64,000 nt of DNA from Phlyctochytrium arcticum (Eukaryota > Chytridiomycota > Chytridiomycetes > Chytridiales > Chytridiaceae), in contig JAHLKI010000008.1 of the NCBI GenBank assembly GCA_025602905.1, positions 434,001 to 498,000 of the forward strand, written 5' to 3'. This document shows, in pieces, positions 1 through 64,000 of this stretch (the stretch's first letter is position 1; every line of letters begins with the position of its first letter). The notes under the pieces were generated by a model. The model ran no database searches. It saw nothing but the letters and a program-made list of their open reading frames with translations, and was not told the DNA's origin. The translations under genes and the position numbers were made by a program.

Positions 1-1226
1 GTAGCCATCACAGGTGGCAGTGGGGGAGGTGCAGGTTGAGCCGGTTGTGGAGGTGGCTGGGAGCTTCTTAGAGGGTGAGGAAACGCAGAAATGATTGGGT
101 TCGGTGCCTGTTCTGCTGGTGGCGGTTTCTTGCCGGTGCCAAAAATGACTGGTGTGATCCAATCAATTGACATGAGGATAGCAAATGTTCCTAAAGCCAT
201 CCCTTCAAGTATTGTTAGCTCGGCATTCTGAAGATGAGAAATTTCCCGACACTTTCTATACTTACAAACGATGATACGGGTGGTTTCTACTTTCATGGTT
301 TCAATTTTGGTTTTCAGATCACTTATTCGGACGATTAACTTGTGGTGAATTTCCTGAATGCGCAAATCGGTATCCGTGCCGACTTCCCGCCCATCTGTTT
401 TGTGGTTGTTGAGGTCCATGGAAACATCTGTCTTTAAACTGCCAATCATCTCTGCAAATTTGCCATTGAGCGACTCGATTTCGCGCAAGATCTGCTCCGT
501 ATCTGCCTTCAATTGGGCAGAGTCATTCTGTCGCAATAGTTGGAGTTCATTGCGTAGTTCCTGAAGATGAGCTTTGTACAGATATGTTTGCTAGTAGATT
601 GTCAGGAGGAGGTCATACGGTAATGCAATGACAGGGTACTTACATTTTCGAGGTCTGTTTTTGACAAAATCCCAGAACGAACAGCCAGGGTACTAAATTT
701 ATGCCCTCATGTCAGCTCTATTTGAATCTTTAAGGAAAGTAAATGCTGCGTACCTGTCCACCAGCAAGGCATTAATTGTGCGCATAATGGCCACAGCTTG
801 ACCACGAGTGAACCCTTGCCGCTCCAGCTGCCGCACAAGTTTATAGGTATCAAAGTTGAATCGAGATGCAACCCCTCGCTTTTGGCGGTGATCAAAAGAC
901 AGTTGACTATAGTCTTTCAGGAGCGAAACGAGGTTCTTTCTTATTGGCGGAGGAAATTCGGAACTGGCCGACGGAGTGTGGGTAGATTGGGAACGATAGC
1001 GACCCGTGCATGCCAGGATTTGCGTTGAGGGTGGAGTGGGAAGGTAAGTTGGCCGTGAGTGTATCGCAGCAAGTTGTCTCCCGGTTGGGATCTGTGTTGA
1101 TTTTCCAACCGAGGTGAGTGCTAAACGACGGCAACATGCGTCAATTTCTAAAGTGGCAGCGAGTCTAAGCTTCTCCAGAAAATACCTGTATGGCACAACC
1201 CTCCTCGAGTGGATGCCGCTCTCCAA
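1..1226 (-). CDS. DUF1640/CCDC90-like mitochondrial coiled-coil protein (partial at 3' end)
   Basis: The first exon encodes an Arg-rich, probably mitochondrial presequence followed by the family signature FDTYKLVRQLERQGFTRGQA and IMRTINALLVD (about 745-870). Introns then separate a short exon (TLAVRSGILSKTDLEN) and a long coiled-coil exon (about 330-590, RNELQLLRQNDSAQLKADTE and onward). The last exon holds a membrane segment (GMALGTFAILMSIDW, about 165-205) and a Pro-rich tail with no stop before base 1. This order (CCDC90 head, coiled coil, C-terminal transmembrane helix) is that of MCUR1/CCDC90B and yeast Fmp32, inner mitochondrial membrane proteins linked to calcium uniporter regulation or respiratory assembly. 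The exact member cannot be fixed. The N-terminal start at 1226 is uncertain because an extra 5' intron is possible. It is divergent from Sec18, with about 240 bp between them. Confidence 0.8.
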
Positions 1227-1468
1227 TTAATAGACATCTTGTTTGTCGAAGGCCCTTTGGATTTCCTTCTGATGCTTCAACATTTCCGACAATTTCACGC
1301 ACCGCATCTTCGGCGCATCTTGGCTGTCAAATCACGTGAGCTGCCGGAGTTCAAAGCAACGTGTCGCTGCTCGGCGTGTCGCTGCTCGACAATAATAACC
1401 TCCACACGATTGGCAAGAAAGTTATCAGTCCAAAGTACCCCTAGGAGAACGTCTATAGCAGCAACAGA

Positions 1469-4374
<2,906 letters not shown>

Positions 4375-4570
4375 ACATCGTGATCTTATACATCATTTGG
4401 ACATGTTCCTCTGTTTCGCTGGCAAGAGCCGCTTTTACTTGGTCTGTTGCCTGTACATATTTTGGACTCTTTATTCAAAAAGAATAGCATTATATTCGAG
4501 AAAAGTCCGCGGAAATTGCAGAGATGTATATACAAAAAGTGGCAGAGGGATCTAATCTGAACTTGCAACG

Positions 4571-5902
4571 TTATCGCTGCTGGTTTTGTTGGTAGTATTG
4601 GTTTTGCTGGTTCCCGGGTTGGGAGAACTGTTGCTGTCCGTACTGCTGCTGAGTATACTGCTGATGCGCAAGAGACTGTTGTTGGAGGGCCTGCTCGTAA
4701 TTAAACTGACTTGGCGGTTGTTGTTGCTGTTGTTGTTGTTGTTGTTGTTGTCGCGGGAGTTGCTGGTTCTGCAGCAGTTGCTGTTGTTGCAAGGCCATCT
4801 GTTGGGCCATTTGTGGGTTGTTTGCATAAGCAAATTGTGCGCCTGCCATTTGCTGGTTACCAAAGTTCCCAGCAGACATATTAAGCGGCTGTTGCGCCAA
4901 TTGCTGCTGTTGCATATACAACTGCTGCTGGAGGAGTTGTTCCTGTTGAAGATATTGCTGCTGTTGCAATTGATGTTGCTGGAGCATATATTGCGACTGG
5001 TCGCCCTGCATCCCTGAAGAGGACGTCATCTGTTGAGCCGGATTTGTCATTGTGCTGTTATTTGCGTTAGATTGTTGTGATTGATTCGAGGTCGTGGCAT
5101 TCGAATTGCGGGTATTCGTGTAGGAGGGGGCAATTCCAGAGAGGGATTCGACATTGGCAAAGTTTTTCCGTTTCGCGTCTACTGCACCCATGCTCCCCGC
5201 TGCGAGGTTCAATACCACGTACAGTGCATTACCCACCGAACTCCGATCAACCGTGATTTTATTTGTCAACACCTGTAGAAATTATGAGTTGAAGCCCATA
5301 TTTACACTTGCTTTCTCAACCAAAACACTTACATCAAACCAGGTGACACTCTCTCCATGCCATCGACCGTGCCTTGGAGGGTCCTCGCGGACGAACCAAG
5401 CAACCATGTTGTTGGCAATCAATTCGGGCGGCGTGAATCCATTATTGAAGCGAACCCATCCATAGACATCGACTGATGGGTCAATTGGTTGCGAATTGTG
5501 TAATGGGCCGGGACGAAAGTTGTCGGTCACACCCAGTCGAAGCAGGGCTCTTGATACTAGCTTGAGCACGGCATTCTCGGTCATGAACAGCAAGACAGTA
5601 TCTTGTCCCTGCTGTATTGTTCCGCCCTGGTTTTCGAGCTCGATGGCACATGGGGCAGACCATTCTAGAGGCATATATATAAGAACTTAAATTGAAAAGT
5701 CTCGCTTGTAGGTAGTCTTTGACAAACCTCCGTTCTTCAGCCGTAAAATCGCAACTCCCTTCTGTCCACGCACAATGGCTATTCCCATTGAACTTAGAAT
5801 GTACGTCGGCGGAATAGCCGCTCCTTGGTTTTGGTCAACAAAGGCGCTCAAGGCCTTTGCTGCCTGTTGGCACTCTTCTCCGGCAGTTAGCTCTCGGCCC
5901 AT
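4571..5902 (-). CDS. SYLF-domain (Ysc84-like) protein with glutamine-rich tail
   Basis: Three exons. Exon 1 (5902 down to about 5730) carries GEECQQAAKALSAFVD and IPPTYILSSMGIAIVRGQKG. Exon 2 (about 5665-5333) begins EWSAPCAIELENQGG and contains DTVLLFMTENAVLKLVS. Exon 3 opens with VLTNKITVDRSSVG and ends in a long Gln/Asn-rich tail (about 4571-5080). These are the landmarks of the SYLF (DUF500) domain, which binds phosphoinositides and, in Ysc84/SH3YL1, actin at endocytic sites. There is no SH3 domain; the C-terminus is instead a prion-like QN tract encoded by a CAA/CAG repeat visible at 4715-4760. The start at 5902 is the first ATG in frame, since the open frame upstream to 6010 has none; a further 5' exon is possible. 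Function beyond membrane binding is inference. Confidence 0.8.
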
Positions 5903-6626
5903 CTTCGAATTCTTCGAATAATGTGCAGATGATCGAATGTCCCAAAATTCGCGTGACAAAGGCTTTTCAGACCGCTGCGCAGCAATGTACAAAAAGTGAA
6001 GCGTTCTCACAATTTTTCAATCAACGTATGTTTACAAGGAATATTAGTGGTAGTTTACAAGCGTCAAAGTAAATCGCCTTCAGCGCAGTGATAAAGGGTC
6101 AAGTCTAGACTCAATTTCCTCATTTTGTCCGTATGCTTTCTGAAATTTCTCCTTCAAAGAAAGGACTACCAACCGAGTGTTAGCGCGTAATTTGAGTGTT
6201 AGACCAAGGTGATCCACGTACGAGTGTCTTGTGGCGAATTTGTGCTTTTGCTGGGCGTTCGTCGTTGAGGAATCAAGGTTGTACCTCCTGGCGACCGAGG
6301 AATGTTGGTTTTCTTCAATCGAGTCAGAGCCACATCCGGAGCAAAATTTTGCATTGGCAACCTGCTGCTTTTCGAAAGTCAGTTGAGTTCTCTGTATTGG
6401 AACTTATGGCTACCGCATATGGCTACGTACACGCTGGTCGCAAGTTTGGGGTGCCCGAAATCTGGCCGAGAACTGGATAACATGGGATATTGCGTCTTTA
6501 ATGGCGGGGTTGAAAGCCATGCTGGTTATCAGTTGCCCACCTTTCTGAATTAAACTCATCCTGTGTCTGGATATTAATGTCCGGGGTTCGTCGTATAGGA
6601 TTTCTGATGATAGACTGTTATTCGGG

Positions 6627-7602
6627 TCATGAGAATCGATAGTTCGTGATAGCAAATGCCAACCTGTTAACAGAATGCTCAGGAACAACCGGTGCCACGT
6701 CGTCTTCCGCAGCCTGAGCAAGCGGGCTACAATAATTACAAAGTTAGTTCATATCCGGCATTAAGCAGGGTAAGAGTAGATCACACCTTTGGCCCTCAAC
6801 TGCCAAGGAAGAGCTCAAATTAGAACTCGGTCTATACGCTTTGTTGATGACGGCTGACAACGATCGCATGTTGGCCACGGCTTCTGATTTCCTGGGTAAC
6901 GATGGACTAAACGGATTGTCACTGGGATTCAAGCTACTTCTTGTCGCGGCAGCCTTTCGCAGCGGAGAAGGGGCCATCGGTTCAAAGCGCTTGTTCAAAT
7001 ATTTTTTGCGAGGGCTATTAGAGGAAATCAGATGCTACTTGGGAAAAAACCCGTCAATTTGCCCATATACCTCATTAGCCTTGTAAAAGTCTTTTGGACA
7101 CGGGAAAGCTCCTTCAACACATCGCTCATCGAAGCCTCTTGAGGAAGCGAATCTTTTGGCTTTGATTCCTGCGATGCAGATGGTGCTTTCCGGTACGGAG
7201 CATTGATTGCTGGTGGTGGGGGTGGGGGTGGCGGAGGCGGGGCTGCAACTGATCGCAGAGCTTCAAGTTCTTTCAATCTCTTCTCCAGTTCTTCCAGCCG
7301 ATTAGTAAGAAATGCAATCCTGTCCGCATCTCCCGCATCTCCCTGCGCTACAGTCGTCTTCTAATCATAATTGGGATGCATTTTGTTCAGGACAGTCAGA
7401 TGCTTGGCGATCGATGTAGTAATCTCACCTGTGGGACTAAGGCGGAAGAATCCAGCTCGAGGACAGTTACTTGCGAAGATGCGCTCAAGAGGAAAAAGAT
7501 ATCGAAAAGCATTCCCAGGGAGGCTGACAGCACAAAGATTGCCGACGTTCCCACCACATAGCTGACCCACGCGGTTGAATCGGGAGGGAACATGGTCGAC
7601 AT
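6627..7602 (-). CDS. Proline-rich coiled-coil protein with N-terminal membrane helix
   Basis: Not confidently assigned. Reading minus: exon 1 (7602 to about 7430) encodes one hydrophobic segment (VSYVVGTSAIFVLSASLGML). An intron is removed, then comes a coiled coil (RIAFLTNRLEELEKRLKELE) running into a run of ten prolines (about 7214-7243) and then MSDVLKELSRVQ. Another intron leads to a basic segment SPRKKYLNKRFEPMAPSPLRK and a Ser/Arg-rich region, and a last exon ends RLAFAITNYRFS with a stop at 6627. The order coiled coil, polyproline, then a DVLKEL-type motif faintly recalls animal mitochondrial fission regulator (MTFR) proteins, but the match is weak and the following arginine-rich motif differs. 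The 3' end is uncertain: an intron starting at 6670 would extend it. Confidence 0.5.
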
Positions 7603-7863
7603 TTTCTCTCCGCAGGATTTCGTCCTTCGTCAATAGTCCTTCTCAATCCACGAGTCTCGAAATGAATGCTCCTCCGGTCGTTGATCTTTGAATCTGGAAA
7701 CGCTGGCGTTCGGACGCGCCTGGAGAAGGAGGGCAACTGTCATCGCTAGGGCTAAACCCTATCTTCGTGCAGGAACTGGTGGCTGCGCCATTTCCAAGAA
7801 GGCGGCGAAATTGAGATTCTTGTCGAAAGGCGAAGGCCAGAAAATCCCGAATAACACAACACA

Positions 7864-8298
7864 ATGTCGTGGCGAGGACCAGTAAGCAAGAGTCTGAAGG
7901 AGCTGCGTGTGCATGTCTGCCAGACATCGGCCGGCAGCAAGGGAGCAAGGTGGGCTTTTGAACCGGCAGAAACGGTGGGATTTTGAACTCATCGCTTGGC
8001 CCCACCTGTACAGAGACTTCATTCAGAAACAATACCCGGCGTTGAAAGCTGCCAACCCCACGCTACCCATTTTGATTCGGGAAACATCTGGAATAGAAGC
8101 ACGAGTGTTTGGTCGCTACGGTAGGCATTATTGTGGAGCTTTCCTGCCCAGTCCTTAGTACTTACTCTGATGTCAAATCTGGCTATTACAGACCTTGGAC
8201 AAGAGCGGAAAGTGAGCTTGGAGAACCTGTCTGAAACGGATGTTGCAGACCGAATTAAGCAACTCGCTGAGACCCGACCTAGCTCCAGCCAAGCTTGA
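7864..8298 (+). CDS. NDUFA2: NADH:ubiquinone oxidoreductase subunit NDUFA2 (B8)
   Basis: Small accessory subunit of the matrix arm of mitochondrial complex I, with a thioredoxin-like fold. Three exons: 7864-7949 (MSWRGPVSKSLKELRVHVCQ, then TSAGSKGA), 8014-8120 (DFIQKQYPALKAANPTLPIL, then IRETSGIEARVFGRY) and 8192-8298 (DLGQERKVSLENLSETDVAD and a short tail). The joined protein is about 99 residues, the usual size, and follows the family closely from the first residue, including the N-terminal cysteine and the RE.SG..ARV..RY...G pattern. Introns of 64 and 71 nt with GT-AG borders. Very secure assignment. Confidence 0.95.
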
Positions 8299-8915
8299 GA
8301 CTACCCATCGTGCCAATGTTTTTCCCATCAACAAGTGAATACAGACCCCCCTTGCGCAACTAGACCTGTGGCTTCAACACAAGCGGCCAGCGCTTTGGTT
8401 TATTCTCTTTCTCGACTGGCTGATCGTAGATGATCCAGTCAGTATGTACAATACATCATTTTAATTCAACTCGGGTACTCAAAACTGCGGTTCACCCAGA
8501 TTATCCACCTGTGCAGCATTTATCGCTCAGATGCCTCTTCCATTTTGGTATTGCTCAAATATCGTCTTTTCCCTCATTTCTTTGGTGTTTCCGGAGGTGC
8601 GATTGGCTAATGCAAAGGACATGGGATTGGAAACAAGACCTACAAATCGATGAAGATCATTCTGCCTTCAAGGTCGTGTGAGATGGTCCTCTTTAACGTT
8701 CCATATTTTGACGATTGATGTTGTGCCGCTTTCCGATGGGTTACGTCAAGGGAAAACACTTTCAAATTCCCTTCTGAAATTCTGAAATTCAACAACGCTC
8801 CGAAGTGGCGCAGTGCTCTCGTCAGCATCGGGATTTACATTTGCGGATTTTGGCAGATCCAACAGGGTTGCAATTAATTGATTTTCTAGCACTTTATTTC
8901 AATCAAACAACGACA

Positions 8916-10181
8916 ATGCTTGCCACAGAGTCGGCAGCACCACCCCCGCTGCCCAAAAGCACTGGTGGTCAAACAACCGTCAAGTCACAGGATGGCGGTG
9001 CATACTCGTTTGCCTCCGAGCCTCGTCCAGTTCAAGCGTCACGGAAAAAGTATCGGGATATCAATGAGGGAGAAGAGCAAGCATCGTAAGTTATGATCAG
9101 CATATGCTCCGTAGGAGAACCGGGTAGCTTATGGGTATACTAGTGCGGTCAATATTATGTATGATCGACGTATACATCGCGGGAGCACATACGCAGCGCC
9201 AAATCTACCTCTGGTCGGTGAATCACTACACGGCCATATTCAAGTTCTAACATTGTGGTGGAATCTTTAGAGAAACCACCCGGACCCAATTGAAATCGAA
9301 AAACAAAATGATATTCGGCGAAGATTACGAGCAAAGAAGCGAGCCGAGGCTCAGCGGCGGGTTCGCACGCCTGATCCAGTCCCGGGAAGAAAACATATGG
9401 ATATTCAGACAGAGTTATACCTAGAGGAGCTCAGTGATAAAGTTCCGGAGGCGTATGCCGCTACCCAGACCGATGCATTCCTCGACCGGGCTCCTAGTCC
9501 ATTGTACATACCGCAAAAGAGTGGAATGGATGTGGCTACTCAAGTGTACGAAGGAGAGCTATTTGACTTTGATTACGAAGTACAGCCAATCTTGGAGGTA
9601 CTGGTGGGGAAAACGATTGAACAGGCTCTTATGGAAGTGCACGAAGAGGAGGAATTGGAACTATTGCGACGGCACCAGGTATGATTTAAGTGCTATCAAG
9701 AGGGTCGTATATACAAGATTCGCTAACATTAATAATCTACAGATAACATTTGAGGAGCGCAGGAATGCAGAACTAGCTGAGGTACAACGCTTGGAGGACG
9801 CAGAACGACGACGAACCGAGGAGAAAGAACGACGTCTGGCGGAACAAATAAAAATCTTGAAGGAAAAACAGGATACAGCCGAAAAAATTGCAGCTCGCGC
9901 ATTCGCCCAGAGCTATCTGCAAAATCTGGTTCCGAGTGTTTTCCAGTCTTTACAAGCATCGGGCTACTTTTACGATTCAGTGGAGCGGGAAATTGATTCA
10001 CAGTTTTTGCCGTGGTTGACGACGGAAACGCAAAAGAACTTGTCACGGTTGAATGTTGCAAGGGCGCTGGTCGATGGTACGATTCTATTCTTTCGTCGCC
10101 CGCCAGATCTGGCATCGATATACCTAACACCCTTTCATAGATATGATCAGAACCTCCCTACAACAGATGCGGCACAAGTGA
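8916..10181 (+). CDS. RSPH3: Radial spoke head protein 3 (RSP3/RSPH3)
   Basis: Stalk and dimerisation protein of axonemal radial spokes, which link outer doublet microtubules to the central pair in motile 9+2 flagella. Exons: 8916-9085, 9144 to about 9220 (AVNIMYDRRIHRGSTYA), about 9270-9679 (RKHMDIQTELYLEELSDKVP, TQTDAFLDRAPSPLYIP, EVQPILEVLVGKTIEQALME), 9743 to about 10075 (a charged coiled coil ending NLSRLNVARALVD) and a short last exon ending DMIRTSLQQMRHK with stop at 10179-10181. The NIM.DRR..RG.TYA and GRKH.D.QTELYLEEL signatures are diagnostic. The last intron is supported because it restores a normal C-terminus. Presence of this gene argues that the host makes swimming zoospores. 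Confidence 0.93.
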
Positions 10182-10265
10182 GGTGTCGCTGACCCACCTG
10201 AATAGTGTTTACCTCATAGAATAGTCTGTCGGCTTATAAGATAGTGATTCAAGCTGCATTGCATT

Positions 10266-12879
10266 TTAAAAATCCCCTGTGAACCCGTGGGAAAGGGGGT
10301 GATTAAACCCTTCATACAAGGCCTTCCTTTTTGCGAGTTTTTTTTCTTCCGCTCGAGCTTCACGGGCTTTGCCCTTTGCACCTTGTAAAGAAAGCGTAAT
10401 TAAATCTGCGGCCTGTCCTTTAGTGAGTAGACCCGCTTCATAGTCTGACTGAGTAAGGTGCAACTTGGCCAGCAAGCTGATTTGTGATGTGGTCGCGGGA
10501 CCAAGTCGCCACCGGGCGTCCCGTTTGGCCATAGAGAACAGGCCTTCTATTTTGATCCATGTGTCAGCGGCTCTGACTGCATACTCGAAGTCGTCATGCT
10601 GCAGAATTCGCTTTTTTCGAGTCCGTATATTGCCCTTAGTAGTTTTGGAGCGCAGATTGACTACGTACAACCCTGACAAAACATCAGAATGTGGTTCTTT
10701 TGACACTGGTTGAAAGCAAAAGTGAGTTACCTTCATGTGGTTCGATGACTACGGTTCCCCGATCTGGCAGTGTTAAAGCGCACTCCTCCTTTCCCGTCCG
10801 AACCCACGCAAGTCGCGTAAAATCCGCCATTCTTTCATTATCAGCTTTTATGCTCGCAACTGCAAATGGGTAGTCATAATCGCGAGTAAAAACTTTGACT
10901 TTGGCGGGATATTTGGAAAGATCCGCTATTTCTTCAACATTCTTTGCGCCTTCCTTTAGATCTTTGGCGGAGTTTTTGGAAAGATCCGCCATTTGTTCAA
11001 AATTCTTTGCGCCTTCCTTTAGATCTGGCCGATCTCTTGTGAGTTCAAGGAGGCGCGATACAGGTTGTCCTTCGATTGTCTGTGAGTAAAGATGCATGAC
11101 TCGAGTCGCTCCTACTCAATGTACCTTGCAGATCAAAGTCACGATTCAAACCCAAGAGTACAGGGACATTGACCAGCTTCTCGGGTTTCTTCATCATATC
11201 CGTCAGGTCGATAACCAAGCAATCGTTCTTGTCTTTACATTGCAATCAGAACTTTCTGCAAACAGCTAAGATAAAATTGGTCTTTACCTTTGTGTTGGCG
11301 CAGCCCACGCCCGAGCATTTGTTGTAGCAACGCACTTGACTGTGTGGGCCGAGCCATTATTATACAGTCTATACGTGGCACATCAACGCCTTCTGTCATG
11401 ATTCCTGATGATGATCTCAGTTTAGGGAAAAAACTTTGGTAACGGAGAACACTAATATATACCGCAATTTACCAGTACCGGCAACTCCTGATTGCGAAAA
11501 GAGTCAATTAGCATCTTTCGTTGAGCCGGTTTTGTGCCACCGTGAAGTGCATCTGCTCGTATTCCACGGCGTTGTAACAGGTCCGCTAGTGTAGTCAAGT
11601 GCTCCACATTGATGGCAAAGATGAGGATGGACTTGCGATTCTCTTTTTCTATTTGCGCGTCTGGTTAGTGGCCACATTTGATCGTGTCATAGAAGGCAGA
11701 CTTGCCCATTGCGTCGATGACCTGTTTGACCACCAACTCATTACGAATGGGGGTATTCAATTGACGGGCCAGGGGAGCCAGTGCGAAATCACCACAACGC
11801 GTTGGGACGCCCTCCAGGGATACTTTCGTTGTGATTGATCGAATTCGCATATCACAGAGCCTGGAACCCGACCGCTCAGTCAAAGTGCAAACATATGATC
11901 GTGCTTTTTGCGTCTACCATTTCTCCTCAATCATCTCGGTGATACTTTTATGAAAAACAATCTTGTCAAATGCAACCTCCAATCCAAGACCATCGTGGCG
12001 GCGAACAGTGGCAGAACATCCCCAAAGCAAAATGTCTGACTCGGGCTTATCTGTGCCAAAATGTTCAAAGATTCGCTGATACGTAGATGCGGCGGCATGA
12101 TGTGCCTATGAGCGAGTGAGCGTTTAACAATAGCAAGTAGAGCATCCAGCATGTACCTCATCTGACATGACATACGTTAACTTCCAACTTATGATGAAAA
12201 AACACGGGTATAAGCTCACCGACAATAATCGCCTTGAAAGTAGCGGGATCAAAGCGGGTTAGCCGAGACACCAATTTTTGGCCCGCCGTTCGACCAATAG
12301 TCGGTACTGACGCAATCACCACATCGCAATCATCATCAGCATACTTGTTGGCTTCTTCTAATCCAACTTTCTAATATCGTCATTTCAGCAAAGACAGTTT
12401 GACTGTGTGTACATGGATGCCCCTACGAGTATTGGATTGTGACGTTCGATTGCGTTCAGAGCTTGCTGTAGCAGCTCAGTTCGGTGTGCTAAAATCAAAA
12501 CTTTTGTTGCTTGTGATGTCTTGCCGGGAATGTGTTTGATGAGATTTGAAAAGACTGCCTTGATGGAAGTTTCCATATTAGATAAACTAAATGCAAGATA
12601 TTTGATCAAACTCAGTACCGTTTTACCGCTCCCGACTGGCAGGCTTACAACCTACAAACAAACACATTGGATTTTAGCGATATGATGACAGCACAGGACT
12701 TTTGGAACTTGCGCTGAGTGTACCTGCCGCTTTACGCCCTGGGCGAATTGGCTCAACGATTCATCAATGCATTGCTGTTGATAGGGACGGAGCAAAAATT
12801 GGGAGGGGTTCGTATGTATTTGCGACAGTCTTCTCGTCGTTTGTTTACTCCACCCATACTTTGCCCACGCCCACCGCAT
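10266..12879 (-). CDS. IRC3: Irc3-type mitochondrial superfamily II helicase
   Basis: DEAD/H-type helicase of the Irc3 family, known in yeast for branch migration and maintenance of mitochondrial DNA. Reading minus: an N-terminal Q-motif-like segment (FLLRPYQQQCIDESLSQFA), motif I in VVSLPVGSGKTV (about 12640), motif Ia VLILAHRTELLQQAL, DVVIASVPTIGR, motif II IIVDEAHHAAASTYQ (about 12080-12110), motif III GCSATVRRHDG, then ILIFAINVEHLTTLADLL and QMLGRGLRQ (motif VI, about 11305). Many short introns. The C-terminal half contains an exact-length tandem copy of 21 residues (LKEGAKN...ADLSK, 10900-11030). The start is set at 12879 (MRWAWAKYGW); more upstream in-frame ATGs at 12969 and 13095 exist but lie under the first exon of ZFPL1 on the other strand. 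A mitochondrial location is inference from the family. Confidence 0.85.
10915..11040 (-). repeat. 63-bp in-frame tandem duplication inside IRC3
   Basis: Two copies, offset exactly 63 bp (GGAAAG at 10915 and again at 10978), give two 21-residue blocks of the form DLKEGAKN(F/V)E(Q/E)(M/I)ADLSK. The copies differ by only a few bases, so the duplication is probably recent, and the reading frame is kept. Confidence 0.85.
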
Positions 12880-12967
12880 CTTGGGATCTTGAAATCGTCG
12901 ACCTCTTTCCGACAAAAGGTAGCAGCCGCATCGCCCACCATTCACCAAAGGAATCGCTATCCGCATC

Positions 12968-13781
12968 ATGGGTCTTTGCAAGTGTCGAAATGTTACGAGT
13001 CTATGTACGTGCGGCAACTGTTTATATACGTAGCGGGATGCACCTCTGAACAAGTTCGTGTTCCGCTGATCCAGTCTGCTTTTCGCACCGAGCAAACGTC
13101 TGCGAAACTTGCCTTTTGCGAGAGCACCAGCGATGCAAGGTCGCCACCTACCTGCAATGGCTCAAGAACAGCGAATTCAGTGACCATGCTTGTTCGCAGT
13201 GTGGGGGGAGTTTGGCCATGGGTCCGGTTGTGCGAATACCCTGTCTGCACTCGTTACATGTAACATGTCTGCCGCCCGTACCGCCTGGCACACCAATAGA
13301 TTGTAAAGCGTGCGGGGTAAGTGTTTACAATACCCTTGTGGGTCTGGAAGATTACGTCTAATGTCAAATCTTTAGAAGGCTGTACCATCAAATCAAGATT
13401 CACCAATAGGAGATTCTTTGCGACGTGTGTTGGAAGATGTATGTATAACCTGATGAAAGGGTCGTAATGTATCTCACCCATAGCACATAGCGGCGACAAG
13501 GACATGCAGACACGAGTTATGAAGAGCCATACCGTCATGAAGTCCCCATAGAAATGGAGCCTATCAGGAAACCTTCGTGGCCAGCCGGTGTTCCTAAACC
13601 TATAGTGACGGATGTCCGGCAAGGGAATTCCTCTGCAGTCCTGGACCCGTCAAGGAAACGGTCATTTTCTCGGTTACGCTCAGGTCTCCCCCGGTTGGAC
13701 CGGCGGCTTGTCGCTCTGGTCATCGTGGCCGGACTGTTCTTTACACTATCCACCGTGTACATACATGCAGTTTTGCGGTAG
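12968..13781 (+). CDS. ZFPL1: ZFPL1-like Golgi zinc-finger membrane protein
   Basis: Exon 1 (12968 to about 13012) reads MGLCKCRNVTSL. After an intron the next exon continues FCFSHRANVCETCLL, REHQRCKVATYLQWLKNSEF and then C..CGGSL...V.RIPCLHSLH..CL, matching the B-box-like and RING-like zinc fingers of zinc finger protein-like 1, a cis-Golgi integral membrane protein. Two further introns lead to a basic linker (RKRSFSRLRSGLPRLDRR) and a C-terminal transmembrane helix (LVALVIVAGLFFTLSTVYI) ending at 13781. Order and spacing match the family, which anchors by a C-terminal helix. The ATG lies head to head with the IRC3 gene, with potential 5' overlap on the opposite strand. Confidence 0.85.
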
Positions 13782-14319
13782 CTATGCTCTTGCCTTTGGA
13801 CTATTGTAAACCTATTCTATTGAAGAGCATCATGTTGTGGGGTGGTCACAGTGAAAGCGAAGTTGATAGTAGAACGCTATGCCCTCCCATATGTGTCTTC
13901 ATCGCCGCCGTCGCGTACTTATAGACATCATCCTCTCATTTTGACAGGTGTGCTGGAAACAACCCAGCAAAAATGACACCTGGCTGAGCCAAAGGGCTCC
14001 GCCGCAACCCTAGCCCCCCCAGCCGCTCGCGGCTTCGGCGCTTCGCGAGACCCTCCGCCGTTGCCAAAACCCAAAACCTTTTCCTGGCACAAAAAGAGCG
14101 GACCAGGCGCCAGCAGACCCAAAGTCCAAACTGCCGACCTTGACCTCCAAACTCCACAGACGACGACCTCGGCAACCGCCTCGTAAGCTGTCTCTCTAGG
14201 TAATGCCCGTTTTCCTCGATCGAATTCCTCTTCACCTCCCAGCTCACACCTTTTTCCAAGGGGGACATTTCGCTTCAAGAGAGTAACAAACCAACCACTA
14301 AAAGTGTCTATCGGACACA
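13782..14319. other. Intergenic region upstream of the DOMON-b561 gene
   Basis: About 540 bp between the stop of ZFPL1 and the start of the intronless redox gene. It is GC-rich towards 13980-14160. Open frames on the minus strand here show no recognisable motif, so I treat the stretch as promoter and 5' leader. Confidence 0.5.
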
Positions 14320-17205
14320 ATGCGCTCCTTTCCAGCTTCTCTGGTTGTCTTGCTGGGGGTGTTGCTGTCCCTGGTCCGAGCCGACTTGCCCGTACCCCAA
14401 GGGCTTCCGGACCCAGGGTCCCTCAAACACTCCCAGGTTATCTACCCCAACCGCACTGATGGATACCAGCACGCCTTTTACTGGCAAGTAGAGAACGAAG
14501 ATACTGCCGATGAAACTCTCCACGGCATTCTCGAGTTGACCGCCGCGCCAGGCAAACCTATGAGCTGGTCCTGGATCGGTATCGGATTTGGTAAATCTAT
14601 GTTGGACGCGCAATTCATTGTCTGCCATCAACTCAAGGGTGCTGCAATCGAGATGCACGAGCATACATCGGCGGGATCATACCGGGCACCTTACCATTTT
14701 CATGGCGGCCAGGTCGCCACTCCAGTCCAAGGAGCTTTCATCAACAATCGCTTAGTCTGTGAATTTACGCGGAAAACTCGTCCAAATGACAACGGTGTGC
14801 ACAGCGACATTGACGTAAACAATGCCCCCATACTTTGGGCTTTCTCTCCCGTCAATTCGCTTCGTCAGGACGGAACGTGGTTCTCCTACCACACCGAACA
14901 ACATCGTGGAGCAGCATCAGCAAACTTTGCGACTGGCGGAATTGTTGCCGTTGAGGCAAAGTCTTTTGTTAGGAAACAGATTCACGGGTTTGGCATGATG
15001 GCGGTGTGGCTGTTCATCTTTCCCTTTGCCATTTACTGGGCTCGCTATCGCCGATCCACGTACGGCTGGCTCTTTGTACATCTCACACTTCAAATTTTGG
15101 GCACTCTTGCCATTCTCGTCTTTTTTGTCGTTATCTTGACCGATTGGATCCAGATATCTCGACCTCACGCGATTTTGGGACTCTTTCTCATTTCCTTCGT
15201 CGTAATTCAGCTCGTCCTGGGAATCTTCAATCTTTTGGGTCTTTCAAATGAGGCCGTGTCCCGCGTTCGCAAGACTATCCGCCTGATCCATAATAACTTT
15301 GGTATCGCCTTGGTCGCTGCTGCCACCGCTCAAATCGCGTTGGGCTTGGAGACCTTGTACCCATGGTACGAACCTCGAGGACGGGCAGCATGGGTTGTCT
15401 ACTTTGCGCTGGTTGGACTTTGGCTAGTAGCATTCCTGAGCACTGAGCTCTTCTTCCTCCGCACCGTTCGCACATCATCCAAGATGGTTCGGAAACACAA
15501 GGCCATGATGGCGGTTGGCAACGGTAAACATAGGACAACAGATCGCAAACATACCCGGGCAGCAGCTTCTGATTCCACCGTTATTCCTCTTGGTGATCAA
15601 CGCTTGCTACCGCAAATGAAACGGTATACATGGGAAACTCTTGCGCAATCCGTCTTGAACGGCGAACTTCTCGTAGTGGCAAATGGACGTTATGTGTACT
15701 CAATTGAGCAATGGATGTCTAGTCACCCAGGAGGCCAGCTCATTTTACATGCAGTAAACGGAACAGATATCACAAATGATTACTTTAACGAAGCTGGATT
15801 TGACGCCGAAGAATTTGTGCCAAAGCCAGACGCCCCAGCTCAACGCGGGGATCGAGCCAATGCCGTAACACTTGCTCGTCCCGCCGCATCATTCATCAGC
15901 CAAAGTACGTCAGTTAGCATGTACGGAGGAGGTCATAACTCGCTTATTGAAGACATCAAGGTCGCCCCATTAATGTTGGAACGAGACTGGAAGCTGGTCG
16001 TACGATCTCGGCGAACCCACATTCACACTCGGCTTGCCATTCAAAAGTTATCCAAAATGCTGGTGGGAGAGTTGATTCCAGATTTGGATCGCATTGCCCG
16101 CAACAGCACCGAAGCGAGCGACATGACTATGAACTCTCAAGACGTGCGCCCGTTTGATCCCAATGAATATCGACGTTACGCTCTTGTAGAAAGCAAGCCT
16201 ATTTCATCTGCCTCGCAAATTTACCGGTTCCGATTCTGTCTTCTCTACCCCTACGATGTGCGTAACAACGAACCAGAAAGCTTCCTTCCTGGTCAAGCCA
16301 TCGAAATTCAAGCCCGTATCAATGGACAACTAGTCACTCGATTCTACTCGCCTCAAACTGACGGCAATCTTTCCGTTTTCGAAATTGATGTCAAATTGAC
16401 ACCGCACGGAGAAATGAGTCCGTACTTGATCAAGCAGAAACCCGGTGATCGGCAATTCAAGGTCCGAGGTCCATTCGGTACTCCTTTAGTGCACCCTGGT
16501 CGTCCCCTCCACTTGTCTTCGTCAGATTGGGTTCCACGGAACATGATTTTCGTTGCGGGCGGCACGGGTTTGACACCGTTCCTCCAATTGGTTAAATACC
16601 TGTTCTTGCCCGTCCTTGAACCACTCAAGGTTGTCGTCGATTATCACAAAACTTTGGATGATGAGTTGGGCTCGCTCGTTCGGGGTGATCGGGTTCTGGT
16701 CAAGCATCACTACTATGACGGATGGGGTATCGGTGTCAACCTCCGCACTGGCGACGAAGGCGCCTTCCCACTATCCATCACAGCTCCCCGTTGTGGGCCT
16801 CGAGTCCGTATCACACTTGTCCATGCAGTTCAAACCGCTGCTGAAGCCGCTCTGGGCAACGAATTCATCGAGGGAGCTATGCTGGCTTACCCCGACTCGA
16901 TCAGTGTCCACCGATTCATTGCAGACGGTACACTTCCCCACGAAGGTGAAACCACGGGAATCGTGTACCCCGCCCGACTCAACTCGGCCGATCTGGACAG
17001 TATTTTGCGCCAACGCTGGCTAGCGTCTTCAGATGATGTCGACGATCATATTCATGAACATCATACTGGAATTTTGGATGTCAAGGATCAGCGTTTGGTG
17101 GTCTGTGGACCTACTGGTTTCAACTCATGGGTCACGGACGTCGTCTCGGAAGCCGGAGTCGACATGCGATCGGTCAATATATTGCCGAGCGATCGAGTCG
17201 TATAG
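14320..17205 (+). CDS. Multi-module redox protein: DOMON, cytochrome b561, cytochrome b5, FNR-like reductase with SH3-like insert
   Basis: A single uninterrupted 961-residue frame. Residues 1-22 are a signal peptide. About 25-210 is a DOMON domain (WSWIGIGFG, ILWAFSPVN). About 215-385 is a b561-type core with five or six membrane helices and paired histidines (KQIHGFGMM, FVHLTLQ, ISRPHAILG, LIHNNFG). About 432-500 is a cytochrome b5 domain with the haem-loop motif SSHPGGQ near residue 469. About 615-760 is an FAD domain with RFYSPQ, and then GGTGLTPFLQLV near 747. About 774-826 looks like an SH3 fold (VDYHKTLDDELGSLVRGDRV ... YYDGWGIGVNL), inserted inside the NAD domain, which ends CGPTGFNSWV. 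The layout implies electron flow from NAD(P)H through FAD and b5 haem to the b561 haems and outward, for example to ferric iron or an extracellular acceptor. The acceptor is inference. Confidence 0.88.
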   Translation: MRSFPASLVVLLGVLLSLVRADLPVPQGLPDPGSLKHSQVIYPNRTDGYQHAFYWQVENEDTADETLHGILELTAAPGKPMSWSWIGIGFGKSMLDAQFIVCHQLKGAAIEMHEHTSAGSYRAPYHFHGGQVATPVQGAFINNRLVCEFTRKTRPNDNGVHSDIDVNNAPILWAFSPVNSLRQDGTWFSYHTEQHRGAASANFATGGIVAVEAKSFVRKQIHGFGMMAVWLFIFPFAIYWARYRRSTYGWLFVHLTLQILGTLAILVFFVVILTDWIQISRPHAILGLFLISFVVIQLVLGIFNLLGLSNEAVSRVRKTIRLIHNNFGIALVAAATAQIALGLETLYPWYEPRGRAAWVVYFALVGLWLVAFLSTELFFLRTVRTSSKMVRKHKAMMAVGNGKHRTTDRKHTRAAASDSTVIPLGDQRLLPQMKRYTWETLAQSVLNGELLVVANGRYVYSIEQWMSSHPGGQLILHAVNGTDITNDYFNEAGFDAEEFVPKPDAPAQRGDRANAVTLARPAASFISQSTSVSMYGGGHNSLIEDIKVAPLMLERDWKLVVRSRRTHIHTRLAIQKLSKMLVGELIPDLDRIARNSTEASDMTMNSQDVRPFDPNEYRRYALVESKPISSASQIYRFRFCLLYPYDVRNNEPESFLPGQAIEIQARINGQLVTRFYSPQTDGNLSVFEIDVKLTPHGEMSPYLIKQKPGDRQFKVRGPFGTPLVHPGRPLHLSSSDWVPRNMIFVAGGTGLTPFLQLVKYLFLPVLEPLKVVVDYHKTLDDELGSLVRGDRVLVKHHYYDGWGIGVNLRTGDEGAFPLSITAPRCGPRVRITLVHAVQTAAEAALGNEFIEGAMLAYPDSISVHRFIADGTLPHEGETTGIVYPARLNSADLDSILRQRWLASSDDVDDHIHEHHTGILDVKDQRLVVCGPTGFNSWVTDVVSEAGVDMRSVNILPSDRVV

Positions 17206-17732
17206 GTTTCAGTTCCTTTCCCAATTCTCCACTACTGTCTTGGACACACACATCATCTGTAACACTTCATTCCGGTCCAGTCCAAGTTCACTTCCCGTCA
17301 TTTTCATTTTTAGACTTTTTGTGTTTCCTTTAGTTTTTTGGTGATTTTTGGACCAACATGGATGGTACATCTATCCTTTATTTCTTAATAACGTTCTACT
17401 CTCTGTGCATTTTGTTTTGTGGTGTAGTCAATCTCTATGGTGCAATACACCGTTTATTCTGGCCGTTTCAATTCATGTGCAGGTCGATCATAACAGAATA
17501 ACTCAGATTTGTTGCTGTACATTTGTCAACTTTCGATGGCGCTTTCAGTCGTTGACATTCTAGATATCCTGTGTAAAGGCTGAGTACTGCACTAGTAGGT
17601 CATGCCGAATACGCCAGGTAGATGGATTGATAAACAATCACTAGTCTTAAACACTAATTCAGGTGGGTGGTGGGTCCGGGGGACTATTCTGTGATAAGAC
17701 GGATGTCGATTGGAGGTGTGTTGATGGGAGGA
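17206..17732. other. Intergenic region
   Basis: Roughly 530 bp of T-rich 3' flanking sequence between two convergent genes. No coding exon, RNA gene or repeat was recognised. Confidence 0.5.
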
Positions 17733-18120
17733 TTAATGCGGATGCCTGCCCGCTAGCATATTCTCGCATCGGCTAACTCTGTCCCCTACTGTTTTTAATG
17801 TAGACTGCATGTTTACCATGCGCTTCTTCAACAAGACCAGCCGACTTTGCGACTGATTTATTGTCTGCGGATCTATTGGAGGACCCGTTGCAGCATGCAG
17901 TAATTGGAGTTCTGAAGGGAAGAGAGTTTAGAGTGTCTTTTCTAAACTCATCAAAACCAAGAACTTTGGTACCTGCAGATAGATGCTCAATCTCCGTATA
18001 GAGTTCGGCCTGGGTCGTACGTAGAGCCAGGGTCTGGATGTCTAGCTGGGTCAGTAAGGGGACCAGGGTGGGAGTGAGAAGTTGCGGCAGCGCCGCCGAG
18101 TGGTCCTTTGTTGATTCCAT
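17733..18120 (-). CDS. Snapin-like BLOC-1 subunit
   Basis: Two exons joined by a 67-nt intron. Exon 1 starts at 18120 (MESTKDHSAALPQLLTPTLV and LLTQLDIQTLALRTTQAELY) and exon 2 continues ELQLLHAATGPPIDPQTINQ ... LVLLKKRMVNMQSTLKTVGD and ends RHPH at 17733. The joined product is about 105 residues of amphipathic coiled coil without a membrane segment. This size and the pattern L..LD.Q...LR..Q..L...I..L followed by a (R/K)(L/V)...K.RM.N.Q..L segment resemble snapin, a subunit of BLOC-1 in endosome-to-lysosome trafficking. Coiled coils are easy to over-match, so another BLOC/BORC subunit remains possible. It is divergent from DNAAF3. Confidence 0.6.
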
Positions 18121-18237
18121 GCCTTTCAAATTCCGATGCTTGAAAGGTCATGATTCTGTCCTGGTGACAGCAACAAGAAGCTCCTGCTGCTGCGCGACGC
18201 GAACAGAATCGTTATTCTCACCAAAGATCAGATCAGC

Positions 18238-19900
18238 ATGGACGGGATTGGCACGACTTCTGTCTGGGGATACTCGCGGGCTCTTGATCTGAACGCTTGC
18301 AGTATGTGATTAGTCGTCCTGGTTCATGTAAAAGTATGCATACTGACCGGGCCCAGTTGAGAGATCCAAAAATTCTTCAAGTATGCGCTTGCTATTCCTG
18401 ATACGACGGGATCCACAGCTCATTGAAGGAAAACTACTTTAGCCCCCAAAGAGTTCCTGGTTGTAGGCGCCAGTGACCCACGACATGTCATTAAGACTGT
18501 GGCACATTCAGGCAGATATGCGGACTCTGTTGGTACCTTGAACGTAAGAAGGCGGAAACTCATCCAAACCTACATGGGTCCAGCTTGAGAACTAACAGTA
18601 TGGATGTCAGTTTAGCATCCTTGAACCCGAGATTGCAGCACTCGCCCGTAACATCTTGCTCCTTGACATCATCTTTGGCGACATTGACGTGAATGACGAG
18701 GGTCTGTAGCTTACTACTCCATCCCTGTAAACGTAATGAGTTTTAACATACCCACAGAAAGGGCTGAGTTATTCTTGGAGTTGTACGGCAACTCTATGTT
18801 ACGAGAACAGACAGGCGTGCTCTTAAACGAGCGGAGCACTTCCTATATCCAGTAGGCAACCAGTACGGAGGGGATAATCCTGGGTGTTTAAGTTTGTCTA
18901 TCTAGGGGTATAACAACAGACGCTATGATCAAGATATCACATAAAATTGAGGTTTCGGCAGACGCGCTCAAGTTTCGCGAACGGGATGACTTGGAAGCCG
19001 TCTTTCAGTTTTGGCGAAATGCCAAACAGAGCAAGGACTTTGAAATGGAGAAACTGCTGGATGCACGATTGCGTCAGTACTATGGAATTCGATATGATGC
19101 TCGAGAAGGAGTTGTAGATTGGGATTGGAACATGAAGCTGAAGGATAAGGCCCCTACCATCAGCTTTCCTGAATTTTTATCTTTTCGATTGCACACCATG
19201 GCCTTTCCGATCCGTCAGTCTACTCCTTCGCGAGGGAACCGTACCCTTGCCACGATTACAGCCTTACCTGACAAATCGACTGGGACTAGTATACCCAAAT
19301 GGGGCTATTTTAGCGACATTGTTCTTGGTCCATTTCTGGCCTTTGGGGTTGACAGCGAGAATAAAAGCTTGTTGGCCACAAAGAATGACAGGCAGGTGTC
19401 GGATGCGCAGGATGTGAGCATGTGGAATTTGGAAAGCTTTGTGAAAGAGTCAAGGACCGGCAAATCGGCCTTAATTACTGGGGGAAAGGCAGTCATTGAA
19501 GAGATCAACGATGAGGAATCAATGTCGCAGTCTGCAAGAGTCAAAATTCGCCTTTTAACACCATCGACACTACCTAAGCTGAACAAAAGCCCTTCACAAT
19601 TTGATTGCATCTTTGTGGGATCTACGATGGCTCATCGGATCCCAGAACTTTCCAATCAGTTGAAACGGAATGCATCAAGTGGATCCGGCATGCTGATTGT
19701 AGAGACTTGCAAGTTAGTAAAACCATACTTGTGCTAGGAAGATTGAGCTAATTTAAACATTTTGCAGATTTGTTTTGGATTTGCGACCAGATCAGATGCA
19801 AGAATACAATAAGAAAGTCATTGAAATGACTGTGAATGCACATCTAAAACAGAAGCAGAGCAGTGACACGGATCCAGAATTTCTGTATTTTACCTTTTGA
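18238..19900 (+). CDS. DNAAF3: Dynein axonemal assembly factor 3 (DNAAF3/PF22)
   Basis: Cytoplasmic factor needed to pre-assemble inner and outer dynein arms before transport into flagella. Exon 1 reads MDGIGTTSVWGYSRALDLN, the family's opening (W.G.S.ALDL). After short introns come PKEFLVVGASDPRHVIKTVA, then a segment matching the family's FFVLE..LE..AR..LLL (FSILEPEIAALARNILLLDI), then AELFLELYGNSMLREQT. The large exon (about 18890-19736) holds ADALKFRERDDLEAVFQFW, LLDARLRQYYGIRYDAREGV, DWDWNMKL and YFSDIVLGPFLAFGV. A final exon ends at 19900. Acceptor choice at 18894 keeps the frame open through QGITTDAMIKISHKI. With RSPH3 it marks an axoneme-bearing host. Confidence 0.9.
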
Positions 19901-20072
19901 ATATATCACTGCGTCCCCCAGCCAACATTTTCCCACAATTGATGTGTGTCGCTAAGCCACCGAGACTCGTCACCTACAGCACGCGTATTTGCAGCAAAAC
20001 GTCAAGGCCAGCGGATCCCACAAGAAACTGGCAACACATAACCTAGATCTTATCACAAGTATTGGAGCAATC

Positions 20073-21110
20073 ATGCCTGTCAACAAGACCGACCTTCCTC
20101 AGGGTGGCTTCAACTTTGATAACTACCACCGGTACTATTCTCTGCGGTTGAAACAATGTCACTCCCGGCTGACCGTGATTTTGCAGGAATCTTATGATGG
20201 AAAACAAGGGCTACAAGCCGCCAAAGGTTCTCAAGACGGGTACCACCATTTGCGGTTGCTTGTTCAAGGTTGGTAGCGCTTGCGTGCATCTACTTCGGGA
20301 AGGGGGAGCTAAATGATCTTGAATTGCTGTAGGATGGACTTGTTTTGGGTGCCGATACTCGTGCCACAGAGGGTCCTATTGTTGCCGACAAGAACTGCGA
20401 AAAGATTCATTACCTCGCACCAAACATGTATTGCTGTGGTGCTGGAACCGCCGCGGATTGTGATGCCACAACCTCCCTGATTTCATCCAAGCTCGAGTTG
20501 CACCGGCTCCAAACAGATCGGGAGTCTCGGGTTGATACCGCCATGACCATGCTCAAGCAAATGCTATTCCGATACCAGGGCCAGATTGGGTGCGCTTTGG
20601 TTTTGGGTGGATTTGACATCAACGGACCACAGCTCTACACTATTTACCCTCACGGAAGTACCGACAAATTGCCCTTTGTCACAATGGGAAGTGGTTCTCT
20701 TGCTGCCATGGCAGTATTTGAGGCTCGCTGGAAGAAGGATATGGAGGTATGGAACCGTAAAACAAAGCATGCGTGACGATTGTATTTACACCAATAACAA
20801 TAGCGTGAGGAGGCGATGGAACTGGTCAAGGATGCTATTTCTGCAGGAATTTTCAACGATCTCGGATCAGGAAGTAACGTGGATGTGTGCGTAATCACAA
20901 AGGGTGCTGTGGACTACCAACGGGGATTCTCCAAGCCAAATGAGCGCGGTGTCAAGGAGCAGAGCTACGTATTCCCACGTGGAACAACAAGTATGTGTTT
21001 ATTCTTGTTGAAAGAGAAGGGTTACACTAACGATATGTCCAGGGGTGCTCTCAACTAGTGTTAAGCAGTTCGCGGACGTCATTGAAGGAGACGCCATGCA
21101 AATTAGTTAG
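20073..21110 (+). CDS. PSMB7: 20S proteasome subunit beta type-7
   Basis: Catalytic beta2 (trypsin-like) subunit of the 20S proteasome (yeast Pup1). The ATG at 20073 starts [18 protein letters not shown]. Two introns follow. The propeptide ends KVLKTG and the mature enzyme starts with the catalytic threonine in [11 protein letters not shown], then [53 protein letters not shown] and [17 protein letters not shown] later intron precedes [15 protein letters not shown], and the last exon ends [13 protein letters not shown] at 21110. The Thr1/Asp17/Lys33 triad context (TTICG, GADTRAT, ADKNCEK) is intact. Convergent with SPT5 at a distance of about 107 bp. Confidence 0.95.
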
Positions 21111-21217
21111 AGCGTGATTGTGTTTTATTTCCCAATACAAAGTTCACTATTTTCCCAATCATGCCAATGCAAAAATACGCGTGTCGCGGGTTTAATGACA
21201 AGCTTGACGATGGTATT

Positions 21218-24200
21218 CTATGTTTGTGGCCTGTGGAAAGCAAGAAAAGTGTTAAAGAGGTGCGCCGGCAACTCAAAACGAGGCATTGAACGTACGATCG
21301 CTCGCGATGTGTAGCTGGTGTTTTGCTGCCCGCTTCCCAAGCAGGTGTCCGCCCTCCCAAGTCATGCGCAGGAGTTTTGCTCCCGGCATCCCAGGCAGGA
21401 GTACGACTCCCTGCGTTCCACGCTGGCGTCCTACTAGCTGCGTTCCAAGCTGGCGTCCGGCTGCCCGCGTCCCAGGCGGGTGTTCGCCCACCGTCGTGGC
21501 GACTTGGGGTCTGACCTCCATCACCTCGTCCATACATGGGGGTTTTGGAGCCGTACATGGGCGTTTTAGAGCCGTACATGGGTGTAGCGACGGCATCGTA
21601 ACGGTTGTAGGAGGATCCTTGGCTTCCGTAGGATGATGAGGCATTGTGATCGTTGAAGCGGGCACCACCCTCTCCATGTACAGCCAGTTGAGCTCGCGGA
21701 ATTGGTACAATGCGGGATGAAGTGTGTAGCTCAACCCGTGCGACGTCGTCCCACACATCTTTGACGATTCCCAGGTAGCCCTTGTATTCGCCGCCTCTGA
21801 TGGTGACTGTCTTGGCAACAAATGGATCTCGTCCACCCCGTCCGCGACCCCGCCCGCGACCTCCGCCACCACCTCCTCCTCGGCCGAACCCGCCACTATT
21901 TGGAAGACCTACTGTGCCAGTATGGCCGTACCCTCCTCCTCCTCCATTCTGTGGACAAATTAACAAACCAATTGTAAGAGAGCACAATCACTGTTGACAT
22001 ACCGAATTGGATTGCCCGCCAACAACAACAACATTGTGAGCCTTTGCTGCAATGTAACCGGCATTGTCCGATGTTTCCCTCGACTTGACAAAAACAAAAG
22101 AGCGGAAGATGTGCACTACCTGCCCCCGCCTTCTGCTTCCAGGATGTTCAGGGTCCACAATGTCAACGGTGGCTCCACTCGACACTGCTTGACCATTCGT
22201 ATCATTTGTGATGGCGTTGCTTTGATTTCCCCGCTTGTTACGGATTTGCTGAGGCTGTACCTTTGTTACCTGGTTGAACTGAGTCAAGACAGAAACAACG
22301 TCTTGGTCGGCAGAAATGACGATTCCAGCATCACCACTACATAAAGACTGTATTAGCAGACGAACTAAGAAGTAATCACCATAAACACTGACGAGAAGAA
22401 GAATACTAAATCACCAGCGTCAAACGGACTGGTGCGATCGCCGCCAGTAGCCATGTCTTTGACCGTGCCCAGATCTTTAGCAAACACCTCAATCTGGAAA
22501 CGAATAACGGGTGAGAAGCCTTAGCGGTAAGTTATAGCAAGGCCTGACGTACCGGCTTGAGGGTACTATCTGAGATAAGTGTGACAAACTTTCCGTTGAT
22601 GGAGATGATGAGTCCTGTTTGATCCTTATGTACACCGTGGTTGACTTTAACATGGTCTCCAGGGTTGAATTTTTTATCAAGTTCCGCCGCAGTGACGCTG
22701 ATGGAGGGTACCTAGAAATGCCCTCATAAGCTTAAAGATAACTGACAAAAATGGACATCATCATACGTTAAAGGTTTTGGGGTCTGGTAGCACAGTGATA
22801 TTGTTCCTGTTGATCGCCATGACTTTTCCCCACAGTCCGGCGGTCGAGCCATTGACGACTTCGACGGTATCACCAATGTGAAAGTCACCCCCCTTAGCAT
22901 TACTGGCAGCAAGCGCTTCAAGATCTTCAGTTTGATCCGCGATGGATCCTCCGGAAAACTGTGCAATCTCTTCCAGTCTTGGTTGGACGTCTTCCGTAAT
23001 CAAAGAATTGATTTTGAATTGTTTCTCAAGGTAACCACTTCGGTCAAAGTAGTCACCGCCATAAATAAAGTATCCTTTCTCCCGTCGAACTTCGCCCCTG
23101 CGTGAGTCGTTAGTGTTTTTCGTAAGCGAGAATAATGGCATGCACCCTACTTGTAGTCGGCAGGATTAAAGAGTTTGGGCGGTGCCCTTGGATCTTGCTT
23201 TTTACGCTTGCCGAAAGCACCTTTTGGTTCTCCAGCTGGATTGAGCCGGGGAACGAAGCGGCAAAGTACATTCTCTCCATCAAGGACCTCAATGACCTGA
23301 CGTAACCATCAATAGCTGCAAAAGATTAATACATCCGGCGGGGAACGCACCTGTCCGAGGTCACCAGTATATTTTCCCTTCTTTGCTCGAATCCACGCAC
23401 TGACTTTCAAATCCAATTCTTTCGGCGCTTTTATTGTCAAACAATCCACCATCTCATCCACAGGTACGAGACGCAGTTTGCTAATGAAGACATTGCTCAC
23501 TCCGTCCAATGCTTGCTGAACAGCCGCCTGGTTTCGCGATTCGAGGTAGATGTAACCCTTCAAAGATTCGCGGCAGAAAACCGAGTAGACGCCCTGTTGA
23601 ATGCCCGTAGCTGCCTTCTCCATTGATTTTCTCATAATTGTGAAAATGATATCACGCTCTTTGCCTTCCTGTATATACGAGTGAGTGCTGAACCGCCGCC
23701 AGCATCAGCTCTATAGACATACCCTGCATTGGCAAAGCCAAAGTTTTGGATCTTTGATATCCGGCATCAGCATCCGCTGTGGAACATGGTCGACATCCCC
23801 CCGATACAGCCCACGCCCCAGATCAGAACGACCATATCGCTGCTTCATGCGCTCCGCGATCTCCTCTGCATCCATATCTTCTTCATCTCGCCGTCTGTCC
23901 AGCTCTCTATGTTTTCGGTTGTCAACCATATCATCTTGCATAACATCAAACTCTTCCTCTATTGACAAGAGGCATTAAAAATCAGTCCATTGGCGCGCAA
24001 TCCTAGCATTGCTGACCTTCGTTTTCAACAAAACCATCTTCCTCCTCCAGTTCCTCTTCCTCTTCATCGTCCACTGCTGCCTCTTCATCAATGAACTTGT
24101 TTATCTTACGACGCCTTTTGTGTTTCCGAGGCTGCGAGAACATTCAGAATTTGTGTTATCCGTATAGAAGCGTTGTTTTTTATACCAGATCTTCGTCCTC

Positions 24201-24377
24201 TTCTTCATCCTCGTCCTCTTCATCTTCATCCTCCTCTTCGTCGTCTTCATTTTCAAGTTCGTCCCGCCTAGCTCGTCGAGCGGCTGTCCTGGCCTCGTCC
24301 TCGTCTGAAGGTCGTCGATCCGTAATGCGACGCACATCCTCACGCTCCGTGGGCAATCCCTCAATCTCACTGCTCAT
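21218..24377 (-). CDS. SPT5: Transcription elongation factor Spt5
   Basis: Large DSIF subunit that binds RNA polymerase II with Spt4. Reading minus: an acidic N-terminus (about 24170-24377 and 23990-24110, long Asp/Glu runs), then the NGN domain (KEGKERDIIFTIMRK, GYIYLESRNQAAVQQAL, about 23440-23660), and successive KOW segments (WIRAKKGKYTGDLGQV; FHIGDTVEVVNGSTAGLWGK; FNPGDHVKVNHGVHKDQTGL; TVTIRGGEYKGYLGIVKDVW near 21770). The C-terminal repeat region (about 21300-21560) has units of the type GSRTPAW(N/D)A and SKTPMYG. This CTR is the kinase target that controls pausing release in the family. A last intron gives a short ending and a stop at 21218. Confidence 0.93.
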
Positions 24378-24857
24378 GGTGAAAATAGAAGGCTAAACGC
24401 CTCGTAGTCACTGTCTTGTTTTGTTCAGGCCGTGGAAAGTACCGTCAAGCCTTTACCAGGGCAACCTTGCCAATAGATTTGCGAACTGGAAGTACTGCAA
24501 AATTCGAAAGCTCGACTCGAAAGTCGAACGTCGATGACAGACGTTGGGGCACGTGACGCCTGCGCATTTGCATGTAAATTGCCAAATTGCCCAATTGAAA
24601 CTTGGGAAGTTGAAATTCAGTTGAAGCAGTTCTCATTTCACAGGCGGGCGCTATTTTCTATACACGATGAAAACCATTGGCAGCCTTACAGTCAGAATAA
24701 GAACGACCCATGCGGCAGAATATCCGCGTGGCACGCGCATTGATGAATGCGACTCGGCAACGCCCTTAGGCACACTTGACCATCGGTTTGGAGCTGAGAT
24801 GTAAATGTAATGTAATGAGATGAAATGAAAAAGGTATCAATTCGATTAGAATATAAT
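24378..24857. other. Intergenic region between SPT5 start and NDK end
   Basis: About 480 bp holding the SPT5 promoter side and the 3' flank of the kinase gene. No exon or RNA gene recognised. Confidence 0.45.
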
Positions 24858-25469
24858 CTATTCGTAGATGAGCTTGTCCAAAGATCGCTCGTAGTTCAAA
24901 ACACCCTCGGGGAACCACTGTTGACTTTCGTTAGTGGCTTTTCAAAAAAATATAAGAAGCACACAGTTACATACCAAAGCAATCTCCTTCTCGGCGCTCT
25001 CAACGGCGTCAGATCCGTGGCAGATGTTCTTGCCGACATCAATGGCGTAGTCGCCACGGATGGTACCGGGGGCAGAGGCCAAAGGGTTGGTGGCACCGAG
25101 CATGACACGGCCGGTCTTGACGACCTCCTTTCCAGCCCAGACCATACCGACAACGGGTCCAGAGAGCATGTAGCTGATGAGCTATAAAGATTGAATGATG
25201 AACAAAATGTCAGATCTTTCGTATAAACAAACGCACGCCAACAGACATGGGTCTGATGCAGTCCCGATGGATTCCGAGCTTACCTTGGGGAAGAAACCCT
25301 TGCCAGCCAAGTCAGCGTAGTGCTTCTCGAGGTGCTCCTTGGAAGGCTGCATGGCCTTGAGGGCGAGGAGCTTGAAGCCACGGTTCTCGAAGCGCTTGAT
25401 GATCTCACCAACGAGACCACGCTCGACACCGTCGGGCTTGATCATGATGTAGGTACGTTCGGAGGCCAT
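24858..25469 (-). CDS. NDK1: Nucleoside diphosphate kinase
   Basis: Transfers the gamma phosphate from ATP to nucleoside diphosphates through a phosphohistidine. Start at 25469: [20 protein letters not shown], then [20 protein letters not shown]. Two introns separate [20 protein letters not shown], then [40 protein letters not shown] and the final [19 protein letters not shown] (stop 24858). The catalytic His is in NICHGSD (about 25015) and the nucleotide-binding residues are all present. Roughly 150 residues after splicing, the standard length. Confidence 0.96.
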
Positions 25470-25876
25470 TTTGTTGATTTGTGATGGGGTTTGGGGTGGA
25501 AAGGAGGTGCTGGAGATGGGTTGGATGGTAAAAAAGCAAGATCTCCCAAATTTCAAAAATGAGATGAACCGTGCATGTTACTATGGAAACTCTCATTACG
25601 CGCGGGATATGGACGATGTGCATTGTCACGTTTGTGAAAGAACACTATACTAAACGCAACAATAAGAAGAACGAAACAGAAATCAAAGGAAAGAAGCAAG
25701 AGACACTGAGCAAGCAGAGGAAGAGGAAGAAGAAGATTGTGGTCAGCAACATTTTCAAAGTACCCATTGCGAACCGCAAAGGAGATCATACCACTTCTGT
25801 AAATTTTTGATTCACAACTATTGGTGAAGTGTGAAGGAACTTTTGGGATATACTTGCTAAGGGAAAAAGGTCAAAC
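25470..25876. other. Divergent promoter region between NDK and PIH1 genes
   Basis: About 400 bp between two divergent starts. It is purine-rich at 25650-25740. No coding motif seen. Confidence 0.45.
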
Positions 25877-27106
25877 ATGACGCTTGAAAATTTACTTGCG
25901 GAGGTCGGAGGTACCAAAGAGGAACAACTGGCCCAACAAGGGTTCAAAAGCGAAGATGAATACAACGCGTTTCTTGCCGAGAACGATGCCGAATTGAACA
26001 AACTCGTCCGACAACTCGCCGATAAGGTGTTGGAGGAAAAGGGCGGCCTGCCTGATTCGTTAAAGGACTCAATACCCGCCAATGAGGTGATACCAGAACC
26101 AGGCTTTGTGATTAAAACACACAATCGGACGAAGGTTGATGACTGGCCTGCTGGGATAAAGGTGAGCCATGTGTGGTAAGCGGATTGTCCGTGGGAAAAC
26201 CGAATTCATTAAGTTGCAGCACTAACACTACCCGGGTAACTGTAGGTCTTTATAAATGTATGTCATAGCCCGCATATACCGGCCCCACCTCTTGCTTCCG
26301 ATGAGGAGATCCGACGGGCCATCAATGCGGAGGACAATGCAGCATACAAAGTCCCATTGAGTCTAAGCACACCCAAAACAGACAAAGACAAAGGTAACAT
26401 TTAGAGGATGTGGATTGACCCACAGTCTCTCACTCTTCTGTCTAGCTGCCAAAATGTGCCTTGTATTTGACGCCTGCATCAATACCAACCCTCTGACAAA
26501 AGCCAACATGGATATGGATTATAAACTATTTCTCATTGAGCTTTCTCTTGAGTGGATCGAGGAAATGTACAAGCTGGACTTGAGTCGAGGTAGCAAAGTG
26601 CTGGCAAAGGCGCCGCTCCGCGTCATGAATTAACCCAAAAATCCACAGAATTCTCAATACCTAAAATGAAGTCCAAGGGGAAGCTTTCCAAGCACATTAT
26701 TAGGAGGGCGAAACGACCTGCCATATCCGAGATTGGTGGCCCAACAAAGTCTACTCCAGTTCCAGGTAATTCGGCATCATCAGCGGGTCTGTCGGCCAGT
26801 GAGCCCATGTATAAAGTGACTGTAACACCGGAGAGCGGCAAGGCGGAGTTGGTTCAGGTCGATCTACGGCTACCAGCACTGGTAAGTAACTCGGGACTAT
26901 GTTCGAAGTACACGCGTCTCAGGTTCGTCCTACAGAAGACTGTCAAAGGGGCCGTGTTGGATATTGAGGAGCGGCGGTTCCTATTCACGTTGCCGAATCA
27001 GTACAAACTGGATATACCCTTACCACAGTCGGTAAATATAGATAAAGGAAAAGCCCAATTCAACCGAAAGACGGCAACTCTACACGTCTCCCTGCCTTGC
27101 TCTTGA
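25877..27106 (+). CDS. PIH1-domain protein (R2TP or dynein-assembly co-chaperone type)
   Basis: Exon 1 (25877 to about 26161) carries an N-terminal acidic helix region ending PGFVIKTHNRTK...WPAGIK. The next exons encode VFINVCHSPHIPAPP and VPLSLSTPKTDKD, then AAKMCLVFDACINTNPLTKA and FLIELSLEWIEEMYKLDLSR. The last exon has a basic linker and a C-terminal CS-like domain (LDIEERRFLFTLPNQYKLDI, then KAQFNRKTATLHVSLP). The order PIH1-N (VFIN.C.S...P.P, P...S.P..D.D..G) then CS domain is that of PIH1D1/Nop17 and of the flagellar paralogues PIH1D2/Kintoun, Hsp90 co-chaperones. Which paralogue is open; the neighbourhood with other axonemal genes is only suggestive. Confidence 0.8.
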
Positions 27107-27239
27107 GAGTCAATTTGGTCTATTTAGCTGAACAGCCCCAGCGGGCGCACCATTGTATATTCTGTAGTTGTGTACACAGGTAAAAAATGATTTTGAATTG
27201 CAAGGAGATGAGGTGCACTAGTGTACCAAAGTATAGCAC

Positions 27240-29374
27240 CTAAATAGAGCGAGCTCGAGCGAACCAGCCTATAACTACACCGATAGCCGCACAGGCCAAC
27301 CACGATACCGCAGTCCATGGGATCAAACGCGAGATGATGGCAAGCAAATTACCAAACCGTCCGCGTATACGTCGCTCAAGCAAGAATCCGAGCATTTTGC
27401 GGCCGCGGGCCGTATATGCGATGGCGGGATATCTGGGCTCGTTCATGATTTCCATGCCGTGCGGCCGGAGCATCGCAGCGCGTTGATGGGAAAATGCCAG
27501 GAACCCGTGGTGACCATGATATTTGCCCATTCCAGATGGTCCAACACCTCCAAATGGCAACTCGTGAACTATACATAGCAACACTTAGAGACTTGTCAAA
27601 GACGGATCAACTATTGCAAACTTACTGGCCATATTCATAAACAGGTCATTGGCAAGGACACTACCGGAGTCAGTATTGGCCAAGACTTTATCAATAACAG
27701 TTTGAGATTTTGAGAATACGTAGAGCGCAAGCGGCTTGTCTCTATATAGAACGGCAATTTTGAGTCAGTACGTCGCGTATGAGATCGGTAAACAGTTGGA
27801 CGAACCTGGAACGAACATAATTAATGGCCTCATCAATGCTGTCGATGTCCACGACGGGGAGAATGGGACCAAAGAGCTCGTCTTTCATCAAGGGGTTGCT
27901 TTCAGGGTCCTTGCCAACGTCCGTGACGACAGTGGGTTCCAAAAACCGGGACTCGCGATCGCTCTTGCCGCCAATTGCTACTATACCACCCGCTTTGATT
28001 TGTCCCTCCAGTGCTCCAGTAAGACGGTCCAAGTGCCGCTCTGCGACAATGCGAGCATAGTACGGAGAGGTACGTGCATCACTGCCATACAATTCCTCTA
28101 CCGCGCGGGCGCACTCTGCGACAAATTTCGTACGAACACTTTTCTTGACCATGACATAATCTGGAGCAATGCAGGTCTGCAAAAAAGATTTAGTCTCTAG
28201 ATATAAGAATGTAGTGAACAAACAGTACCTGTCCGCAATTGACCAACTTTGCCCACATGATGCGCTTTGCTACAAGCTTCATGTCTGCAGACTCATCGAT
28301 AATGCAAGGACTTTTGCCCCCCAGCTCAAGAATGACTGGGGTGAGGTGACGACTAGCAGCCTGCATTACAATCTTGCCGACGGCACCGTTACCCGTGTAA
28401 CAGATATGATCCATTTGCTGTTCCAGTAAACGAGATGTTTCTTTCACACCTCCGTTGATTACGCGAATCACTCGATTGTCGAGGTACCGCTCAATCATGC
28501 TCGTCATCACTGCGGCTGTGTACGGTGCAACTTCAGATGGCTGTTGAACATTGTATCAGCATATCCATCTCAGAATATAAGTCAAGCATATCCTGACCTT
28601 GACAATGCATGCATTTCCGGCGGCAATTGATGCTACCAACGGGCCGAGCGTGAGTTGAACCGCGCTATTCATGAGATATTAGCATTGCAACAACGGCCAA
28701 AGCTCCATTTCCCGTACGTACTAGTTCCATGCGCCAATGATCAGACTCACGCCATACGCCTCACGACGGATTTCGCACCTATCGGTCGCATTCAAGATTC
28801 CTGGATACACTCGTTCCGGCTTGGTCCATTCGTCAAGCTTTTCAATAGCCTCAACCACCTCATTCTTCATGACCATTACATCGACCATGACAGTCTCTGC
28901 CGGACACTATTCAAGTGACTATAAACAAACATGACGAGTAAGGGGGACATCAAATAACACATACTCTGCCCAAGTCCAAACGGGAGGCCTCGCATATGGC
29001 ATTTTCCTCGTCCTGGACCATTTGATACAACGCTAAAAGCTGCTGCTTTCTCCATTGTACTGATTTTGTAATGCCCGTCGCAAAGCCTTGCCGAACTTGG
29101 TCCACTATCTATTCCCTCTGTCAATATCTGGGTGCCCAGCGGAGTTAGCTGCTGGCCAAACCTTTGGGATTTCCTCCACCGGAGTAAACGTGACGGGTGT
29201 AAGCTCAGGGCTCACGGTGGTTGATACAGCTGTAGGCATGGCTCTCTGATGGATAGGCAGAAAGCGATGTTGCTGGTGTTGGCGATGTTTTGACAGCCCA
29301 GTCACACATTCTTGGGCTTTGTTTGTAATACAAGCGGACGCGGAAAGCAGCGCAGTCGTTCGCCGCGTCCGCAT
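27240..29374 (-). CDS. Membrane-anchored fatty aldehyde dehydrogenase (ALDH3 class)
   Basis: NAD(P)-dependent oxidation of long-chain aldehydes to fatty acids. Five or more exons on the minus strand: an N-terminal leader from 29374, a first domain exon ([20 protein letters not shown]), then the cofactor region ([35 protein letters not shown]), the general base glutamate in LELGGKSPC (about 28320) and the nucleophile Cys in [10 protein letters not shown], where an intron splits the motif at about 28180-28230. Then [20 protein letters not shown] and [22 protein letters not shown]-terminal hydrophobic helix ([15 protein letters not shown], about 27250-27300) fits a tail anchor as in ALDH3A2 and yeast Hfd1. 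All key catalytic residues are present. Confidence 0.9.
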
Positions 29375-29582
29375 CTTGGATTCAATATATGGATTCTATA
29401 GAATACCGGTAGGGCAAAATCTTTGAATAAAGTAATGCGCTCAAAGTGTATTAACAATATATATAGACAAAAGTACAATATGCCCTCTAATGAGAGTGAG
29501 AGTGTGACTAGGTACAACTTGCTGGGGTAGAGCTCGAGTATGCACAAAAGATGGCTGAGGTGAGGGAGTTGGGTAAAAAGAA

Positions 29583-30394
29583 TTAGGAACCAAAACGAGT
29601 GAGGCTGGCTGCTTGGGGGAATATCAGCCATCCAGTTTTTCCCGCATTGGTTCGCTGAACAATCGCGACTCGATCTGCAGGTACTCCATCAACACGATAT
29701 TTTCGGTCCGGTTCCAAATTCTCACAGCCAACGACTGTCCAGTCAACGGAAGCAAGAATACCAATGGCGATAACTTTGGCCCAAGCAACGGGATCCCAGG
29801 CGGTTTGGCTCCAGAGAGATCCCTTCTTTCCGCCTACTAGAATGGCCATGGCTTGATGGGATAGATCGATGCCGAATTCGGGACAGCCGGGGCAGTTGTC
29901 CACTATTTGCACGACCACACGGGTTCCCAGAGCCCGATTGGTTACTGCAACACATGTCCCGCATACTTCCTTGTTACCGAGCGCCATGTATTGCTTGCTG
30001 TTCTGTAGTACGCATCTAATTAGCATGGTATTTACCACTGACTTGCGCATGAGATGAACATACCAGGGCGGCAAAGAAGTTGTAATTTTTGGGAACTAGT
30101 GGAGGGTTCTCGCCAAAAGTGCTATAACACGCGCCATACCAACCGCCGTTTTCCGGGCCGAGTGGCGGGGGATCCAGTCCTCCTTGCAGTGTCTTGTCTG
30201 AAGTTTATGGGTCAGGAGTTTGTATGTAAGATTACTCAATAGCTCAACTTACAGCCATCTCCATAGTAAGTTGCACGTCCTGTAAACATTTCCGTGTCCC
30301 AGCGGCGATGCAGAGTGTGATTAGCCGCCTGGCATTCAAGGAAAAAGGTAGCCATAATAGCAGCCAGAACCGTGAGTCTTGGAAGTAACATCAT
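29583..30394 (-). CDS. Secreted expansin/barwin-like protein (RlpA-like DPBB fold)
   Basis: Start at 30394 with a signal peptide (MMLLPRLTVLAAIMATFFLE, cleavage near CQA). After two introns the mature part has GWYGACYSTFGENPPL, KEVCGTCVAVTNRALGTRVV, VQIVDNCPGCPEFGIDLSHQ and WTVVGCENLEPDRKYRVDGV. The Cys-rich double-psi beta-barrel with (V/I)DNCPGC...DLS is typical of expansin family 45-like, barwin and loosenin proteins that bind and loosen polysaccharide. No second CBM63 domain is visible, so this is a single-domain loosenin or RlpA type. It is divergent from another secreted protein 530 bp away, which suggests a small wall-related locus. Substrate (cellulose versus chitin) cannot be read from sequence. 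Confidence 0.8.
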
Positions 30395-30924
30395 GATTCC
30401 GATCTCAGTGCAACAGGCGCGTAAAGGACGACGGAGGGAGATACACCCGACATCATTTTATGCTGGAGACGGGAATCCCCACGTCCTCAGTTTGTTTCTT
30501 TTTCTCATGACTGGAATAAAGCCCTTCCTTCGAACATTTGGCATAAGCATTCTTCAAGCTGCAACTATTGTCATAAGCATCTTTTATAACTCGGGGCCCG
30601 GTCGCTGGCCAATACCCATAGTCTGTTCTGCAAGCGCTTTCTTGAAGCTGGGTTGCTGACATAACGGGGCTTAGTCGCGCGTTTAACGCGTACGCGCTGC
30701 GATGTCCGATGCTCGGCCAGATTCTTGCGATGCTGACTACTGACAACCGGACGGAAAATCCCTTTGACAGAGAGGGTCTCGGACAGGGTCCCAAGCCTTA
30801 GAAGCTCTCGGGCGCGCCTTGTTTGTTTTGTTGATCACATCATCTCGAGCGTGCGATATGAGAGTATATCAGCAACAAAGCCGCCCCCCTGGCGCATTGG
30901 CAATCGTTCAGTATCGGCAAGACC

Positions 30925-31815
30925 ATGCTTCACTATTCCGTTCTGCTGTGGACTACCTGGTCGCTATGTGTAGCGGGTCAAAGTCCTCCTTTGTCGCCCA
31001 CCAACACTTCACTGCCGTCTGAACCGGAATGCGTATCGAGGGGACTTATCGTGAACACTGAGGAGTTTTGCAACGACTGGCGCTCTGTGTGCGAGCAAGT
31101 ATGTGGCAGCGAGCGAGCCCCACTCACGAGTAATGTAAGATTCTTCCTAATCGCGTCATTCGATGTGTTAACCTGAGTTGAGCTGTAGTGTACATTTGAT
31201 GAAACACAGCCATTTGGAGTCAAGTTGCAGTGCTTATGTGGGAATGATAAGGATCTGTCGTATCGGGTAGCCGAAGCGCTAATTCCAGCGGCGTGCCGGA
31301 ACCTTTTTCCCTCACCATCGGATTCTGGGGATACGCATCACGCCTCTTCCACAAACAATGAGTTTGCGACCGCCTCCAAAGGACAAACCCTCAAGACCGT
31401 GCGCGTATGGGGAGATGCGGGAAGAATGGAAAATTCGGCTTGTGCAGAGCTGATTCCCGATGATACAGTCTGCATGCCTGCATTAGATACACCGAGATGC
31501 TCCGGATCGGCCTATGTCCAATGCATACGTAAGTGTCACCATCGTCCGATACCCCTTCTGAATGTGGCTTCTTATTTCCTGTTCCAACTAGCGTCGGAAC
31601 CCGAGAAAGGGCATTGGCTGAACACCGACTGTCCCGACGGCACTGGATGTCTGCCCACTCCAGGCGGTTTCACATGCGTTGAAGAGCCATTGAGCCCATG
31701 CCCTCTCCCCCCGCAAACGGCGGAAACTAGCCGCACTCGGGCAAAACGTCGAATGAAATGGTTGAGGGCTGTTCGTTCCGACACTCGACCACGACCCGCG
31801 CGATTGGGCCCCTGA
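30925..31815 (+). CDS. Secreted cysteine-rich protein with CBM19-like chitin-binding segment
   Basis: Three exons: 30925-31134, 31189 to about 31530, and about 31593-31815. A signal peptide (MLHYSVLLWTTWSLCVAG) leads into a Cys-rich N-terminal part (CNDWRSVCEQVCGS, KLQCLCGNDKDLSYRVAEAL) and a middle linker. The C-terminal part CSGSAYVQCI...GHWLNTDCPDGTGCLPTPGG...C follows the spacing of carbohydrate-binding module family 19 (C..G.Y.QC....W....C..GT.C....G..C), a chitin-binding family in fungi. It ends with a basic tail rich in Arg/Lys. No catalytic domain is seen. Family assignment is by pattern only. Confidence 0.65.
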
Positions 31816-31959
31816 TGGACTCTGGTGCATAAGCATGTATTTTGTAATTAAAATGTCGCGGACATCGCCAGGCGTGACTTGATGAGCTCTAATGTATAAA
31901 GATGTGTATGTACATGGTAATGAAGAGAATTTACAAAGGATTGACCGCATTAGTTTGCC

Positions 31960-33554
31960 CTACGTTCGGTTGTCTAGCTCGCGGTTATACAGGAACGTAA
32001 CCAATCCGTAACGTATCATAAAGGCCATGGTTGAGCAGATCACCTGGAATACTACCACATGCGTGGCGAGATGCGCTTCAGACATGGGCCCTCTCTTTTC
32101 CAGTATGAGATTCATAATTGTCAAGTTGTTGCACTCTGCTGCATTTCCCTCCTTGTCATATGTAATGTTGACTAATCGTAGGGTCTTCAGTATCCACAAC
32201 ATTGGGCCACCAAGAGTTTTGTTCTTTTTGATGTTGAATGAAGTAGATTCAACCATCTTTGTTTCCGGGTTAAGTCTATCACAGGACGGATCAGTCGCAC
32301 ATTCTATTGGATAGATCCACAAGTCTCACCTCGGCATCCGGTGACGGGGACATTCGACGAAATGAAACAATTGCGGACACGAATACAGAAAGTTGAAGAT
32401 TTGGGGGAGCATAAACAAGAGGATCGTCTTGCTAAAGTTGCCCAAGATGCCAACTACGGCAAAAATCATGCCGGCAAAATAGCAGAAAGTATCACCCGGA
32501 AATGCTCGGGCAGGATACCTGGCAAAGAGGTCAGTACTGGGTTCTGCTTCTGCTTCTATGACATTCATGCATACCAATTATGCTTCAAAAAGCCCACCGT
32601 TACTCCAATGAAGGGTAAAACAAAGTAAAGGGAGTTGAGATGGGCGCTTGCGCGAGCAGGATTCCTCTGCAGTTGAAGGAAATCATTCAGCGCTATGGAA
32701 ACGGCTATCACCAAAGCTTGCCCAGCCTCTACTCCATTGACACCAGCCAAAATGTTGATTGCATTTGTGGAGAAAATGGCCAGCGCGGCCATGAATACAT
32801 AGTAAAAACCGCCTAAGATACCATTATTCACCCTATCATGCATACAGGTAGATTCCTTAGTCTCACCAAGATGTAAGATACTTTGACCGCCCAAGAAAGG
32901 TCGGAGGGGTAATGGGATGACTACGTCGGTCCCGCCATACGTGACTGCATATACCATGAGCAGCGGCATCGACGCAATAAGTGGAAACCAGATCTTGACG
33001 CGCCAGCGGATATCAAGGACATCATCGGCAAATCCGAGGAAAAGCATAGCAATAAGTGCCAACAATCCTCCCAGGAACTGGGCAAACTACAAATGGATGT
33101 CACTCGTTTACGGTCTGGTAACGGCCACCCGATGGTTGCTCCCTACTTACCCTATCGTGGGGAAAGACGTATTCTTCCCCAATGGCAAAGTCAGACTGGC
33201 GAAACCAGCCAATGAAGGGAACGGGGATAAAGATAAACATGATGAAGAAGTAAATACTTCCAGCGACGGCACCCATACTTTCTGCTCTGCCGAGTCCAAT
33301 CCCGATTATTTTTAAGGACCAAATGGAGGCAATTGGTCTCCTTACATTACTGGCTTATGCGCCTTTAGAAGGTCCTTCCCGGCCCGCCCATGATTGATGA
33401 ACGTATCTTGGACCAGTGGTATCGCAACGTAGGTGAAGATGCCACCCACCACCGAGAGGCAAACTGAAATGAACAGCGGATTGTGGACACCTGCAATAAC
33501 CAAGGCCATGAGCAGACTGGGCGGGCCCAATGCCCATATTCCGCTGCTGCTCAT
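31960..33554 (-). CDS. ALG7: UDP-GlcNAc:dolichyl-phosphate GlcNAc-1-P transferase (Alg7/DPAGT1)
   Basis: First enzyme of lipid-linked oligosaccharide assembly for N-glycosylation, in the ER membrane. Start chosen at 33554 ([18 protein letters not shown]); an earlier in-frame ATG at 33635 is possible. Multi-pass sequence with family motifs in order: a segment after LLKAHKPVM, the catalytic aspartates in [18 protein letters not shown] (about 33000-33050), [19 protein letters not shown] (about 32730-32785), and the cytosolic-loop segment [15 protein letters not shown] (about 32490-32530). Its C-terminus has [20 protein letters not shown] and ends at 31960. At least five introns. The family's tunicamycin-target residues lie in these motifs. 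Confidence 0.92.
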
Positions 33555-33835
33555 GTTGTTGCAGAAAGATTCAGCGGTCTTGCGATGTTGGTCAAGATCA
33601 TCGGCATCGCCAGCTCCGATGCTCCACGTTGACAATTTACATTTGTCGCCATGCCAACAACCACACTGTATACGTGACGGCTCGAACGACCAACCAGCAC
33701 ACCAATGCTTGCATCGTAAACGGTCTTTCGCAAGTATTTAGGAAAGGTTTCCAGGCGTTAGGACAGTCGGAACACGCAGTCTCGTCGGAGATATACGTCA
33801 GTAAGCAACTTTCCACCGCGCAATCTGACGAAAGA

Positions 33836-35196
33836 ATGGTCTGTTTTGGTTAATGTTATCTTGTGAACGTGATCTTGACCCCAACTCCATCGCAGGCTGC
33901 CGGCGGAGCAACAATCACATTTGACACGCAACACGAGGACCTGATTGTAGGATTGTTGCGAAATCTACGTTATTGGCCATGCGAATCATGCTTATAGACT
34001 GAAATGTAGCACGATGCACAAGTGGACTATTACGGCAAACGCTTGGCCACTTGCTCCTCAGATCGCACCATAAAGATTTACGAGATTGAGGGCGACTCTC
34101 AGAGATTGATTGAAACACTCCGGGGGTAAAGGGCCAAAGTTAGTTTACCCAAGCGAGTCGATAGCTTACAGGACCTCTTTAGTCACGAAGGACCAGTTTG
34201 GCAAGTGTCTTGGGCGCATCCAAAGTTTGGCAATGTCCTCGCTTCGTGCTCGTACGACTCAAAGGTCTGCGTGTGGAAGGAAACTAACGGACGCTGGGTC
34301 CGAGTTCGGGAAGACAAAACTCACAGTGCCTCGGGTATGTGTACACGCTGTTCCGCGAATTCGCTGGCCGATGTCTAACGGGAGAGTGTTTAGTCAACTC
34401 TGTTGCATGGGCGCCGCATGAGTTTGGTTTGATTTTGGGTGCTGCCTCCTCCGATGGCAAAGTATCTATTCATACGTGCAAAGGTAAATGTCGCATAGCC
34501 GGCGGCGTCCAAATGAGTTAGATATTAACATATCGTGCTACGAAGAGGACGGTGCATGGGATGTGGCTGTATTCTCTGCACATTCCATCGGTTGCAATGC
34601 TATTACCTGGTCCCCTTCTACACTCCCTGGATCCTTGATACAACAAACAGGTGCTGCACCCCCAAATTTGGTCAAGAGATTTGCTAGCGCTGGGTGTGAT
34701 AATCTGATCAAGATCTGGAGGTTTGTTTGACAATTTTTCTCGTCATAACATTGTTTGGCTCAAGCGGGACTGCGACAGGGAAGAGAATGGACAATGGAAA
34801 GAGGACACGACCCTGGAAGGACATACAGACTGGGTCCGGGACATTGCTTGGGCCCCAAATCTCGGTCTACCAAGTACATATTTGGCCAGTTGCTCTCAGG
34901 TGAGGCGAATTTGTGATCTCGTGAGTGCGACATCTTCTTTATACTCAATACCTTCATACTAGGATAAGACGGTTTTTATTTGGACTCAGGAGGATGTCAA
35001 GTCTCACTGGTCAAAGCGACCGCTCCGCGCAGAACCCTTCCCTGATGTGATTTGGCGTGTCAGCTGGTCCACATCAGGTAATATTCTGGCAGTCTCATGC
35101 GGTGATAACAAGATCACTCTCTGGAAAGAGAATTTAGATGGAGAATGGGGACTCATTGGTGGGCCAGAGAATGGCGAAAGTGGGCCACCACAATAG
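33836..35196 (+). CDS. SEC13: COPII coat and nuclear pore WD40 protein Sec13
   Basis: Six-bladed WD40 protein shared by COPII cages and the Nup84 complex. The first recognisable exon reads [17 protein letters not shown] (about 33897-33945) and has no ATG of its own. An ATG at 33836-33838 followed at once by GT would supply a start codon as a three-base first exon. Then [122 protein letters not shown] and [20 protein letters not shown]. It ends [12 protein letters not shown] at 35196. Seven or so introns. The match to Sec13 is strong throughout. Confidence 0.92.
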
Positions 35197-35630
35197 TGTA
35201 TTATATGACTAAATTTTAAGATCCTTTGCACAATTTCCGCCAGATTTCCGTGAGATAGCTTTACAAGTGTGATTCAATCAGTCGCACACTTGTTGAAATA
35301 ATCCCTTTCCTGTCGTCAATTTCAGTTCCGTAGACCAAGGTAACTGTAAATTACAGGTAGTACTTCAGGATGTTGTAAAAATGGTCGGTCAAAAGGAACT
35401 GCTGTTTCCCGAGACAGGGGAATAGAAAGTTACGACATATACGTATCGACAGTGTCAAACGGATAGCTCAAGTTGCACGCCTGGGAACTTGGCGGGTACA
35501 TAGGGGTTCGTGTCAAATTCAATTTGGGTGAGACTGCTGTGCCACACCGCTGGGTTGAAACACCATAGTAATCATAGACTACCTATATATAAGGGACAGG
35601 CATGTAAATGTCCAACAACCAACAACCAAC
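35197..35630. other. Intergenic region
   Basis: About 430 bp. A TATA element sits at its right end; otherwise no recognisable feature. Confidence 0.4.
35584..35592 (+). promoter_or_regulatory. TATA box of the small repeat-tail gene
   Basis: TATATATAAG-type element about 45 bp upstream of the ATG at 35631. Most other genes here lack a clear TATA box, so a regulated core promoter is plausible. Inferred from sequence only. Confidence 0.45.
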
Positions 35631-36104
35631 ATGAATTTCCTGGAGATGGAAGTAGAGAAATTCGTCGATTTAGACCAATCTGAGGAGTTCATCGAAGCCC
35701 ACAAAATAGTCAAAAGGCATCAGGACCTTCTGGACAGTATAAAGAGGACGATGAAGCCACAAAGAATCATGGAGGTGAAAGTGCGCAGAGGAAAGCTTGT
35801 CAAGCGGCTCAAGTTCAACATTAAAACTTATCGCCGAGTGAATGCAGCGGCCATGCCAGAAGAACTACGGCAAATTTACATGCGAGACACCGAGTACTGG
35901 TACAAAAACGTCGATATATTGGAGACGGGGGAATTACCAGAAAAGATTAAAACAGAAGGATGTTTTGGAGGCGGGAGTTCAGTAGTAGAGATCAAAAAGG
36001 AAGAGGGTTCAGTAGTAGAAATCGAAAAGGAAGAGGGTTCAGTAGTAGAAATCAAAAAGGAAGAGGGCTCAGTAGTAGAAATCAAAAAGGAAGAGCCTGT
36101 ATAA
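35631..36104 (+). CDS. Orphan 157-residue protein with four-copy acidic/basic tail repeat
   Basis: Unrecognised. One exon, 157 residues. The first 115 residues are charged and probably helical (EFIEAHKIVKRHQDLLDSIK, MEVKVRRGKLVKRLKFNIKT, EELRQIYMRDTEYWYKN). The tail is four near-identical 10-residue units of the form SVVEI(K/E)KEEG (30-bp DNA repeats, 35979-36095), ending SVVEIKKEEPV. No signal peptide or membrane segment. Each unit contains a VVEI stretch of the kind that can bind SUMO and an IKKE stretch fitting the psi-K-x-E modification consensus, an observation rather than a functional claim. The upstream TATA box and a short 5' leader support real expression. Confidence 0.6.
   Translation: MNFLEMEVEKFVDLDQSEEFIEAHKIVKRHQDLLDSIKRTMKPQRIMEVKVRRGKLVKRLKFNIKTYRRVNAAAMPEELRQIYMRDTEYWYKNVDILETGELPEKIKTEGCFGGGSSVVEIKKEEGSVVEIEKEEGSVVEIKKEEGSVVEIKKEEPV
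35979..36095 (+). repeat. 30-bp tandem repeat (four copies) in coding tail
   Basis: Unit of the type GGTTCAGTAGTAGAAATCAA plus AAAGGAAGAG, four copies in frame with one to three base differences between copies. The low divergence implies recent expansion. Confidence 0.9.
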
Positions 36105-36568
36105 ATTTCGAGAATACATACTTTTAAAATTGACTGCAGCGTGGGAATAACCCATTATCTTGAGAATAATTGGTGAGAAATTAGAAGTCCTGTAGTCCAA
36201 AAGAGACCGGATCCTAACTAGCCTCAACCAGGGGAATAGAAAGGTAGTGAGACAATGGAAACGGCTGCACGTCAATGAGGGCGGCGAGTCTGGCATTTGC
36301 AAATCGGGCGCGTGACAAGACTCAGTAGGTCCTAAATGCAAGCACTTGGAATTAGCAGAGCGAGCGTCCTTTACGCGAGGGGAGGAACTAAATATTATAT
36401 TGAGTTTTATGACTATGTTTTAGGCGATATTTTCTATTTTTTGTTCGACGCTGCTGGGCCAGCCCCACTCCGTCTTGATCCCTCAACCCCAATCTTGGGA
36501 GTACGCTAACGTAAATGGGTGGGCGGAGGGCAACATGTTTGGGTAGCCCCGAATAAAATGAACCAGCT

Positions 36569-37230
36569 TTAGAACTTCCAGAGCCTTCCAGCCAAACATT
36601 TGTCGCTCAGATCAAAAACACGGGTGTTATCCAGCTCCACAAAGAAGATAAACGAGTCTGCGTTGTTCCCCGGTGAACATAGTTTCGGTACCAGTAGTTT
36701 TATGATCATTTTGTCATCATCGACAAGAGCCATGTAGATTCTGAGTTCGTTGAGTTCTGCAGCGGTTGGCCGTGCCCTCTCGATGAGTCGCGTCAGCTCA
36801 AAGGCTGCCTCCGCAACCGCCACAAGACCTCCGACCTCGAATTCGACAATTAAGAAGGGGATCGCGAAGTCCCCCTTAGACACTGGTAGCAACGAGACGG
36901 CACACAAGTCCGATTTCGCCGAGTCTACCCCGGCATTACCGAGAAATAGGTGTGCGAATTCCCATTCCGGGGCAATGCCCGAGTCGCCAAAAAATTTGAT
37001 GGCATTTGACAAAATTGGGACCCACAGCTCGGCCTTAACATGATTTTCGGAGGGGTCGCTGCCCGTCCCCCGCACCGGTGAAACACTTGAGGCCTGCCTT
37101 GTACAACCTTACACTTTCCGCCCACCACTTTCGCTGCATTGCCTTGTTACGCTCCACGTCCTCTGGAGTCCAGCGCGCTTTGGTCTTCGCATATAGCCCC
37201 CTTCTAGCTTGTTGTTTCCGGGCATGTGCT
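36569..37230 (-). pseudogene. Decayed gene with PD-(D/E)XK-like segment
   Basis: Reading minus, an open stretch from about 37230 (RKQQARRGLYAKTKARWTPE, DVERNKAMQRKWWAESVRLY) is cut by a frame change near 37080. It resumes as SENHVKAELWVPILSNAIKF, then AGVDSAKSDLCAVSLLPVSK and DFAIPFLIVEFEVGGLVAVA, and ends LAGRLWKF at 36569. The D...PFLIVEFE piece resembles the core of a restriction-like nuclease fold, as in the C-terminal parts of Crinkler-type proteins, but this is a weak pattern match. No start codon with a good context connects the two frames. An unseen intron instead of a frameshift would make it a real gene. Confidence 0.35.
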
Positions 37231-38216
37231 GGCCCAGGTAGCCACCGCCGACAGAGCGACTGTCACGGTGAGTGTATAGCGGTTGTCCCGGGCGGTCATG
37301 TCAAAAACACGTGTTCTGGCCATTTTGACCAATTATTGGCACCGAAAGGCCAAATGCTCCAGAGTCTGCTGGGGGCAGTGGCAACAATTTGCCTTTTGAA
37401 AGCAGATCCTTCACTGCCTGACGTACTGGGCTATGCATCGGGTTTTCTTTCAACACATGTGTCACAAGCATTTTCTTCTCGAGTCGATATCTGCGTGAGG
37501 AAGAGAGACATAGTGAGACAGGTATGAAGTTGAGATAGGACTCGATACTCGAGACATACCTACTACATAACTTCAGTCGCCTGTCAATGAAGATTCAGAG
37601 TCCAAATCCAAGATGAACGGACATTTCTTCCCATTCCCTGTTGAGATGCCATACTTGTGGTTGCTTTGCGGGGGCTAGCTTGATTTTGTTACTCGCGACG
37701 AGCAGGGGCTGTCGCTCGAGTTGACTATATAACGACAAGCGGGGGCTGTCTAGTCTTCGTAGATTGGGGTTCTCCACCAGCTGGGGCTGTCGTTTCCCAC
37801 AATAGTAATGTGTGCGAAGGGTGCTCAAAGGTCGCCTGAATTTGCGTCAGGTCGATCCCATTGCACAGATAGTTAAGAAATTGCAACATACATGGTCTGG
37901 GTCAAGGTAAAAATTGAGCGTGAATAATCGGGATAACTGTGTGGTAAAGATTGAATTTTCCCACCCTCCAGAGCTGCTCCTGCCTCCAGGCTCCAGAGTC
38001 CTCTCCAAGCCTCACTCCGTTCAATCAATCCCAATATGGGCATATGGTGGTTCGCCGTCGAGGACTCGAGAGCGGCGACCCATCCAGGCGACATCGCGAA
38101 ACAACCACCTCCACCCAAAAACCTCAAAGGCGGATAATAGAACAAGGCGGATAAGCACTTGAAAATCAGGAGGGAGAAACTGCTTACTTGCTACGGACCT
38201 GTCTGGGATTGGAAGC
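37231..38216. other. Gene-poor stretch with short G-rich repeats
   Basis: Nearly 1 kb without a supported exon. It holds four spaced copies of GGGGCT(G/A) (37671, 37705, 37742, 37783), three of them GGGGCTGTC. The right end is presumably the promoter of the FAD monooxygenase. Confidence 0.4.
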
Positions 38217-41108
38217 ATGGCGGCAGATGGCAATCGCGATCAAAAGATGGGACTTGGTGGCTTCCCAGTCGATAGTCCCCAGGATGCCGATGGATTGTTT
38301 CAAGAACCGCAAAAAATACTTATTATAGGGGGCGGAGTGGCCGGTCTGACGACGGCTCTTGCTATCAAGCGGATTGCCCAGACCACAAACCTGCCCCTTC
38401 GACCTATTATATTTGAGGCAGCTTCTCCGGAAACCGCATACCGAGGGCAAGGCATGAGTGCTCACTGGATCTTATGGCGGTGGGCCATCGATACCCTCTT
38501 AGAGCTCGGTCTGGGAAAGCGGCTGGGTAGGATCGCCGCGGAGGTCAAGAAGATGCGCGTGGTCGATGCCGAGACGAACGAGACTTTGGTCAATTATCCG
38601 CCCATAGACGAAGCCACGGGATTACCTGAAACAGTAGACCCCGAAATGGGAAGTGCAGCGAATGCTGCAACTACTCCAGCTATGCTTGGCTGTAGAAAGG
38701 TTGATCTTGTACGATTGCTTTTGTTTGCGCTTTCTGGTCAGCGAGAGGATCTATACGAAGGGGAATCGTTGCAATTTGAGCCTGCCAATAATAATGATCG
38801 TCTGGATGGTCAGCATTATGAAGGAATGGAGGCAGATCTGGTGCGAAGTGAGACTTGGTTTCAAGATGAAGGATATGCCTCGCTTATTCCTGATTTCCAC
38901 TTGGGCTATGAGCTGGACTCATTCTTGATCTCTGCGTCATCCGGCAAGGCCACTGTCAAGTTTACCAACGGGGTCGTGGAGCAAGGTTTTATGCTTATTG
39001 GAGCGGATGGTACTCATTCTAAGGTGCGGGAACTCCTAGGATCAAACCGATTTCCGGCCCAGCATGCTGGAGCGGCCATCGTTCATGGTATAACGCGGTT
39101 GTTCTCACCCCCAATCGACATGCCAAGTGAGCTGACTGATGGGAGTCCCATCCCGCAAAGTCGCTTGGAGGATATAAAGTCATTTTGCCCTCCTCACGAA
39201 AGTGTTGGCATGGTTAGCCGGGGCGTGGCATTCGGTGTCAATCACCTGGGAAACGATACTTTGGCCTGGAATCTAATAATTGGGCAAACAGAACCCCACC
39301 TGCACACATCCCAATTCGCTGCCGAGGAAGAAAGACGTCGCGCAGCACACCACCATAATCATGACTTGGAGTCAAATCAGACCAGCACGGGAACATCGCA
39401 CGTCCGTGGTGGAGCGTCCCCATCACCAACCCCAAGTATCGGCAGCGACGGTACTGCCGTCGAACAACTCCAAACGTACTTCTCCCAATCATCCATCAAT
39501 GACGATGGAGTCGCATCTCCATCGGCACCATCTTCCCCTGGACAAAATTTCCGCCCACGGAGAGGTCGAATTGAAACCGCATTTGAACGGCAGCTTCGCG
39601 TGCAGCGGGAAGATTTACTGGCTCAAAAGCGAGCTGATGTACAGCAGTCTAACACTTCAGGCGGCGTCAACGACTTGTACAGTAATGGCGTTGCTGCATC
39701 CTCCAACTCTGTTACACACCTTTCTGGTAGCGATGCCCGAGCTTTGGCGCTAAACTTGGCGTCGCGCCATCCGGCCTTGCCTACCCCTGTCTACTCCATT
39801 ATCGCTCGTTCCGATCCACAGTTTACAAACGCAGAAGATGTCTTGGATTTGGCCCAAGAGTACCCTGAATCATATACCTCTCCTAATTTCCATCCTGGAC
39901 GAGTTGTCCTCGTGGGAGATGCTGCACACCCGGTCGCAACGAATGCTAATGGATCGGTGGGAGGTGGTCTCTGTCTTACAGACTCGGTGCTCTTGGCAAA
40001 ACTAATTGCAAAGCATTTGGGCAATCATCAAGCACGCTCCTCACCCACTACTTCTAATGGCCTCTTGTTTGAGTCTCCTCATCCAACCGGTGCAAATTCT
40101 GCTTCAGTCGATATGGAGAATCGTTTCGCCGCCATGGCCAAAGAGTTTGATACCCATCGCGTGGCTGTTTGTTCGCGGATCATGACTGATGCACGCGCAG
40201 AAGGCGGCTGGGGTCGCACAGAGAATGGGTGGGTCCGCAGCCTATGGCGACTTAGCTGGAAAGTTACCAGCAAAAACTGGGTTCGCTCCACGTTTGCTCA
40301 AATGCTTGAGCGCGGCGGAATTCCGGGAGGTTATGTGACTGTCCGAAAGCCGCGATCTGGCGCCAGTGAAGGCTCGCGCCCCAATTTGCAACGACTACAA
40401 ACATCTGGATCTGATAAGAGCCAGCCTTCCCTTTTCATTCCTCAATACACTACTCCACCACGCCAGGGTGGGCCCCTGTTGGACGAAGTGATTCCCGCAA
40501 CGCCAAACTCCATTAGCACCATGCATATGCCGTCACCGGCTCCGCACAATTATCCGGCAAATATTAGCTTCAACGGGTCTCACTCGTTGAGTATACCTCC
40601 GATCCAGAATAGCTCATTTGATTCTACGATGCCTATATCGCCCAACTCTGGACATGAAGTTTTTGGTGTTGGTCTCGCTGATGACGATGAGGAGGAGATG
40701 CTTTCCACCTCGCAGTCGACAGACGCGTTGGTCGAAGACCAAATGCCGGTTTCTGAGGAAGTTGCCAAACCTAACGCCGTATCCGTAACACCACCACTCA
40801 ATAGCCCACCCACCCAAACATATTCAGAGTCCACAGCTACCACATCCCTGGAAACGCCGGCAGTAACACTCACAGCCGCGGCGGAACCTACACAATCTAT
40901 TCCGCTTGAGAGCCGCATGTCGACTCTCGCTAAAGCCGCTGCTGAGCCTTTGCCAGCAAGTCCTCTAGAGACACCCATGGCAAATCTTGACATTGCCGCT
41001 GCCGAGCCGTTACCATCCAGCCCAGCAGACATTGCTCCCAAAACTCTCGCGACGAACCTTCTTGACAAGGCCGCCGCAGAACCGTTACCCCAGAGTCCCG
41101 CACCATAG
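38217..41108 (+). CDS. Long FAD-dependent monooxygenase (PHBH-fold) with disordered inserts and repeat tail
   Basis: Single-exon 963-residue frame. Residues about 30-65 carry the FAD-binding motif KILIIGGGVAGLTTALAI. Residues about 230-275 include FMLIGADGTHSKVRELLG, the second FAD/NADPH signature. Residues about 555-600 have RVVLVGDAAHPVATNANGS and GGGLCLTDSVLLAK, the GD motif that contacts FAD ribityl. Between these lies a Ser/Pro/His-rich insert (about 365-500) absent from typical 400-450-residue hydroxylases. The last 230 residues are low-complexity with repeats of the form AAAEPLP(A/S/Q)SP. The core groups with salicylate-hydroxylase and zeaxanthin-epoxidase-like enzymes; substrate unknown. 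Lack of introns contrasts with its neighbours. Confidence 0.85.
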   Translation: MAADGNRDQKMGLGGFPVDSPQDADGLFQEPQKILIIGGGVAGLTTALAIKRIAQTTNLPLRPIIFEAASPETAYRGQGMSAHWILWRWAIDTLLELGLGKRLGRIAAEVKKMRVVDAETNETLVNYPPIDEATGLPETVDPEMGSAANAATTPAMLGCRKVDLVRLLLFALSGQREDLYEGESLQFEPANNNDRLDGQHYEGMEADLVRSETWFQDEGYASLIPDFHLGYELDSFLISASSGKATVKFTNGVVEQGFMLIGADGTHSKVRELLGSNRFPAQHAGAAIVHGITRLFSPPIDMPSELTDGSPIPQSRLEDIKSFCPPHESVGMVSRGVAFGVNHLGNDTLAWNLIIGQTEPHLHTSQFAAEEERRRAAHHHNHDLESNQTSTGTSHVRGGASPSPTPSIGSDGTAVEQLQTYFSQSSINDDGVASPSAPSSPGQNFRPRRGRIETAFERQLRVQREDLLAQKRADVQQSNTSGGVNDLYSNGVAASSNSVTHLSGSDARALALNLASRHPALPTPVYSIIARSDPQFTNAEDVLDLAQEYPESYTSPNFHPGRVVLVGDAAHPVATNANGSVGGGLCLTDSVLLAKLIAKHLGNHQARSSPTTSNGLLFESPHPTGANSASVDMENRFAAMAKEFDTHRVAVCSRIMTDARAEGGWGRTENGWVRSLWRLSWKVTSKNWVRSTFAQMLERGGIPGGYVTVRKPRSGASEGSRPNLQRLQTSGSDKSQPSLFIPQYTTPPRQGGPLLDEVIPATPNSISTMHMPSPAPHNYPANISFNGSHSLSIPPIQNSSFDSTMPISPNSGHEVFGVGLADDDEEEMLSTSQSTDALVEDQMPVSEEVAKPNAVSVTPPLNSPPTQTYSESTATTSLETPAVTLTAAAEPTQSIPLESRMSTLAKAAAEPLPASPLETPMANLDIAAAEPLPSSPADIAPKTLATNLLDKAAAEPLPQSPAP

Positions 41109-41285
41109 ATTTTAGCTTTTTAGTTTTTCCATAGATTTACCTTCATGCTGGGTATTTGGACATGTTACTCTGTCTGACGTTTTCGATGTTTAACCCTGCT
41201 TACATCTGCCGTTGCAAAAGTAATTATTGGCTTTCATTTCTGTCTAATATTATCTACAAAGCAGGTTTGGCTAGAGTACAGGCTT

Positions 41286-44048
41286 CTACCGAGGAAGTGC
41301 CTCTTCTTCCATCCCCCCCAATACTTGACGATCGACCGGGGTTGGAATGCCTGGGCCATCGGCTGTGCCGATTCCAGGCGCGATAGGGGTTCCGCTCGGT
41401 CGGCGCGAACCCACGGCCGCATCGTCTTCGGCGGTAAAGCCTTTGATGGTCGCCTTCATGAACTTCAAGAAACGGCGGCCGTACATGATCGGGTTGACAG
41501 CTGAAATCTGCGTCTGTAACGGATTTGTCAGTATCATGCCGGATGCTCAATATACCTCCACAATCAACTCACCCTATCATGAGAGAAACTTTTCCAATAG
41601 TGCTCGACTTTCTTCGACACGTTGTACTTGGTAAAAATATCGATTACGCCGATATAGTAAAGCTATACAGGGCATGAGTTAGTATGATATCTTGCCCTCT
41701 GCTCATGGGTAGACTTACTTCACTCAGTGGTTCGTTATTCTCACCGGATGCCGCAAATCCCCCATCGTCTTGATAAAAGACGCAGTTCGAACGCCTGCAG
41801 CCATCAAAGGTTAAGAGTGAAGACTCGGGGCACACCCGTAGTTGACTTACTCTGAGGGTATATTTTCTGGTAGTTGGGCGCTCGATGGGCCTAGCTTGAT
41901 GGGATCCGTCTCGCTTAACATTCGACGGAGTTCACGTTTGTTCGGTTTTGTCCCAAGAGCTGTAGAGGATGTGATAGTAGGTGTGCGACTCAAAGACATC
42001 GCTGTCGGCTGCCGGGACATCTGGTCAGGGTTCGGTTCGTAGACTGTGAGCGTTTTGTCGCGGATTTTATCCCGATTGCCTCTTTTAAGGTCATGGATGC
42101 CGATAAGAAGAGAGTAATCCATGATTTTGTACTTTTCAAGAAACTGCAGAACGATAATTAATCATCCGATTGACTCTTCTGTGAATTAGAAACCTACCTC
42201 GACATCTCTCTCTAATTGTTCCATAAATAATTGACGCTTCTGAGGGCCTAGCTGCAACTTTCTAGCGCGTCGAACCCAGTTGAGATCCTTAAGAACAGCA
42301 CGAGGATCTTCCTTGGCAAGTTCCTCCGGGTAATCTCGTCCGACTGTAGATCCCTTCAAGTCATACATTTCGTGGATATCTTTGTTGGGCGGGAACACAT
42401 TTCCCATAACGACGAAATGGATCTTCCGGTTCCCGGGAAGCTTGACACGGTGTAATCCAAAGATTCGGGACAATAGGGTATTAGGATAGACGCGGACATG
42501 CTGCATCAAAAGAGTTATTCTAGACGTCTCCCACAAACACCCACAAAAGATGCATACCTCGTAGTAGAATTGTAGAATTTTTCGGAGATATTTGTGCTCA
42601 CCATGGTGTACAGTTTTGATAATAAACCGATAATCCGATGAGTAATAGAAGAAACTGCCACTTTTCCCAGCGCTGATCAACTCGGATAGCACGTACTTGC
42701 CGGTCAACGACAACTATATGAAAATGCAAGATCAGATTCCATACCCAGATTTTCTGCAAGACAAACTTACAAGGTACTCGGCGGGATCGACGCAAAAAGC
42801 CTCACGCACACAGCGGAAAACCCAGGGGGCATAATCTTTGAATTTGAAGTCGTACAACGATGATGGAGTTAATTCGTTTCCTGCGACGTCAAACGTCATC
42901 TTGTGAGCCGCGGTGAAATCCTCCATCAAGAGTGTACGGGGAGGTTTGGCTTGGCATCTGGAAACGGCCACTCTGATACCCGTGAGCATGTCATACATTA
43001 GAACATAGTTTTCATGGCCCTCCTTGACAGGAGTCCCGACCAACACTTCCTTTTCTGAGCGCTGCCGGGCGACACGCCGTCCCGCCTTCTCCGGGTCAGC
43101 GAGCTCCGAGTTCGAGGGAGCTTTTTTCATGATCATCGAAGAGCCTCGCTTGCGCGATGGTGATGATGCTTCGATCTCGCTCAGCGGGATAAGATGACGA
43201 GCAATACCAATGTTCTCGCCAGTTCGAGGGGTACCAACCGAGTGTGATCCGGTCATATTCAAGGGACGGGTGGGAGGGGTGCTGGTTGGCCCGGAAAAAG
43301 AATTAGGCCGCCGCTTTTGCTCTTGAGCGGATGATGGAATCGCAGTCATCTCACGGCGACGAGTTTGGAGTGAATGAACGGCTGCTTGACTGGCCGTGGA
43401 GGGAACGGGAGCGGTGGATGCACGCGCATGTGTGGAATTTCCAATGGGGGAAGCTGGGGGAGACCTGAAAGTTTGAGAAGGTCCACTGGCGCTGGCCTCC
43501 AAGGCCGCGCTTGGATTTTCTGACTCGTTGGCCGACCGCTTAGGTTCATCCAAAGATGCATCAGATTGCTCGGCGCTTTGCGCTACAGGCTTGTCCTCGT
43601 CAAGTGAATCAATAGGTAGTTCCTTAAAGGAGACGCGTAGTGCTGCTGAACTCGCGCCCAAGGGATGAACTGTATGTTTGGCTGGGATTGTAGAGGAAGA
43701 CGGTCCTTCCACACGGGAAACCGTTTCTTGCACAACGGCTTCGATGGAGCTCTCCCGGAGGGGGTGACTAGCGACATCGTCCGTGGTGGCTGTTGTGTGA
43801 GACACGGGCTGCTCTAATGGGGTGGAGGGGCGCGAGGTACTCATTTCAGCAACGGCTGCGGGCAATGAGTGGTTGCTCAGAGATCTAGGCATCTTGTAGA
43901 TAAGGTTGGACAGAGTGGATGGTGTAAAAGAAGACGGTAAAGGATCGAGATCAGATGAAATATTCGCTTCTGATTCGCTAGATCCAGGTTGGAGAGAACT
44001 GGGGGAAAAGGGGGCGGGCAATCGCTCGGGGTATTTTATAACTGACAA
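41286..44048 (-). CDS. MSS4: Phosphatidylinositol-4-phosphate 5-kinase (Mss4-like)
   Basis: Makes PI(4,5)P2 at the plasma membrane. Start at 44048, then about 300 residues of Ser/Pro-rich disordered sequence. The kinase domain starts [20 protein letters not shown]. Further exons carry [20 protein letters not shown] (G-loop and catalytic Lys), [40 protein letters not shown] then [23 protein letters not shown] (catalytic Asp), and [20 protein letters not shown]. Residues around [20 protein letters not shown] close the domain and the stop is at 41286. Seven or so introns of 50-80 nt. A spacer rich in Ser/Thr (about 41870-42080) interrupts the kinase insert region, as in fungal Mss4 proteins. Confidence 0.93.
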
Positions 44049-44409
44049 ACCCCCAGACCCGCTGATGGTTTGAGAGTGTCTTCTCTGTTTGGTTTTGGGT
44101 GTCTTCTCTGTTTGGTTTTGAGTGTCTTCTCTGTTTGCTTTTTCTTAAAGAACGTCCGTCAGATGACGCGCACCTAAATAAACGCTATCGGATAAAATGT
44201 CCTTAAGGGTCTTTGAGGATCAAGTAGATTCTTAATAGCCGAGGTCCACAAACCCTACCTGAGTCAGAATGAACACCAAAAGCAGATCTGCTTGATGTTT
44301 CCAATGTCCTTGAGCGTTGCTTGTGTGCTGATGTGTTGAATCGAGATAAGTAAGTCCAAATTGCTTGCCAATGTATATGAGGTTCCGAGTTGTTTTTACC
44401 AAAGGGCGA
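44049..44409. other. Intergenic region with a short tandem repeat
   Basis: About 360 bp. At 44076-44141 there are nearly three copies of a 23-bp unit (GTGTCTTCTCTGTTTGGTTT plus TGG/TGA). Nothing else recognised. Confidence 0.45.
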
Positions 44410-44796
44410 TTATGAGGTTCTTGATGGAAAAGGATAGATCCGACTGGTTGTGATCAAGGATATCGCTTTGCTGGTAGGCACAAAGGATGTATTCCCAATA
44501 AATAGATATGGTCGAGTGCTTGAGTATCCCTCCGAGGTCGCAATTGCGGTGCCGACGCCAAGTAATCCAACGACGATCGATGTCCCGTATAAATAAGCTG
44601 CCAAAGTATAGAGATCTTCAGCCAATGGTCTGTTTTCCCTGCGTGGGGAGTCTTGTATTGTAAAAGTAATGTGCAAAGTGGTCCAAGGAAATGGGCCGGA
44701 ACTTTGTAAAATTTGACGATTCACAGAATTCTGGTAGCGGCCAACCTCCATCTCAACCGCCGTGGCTGTGCCGCCAACATTGTCAGTCTTTGACAT
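44410..44796 (-). CDS. Small predicted membrane protein
   Basis: Open frame of about 128 residues from the second in-frame ATG (MSKTDNVGGTATAVEMEVGR). One clear hydrophobic segment is present (LAAYLYGTSIVVGLLGVGTA, about 44545-44610), with a polar N-terminus and a Ser-rich end. An intron in the middle (around 44650-44700) is possible and would change the internal sequence. Not recognised as a known family. It lies between PIP5K and Tim23 on the same strand, 150 bp from the Tim23 stop. Confidence 0.4.
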   Translation of the reverse strand: MSKTDNVGGTATAVEMEVGRYQNSVNRQILQSSGPFPWTTLHITFTIQDSPRRENRPLAEDLYTLAAYLYGTSIVVGLLGVGTAIATSEGYSSTRPYLFIGNTSFVPTSKAISLITTSRIYPFPSRTS

Positions 44797-44950
44797 TTTG
44801 CCTGGCCGAACATGAGCCAAGAAGTTGAAAAAATCGAGCAATGAGACATGGTTGATGGTTGATGATTCAGGATCTTGACTTTAGAATGTGTCAAGAAATT
44901 AAGTGTAATGGGAATGGGAAAATCTACATAAATAATTACAAACAAAGCCG

Positions 44951-45855
44951 CTAGGTAGACGCTGCAAAGCCCTTGTTCAAGCTAGGAAGTTCTACGGCAC
45001 CTCCCGTTATCGTTTCCCATACGCCATATCCTCCAACGACACTCGCGCAAATACTGCCTGTCAAGACCGCAGGACGAAGTCCAGCTACATTCCCATTAGT
45101 ATAGGGTCATGGTATAAACAAGATCGTCAGCATACCTGTGCACTTAAAGATGAGTCCCGATGTGAATGCAGCTCCAATGTGGTTGTAGTAGTCAGAAGTT
45201 CCACGTGCCAGTTCCAGTGTGTTGTCCAGCAACGCCCATCCCATGGCTAACGACTCCATCAATATACGAAGTAACGCAGGTTGTGAAGATTGACTTACTT
45301 AAAACACTCAAAGAGTTGGCTGCCCAGGGTCCATATCGCGTACTTTGATTCAGCAGATTGTTTATTCGTACTTTCATGGTGGGCACTTGTGCCGTTCGCA
45401 ATCCTCGCAATGCTCCGTAGCCTCCTCCAAACACAAGTCCTGCGCAGGCACACATTAGCTACTTTGGCAACTTTTTCGCACAAATACAAATATTTACCAG
45501 CCAGGTAAGCAGTCCCAGTTCCATAAAGAAGTTTGTCGTAGTTTGTTCGCATGGGTAGAGGACCAAATGTGCCGGTGGGGGGTGCGGTGGTGGGTAGGCC
45601 GAGTGGGTTATCCGACAAGTAAAGAAGCTCAACCTCGTCCTGTGGCGACGGGGCAATCTTCTCCTTGATACTACCAAAATCAGTCGTGCCGGTGTTCATA
45701 CCGGCCAGCATGTCGGAGACCGTTATCCCTTGCGGTGAAGTGGAGTGGGATTGTGGTGAGAGTGCATCGTCTGCTGGGAAGCTTGATGGCTGCTCAGGTT
45801 GCGAGGGCGCATTTTGCTCAGTGCTCGAGGACTTGAAACCGAACCAGGATGGCAT
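44951..45855 (-). CDS. TIM23: Mitochondrial import inner membrane translocase subunit Tim23
   Basis: Channel subunit of the TIM23 presequence translocase. Exon 1 (45855 to about 45505) encodes MPSWFGFKSSS, a disordered intermembrane-space part and the conserved LYLSDNPLGLPT ... GPLPMRTNYDKLLYGTGTAY. Following exons give GLVFGGGYGALRGLRTAQVP, MKVRINNLLNQSTRYGPWAANSLSVL, then AMGWALLDNTLELARGTSDY, IGAAFTSGLIFKCTG and LRPAVLTGSICASVVGGYGV. The stop is at 44951. The G-rich Tim17/22/23 membrane domain with about four helices is complete. Divergent from CARM1 at 240 bp. Confidence 0.92.
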
Positions 45856-46094
45856 GACAGACAACGGAAAGTTAGTAGAAAGTGCTGGGAAGACGGTTTG
45901 CTGGTGGTAGTCAAATTGGCGGTTTCAAATCTCTAAAAACCAAAACTTCGGAAAGCTTGCGCTGATTTGCGATCGTTCAGGCCACGTGACTCGGAACTTC
46001 ATTTACGGTTGTTGTGGCAACGGCAAGCTGGGATCAGAATCTCATCAGATTTGAGAGCGATCTCGCGGAAATCTCGCAGCGATTTCGACGAGTT

Positions 46095-47927
46095 ATGGCC
46101 TCCGAATTCCAGGCCAGCTCTTCGGGAAACGGCCAAGTTCAACCACGAGCCGCCGATGAAAAGTCCGAAAATCGAGATCCAGCGTATTTCCACTACTATG
46201 CACAATTTGTGCACCAGCAAAACATGCTGCAGGACAGCGTGCGCACCGCAGCGTATCAGTCTGCAATCCTCATGAACGCTGCCACCATGTTCAAGGACAA
46301 GTTGGTTGCCGACATTGGTGCTGGAAGTGGTAAGCTTTACCCAATCATCCTTCTCGAAATCATCGGAGCTAACTTGAAATTGAAGGCATTCTTTCCTATT
46401 TTGCGGTGCAGGCGGGTGCGTCCAAAGTATACGCCGTTGAAGCCAGCAACATGGCGCAAAAGATTACGAAAATGCTACGTTATGCCAGTACCAGAAACAC
46501 GTGGCTTGAGGGCAAGATGGAGGTCGTGGGATGTAAGTGTCTTGCCATCCGGCACCACATAGCCACTCAGTGTTGGCAAGATTGAGTTTGGTAACATTCT
46601 TTCGTTGACCAACCAGCAGTTCCTCTATTTATATCTTCTAGCTAAAGTGGAAGATGCATCAATACCAAAGGTCGACACACTCATCAGTGAGCCAATCGGT
46701 GTGCTTCTCGTGCACGAGCGTATGATTGAGTCGTACTTGGTTGCCCGCGATCGTTTCTTGAAACCCGGTGGGGCAATGATTCCTTCAAGCGGAACAATTT
46801 TCCTCGCGCCTTTCACGGATGCTACACTCTGGACGCAAACGATGGCTAAAGGTGTGTTGGCCAGTCTGATCTTCCCTCAATCTGTGGTAATTTACTTGAT
46901 GTTTTTGGGATTCAGTCCGATTTTGGGAGCAGGTACCATATTTGGATGAGACATTTTACGCCCGTGCTAATGAATCTCTAGTCCAACTTCTACGGCGTTG
47001 ATTTCAGCCCATTAAGTCTCGATGCGCGCGATGAGATTTTCGGACAGGTTTGGAACATGATCCAAATTCCTCCATTTTCTCTTCTTACTGTGTTTTCAGC
47101 CAGTGGTCGGCAATTTCGACCCTCGCATCTTGCTAGATGCGCCAGTATCCCACTCTGGTGAGTGTTTTCTGTTATTTTCTTTTCTGGGTCGTTTCTAATG
47201 CCCCTGCAGTTAATTTCCATACCATCAGTATACCCGAATTACAGGATATAGTCATTCCTATCGAATGGCGGGTACCTTATACAGGGTTGATTCACGGCAT
47301 CGCGGGGTGGTTCGACATTGACCTCGGAGGTCACATTCTATCAACTGCTCCCCAGGCTGAACGTACCCATTGGCAACAAGTCAGATTTATGCTAAAAGGT
47401 AACGCGACTATATTGTCCAGTACCAAAGTTCTTTTGTTTATTCATGTATGGACAGAGCCCATCGCCGCAAATGCATTTACATTGGTGAAGGGATGGATGC
47501 GGCTGACAGTTAACGCGTCTCGATCCTACGACATTACGGCCGAACTTTACTGCGGTGAAAATGCTATGGTCACAGATCCCCGAGCTACTCCCATGTCAGA
47601 TGCCGAGTTTGCCGCCTTGCGAAAGACAGAAGCAGGGGTCGGGGCTCGTAGAGGCAAATGGGCCCTCCATGAGCAGACATATGTCTATGATCAGAGTTTG
47701 GATTACTCCAAGGTAAGTGTGGGTACACTTCATGAGCGAATCGCCTTTGGTTCTTATTTTTTGTTGCTGTGCAGCCCGAGTTTCTTGCCATGTATACGCC
47801 AGAGGATATGAACTTGACGTCTGTTCTATCTCAGCAATCTCAGCAGCAACAGAACGAGTCCATCATGTCCATTTCTGATAGCGCCCTCAACATTGAGTCA
47901 AACATGGAGTTTGATTCTACGCTTTGA
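46095..47927 (+). CDS. CARM1: CARM1/PRMT4-type protein arginine methyltransferase
   Basis: Type I arginine methyltransferase that makes asymmetric dimethylarginine. Start ATG 46095 ([11 protein letters not shown]); the upstream open frame has no ATG. Exons give [20 protein letters not shown] (SAM-binding helix), [15 protein letters not shown] (motif I), [20 protein letters not shown], the double-E loop [20 protein letters not shown] (about 46678-46735), [70 protein letters not shown] and [13 protein letters not shown]. The last exon ends in a Gln/Ser-rich tail (stop 47925-47927). Both catalytic glutamates are present. The FQFY.YLSQQQNM-like opening and the SHTVNF segment favour CARM1 over PRMT1. 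Confidence 0.9.
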
Positions 47928-48084
47928 TTTCAGGAGTAATACGTTGGTCAGTCGTACTCAAGGATCTACCCATATATATTCAGTTGTGGTCGCAATGTAC
48001 ATCCATCTTAAATAGTATTCAACATTAGTACAAGAATTGACTCCGTCCCCCCACTGGTCCTTCATTAAAAAACACTACACTAAT

Positions 48085-49650
48085 TTACACTATTGATACA
48101 TCTTGCCCAATTACTTCCACATGGAAACCAATCTCCCGCAACGCCTTGCTGTCCAAAATAAGGCGCCCATCAAAAATGAAGGCGGGCTTCTTCATGCTAT
48201 CATATACGCGCTGGTAATCTAGCGTTTTAAACTCGTCCCACTCGGTCAAGATCAAAACCGCATCAGCGTCCTTGGCCGCCTCGTATGGATCTCGATGAAT
48301 AGAAACGCGTTTTTTATCTGAATCAAGAGTCGGTGAGTTTGGAGGATGCCAAAAAAGGAAAATAATCCACTTACATTGAACCAATGAGGTGCCTTCTGAC
48401 TCTACGAGATCCATTTCAATTTGCGAATCTTCGACCTTTGGGTCGTAAATATGAATATTGGCATTCTCTTGGATAAAGTGTTTAACCAGGGTGATTGCGG
48501 CAGATTCGCGGGTATCGCCGGTATTCTTCTTGAACGCAAATCCAAACACAGCCAGGTGTTTGTTGGTAATGGTATTGAATAGCCGCTTGATGATGCGTTC
48601 AACGAATCGGGATTTTTGATATTCGTTCATGGTCACCACTTGTCGCCAGTACTCGGCGACTTCTGGGAGATGCAGGCTTTCGCTCAGGTAGACCAAGTTG
48701 AGAATATCTTTCTGGAAACAGCTGCCGCCAAAGCCAACCGAGGCTTTTAAGAATTTGGGTCCGATCCGCGAGTCCAGCCCGCAGGCGTGAGCCACTTCGT
48801 CCACGTTGGCGCCAGTTGCTTCGCAGATGGCGGAAAGGGCATTGACGCTGGAAATGCGCTGAGCCAGCAGTGCATTAGCGGCAAGTTTGGAGAGTTCTGA
48901 GGACCAAAGACCCATCGTCACGACTTTGGATCGAGGAACCCAGTTGGAATAGAGATCAACAAGAACGCTTTGTGCTTTGAGTCCTTGTGGCGTTTGCAAA
49001 GATCCAATCAAGACTCGCTCGGGATACATGAGGTCGTCGACGGCGGTTCCTTCGGCGAGAAACTCTGGATTAGACAAAATGTCAAAATGGATGCCATCGC
49101 GTGAGTTTGCTTCCAGGATGGCTCGCATGCTTTCAGCGGTCCGACAAGGCACAGTTGATTTTTCGACCACTATTTTACTGCTCGTGGCGACTCGGGCGAT
49201 CCGTCGGGTCGCTGCTTCGACATAGGCCAGATCTGCCGCAAAGCCGGCTCCGACGCCCGCCTTTTTTGTGGGGGTATTGACCGACACGAAAATCAAGTCG
49301 GCATCAAGAATCCCTTGATCCACATCTGACGAGAAGAAGAGATTCTTGCCCCGGCGGGCAAAGACAATCTCGTCGAGCCCGGGCTCAAAAATGGGGAGGG
49401 TATCAGAGTTCCACGCTGCTATCCGGTCCGCATTGAGATCGACAATTGTGACGCGAACATTGGGGCATTTGAACGCTATCACGGCACATGTTGGCCCACC
49501 TAAATACATACAGTGGTCAGTACGTTGGTTGCCGGGATTCATTAGGGCCAGACACCTACCCACATAGCCAGCTCCCACACAACAGATGCTGAGCGTGTCG
49601 CCCGTGCCCATTTCGCCAATATCAGAGTTTCCCTTAGGTTCGCCGTTCAA
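48085..49650 (-). CDS. UGDH: UDP-glucose 6-dehydrogenase
   Basis: Oxidises UDP-glucose to UDP-glucuronate in two NAD-dependent steps, the entry point to uronic-acid and xylose sugar nucleotides. Motifs: [17 protein letters not shown] once an intron at about 49497-49560 is removed, [80 protein letters not shown], the catalytic Cys in [18 protein letters not shown] (about 48710-48740), [20 protein letters not shown] and [14 protein letters not shown]. Both introns visible here are multiples of three without stops, so retention would leave an open frame with inserted junk. Start at 49650; a second Met (MGTGDTLS) is also possible. Confidence 0.93.
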
Positions 49651-49821
49651 GTATGTTCCAGTGCAAGAGCGTGGGTGAACAGTGTAATGCCTTGAAGGAA
49701 TTCAAGACGGGTTCTTTGGTTTTATAAGGGCCCACTGTCTCCCTTTCGCGCAGCAGCGCGTCGCGAAAGTTCAAAGTGGCCGACGCGACAAAGGTAGGGC
49801 TTGGCTAGGGCTGGGCTTCTA

Positions 49822-50261
49822 ATGGACGCTTCTGAGATTGCGCAGCAAAAGAAGGTTTTCTCTGCCGCAGAAATCCAGGGATTTCCACTTTACCGGACCG
49901 CAGGAATTCAATTTTGCTTACAGAGAATTATGCTTGATGAATGACTACTATAAGGGTCTGTCAGCATCCATCGAGGACATCCTTCGCATTTCTTCGACTT
50001 GCAACTTGATACCCAACGCTGGGACCGACGAGCTGATGTGCGGGACGAGCTGATACAGTGGGAGTTTGTCAAGGAAGACCAAATGGGAGGGTGCCGGTCA
50101 AGTTCAAACATCTGGCCAGTACACATCTTACTGAACACTCGTTGAGCCGGCGGATCTATACCGCGACAACAAGTCATCGGGGTTGATTACCGCCGAGATG
50201 CGTCAAACCAGGTGTTGGAGCGATGAGCCCCTTGTATGAGATAAATGAGAATCGCTTAGTG
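49822..50261 (+). pseudogene. Probable remnant of a host gene interrupted by the element
   Basis: Short open pieces in different frames: MDASEIAQQKKVFSAAEIQG from 49822, DYYKGLSASIEDILRISSTC at about 49943-50005, VPVKFKHLASTHLTEHSLSR at about 50091-50150, and MSPLYEINENRLVGM just before the integration site. The last piece continues in frame on the far side of the element (58437-58625, KGTRAFSLIVSPFTGPPCSI and onward) if element and one target copy are removed. No family recognised. Introns rather than frameshifts could join some pieces. Confidence 0.35.
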
Positions 50262-50267
50262 GGTATG
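50262..50267. repeat. Target site duplication, left copy (GGTATG)
   Basis: GGTATG directly precedes the first base of the left terminal inverted repeat, and the identical hexamer directly follows the right one at 58431-58436. Six-base duplications are typical of Polinton/Maverick-type integration by retroviral-like integrases. Confidence 0.85.
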
Positions 50268-50650
50268 GGCGGCGTAGGAGTGGGCCCCCCAAAGACTTAG
50301 CTCTGAATCCCACTTGGTCAGACCAAAAGCCAGGCTCCTGGTACGAAAATAGGTTCGTTTTCCTGACTGGAAAACCGCAACTTTAATGCATTTTGGGGGC
50401 TCCTCGGTCGGATTCGGACAGGTCCCGATCTGCCGCTGTTCGATCCCAAATCTAGGTCCGTCCGCCCGAATCGGGCCTGCTTCGCCCACGTCCGGATCTG
50501 GGTCAGTTCTGTGCCATATCTAGTCTGCTGGTCCGAATCCGAAAGGAGGCATGTAGGTATCAATTGTGCACCCATTCGCTTCCCAAAAGGGGGCCTGTCC
50601 GCGGGATTCGGATATGTACCGGAATTGGCACAGTTGAGTGCTAGATGCGG
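50268..50650 (+). repeat. Left terminal inverted repeat
   Basis: About 383 bp. The outer ~80 bp match the reverse complement of the right end almost perfectly, and similarity continues with small indels to about 50650 (AGTGCTAGATGCGG opposite CAGTGCCAGATGTCG). It contains one copy of the ~67-bp CCATATCTAGTCTNCTGGNC block that is tandemly repeated in the right repeat. Ends 110 bp before the first element gene, so it probably carries its promoter. Confidence 0.88.
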
Positions 50651-50762
50651 TCTAAATCTAGTATCAACTTTTGAGTTGATGGTCACTTGATTGGTGAGGC
50701 CCCCGACTTTTCTGACAAGAATGATTTTATTTTCTTCCCTCTGTACCAGAAATCAAAAGAAC

Positions 50763-52682
50763 ATGGCTAAATCAAAAAAGACGGCTAAATCAAAGAACAT
50801 TGTTCCAAGAGAACCAAGAGTGGCAACAACTTACGACGCCGTCTGGAGTTACGAAACTGGCCACGGCCCCCGCACAGTACGCCACGAGTTTACGACGAAA
50901 TTAAAAAAAGGTTTCGATATAGCAGCGGCCAAACGCTCGTTCAAGTACTTCGCCAAGAAACAACATGTTGATAAGCATCTTCACCTACACGACCTCGTCA
51001 TCACTTCGGTGGAGGGGATGCCAGTGGAAGGGCCGAATCGGCCAATTGCTGGAGGGGTTTTTGTGATAGAGTTCAAAATCCTGTATGAGTACGAAGGTTA
51101 CCAAGGCCGAGAGACGGTAATCCGTGAGGGCGTCACCGGTGTGATGCAAAGTATGCCGATTTTGAAGAATCGGCGGGAGGTGGATGCGCACGTGGCAGAA
51201 AAGTTACAGGAATGGCGAGATGCAGTGGAATCTGGAGAGATTAAACTACCCAATACGGCCGATAAGCTGACGGATACGCCATTGGAAGCAATTGAACTTA
51301 GTGTGACACAAGTGGATCCCGATCGCATTGATGCCGAGGAAGCGAGAAGCTATGTACGGAACATGCGCATGAAGAAATCGGCACCCGAGAAGATTTTCAC
51401 TTTTCGGACCAATGACGCCAAAGAAACAGTGTCTGTTCAGCTGGAGGACGTTTGTGTTCTCGAATATCTTGTAAACGTTGGACAGAATTGGGCGGAGAAG
51501 TCGAATGGAGTAAATCGCTCACAAGGATGGAAGAGGGGGTATCCCCGCACGGTACCGGACATGGCGGAATGGTTCAAGCTGGAGAACGCGAGTGACGGCG
51601 TGAGCATTAACATGCTGATTCCGTTTTGTGAGCGCTTTTCCTACAACCTGTATGCTTTTGACTGCTTGGGACGAAAAGTGGCCACGTACAAGGTTGCCGA
51701 CAACAACGCGGAGAACGAGCCTCCACCAAAACGAAGCAAGGCAGCACATTCCCCATCCCTTGTGTTCTGGATTAAGGACGAACACGTTTATCCAGTTACT
51801 GACCAGGGGTTCAAACTCTCTCTGATGCGCACTGACTCTCACCGCCCGCCACGTCAAAAGTATAAAGAGGCGGACATCAAGGCGATTGACCCGAGTTCTG
51901 CGGAGGTGACTGAGCTTCTGCAGGACCAATCTGCGCATGGCCTAGTGCTGATGAGCGACAGCGGAAAGGAGAGTGGCCTCGAGAAGATTTACGAGCTTAT
52001 CGTGAATGAAACAAGCGTTCACCCCATGGTGGAGCTATCGGCGTCAGGTGTTTCGAGTTTGCGGACGGATCGTTTGGAGGTTCGTCTCTGTGAGGAACCA
52101 GCCCGGGCGCAGACAACTGCGACTAGGCTTGGCGTTGACTATCATGGTCAGAGCATCACAGCTATTGGGATGGACTTCTTGTCGCAGATCCGCGGCAAGT
52201 TTGAATCGAGTGTGTACTCAGCCGAAGTTGCAGAGGTAGTCGCGTCTCGAGAGTTCTACCGGTCGCAAGTCAACATCGGCACGGAATCGCTTTGCGAATG
52301 TGGGGTCCCTCTAAACAACTGCATGCTGCATGTGTTTGAGACCGCGGGACATGGGGACAGTAATCGGCTGCGCCTTCCAAGCATGAATATTCTCAAAGGC
52401 GAGTTGGACGAGACTCTTTTGACAACAGTGGATATCAACAATAACTGCCCGACCAATGCGGCAGACATGCCTCCCGTTTTGCTGTGTTTACCGTTGGTGA
52501 TGAAGTTGAGGTGTATTCTTTGGCGTTGTTTGAGGCAAACGAAGCCAGAAAACAAAAGATCAACGATGCGACCACCACCCCTGGCGAACAGGCACCGAGT
52601 TTCTTTTACTGTGAAACGAAGACAACAAGCCGAATCAGTCCGTTCTGGCATGGAAATGGATATTACGACATTGAAGTGGTGA
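50763..52682 (+). CDS. N-terminal part of divergent family-B-like DNA polymerase (frameshifted)
   Basis: First ATG with a plausible basic start (MAKSKKTAKSKN); an ATG at 50721 is in frame upstream. The frame runs about 640 residues. Recognisable blocks: a segment EKSNGVNRSQGWKRGYPRTV, then SINMLIPFCERFSYNLYAFD followed later by LVFWIKDEHVYPVTDQ, an arrangement seen before the palm in polymerases of polinton-like and related viruses (a cysteine/aromatic block followed by an H.YP block). True homology is lost after about 52476, where reading continues one base back in the frame starting at 52484. The shift sits in a TTTT run (52477-52480). It is either decay, sequencing loss of one T, or, less likely, programmed frameshifting, since no canonical slippery heptamer is in phase. 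Function: replication of the element, inferred. Confidence 0.6.
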   Translation: MAKSKKTAKSKNIVPREPRVATTYDAVWSYETGHGPRTVRHEFTTKLKKGFDIAAAKRSFKYFAKKQHVDKHLHLHDLVITSVEGMPVEGPNRPIAGGVFVIEFKILYEYEGYQGRETVIREGVTGVMQSMPILKNRREVDAHVAEKLQEWRDAVESGEIKLPNTADKLTDTPLEAIELSVTQVDPDRIDAEEARSYVRNMRMKKSAPEKIFTFRTNDAKETVSVQLEDVCVLEYLVNVGQNWAEKSNGVNRSQGWKRGYPRTVPDMAEWFKLENASDGVSINMLIPFCERFSYNLYAFDCLGRKVATYKVADNNAENEPPPKRSKAAHSPSLVFWIKDEHVYPVTDQGFKLSLMRTDSHRPPRQKYKEADIKAIDPSSAEVTELLQDQSAHGLVLMSDSGKESGLEKIYELIVNETSVHPMVELSASGVSSLRTDRLEVRLCEEPARAQTTATRLGVDYHGQSITAIGMDFLSQIRGKFESSVYSAEVAEVVASREFYRSQVNIGTESLCECGVPLNNCMLHVFETAGHGDSNRLRLPSMNILKGELDETLLTTVDINNNCPTNAADMPPVLLCLPLVMKLRCILWRCLRQTKPENKRSTMRPPPLANRHRVSFTVKRRQQAESVRSGMEMDITTLKW

Positions 52683-55387
52683 AGACTGCTAGGCGACACA
52701 GGTTTCCCTTCAAAATTACGCACCGACTGCGGGCTCGGCAAGGATTGGAGAGCAACTTTTTCAAACCGTTCATTGCCTGCTTAGAAGCGGCTTTCAATCT
52801 TGACGATCCTGAAGAGAAGGCGATGTACAAAGCCGTGGCGACCCGGACCATAGGAGCGCTGGGCTCTTGCAAAGCGTACAGAAACTCTCGATCCTGTGCA
52901 ACGCGAGATCACGGGATGATGTCTTATCTTGTATGGGACATTCTTAGAGGATACCGAGAGAAAAAAAAATCCGTGAACTTGCGCATTCAAGAAAGTACGC
53001 TGCTAGGGTACCAAATTACTGTTGAAGAGGTTACGGAACGCGAGCACGATTCGCGACCGATGCACGCCAAGATCATTCAGCGAACGTACTGTCGGCTGTA
53101 TGATATGTTGGCCAAAGTCAAAAAGTGGTCGCCAGAAACCGAACTAGTGCAGATTCGAACGGATGCTATGACGTTTCTCTTTCCGTCAACCTCGGAGAAA
53201 GCGCGTGTCGATGAGTTGCTGGCAAAGGAACCAGGTTGGAAGTTCGAACCAACATGGAAGCCATTGAAGAACCCCAGCATGAAGATCTCGACCGCCCCTC
53301 TCGTGCGGAAAACGCCATCGGTTCCTTGGCACGAGGTAGCACTTGCTTCAAGCAGCGAGCTGACACCGAAGTATTTGCATGATATGACTGGGGGTGCGCT
53401 TATTGAGGGTAAACCTGGAACGGGAAAATCAACAGTCATCAAGACCTTTCCGCAATATCTAGCGGAATGCGGAGTTAAGCACCAAGTCGTGTCATATACC
53501 AACAACGTCGCACGCCGACTGGATGGAATGACGATTCACTCGAGCATAGCTCTCACGAACTTCAAGAAATGCGATGTAATCATTGTTGATGAGGTGTACA
53601 TGGTCTCCATTGACGTGATGGCACATCTTGTGACTTACAAAAAGCGGAATCCGGCAACGCGATTCTATCTGTTTGGCGACTATCGGCAGCTTCCCCCCGT
53701 GGAGATGGGGAGTCCCTACGATTATATCAATGGAAATGTGCTGAAGTCTCTTGTCCAGGATTCAGACGGAATTCCCACCCGCATCACGCTGGAGAAAAAC
53801 TATCGATATGGACAGGAGACGGAGGCGATGTTGGACGGTGTATGGAATGATCGCAAGGCCATTGAGACGTTCACTTTCTCAGCCGGCTACTGCTCGCGAT
53901 CACTTGTTCCTGGACATACAGATAGGAAGCGGAAGCAGAATACAATCACAGCGGGAACCAATCTCTCTCTGTCCGGTTCGACATTATCTCTGAACCCCTC
54001 GATAACGCTCACAGGAAACAATCGAACTTTGGGACTTGTTGTAAGTGGCAGTCAACCCGCCTTGAATCTGGTAAACACGTCCGGTGGGGCGGGTTCGTGG
54101 CAACTTTACTCGACGACAACAGGCGACGCCATTGGTACAGGGTACCTTTCCCTGCTGAATACTACTTCTGGTGGGGCAACACCGGTATTTCATATCAACA
54201 AGAATGACAATTCTATGTCGCTAGTCGCCGGGAATTTAATAGTTAACAGGTCTGTTGATAGCTACGTCAATATCACGGCTTCAAACACGTCTACTGCTTC
54301 GAACGCTCTTGCGGGGATTTCAGTCCAAACCGGAAATGGTGGCATTCATCTGTTTCTCAACAGTTCTGCAAGAACAGTGGACGGTGGTGTCAATTCCGCA
54401 ACGCTAAGAAACGACGTAGGTGACTTATTGTTACAGGCTAAAGGAGGAGCAGGTATCGGCGTCCGTATCTCTGCAACGAGCAACAATGTCAGTATCGCGA
54501 AGGACTTGTCCGTTGGCGGCAACATCATTGCTGCAAACCTACTCCTGAGCGAGTCTACGGATGCCGTATCCACAACAACTGGGGCTTTACGGGTTGCTGG
54601 AGGGATTCAGGTCAGCAAGAGCATCTTTTTGGGCAATCCAGCCATAAACTCTATGGTTCTCTTTGCCGGTAAGGAAAAGTACCAATCCTTCTCAGACGCA
54701 GCGAATGGGATCGCAATGACGCTCGGTGTTAATCGTACCGGCAATAGGCAGTTGTGGATTTATGATTCCGCAAACACTGCTCCGTCCAGTGCCGTATTGA
54801 GAATCACGCCTTCCGGAACTCGACCTCTCATCAGTGGGGTGTCTCTGGACGGCTTTACCGAATTGCCAATAGAAACAACTTCGTTTATTGTTAACGAAAC
54901 TCTTACGGCGAACAACGTGCAAGCCGTAACCGTCCGTGAGACCAAGCCGGATGCTTGGCACTATACAACAACTACATCGCAAAGTTTCGCTGCTTATACA
55001 ACAGCAGTTTTGAATTGGACGAGCGGAACGGCTTTCCAGTTGAATGGAGCGGTGCATTCTCAAACATACACAGTGAAGGTCGCGGGTTGGTATCGTGTAA
55101 GTTGTTCAGTGGTTATCAATACGGTTCAACAGGCCTTTGAGGCGCCAATCAACATTGTTGAGTTGATACTATTCGCCCCACCCTTAACACAGCGTCAAAA
55201 TACAATCATCCCTTTGACGACAACAACTTTACCATATACGATCCAGTCAACATTTGTGGTGTATTGCACCATCAACTCTGAATTGAAAATGATGATAAAT
55301 TGCTCGCAACCAGCCACAACAAACGTCGCGAGTAACGGGACTTACCATGGGTGTACGTATTTTCTTGGACAATTCATTGCGCCTTAG
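52484..55387 (+). CDS. Chimeric frame: polymerase palm, truncated SF1 helicase, and fibre protein
   Basis: The 967-residue frame has three parts. Residues 1-230 continue the polymerase: FFKPFIACLEAAFNLDD then K.....TRTIGALGSCKAYR (motif-B-like), PMHAKIIQRTYCRLYDML and LVQIRTDAMTF (motif-C-like with one Asp). Residues about 300-465 are a Pif1/RecD-like SF1 helicase: Walker A IEGKPGTGKST (about 53402), VVSYTNNVARRL (Ia), VIIVDEVYMVS (II), FYLFGDYRQLPPVE (III) and RITLEKNYRYG (IV). Motifs V and VI are absent. From about residue 480 the sequence becomes a Ser/Thr/Asn-rich fibre (NTITAGTNLSLSGSTLSLNP, KDLSVGGNIIAANLLLSEST, DAVSTTTGALRVAGGIQVSK) ending in a beta-rich knob (FAAYTTAVLNWTSGTAFQLN, TYTVKVAGWYRVSCSVVINT) of C1q/TNF type. 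The join suggests an in-frame deletion. A stable functional product is doubtful. Confidence 0.7.
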   Translation: MFTVGDEVEVYSLALFEANEARKQKINDATTTPGEQAPSFFYCETKTTSRISPFWHGNGYYDIEVVKTARRHRFPFKITHRLRARQGLESNFFKPFIACLEAAFNLDDPEEKAMYKAVATRTIGALGSCKAYRNSRSCATRDHGMMSYLVWDILRGYREKKKSVNLRIQESTLLGYQITVEEVTEREHDSRPMHAKIIQRTYCRLYDMLAKVKKWSPETELVQIRTDAMTFLFPSTSEKARVDELLAKEPGWKFEPTWKPLKNPSMKISTAPLVRKTPSVPWHEVALASSSELTPKYLHDMTGGALIEGKPGTGKSTVIKTFPQYLAECGVKHQVVSYTNNVARRLDGMTIHSSIALTNFKKCDVIIVDEVYMVSIDVMAHLVTYKKRNPATRFYLFGDYRQLPPVEMGSPYDYINGNVLKSLVQDSDGIPTRITLEKNYRYGQETEAMLDGVWNDRKAIETFTFSAGYCSRSLVPGHTDRKRKQNTITAGTNLSLSGSTLSLNPSITLTGNNRTLGLVVSGSQPALNLVNTSGGAGSWQLYSTTTGDAIGTGYLSLLNTTSGGATPVFHINKNDNSMSLVAGNLIVNRSVDSYVNITASNTSTASNALAGISVQTGNGGIHLFLNSSARTVDGGVNSATLRNDVGDLLLQAKGGAGIGVRISATSNNVSIAKDLSVGGNIIAANLLLSESTDAVSTTTGALRVAGGIQVSKSIFLGNPAINSMVLFAGKEKYQSFSDAANGIAMTLGVNRTGNRQLWIYDSANTAPSSAVLRITPSGTRPLISGVSLDGFTELPIETTSFIVNETLTANNVQAVTVRETKPDAWHYTTTTSQSFAAYTTAVLNWTSGTAFQLNGAVHSQTYTVKVAGWYRVSCSVVINTVQQAFEAPINIVELILFAPPLTQRQNTIIPLTTTTLPYTIQSTFVVYCTINSELKMMINCSQPATTNVASNGTYHGCTYFLGQFIAP
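53380..53850 (+). other. SF1 helicase core, motifs I-IV only
   Basis: Sub-region of the chimeric frame. Motifs I, Ia, II, III and IV are intact, but about 150 residues normally carrying motif V (T.HK.QG.T) and motif VI (VA.SR) are missing before fibre sequence begins near 53935. Without VI the arginine finger is absent, so ATPase-driven unwinding is unlikely. Confidence 0.7.
53935..55387 (+). other. Fibre/attachment-type protein segment with C1q/TNF-like knob
   Basis: Sub-region of the chimeric frame, about 480 residues. It has beta-repeat blocks of the type seen in virion fibres of giant algal and amoebal viruses and some large phages (DLSVGGNI..., ST..AVSTTTGAL.VAGGI), then a jelly-roll-like knob. 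The genuine N-terminus is missing or replaced by helicase sequence. In the family, such knobs trimerise and bind receptors or surface glycans; here that is inference. Confidence 0.6.
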
Positions 55388-55456
55388 ATCTCCTCAGAAC
55401 TCATCTACTAGCAAGCGTGAGTTTTTTTCCACTCATTGTAATATATACGTACTTCA

Positions 55457-56428
55457 ATGCCTGTCATTCGTGTCCTGAACTATCAGTTTGACCCGCCTGA
55501 TCCGCGCGACCGTCCGTTGACATTCAAGACGCCTAACCGTAGTGAGCTCTTGCCTGCCAAAACCGACCTGTCCGACAAACTCGGCATGGTATATGAGCAA
55601 GGCAATTTGGGTGCTTGCACAGCGTGCAGTCTCTGCTCACAACTGACTTTCCTCTCAAAGCAGAACGGTGCCGAACAGTATTTCAGCCGATTGTATTGTT
55701 ACTGGTTTGGTCGCCAGCTAGCGGGCTATCCGCTAAATCAGGACTCCGGGCTGTCACTGCGTCAGGCTATCAAAGCGGTGGCGAATGGGATTGTTCTAGA
55801 GACCGATTGGCCCTACATCATCCCAAAGTTCAGTCAAAAACCTAGCGTTGAGGTTGTCCGCTCGTCACAAAAATGTATTGCCTATGTGGCCGTCGACCAT
55901 GACCTCCAATCTTTGCGTCGTTGTCTTGTAAAAAAACCTATCAGTTTTGGTTTAACTTTGAGAAAATCGTTTATGTCCAAAGCCGTTGCCGCGTCTGGTT
56001 TGATCCCAATACCAGAGGTAAACGAACCGGCAGAAGGCGGTCACTGTATGCTGCTGGTGGGTTATAATTCCGACATGAAATTGTTCAAGGTCTTGAACTC
56101 GTGGGGACCTCAATGGGGTCAAAGAGGATACTGTTTCATTCCACAGGACATGATTCTTAATCCGACTATGACGGCCGATTTCTGGTGCGTTACTGAACTC
56201 CGATTTGATGCAAATCTTGTAAGGCCGTTGGCCCCTGCACGACGAGCGATTGACACGGCTGCAACCATCATCGCGTCTGTCGAGGCAACGGAATGGGTGC
56301 CTGACCGCATGTATTCAAATCAACAAAGAGTCATTTTTGAAGACTCTGTTTATGTTTGCCGCCTGGGACATCGATCGATCCCCATATGGACTCCTTCCGC
56401 TACAGCGGTGCTTTGGAAGTTGCTGTGA
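55457..56428 (+). CDS. Papain-like (C1) cysteine protease with C-terminal CBM5/12-like chitin-binding module
   Basis: 323 residues, intact frame from ATG 55457. The nucleophile region is VYEQGNLGACTACSLCSQ (Cys near 54, Gln oxyanion at 48). The catalytic His is in EGGHCMLLVGYN (about residue 195) and Asn in KVLNSWGPQWGQRGY (about 214). This is the C1 papain triad in the short form found in bacterial and viral members; no propeptide or signal peptide is obvious. Residues about 280-323 (TEWVPDRMYSNQQRVIFEDS ... VYVC, then PIWTPSATAVLWKLL) follow the aromatic spacing of carbohydrate-binding modules 5/12. A second, degenerate copy of this C-terminus lies at 57818-57900 on the other strand. Possible role: wall attachment or breaching during entry or exit, inferred. 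Confidence 0.75.
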   Translation: MPVIRVLNYQFDPPDPRDRPLTFKTPNRSELLPAKTDLSDKLGMVYEQGNLGACTACSLCSQLTFLSKQNGAEQYFSRLYCYWFGRQLAGYPLNQDSGLSLRQAIKAVANGIVLETDWPYIIPKFSQKPSVEVVRSSQKCIAYVAVDHDLQSLRRCLVKKPISFGLTLRKSFMSKAVAASGLIPIPEVNEPAEGGHCMLLVGYNSDMKLFKVLNSWGPQWGQRGYCFIPQDMILNPTMTADFWCVTELRFDANLVRPLAPARRAIDTAATIIASVEATEWVPDRMYSNQQRVIFEDSVYVCRLGHRSIPIWTPSATAVLWKLL

Positions 56429-56597
56429 AAAAACCGACAGCATCGCGCTGTCTGAAAAAGTGCCATCTCCGCTTACATAATGCCTGGTGGCTTCCCCTAG
56501 CAACAGTGTTGCGTCCCGAGGAAACCCGCTGTGGACTAAAAGGCTTTGCGATGTAAAGATAACACCCGTCGAGGTCTTCAAATCGATTCGCCGCACA

Positions 56598-57101
56598 ATG
56601 TACGTTCGAGAGACAGAACTACAGAATTATATCATCAACCACCGTGTATGCGGATATGAGCGGTCGCGCTATCCCTTCTGTGTCGCTGTAGAATGGGAAG
56701 TCGAGCCCTCTGGGAAAGGGGATCTGGTCTTCACCAACGCTGACGAGACTAAATACTTGGTCATCGAAACGAAAGTACTGCATAATGGAACTGGGTCTAC
56801 TGCCTCTAACGCCAGAACGGTGGCTCGACGAAAAAATGCGGAACAAGTGCAACGATACACCGATGCTTGGGCCAAGCTCCATCCTTTGGCGACCGTCGTT
56901 GGACTGAGCTGTGAGGGCAAACGTCAAGGGTCGACGTGGAAACTGACATGGGGTGATAATCTTGTCAAGCCGAACACGGACGTCGAACGACTGTTCGAAC
57001 GGCTCGCGGGTGCCGGATTAGGAACGAAACTGGCTGTAGGAGGTCTCCTCGGAATGTTTCTCATGGCATCAGCATCAGAAGCAGCCGATGATAGCGATTG
57101 A
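56598..57101 (+). CDS. PD-(D/E)XK-type nuclease
   Basis: About 167 residues from the first ATG in frame (MYVRETELQNYI); the frame is open further upstream without an ATG. Core motif GKGDLVFTN...KYLVIETKV places D42, E57 and K59 in the G-D-(x)n-E-x-K arrangement, followed by NAEQVQRYTDAW, the Q...Y motif common in this superfamily. The C-terminus has a Gly/Ala-rich hydrophobic stretch (LAVGGLLGMFLMASA) that may be a membrane helix, which is odd for a nuclease. It could process element ends or degrade competing DNA; neither is shown. It starts 170 bp after the protease stop, same strand. Confidence 0.6.
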   Translation: MYVRETELQNYIINHRVCGYERSRYPFCVAVEWEVEPSGKGDLVFTNADETKYLVIETKVLHNGTGSTASNARTVARRKNAEQVQRYTDAWAKLHPLATVVGLSCEGKRQGSTWKLTWGDNLVKPNTDVERLFERLAGAGLGTKLAVGGLLGMFLMASASEAADDSD

Positions 57102-57268
57102 ACGAATCTCGCGTGATGCGTAACTTTGACCAATTTGTATTTGTGGGTGAATAATAGAGACATCTTCATTACTTGAACCCCGGTATCCGGATATTGCGCT
57201 CCTTATCGAGTAAAATACGTGTAACACCAATTCCGTATATTGGTTGGGTTACATTGATTCCTAATACA
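57102..57268. other. Convergent intergenic gap inside the element
   Basis: AT-rich 167-bp gap between the nuclease stop and the stop of the membrane-protein gene on the other strand. It probably holds both 3' ends. Confidence 0.4.
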
Positions 57269-57706
57269 CTACATACGCTGTTGCATCCCTGCACCAGTCG
57301 AGTCATCTAAGAAGTATGCTATAATATCTACAGGAACACATAATATATACCCAAGGAACGGCGCACACACTCCAGCGACAAAGGTGTACGAAGCAGCAAA
57401 GGTTTTCTTGTCGGGAATGGTGGTATAGGTAGCAAGATGGATCAACATACAGATAACCCCGAGCCACATGGAGAGGACTTCCATGCCGTATTCGTCGTCT
57501 TCAAGGTCGAAGGGGGGTTCTGGATCGATCAGGTTATAGTCAATTGCGACGATTGCAAAGCCAAAGGAAATGATCCAGTAAACCAGATAAGTTGCGTCCG
57601 TGAATGCAATGATTTTGCCCAGACGGCTCACGTTATCGAGGCTGAACTTGAGAGCACCTATCGCTAACAGGACAGGTACTGCGAACGCATAGATCAAAGG
57701 GTCCAT
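57269..57706 (-). CDS. Four-helix membrane protein of the element
   Basis: 145 residues from ATG 57706 (MDPLIYAFAVPVLLAIGALK); an alternative start at 57787 adds a basic leader. Hydrophobic segments: residues 4-20, about 33-57 (FTDATYLVYWIISFGFAIVA), about 79-98 (VLSMWLGVICMLIHLATYTT) and about 106-135 (AASYTFVAGVCAPFLGYILC, VPVDIIAYF), with an acidic loop DPEPPFDLEDDEYG after the second. No family recognised. It is transcribed against the other element genes and lies next to the right repeat. A virion or host membrane role is possible, unproven. Confidence 0.55.
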   Translation of the reverse strand: MDPLIYAFAVPVLLAIGALKFSLDNVSRLGKIIAFTDATYLVYWIISFGFAIVAIDYNLIDPEPPFDLEDDEYGMEVLSMWLGVICMLIHLATYTTIPDKKTFAASYTFVAGVCAPFLGYILCVPVDIIAYFLDDSTGAGMQQRM

Positions 57707-57817
57707 GCTATGTACGGTGTTGAGGCGATTTTGCTGAAAGTGCGCCTTATTTCGTTTCGAAGTGATTCTCTTTAGCCAGCCGCACAAAAAAACAGATCAT
57801 GATTACGTAACCTGCGT

Positions 57818-57905
57818 TTCATTTTATAGCATTGCGTGGACCGACTGTAGGATCGTCGAACTTCCAAAGCACCCTTGTAGCGGGAGGCATCCATATTGGC
57901 ATACA
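57818..57905 (-). pseudogene. Degenerate second copy of the chitin-binding module end
   Basis: On the minus strand this reads CMPIWMPPATRVLWKF, closely matching the protease C-terminus IPIWTPSATAVLWKLL, and the DNA is alignable (ATGCCAATATGGATGCCTCC versus ATCCCCATATGGACTCCTTC). The upstream part that would complete the module is not present in the same frame, so this looks like the stump of another module-bearing gene cut at the inner border of the right repeat. Confidence 0.6.
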
Positions 57906-57939
57906 TGCGATCAGGGTCCGCATCCAGCCAGGAGGCGAC

Positions 57940-58430
57940 ATCTGGCACTGAAATGTGGCAATTCCGGTACATGTCCGAATCCCGCGGACGGGCCCCGATT
58001 TGGAAGCGAATGGGAGCAGTCCTGCCTCCTGTCCGATTCGGACCACGAGACTAGATATGGGACAGAACTGCCGCAGATCTGGACTTGTCCGAAACCTGTC
58101 CGATTCGGGCCAGGAGACTAGATATGGCACAGAACGGCCGCAGATCTGGACTTAGCCGAAACCTGTCCGATTCGGGCCAGGAGACTAGATATGGCACAGA
58201 ACTGCCCCAGATCCGGACGTGGGCGAAGCAGGCCCGATTCGGGCGGACGGACCTAGATTTGGGATCAAACAGCGGCAGATCGGGACCTGTCCGAGGAGCC
58301 CCGCAAATGCATTAAAGTAGCGGTTTTCCAGCCCAAAAATCGTATCGATTTTCGTACCAGGACCCTGGCTTTTGGTCTGACCAAGTGGGATTCAGAGCTA
58401 AGTCTTTGGGGGGCCCACTCCTACGCCGCC
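57940..58430 (-). repeat. Right terminal inverted repeat
   Basis: About 491 bp, reverse complement of 50268-50650. Outer end identical for the first ~70 bp except for one base. It is longer than the left copy mainly because it holds three copies of a 67-bp block instead of one. Confidence 0.88.
58031..58231 (+). repeat. 67-bp tandem repeat, three copies
   Basis: GTCCGATTCGG(G/A)CCA(G/C)GAGAC recurs at 58031, 58098 and 58165, exactly 67 bp apart. The second and third copies are nearly identical. It sits inside the right terminal repeat; the left repeat has a single, diverged copy. Could be an origin-like or protein-binding array, or simply slippage. Confidence 0.85.
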
Positions 58431-58436
58431 GGTATG
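58431..58436. repeat. Target site duplication, right copy (GGTATG)
   Basis: Exact copy of the hexamer at 50262-50267, directly after the last base of the right repeat. Confidence 0.85.
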
Positions 58437-58625
58437 AAAGGCACGCGTGCCTTTTCACTGATAGTCTCTCCATTCACCGGACCACCCTGCTCGATTGTTG
58501 GTCTGTCTTGCGCGTTTATGTTCAAGAGCTTTCGCGGCATGGGAGAGTGGATGCTCGCGGCCCATCTCATCCGCCGGCGAGTGCAGTACGGTGCCATGGC
58601 CAAAGTCCTGTATTGGCATCTGTGA
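58437..58625 (+). pseudogene. Right-hand remnant of the interrupted host frame
   Basis: Reads KGTRAFSLIVSPFTGPPCSI ... FKSFRGMGEWMLAAHLIRRR and ends AKVLYWHL with a TGA at 58623-58625. It is in frame with the open stretch before 50267 once the element and one GGTATG copy are removed. Not recognised as a family. An 18-bp perfect palindrome (58437-58454) starts it. Confidence 0.35.
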
Positions 58626-58894
58626 ATGACGCGTCTCATGTTGCGAAAGACGATATATATAGTACTGCGCAACGCGTATTAGAACCCCACCCGCACGATG
58701 AACGGCAGTCGAGTATGGCTGCTTTTTGTGGCGGCCTGGCGAGAGACCTCCTCGCATCATGGTGGGATGTGCACTTTATGTGGATGTACGACAGGGACGG
58801 CGTAGTTTTTCTACTACTAGTCGCCATTAACGGCTCTTCCATTCCGGAATATCGACAAGTGTATATTACAATATGTACATCAATCTCAAAACTT

Positions 58895-61094
58895 TTACTG
58901 AGCTTTACGCCGAGGCCCAATCCAACCCATCATTCGAAAGCAAATCACACAGAAAATGACGATTCCAAGAACCATCATCCAGAATCTGATAGAATGAGTC
59001 AGGAAACCAATTCAAAAGAACAAATATCAAGGAAGCAAACTTACGCGTAAACGCCCCAACTCCATCGAAGTTCTGCAAACGAGAACATATCAATATACGT
59101 GAAAAGATTGCATTTGGGTTCACATCAACCGTACCCGGGAAAAAATCAAAGTTCATGCCAAATACTCCGGCCAAGAAAGAGATTGGCAGGAAAATGAGCG
59201 ATACCACCGCTAGTGTTTTCATCGACTGTTTATCCAGTTTAGTGAGACGCGTGATCAGAAGAATCTGGAAGTTGACATTACCTCGTTGGTCGAATGGGAA
59301 ATCAAATTGAAAATCAAATCCACCAAGCGCATGCAATCGGCCTCGAAACTCTCCAGGCTGTCCAGCAGCATGTCGGCATGATCTTTTACGTCGGACAAGT
59401 ATGTCTTGGTCAGGCTCGTGACGGTTGGGATGGGAGGCGGTTGTATGGAATTTTGCGCTATCGAAAAATACTTTCCGTTCTCGCGCAGTGATGTCACCAT
59501 GTTCTTGATTGGTACCAAGGCCCGCCGTAGTGAGCCCAGCTCCTTGGCCATCACATACAGCTCTGTCATACCACCGTTTAGCACGATGCATTACGTTACG
59601 AGAAGAGGACCGTTACCTTGCGTGGCTTCAGCTCGAGGGTTCTGGAAGACAAAGGCCTCCAAGGTATCCAATTGCAACCGGTATGCCTCAACGATTGGGA
59701 AGAAATGATCCGTCACCTGTGTGCTTGTCATGAGATACGCCAAACTTGACACATGGGCAACAGGAAGCTGACCAAATCAATCAAGGAAAAGAGCAGAAAA
59801 CTAGGATCCTCCGACTCGCGCAGCAATGTTCGTGTGTCATCCGGCCTTTCCAAGCGTTTGTATATTGAGTCGGTGATCTTATCGCCCTCGTACTGGAAAA
59901 TCGATATGACCACTCCCCCCTTGGTCAGGAAAAAGTTGGCCTGCTCTACGGCAATGTCGGGGTGGGGTATAATGTAGGGCAGGCGAGCTTTCAGGCGGTT
60001 GGGGAACATTCGAGTTCTTTTCGAGCGACGTATACCCGAGGGAGAAACTTCTATGGAGGTCACGGAGCTGTCTTCGCTGGCCGTATCTTTGGGATCAAGA
60101 CCATCGTCGTTTAATGGGTTTTCGAGGGTCGTTACAGTCATACTGGCGTAAATGTGACTCTCATACCAGTCCGCCTTGACGCTATGGAGTGTCAAGATTG
60201 GTATAGGAGGCACATGATGCGGTGCTGCTGAATACTTACGCTTGCGGAATGTGAAACACGTCCTCAATGGCAAGTGGGTGGAGTTCTGTTTGCCGGAAAC
60301 AATTCATTACCATTCAAGTATCATTCATATTCTGCCAAATGGTCCTTACTGTATCTCTGTGCCAGTACGCGGACAGTGCCGTAGTTTACTCCGCGTATAT
60401 CAATCCAGCGTACTTTAGCCCATGACGGTTGCTGTAGGATATGTCGTTCAGCGTCTTGCAAGAACCTTGGGGTACAAGAGTTCTGGAGATTTTACCTCGG
60501 CGTGCAGGAAATCTTCCAATTCTCCTGATGGAACATCCTGAGTGTGACATTTGTCGGCCGAGTAATCGCTAACGGTAATCGTACAAGTGTCCTAGGGAGG
60601 CAAAGTGTTACAATGGTATAATTGCTAGCAAGTCTATATGGATCAGACGTACATTAAAGATGGCCTCTAGAGCAGGATGAGGGATCTTGACATCAACACC
60701 AGGCGGAGCACCCGGAACTCGAAGGTTTTCTGGAAGGGTCGCCGGTACCGTCGTTAGAATGCCCGATCAAGCTACGAGAGATACATAACAAAGCCGGACA
60801 CATACCCCTCAAGCCCGAGACCAGGTGGTGCGCCGACAAGAGCGATCGAACTTTCTTACGCAGCCGTGAACGTTTCGAGCCTAGAGTGAGTGGATTTTCC
60901 GGCATTTTGGAAAAAAGTTGGAAAAGTGGCCAACTTGGGGTTAGGGCTGGTTTGGAACAATTACCTGCAGCGTTCGAAACCACCGACAGCGGCGCGATGC
61001 CGTCTTCGCCCTGGACCAGCAAAACTTCCTCCACGCCCGCAGCAGCCGCATTTTCCGCAAACTGCAAAAGAGGTTGTCTTTCTTCTACACTCAT
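58895..61094 (-). CDS. CorA-family magnesium transporter
   Basis: Pentameric Mg2+ channel family (Alr1/Mnr2-like in fungi). Start at 61094 (MSVEERQPLLQFAENAAAAG), then short exons SKRSRLRKKVRSLLSAHHLV, a segment with VRWIDIRGVN...TVRVLAQRYR, LHPLAIEDVFHIPQ (the family's LHPL..ED block, near 60260), VKADWYESHIYASMTV, a Ser/Asp-rich insert, QANFFLTKGGVVISIFQYEG and a long helical region (YLSDVKDHADMLLDSLESFE, LIFNLISHSTNEVM). After introns come the membrane helices: TRLTKLDKQSMKTLAVVSLI, FLPISFLAGVFGMNFDFFP with the GMN signature near 59155, and a last helix FWMMVLGIVIFCVICFRMMG ending GPRRKAQ at 58895. About ten introns. The two-helix end with GMN is diagnostic. Confidence 0.9.
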
Positions 61095-61930
61095 GATTTT
61101 CGGATGAGACCTGTCAAGTTTTGGAAAAGTCGTGTAAATTTCGCAATTCCGCTGGATTGCCGGCCATGTTCGATCGTGACGTGATGGCCAAAGCATGACT
61201 GTGCCATTCATTTCATGCTGTGCCACTTGGATAATCAACGAATAGTCAAACTCCGACCAGGTCGCGAGTTTCTGGCCACGTATGCCGCAACAACGGGTAG
61301 ACATTGAAGACTGGTACCAGATGGGCAATGTCTGCCTTGAACCAGGAAGAAGGAGCTACCAGAGATGTCCGCAAACTGGACGAACCAGTGTAGACAACCG
61401 GTGTTTTCAACTTAGGACGCATCTGTCTGCCCTTCATCTTGTGATTGTTTCATGAGTTGTCGACTATGATCTGTTGGCCAAGTAGGTTGAGACTCTGATG
61501 TTCTGAGTCCTCCAATCACTGAACTTAAGGATCCCAGAACTAAACCTCCATGTAGGGGATACTTAATGTAACTTAATGACGTTACTTTGAATGCATCTCT
61601 ATCCGAACCACCGAGACAACATGATCATGTCACAATGTGCCAACCCAAATTTTCCGCTTCAGGCTACACATCTTGGAGCACGGCCAAAGCCAAAGATGGC
61701 CAACTACCAGCAGGTGCTTAAAACCTAAAATAAAGTTTTCACGGGGACCTCCACATCGGCCACATCCTGCAGGATAAACCTCGTAGCATCACCCTCCTTA
61801 TATTTGGACCCAGAGTATAAAAGATCGGTCATGCCCTTTAACGTCCCCGCAGTTTGTCTTAGAAGCAGTAGTCTATTCCAGTCAGGCTTCTATTCGACAT
61901 CTACTTTCACTCCGTGTCAACCATCACAGC
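61095..61930. other. Divergent promoter region between CorA and M28 peptidase genes
   Basis: About 835 bp without supported exons. It contains the TATA box of the peptidase gene near its right end. Confidence 0.45.
61816..61823 (+). promoter_or_regulatory. TATA box of the M28 peptidase gene
   Basis: TATAAAAG about 108 bp upstream of the ATG at 61931, an unusually clean TATA element for this window. It fits a regulated secreted enzyme. Confidence 0.5.
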
Positions 61931-63433
61931 ATGAAGCTGACCTCTTCCGCTTTGTCTTTCCTCCTCATAGGAGCGCTGTCCCTGGTGGATGCCGCTCCTC
62001 GCGCTATTCGCAGCGCCTCCGAGTTTGGCATCGGTCTGCCCGCTCCCAACGTCAACTACGACTCCAACCTCTCCAATGGCTACCGGCTGCTCCAATTTGG
62101 CGAGAACGAACCCCCGCGATGGGTTCCTAAAACAGACATTGCCGAGATGACCATTGAGACCAATGGGTTCATGGATGTCACAGCCCTGTGGGAAAGCAAC
62201 TATGCTTCGGACTTTGCCCAATCCTATGGACCAGTTGTTACAGGAGCAAAGGAACGATTTTTGAGCGTATTCAACAAATCCGCCGTCGATACTGTACTAA
62301 CTTATCTTTCTTTTAGGGCTACTCGTTTGCCGCCGGAGGACCACAAAGTCCATCAGTAAGCACAATCACGGCCTCTGCTCAACTGGCCCCCCCACCCATC
62401 ACACAACAAAGCATTGTGAAGGAATTGGCCGGCAAGATTGACATCGATAGAGTAAAACCTCCATGAAGACGTTCCTTGCCCTCGGCTCTCGCCAAAGCAC
62501 CAGCCCCAACGGTGTCAAAACTGCTCAATTCCTGCTGGACACTGCGTCAAAGATTGCCAAGGCCGCCGGCGGCAAGGCCGAAAAGTTACCCCACACATTC
62601 TCTGAACAATTCTCCGTCATTGCAACCCTCCCCGGGAAAACGGCAGACAAAGTCATTCTGGGCGCTCATCAAGATTCCATTTCTCTGGAGAAGGATGCTG
62701 CTAATGCACCGGGTGCCGATGATGACGCCTCGGGATCCATGACCATCATGGAAATCGCCCGGGTCGTCGCCGGGTCGAGTCTCAAGCTCGACAAAACTGT
62801 CGAGTTTCACTGGTATGCCGGGGAGGAGAAGGGTCTACTGGGCTCCCAAGCGATTGCCCAAGCATACAAGGCCAAGGCTGCCTCAGTCACTGCCATGCTT
62901 CAGTACGATCTGGTTGGATACGCTAAAGACCCCAAGGCCCGCAAGATGGGGATCATGACCGACTTTACCGATCCGGAACTTACCACCTTTTTCCCAAATC
63001 TGGCAACTACCTATAACCCCACAGTTCCTATGGTCACCTCAAAGTGTGGCTACGGATGTTCCGACCATGCCTCGTGGACCCGCGCTGGTTTTAAGGCAAT
63101 CATGCCATCTGAGGGCATTGCCAAAGAAATCACCCCATTCATCCACACCGCAAAAGACACTTTTGAGACGCTCAACTTTGATCACATTCGAGACTTTATC
63201 CAGCTGGAGTGGCCTTTACTGTTGAACTTGCTGCTTCCGGAAACAGTTCTACTCCTGCTCCTACTACTCCTGGAGGCGGTGGTAGTGCTCCAACGGGTAT
63301 TGCTCCAACTCGGCCCACCGTTCCAGCACCCACATCTAAGCGAGGACCTGCAGTGCTGACCCCCCGGCCAACGGCCCCGAAACAGACTCCTTCCTCTCAG
63401 CAACCTGCAAGCCTACCTTACCTTCTACGCTAG
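61931..63433 (+). CDS. Secreted M28 zinc aminopeptidase (leucine aminopeptidase type), two frame breaks
   Basis: Signal peptide MKLTSSALSFLLIGALSLVD; propeptide with RLLQFGENEPPRWVPKTDIA. An intron of about 100 nt ends at 62320 before GYSFAAGGPQSPSVSTITAS. The catalytic part has zinc ligands in GAHQDSI (His), PGADDDASGSMT (bridging Asp), YAGEEKGLLGSQ (general base Glu and metal Glu), QYDLVGY (Asp) and FIHTAKDTFETL (His), in family order. The C-terminus is a Pro/Thr/Ser-rich tail (GGGGSAPTGIAPTRPTVPAP). Frame is lost twice, each time by one base: near 62453 in an A-run before MKTFLALGSRQS, and near 63210 before VAFTVELAASG. Both could be sequencing losses; if real, the product would be truncated. 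Role: extracellular peptide digestion. Confidence 0.8.
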
Positions 63434-64000
63434 CGCCAGGAAATGAGTACGTCGGCACGCAGGGTTGATTTAGTGACAGTATAGAATCTAGGCCAAGAAC
63501 TACCTGGTCGTCGTGGCTGCGCCACTTAGCCCCCAAGGGGGAGATACTGCTCTGGACTGACAGGAAAGCACCGGGAGGTTACTTCGCCATGGTTGGTTTT
63601 AGATCCAGAAAGTTATTGGGGATATTATACGTATCAGTCTCCAGGGTCAAAATTATTAGACAAGTACCATGAGAGAACTTGGAAAAGATGTTAGATGCGA
63701 CCTGCACAGGATGATTGAGACTAGTACAGTAGATGCAAATTCTACCGCACGCTGCTACAGAAGCGCTACGATCAAAAGGGTTTAACCAAAGAGATCAGCC
63801 TCTGAATCAAGCTACAGATATTGTTCCCAAAACTGCAAATAATCGCGATCAATAATGCCTAAAAGCAAGACATGAGCGACAAGATCATACATACAGTAGT
63901 TAGCCCATGATTTACGTTGATGACGGTATCGCGAACTTCCATTAGGTGATACACGAATCAAACCTATCCCGAGCAACTGTTTGGGTATAGATGCAGGGGG
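63434..64000. other. Right-end region without recognised genes
   Basis: About 570 bp of AT-rich sequence after the peptidase stop. No exon, tRNA or repeat recognised. Confidence 0.45.

Follow-up and report, generated by a model that had tools for sequence, protein, structure and literature searches.

A capsid-less element in the chytrid Phlyctochytrium arcticum, probably derived from a Tlr1-type polinton-like virus by internal deletion

Results

An 8163-bp insertion with exact ends

The chytrid Phlyctochytrium arcticum carries a discrete insertion of 8163 bp at positions 50268–58430 of the 64-kb stretch of DNA analysed here (referred to as the window). This insertion in the nuclear genome is probably what an internal deletion has left of a Tlr1-type polinton-like virus (PLV), an element no longer autonomous. 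The observations supporting this are the exact ends, a 6-bp target-site duplication, a broken and truncated polymerase-helicase gene fused to a fibre-like region, the lack of any significant match in the window to the capsid, ATPase or integrase of relatives, and the occurrence of fuller relatives in the same genome. The following features were assigned, with the basis of each assignment in brackets:

50262..50267, no strand: left copy of the target-site duplication, GGTATG (sequence)
50268..50647, plus strand: left terminal inverted repeat, 380 nt (arm pairing)
50721..52682, plus strand: ORF1, 653 aa, N-terminal part of the polymerase-helicase fusion, out of frame relative to ORF2 (homology, alignment)
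52823..53935, plus strand: ORF2 residues 1–371, region resembling polymerase motifs B/C (RTDA), and the initial half of a superfamily-1 (SF1) helicase (Pfam, alignment)
53936..55387, plus strand: ORF2 residues 372–854, fibre-like, fused in frame after the cut helicase (27-residue motif)
55457..56428, plus strand: ORF3, 323 aa, papain-like (C1) protease with C-terminal CBM5/12 chitin-binding module (Pfam)
56598..57101, plus strand: ORF4, 167 aa, PD-(D/E)XK-like nuclease, GD...ExK (motif)
57269..57706, minus strand: ORF5, 145 aa, membrane protein with four hydrophobic stretches (hydrophobicity)
57858..57902, minus strand: fragment with 10/15 residues matching the terminal part of the ORF3 chitin-binding module (alignment)
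57939..58430, minus strand: right terminal inverted repeat, 492 nt (arm pairing)
58028..58244, no strand: 67-bp tandem units within the right terminal repeat (repeat detection)
58431..58436, no strand: right copy of the target-site duplication, GGTATG (sequence)

Inverted pairing was observed between 50268–50418 and 58280–58430 and continued in further blocks. The full arms measure 380 and 492 nt; in their alignment, 337/369 bases were identical, the outermost 67 nt without exception, and the right arm was longer mainly by its 67-bp tandem units. The 67-nt pair was the longest exact inverted match in the window, compared to 14–20 nt in 20 single-base shuffles. The target duplication is perfect over its 6 bp; at a fixed boundary, six bases would match by chance once in 4096 cases. 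The element hence displays both the terminal inverted repeats of polinton-like viruses and the 6-bp target-site duplication of Polinton/Maverick elements. An earlier, sequence-only reading had described the long terminal repeats, the perfect GGTATG duplication and the size of 8163 bp correctly, and its broader claims of a chytrid host, a polinton-like origin, exact mobile ends and virus-type genes were likewise supported. The terminal repeat had no match elsewhere in the P. arcticum assembly, so that neither a parent nor a helper was seen. No interrupted host gene was recognised at the empty site, where the longest crossing frame spanned 210 codons from stop to stop.

A broken polymerase-helicase gene fused to a fibre-like region

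ORF1 is a predicted polymerase, as judged by its motifs and relatives; the best Pfam match was not of note (E = 0.1). It comprises a candidate OTU-like region at about residues 223–367 (C245, H355) and a polymerase motif A-like VDINNN, while the first part of ORF2 contains helicase motifs I, II and III and matched the SF1 helicase family PF13604 (5.2e-15). By motifs and by alignment with P0006 and the metagenomic proteins P0009–P0011, motif A, a changed motif C (xTD) and the superfamily-1 helicase (S1H) are predicted to be present. These motifs fit a fusion of a protein-primed PolB with a superfamily-1 helicase (pPolB-S1H, "Tlr1-like helicase").

Within its own genome, ORF1 matched only itself and four fuller PLV-like elements, C1, C3, C11 and C52 (7 matches). 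The main pieces of ORF1 were 35–38% identical to these relatives, and ORF1 and ORF2 taken by block about 35–46%. A single protein of ~1280 residues in the fuller elements covers ORF1 and ORF2 residues 1–371, two frames in the window; it is encoded in one continuous frame in C11 (1307 aa from stop to stop) and also in C3 (1301 aa, the initial part lacking). In the window, the two blocks occupy different frames, which meet at 52469/52472, the break falling after polymerase motif A. Homology to the C11 protein stops at 53932, corresponding to residue 865 of the 1138 used, and the C11 protein continues for 273 residues. The window helicase is thus without its second half, its remainder running into the fibre gene, and an intact pPolB-S1H gene is absent. 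Homology and motifs bear out the PolB-like polymerase and SF1 helicase of the sequence-only reading, but the gene is broken, which that reading had omitted. Programmed frameshifting between ORF1 and ORF2 was rejected: as C11 and C3 encode the protein without a change of frame and the break in C1 lies elsewhere, accidental breakage fits better.

ORF1 was 37% identical to the C3 protein, compared to 20–22% to three metagenomic relatives. In a search of 5.8 billion proteins, ORF1 alone recovered only itself among 7996 candidates scored. Foldseek returned no solved structure for ORF1 at E ≤ 0.001 (best OTUD5, 0.042); the OTU matches in the fold search depend on a low-confidence ORF1 model (mean pLDDT 40.3), and the non-OTU matches of the same model fell mostly on residues 38–194. 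A profile search of the fusion protein against solved structures yielded helicases and other P-loop proteins.

The assignment of the fibre gene proposed earlier depends on one 27-residue motif with 14/27 residues identical to a fibre-like ORF of the C3 element. When compared to the whole genome, the fibre part matched only itself and, weakly, C7 (1.4e-4), and the fibre pieces of C1 had no match in the window. ORF2 remains open for 854 codons across the helicase-fibre fusion. Decay need not give such a frame, and this counts against a deletion.

ORF3, ORF4 and ORF5

The remaining gene assignments of the sequence-only reading also stood. ORF3 matched papain (PF00112, 3.2e-10) and CBM5/12 (PF02839, 1.1e-5; 25.8 bits, just under the cut-off of 26.2), and comparison by eye with 3ois showed the papain Cys, His and Asn to be kept. 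The nuclease call for ORF4 comes from its GDLVF...ExK motif, without a Pfam match; among four aligned homologues, GD occurred in 4/4 and ExK in 2/4. ORF5 displayed the four hydrophobic stretches expected of the proposed four-helix membrane protein. PHROGs and NCBIfam added nothing of note except the helicase and papain matches. ORF3, ORF4 and ORF5 are uninterrupted, and these open frames, as well as the fibre part, may still be expressed. The ORF3 protease with its chitin-binding module probably helped in crossing the chitin wall on the way in or out, and the fragment at 57858..57902 is a probable remnant of a second gene with such a module. For ORF3 and ORF5, no relative was found in the P. 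arcticum genome, and genes of the ORF3, ORF4 and ORF5 types had no match in the C1, C3, C11 and C52 elements.

Search for capsid, packaging and integrase genes

Eleven proteins (10 of C1, 1 of C11) were compared by tblastn to the whole window. Only pPolB-S1H was significant, and the best E-value among the other ten was 0.094. No significant match in the window was obtained with the C1 capsid protein (best E = 3.7; no free coding space), the C1 A32-type ATPase (best E = 0.49; no Pfam match in ORF1–ORF5) or the C1 integrase, used as two pieces (RVE; best E = 0.95). Other frames of at least 80 codons overlap ORF1–ORF5 or sit in the left arm (85 codons). Pfam recognised neither virophage capsid or packaging genes, for which there is little room, nor a zinc-finger or helix-turn-helix protein in the five ORFs.

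Fuller relatives in the same genome

Fuller PLV-like elements are C1 (389919–411004, 21,086 bp), C3 (108065–124162), C11 and C52. Capsid matches were obtained in all four, the A32 ATPase in C1, C11 and C52, and the integrase in C1 and C3. Pfam matches in C1 comprised the A32 ATPase (PF04665, 1.3e-7), an rve integrase (PF00665, 2.3e-14) and an adenovirus-type fibre (PF06536, 1.5e-5). C1 also encodes a candidate capsid protein: the model of a homologue resembled double jelly-roll capsids (22 viral models at E ≤ 0.001, of which 7 bear the name major capsid protein). This model is of low confidence (mean pLDDT 40.7), and fold matches from the capsid and ORF1 models are taken as supporting only. 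A profile search of the capsid family against solved structures gave nothing relevant.

The relatives share with the window element the pPolB-S1H homologue (35–46% by block), terminal repeats, 6-bp duplications (C1, TCCAGC; C3, CTCAAT; both elements also with terminal inverted repeats) and the fibre motif (C3). In contrast, C1, C3 and C11 start with AGTGAGTC and the window element with GGCGGCG.

C1 and C3 are about 99% identical where aligned. C3 is without C1 401978–406950, a clean gap of ~5 kb over the segment holding the ATPase, and thus shows by alignment a deletion between intact ends like that proposed for the window element. The pPolB genes of C1 and C52 are broken and a stop lies within the C3 capsid frame; as the relatives are broken too, breakage says little on the time of deletion. 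Dating the insertion by the difference between left and right arm was rejected. Over 183 nt, the arms within C3 and C1 are 93% and 94% alike, yet the right arm of C1 and the left arm of C3 are 99.5% alike; arms thus differ already before insertion and do not serve as a clock.

Discussion

Under the deletion reading, the terminal repeats would have served as replication origins and integrase sites, and the integrase of a fuller virus would have inserted the element via staggered cuts 6 bp apart. An internal deletion, before or after insertion, would have removed capsid, ATPase, integrase and half of the helicase, genes whose former presence we infer from the relatives. The element would now be an immobile provirus remnant unless a virus recognising its ends supplied enzymes in trans. 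As ORF3 and ORF5 have no relative found in the genome, they would not be left over from a C1-type parent, and the parent would belong to another lineage. The gene set had been described as unmatched by textbook classes and possibly an undescribed lineage. A divergent second branch is supported; the set as that lineage's own genome is not, since a deletion better explains the missing capsid, ATPase and integrase matches, the half helicase fused to the fibre and the broken frame.

That earlier view, in which the element would be a complete viral genome from an undescribed lineage, its capsid and packaging genes having diverged beyond recognition, would agree with the exact ends and the 54–65% divergence from the other PLVs of the genome. 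However, the replication gene is broken, and there is no room for a double jelly-roll capsid and an ATPase, as the other frames overlap the ORFs or the left arm and ORF5 is a small membrane protein; we consider this view very unlikely. As far as the present assembly shows, it is scarcely credible that the segment consists of ordinary host genes flanked by repeats of chance or unrelated origin. GC3 of the element genes (0.49–0.56) resembles that of one neighbouring host gene (0.55), but the terminal repeats are far beyond chance and accompanied by a target duplication, and the ORF1/ORF2 homologues sit in elements with own ends, two of them with own duplications. A PLV remnant adopted by the host, in which ORF3–ORF5 and the fibre part were kept for a host function, e.g. 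antiviral defence or chitin remodelling, appears quite unlikely; it draws on the uninterrupted ORF3, ORF4 and ORF5 and the kept papain residues of ORF3, whereas ORF3 and ORF5 have no relatives found in the genome.

Unlikely, too, is a transpoviron-like satellite, that is, a capsid-less linear replicon of 7–8 kb that would travel in particles of a different virus and would have integrated in a fungus, its fibre-fused helicase being functional. The size, the terminal and tandem repeats and the lack of a capsid point in this direction, as do the membrane protein and the helicase gene of Tlr1 type (excerpts of PMC11788076 and PMC11071308) and the open ORF2 across the fusion. On the other hand, the polymerase motifs are split over two frames, the second helicase half is missing, ORF1 is closer to the C3 protein than to the three metagenomic relatives, fibre and protease are virion-type genes, and Pfam recognised no zinc-finger or helix-turn-helix protein. 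Furthermore, the tandem repeats lie in one end and are internal in transpovirons, the likeness being judged from descriptions of transpovirons. A satellite would have retained its terminal repeats together with the genes for the fibre, the chitin-binding protease, the nuclease and the membrane protein. In a bolder form, which we likewise hold to be unlikely, the 8-kb replicon would depend on the fuller PLVs of the same genome for its copying, packaging and integration, as a PLV parasite inside the fungus.

Early 'Polintons' without a detectable capsid gene carry pPolB and integrase; the window element, unlike these, has no integrase match. In such 'Polintons', e.g. in Rhizophagus, the capsid is unrecognised as it is here (excerpts of PMC7805220). 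The pPolB-S1H fusion is known from PLVs and transpovirons, and Tlr1 and PLVs with the fusion share with the window the order of palm motifs and S1H, preceded in the window by the candidate OTU-like region where the fusion has an OTU-like domain, as well as a change of the first Asp of motif C, here RTDA (excerpts of PMC11071308). In contrast to the Tlr1 type, compared by description only, the window gene is in two frames, and the second helicase half and capsid genes are absent. Transpovirons resemble the window element in their length of about 7–8 kb, in having terminal repeats, a membrane protein and a helicase gene of Tlr1 type, and in the absence of a capsid (excerpts of PMC11788076 and PMC3671162). 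With 8163 bp against about 7 kb, with its terminal repeats and with a Tlr1-type helicase gene that is present but broken, the window element shows these characters; it differs by its fungal location with a 6-bp duplication, the fibre and protease genes, the broken helicase and the absence of a recognised zinc finger.

A PLV integrated in a chytrid has already been reported in the Spizellomyces punctatus group, a group delimited by its capsid protein and by shared genes, with a chitinase in 52% (excerpts of PMC7805220). Compared by description only, both that group and the window have a chitin-directed gene, a chitinase and the papain-CBM5/12 protein, respectively. No paper on viruses of P. arcticum was found by title in the literature searched. 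Viral contigs gave no match to the ORF2 helicase part, the ORF1 alignment, the C1 capsid, the C1 ATPase, metagenomic P0011 or the fibre part, a weak absence given 2 or 6 short peptide patterns each. New are a second lineage beside the fuller PLVs, divergent in its predicted proteins (about 35–46% identical by block), its papain protease, which is of phage type and carries a chitin-binding module, and the large number of PLV genes in P. arcticum; otherwise, the element is an ordinary provirus remnant.

DNA viruses of fungi are little known, and chytrid PLVs amount to one reported case in the parts of the literature searched. Here, one chytrid genome holds several PLV lineages and provides a worked example of a PLV shrinking to a capsid-less element between intact ends, which bears on the origin of transposon-like polintons and of transpovirons. 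The two copies C1 and C3, ~1% apart at separate insertion sites, suggest recent movement.

Boundaries of the element and its host

The window covers bases 434001–498000 of contig C8 in a 31.48-Mb assembly of 91 contigs. Its host, P. arcticum, is a member of the Chytridiomycota and thus a zoosporic fungus, as presumed. Inverted ends, 380 nt long on the left and 492 nt on the right, bound the segment 50268–58430. They are identical at 337 of 369 aligned bases, the first 67 nt being exact, while the longest exact inverted match over 20 shuffles was 20 nt; GGTATG flanks the segment on either side. This confirmed the long terminal inverted repeats, exact ends and perfect 6-bp target duplication described in the sequence-only reading. 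The extra length of the right arm (57939–58430) consists mainly of 67-bp tandem units. With the left arm (50268–50647) as DNA query, the whole assembly yielded three matches, all to the element's own two ends and none at another site. The element is a real, well-bounded provirus remnant.

Coding content

The polymerase-helicase (pPolB-S1H) homology is divided between two frames:
50721–52682, ORF1, with homologues in the assembly
52823–55387, ORF2, matching the same contigs as ORF1 through residue 371

ORF1 homologues occurred in the assembly only on C1, C11, C3 and C52 (seven matches, itself and pieces counted), and ORF2 matched the same places up to residue 371 (seven matches, one being a more distant helicase on C25). 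A single open frame spans the two blocks on C11 (1307 codons) and on C3 (1301 codons); the C3 match begins only at ORF1 residue 135, and the annotated C3 protein, P0006, has 1279 residues. In the window element the blocks are in different frames, with the junction at 52469/52472. Homology to the C11 protein stops at 53932. That protein extends 273 residues further and carries the second helicase half there; by eye, this tail appears to hold the last helicase motifs and an HNH-like end. The rest of ORF2, from 53936 onward, resembles a fibre, sharing 14 of the 27 residues of a motif in a fibre-like ORF of the C3 element. The window had no match to the C1 fibre pieces, and the fibre part of ORF2 gave only one weak match in the whole genome, on C7 (E = 1.4e-4), with an ATPase match some 5 kb away. 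Since the two blocks are out of frame and homology ends at 53932, followed by fibre-like sequence, the gene is broken twice: once where the frame changes behind polymerase motif A, and once at a fusion that removes half of the helicase.

ORF3 is a papain-like protease (best solved relative 3ois, E = 1.3e-32) with a C-terminal chitin-binding module slightly below the Pfam cut-off. It has two viral-contig relatives (37%), whose contigs look like bacteriophage by eye from their ORFs, one relative (in L050) adjoining fibre-like genes; seven phage records also matched. Near the right arm, a minus-strand fragment at 57858–57902 resembles the end of this module and is likely a remnant of a second chitin-binding gene. 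ORF4 (eight matches in the assembly, itself counted) retains the GD...ExK expected of a PD-(D/E)XK nuclease; ExK is partly or wholly lost in two of four aligned homologues, a fifth row having been left out for a stop codon. ORF5, the putative four-helix membrane protein, has four hydrophobic stretches, and no relatives were found in the assembly.

When 11 proteins (10 from C1, representing part of its frames, and 1 from C11) were searched against the whole window by tblastn, the polymerase-helicase alone was significant; the best of the other ten reached E = 0.094. Frames of at least 80 codons other than ORF1–ORF5 either overlap these or sit in the left arm. On these grounds, the element is without a recognisable capsid, ATPase, integrase or whole replicase.

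Fuller relatives in the same genome

Two relatives could be delimited at both ends:
C1 389919–411004, element with ends AGTGAGTC and six-base duplication TCCAGC
C3 108065–124162, element with ends AGTGAGTC and six-base duplication CTCAAT

These are about 99% identical where aligned and lie at different sites. C3 lacks C1 401978–406950 (~5 kb), including the ATPase, and is a clean internal deletion derivative with intact ends. C1 encodes an A32-type ATPase, an rve integrase and an adenovirus-type fibre. Its 431-residue protein has homologues in two metagenomic contigs; a poor model of one (mean pLDDT 40.7) matched 22 viral structures at E ≤ 0.001. Seven of these bear the name major capsid protein; the others include B646L and adomavirus LO7. 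A profile search of solved sequences with this capsid-candidate family returned nothing relevant. Given the ATPase, integrase, fibre and capsid-type model matches, these relatives are polinton-like virus (PLV)-like. They are not intact: pPolB is broken in C1 and C52, and the capsid frame in C3. Arm-to-arm difference was rejected as a clock for insertion, because the own arms of C1 and C3 differ by 6–7% while corresponding arms are 99.5% alike.

Within the C1 element, two proteins (4341–5015 and 8922–9647 of stretch L028) look F-box-like by eye; the former weakly matched PF12937 (E = 0.041), the latter nothing in Pfam. ORFs at and beyond the C11 element end (L030, G000:C11:234093-239025) look transposase-like by eye; the second end was not found within the C11 stretches examined.

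Origin and comparison with known elements

We rejected filing the element as a PLV, since capsid and ATPase were not found, or as a Polinton, since no integrase was found; it is a PLV-derived element. For the directly observed ends, target duplication, broken gene and gene absences, the simplest account, which we consider probable, is that a Tlr1-type PLV, belonging to a different lineage from C1, was reduced by internal deletion to an integrated non-autonomous remnant. Its core, presumably once including capsid, ATPase and integrase genes, would have been lost through this deletion, either before or after insertion; a helper may have supplied integrase, and the terminal ends may have served as replication origins. 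C3 shows that a copy can be shortened and still have intact ends and duplications, but does not give the timing of shortening.

The layout is much like that of transpovirons, described in PMC11788076 as ~7 kb with terminal repeats, a Tlr1-type gene and a membrane protein; however, the element has a broken replicase, and those most closely related to it are PLV-like. Chytrid PLVs are not new, as PMC7805220 already reports one in Spizellomyces punctatus. In the group including it, 52% carry a chitinase according to the same paper, a parallel to the chitin-binding protease here. The element matters mainly for the PLV load of its host and as an example of reduction.

PLV load of the host genome

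C1 proteins gave 19 capsid, 54 A32-type ATPase and 30 rve-integrase matches genome-wide (E ≤ 0.001; pieces counted singly, many matches weak), and by these matches P. arcticum carries many PLV genes from several lineages. Four ATPase copies, on C17, C18, C26 and C41, have the same score (137.4 bits), suggesting that PLVs were copied recently. At G000:C40:8453-30834 (partly in stretch L040), capsid (8453/29776) and ATPase (10902/27777) matches stand in mirror order, as if two PLV copies faced each other head to head, and the interval between them contains a fragment of an ORF4-type nuclease at 14926–15120.
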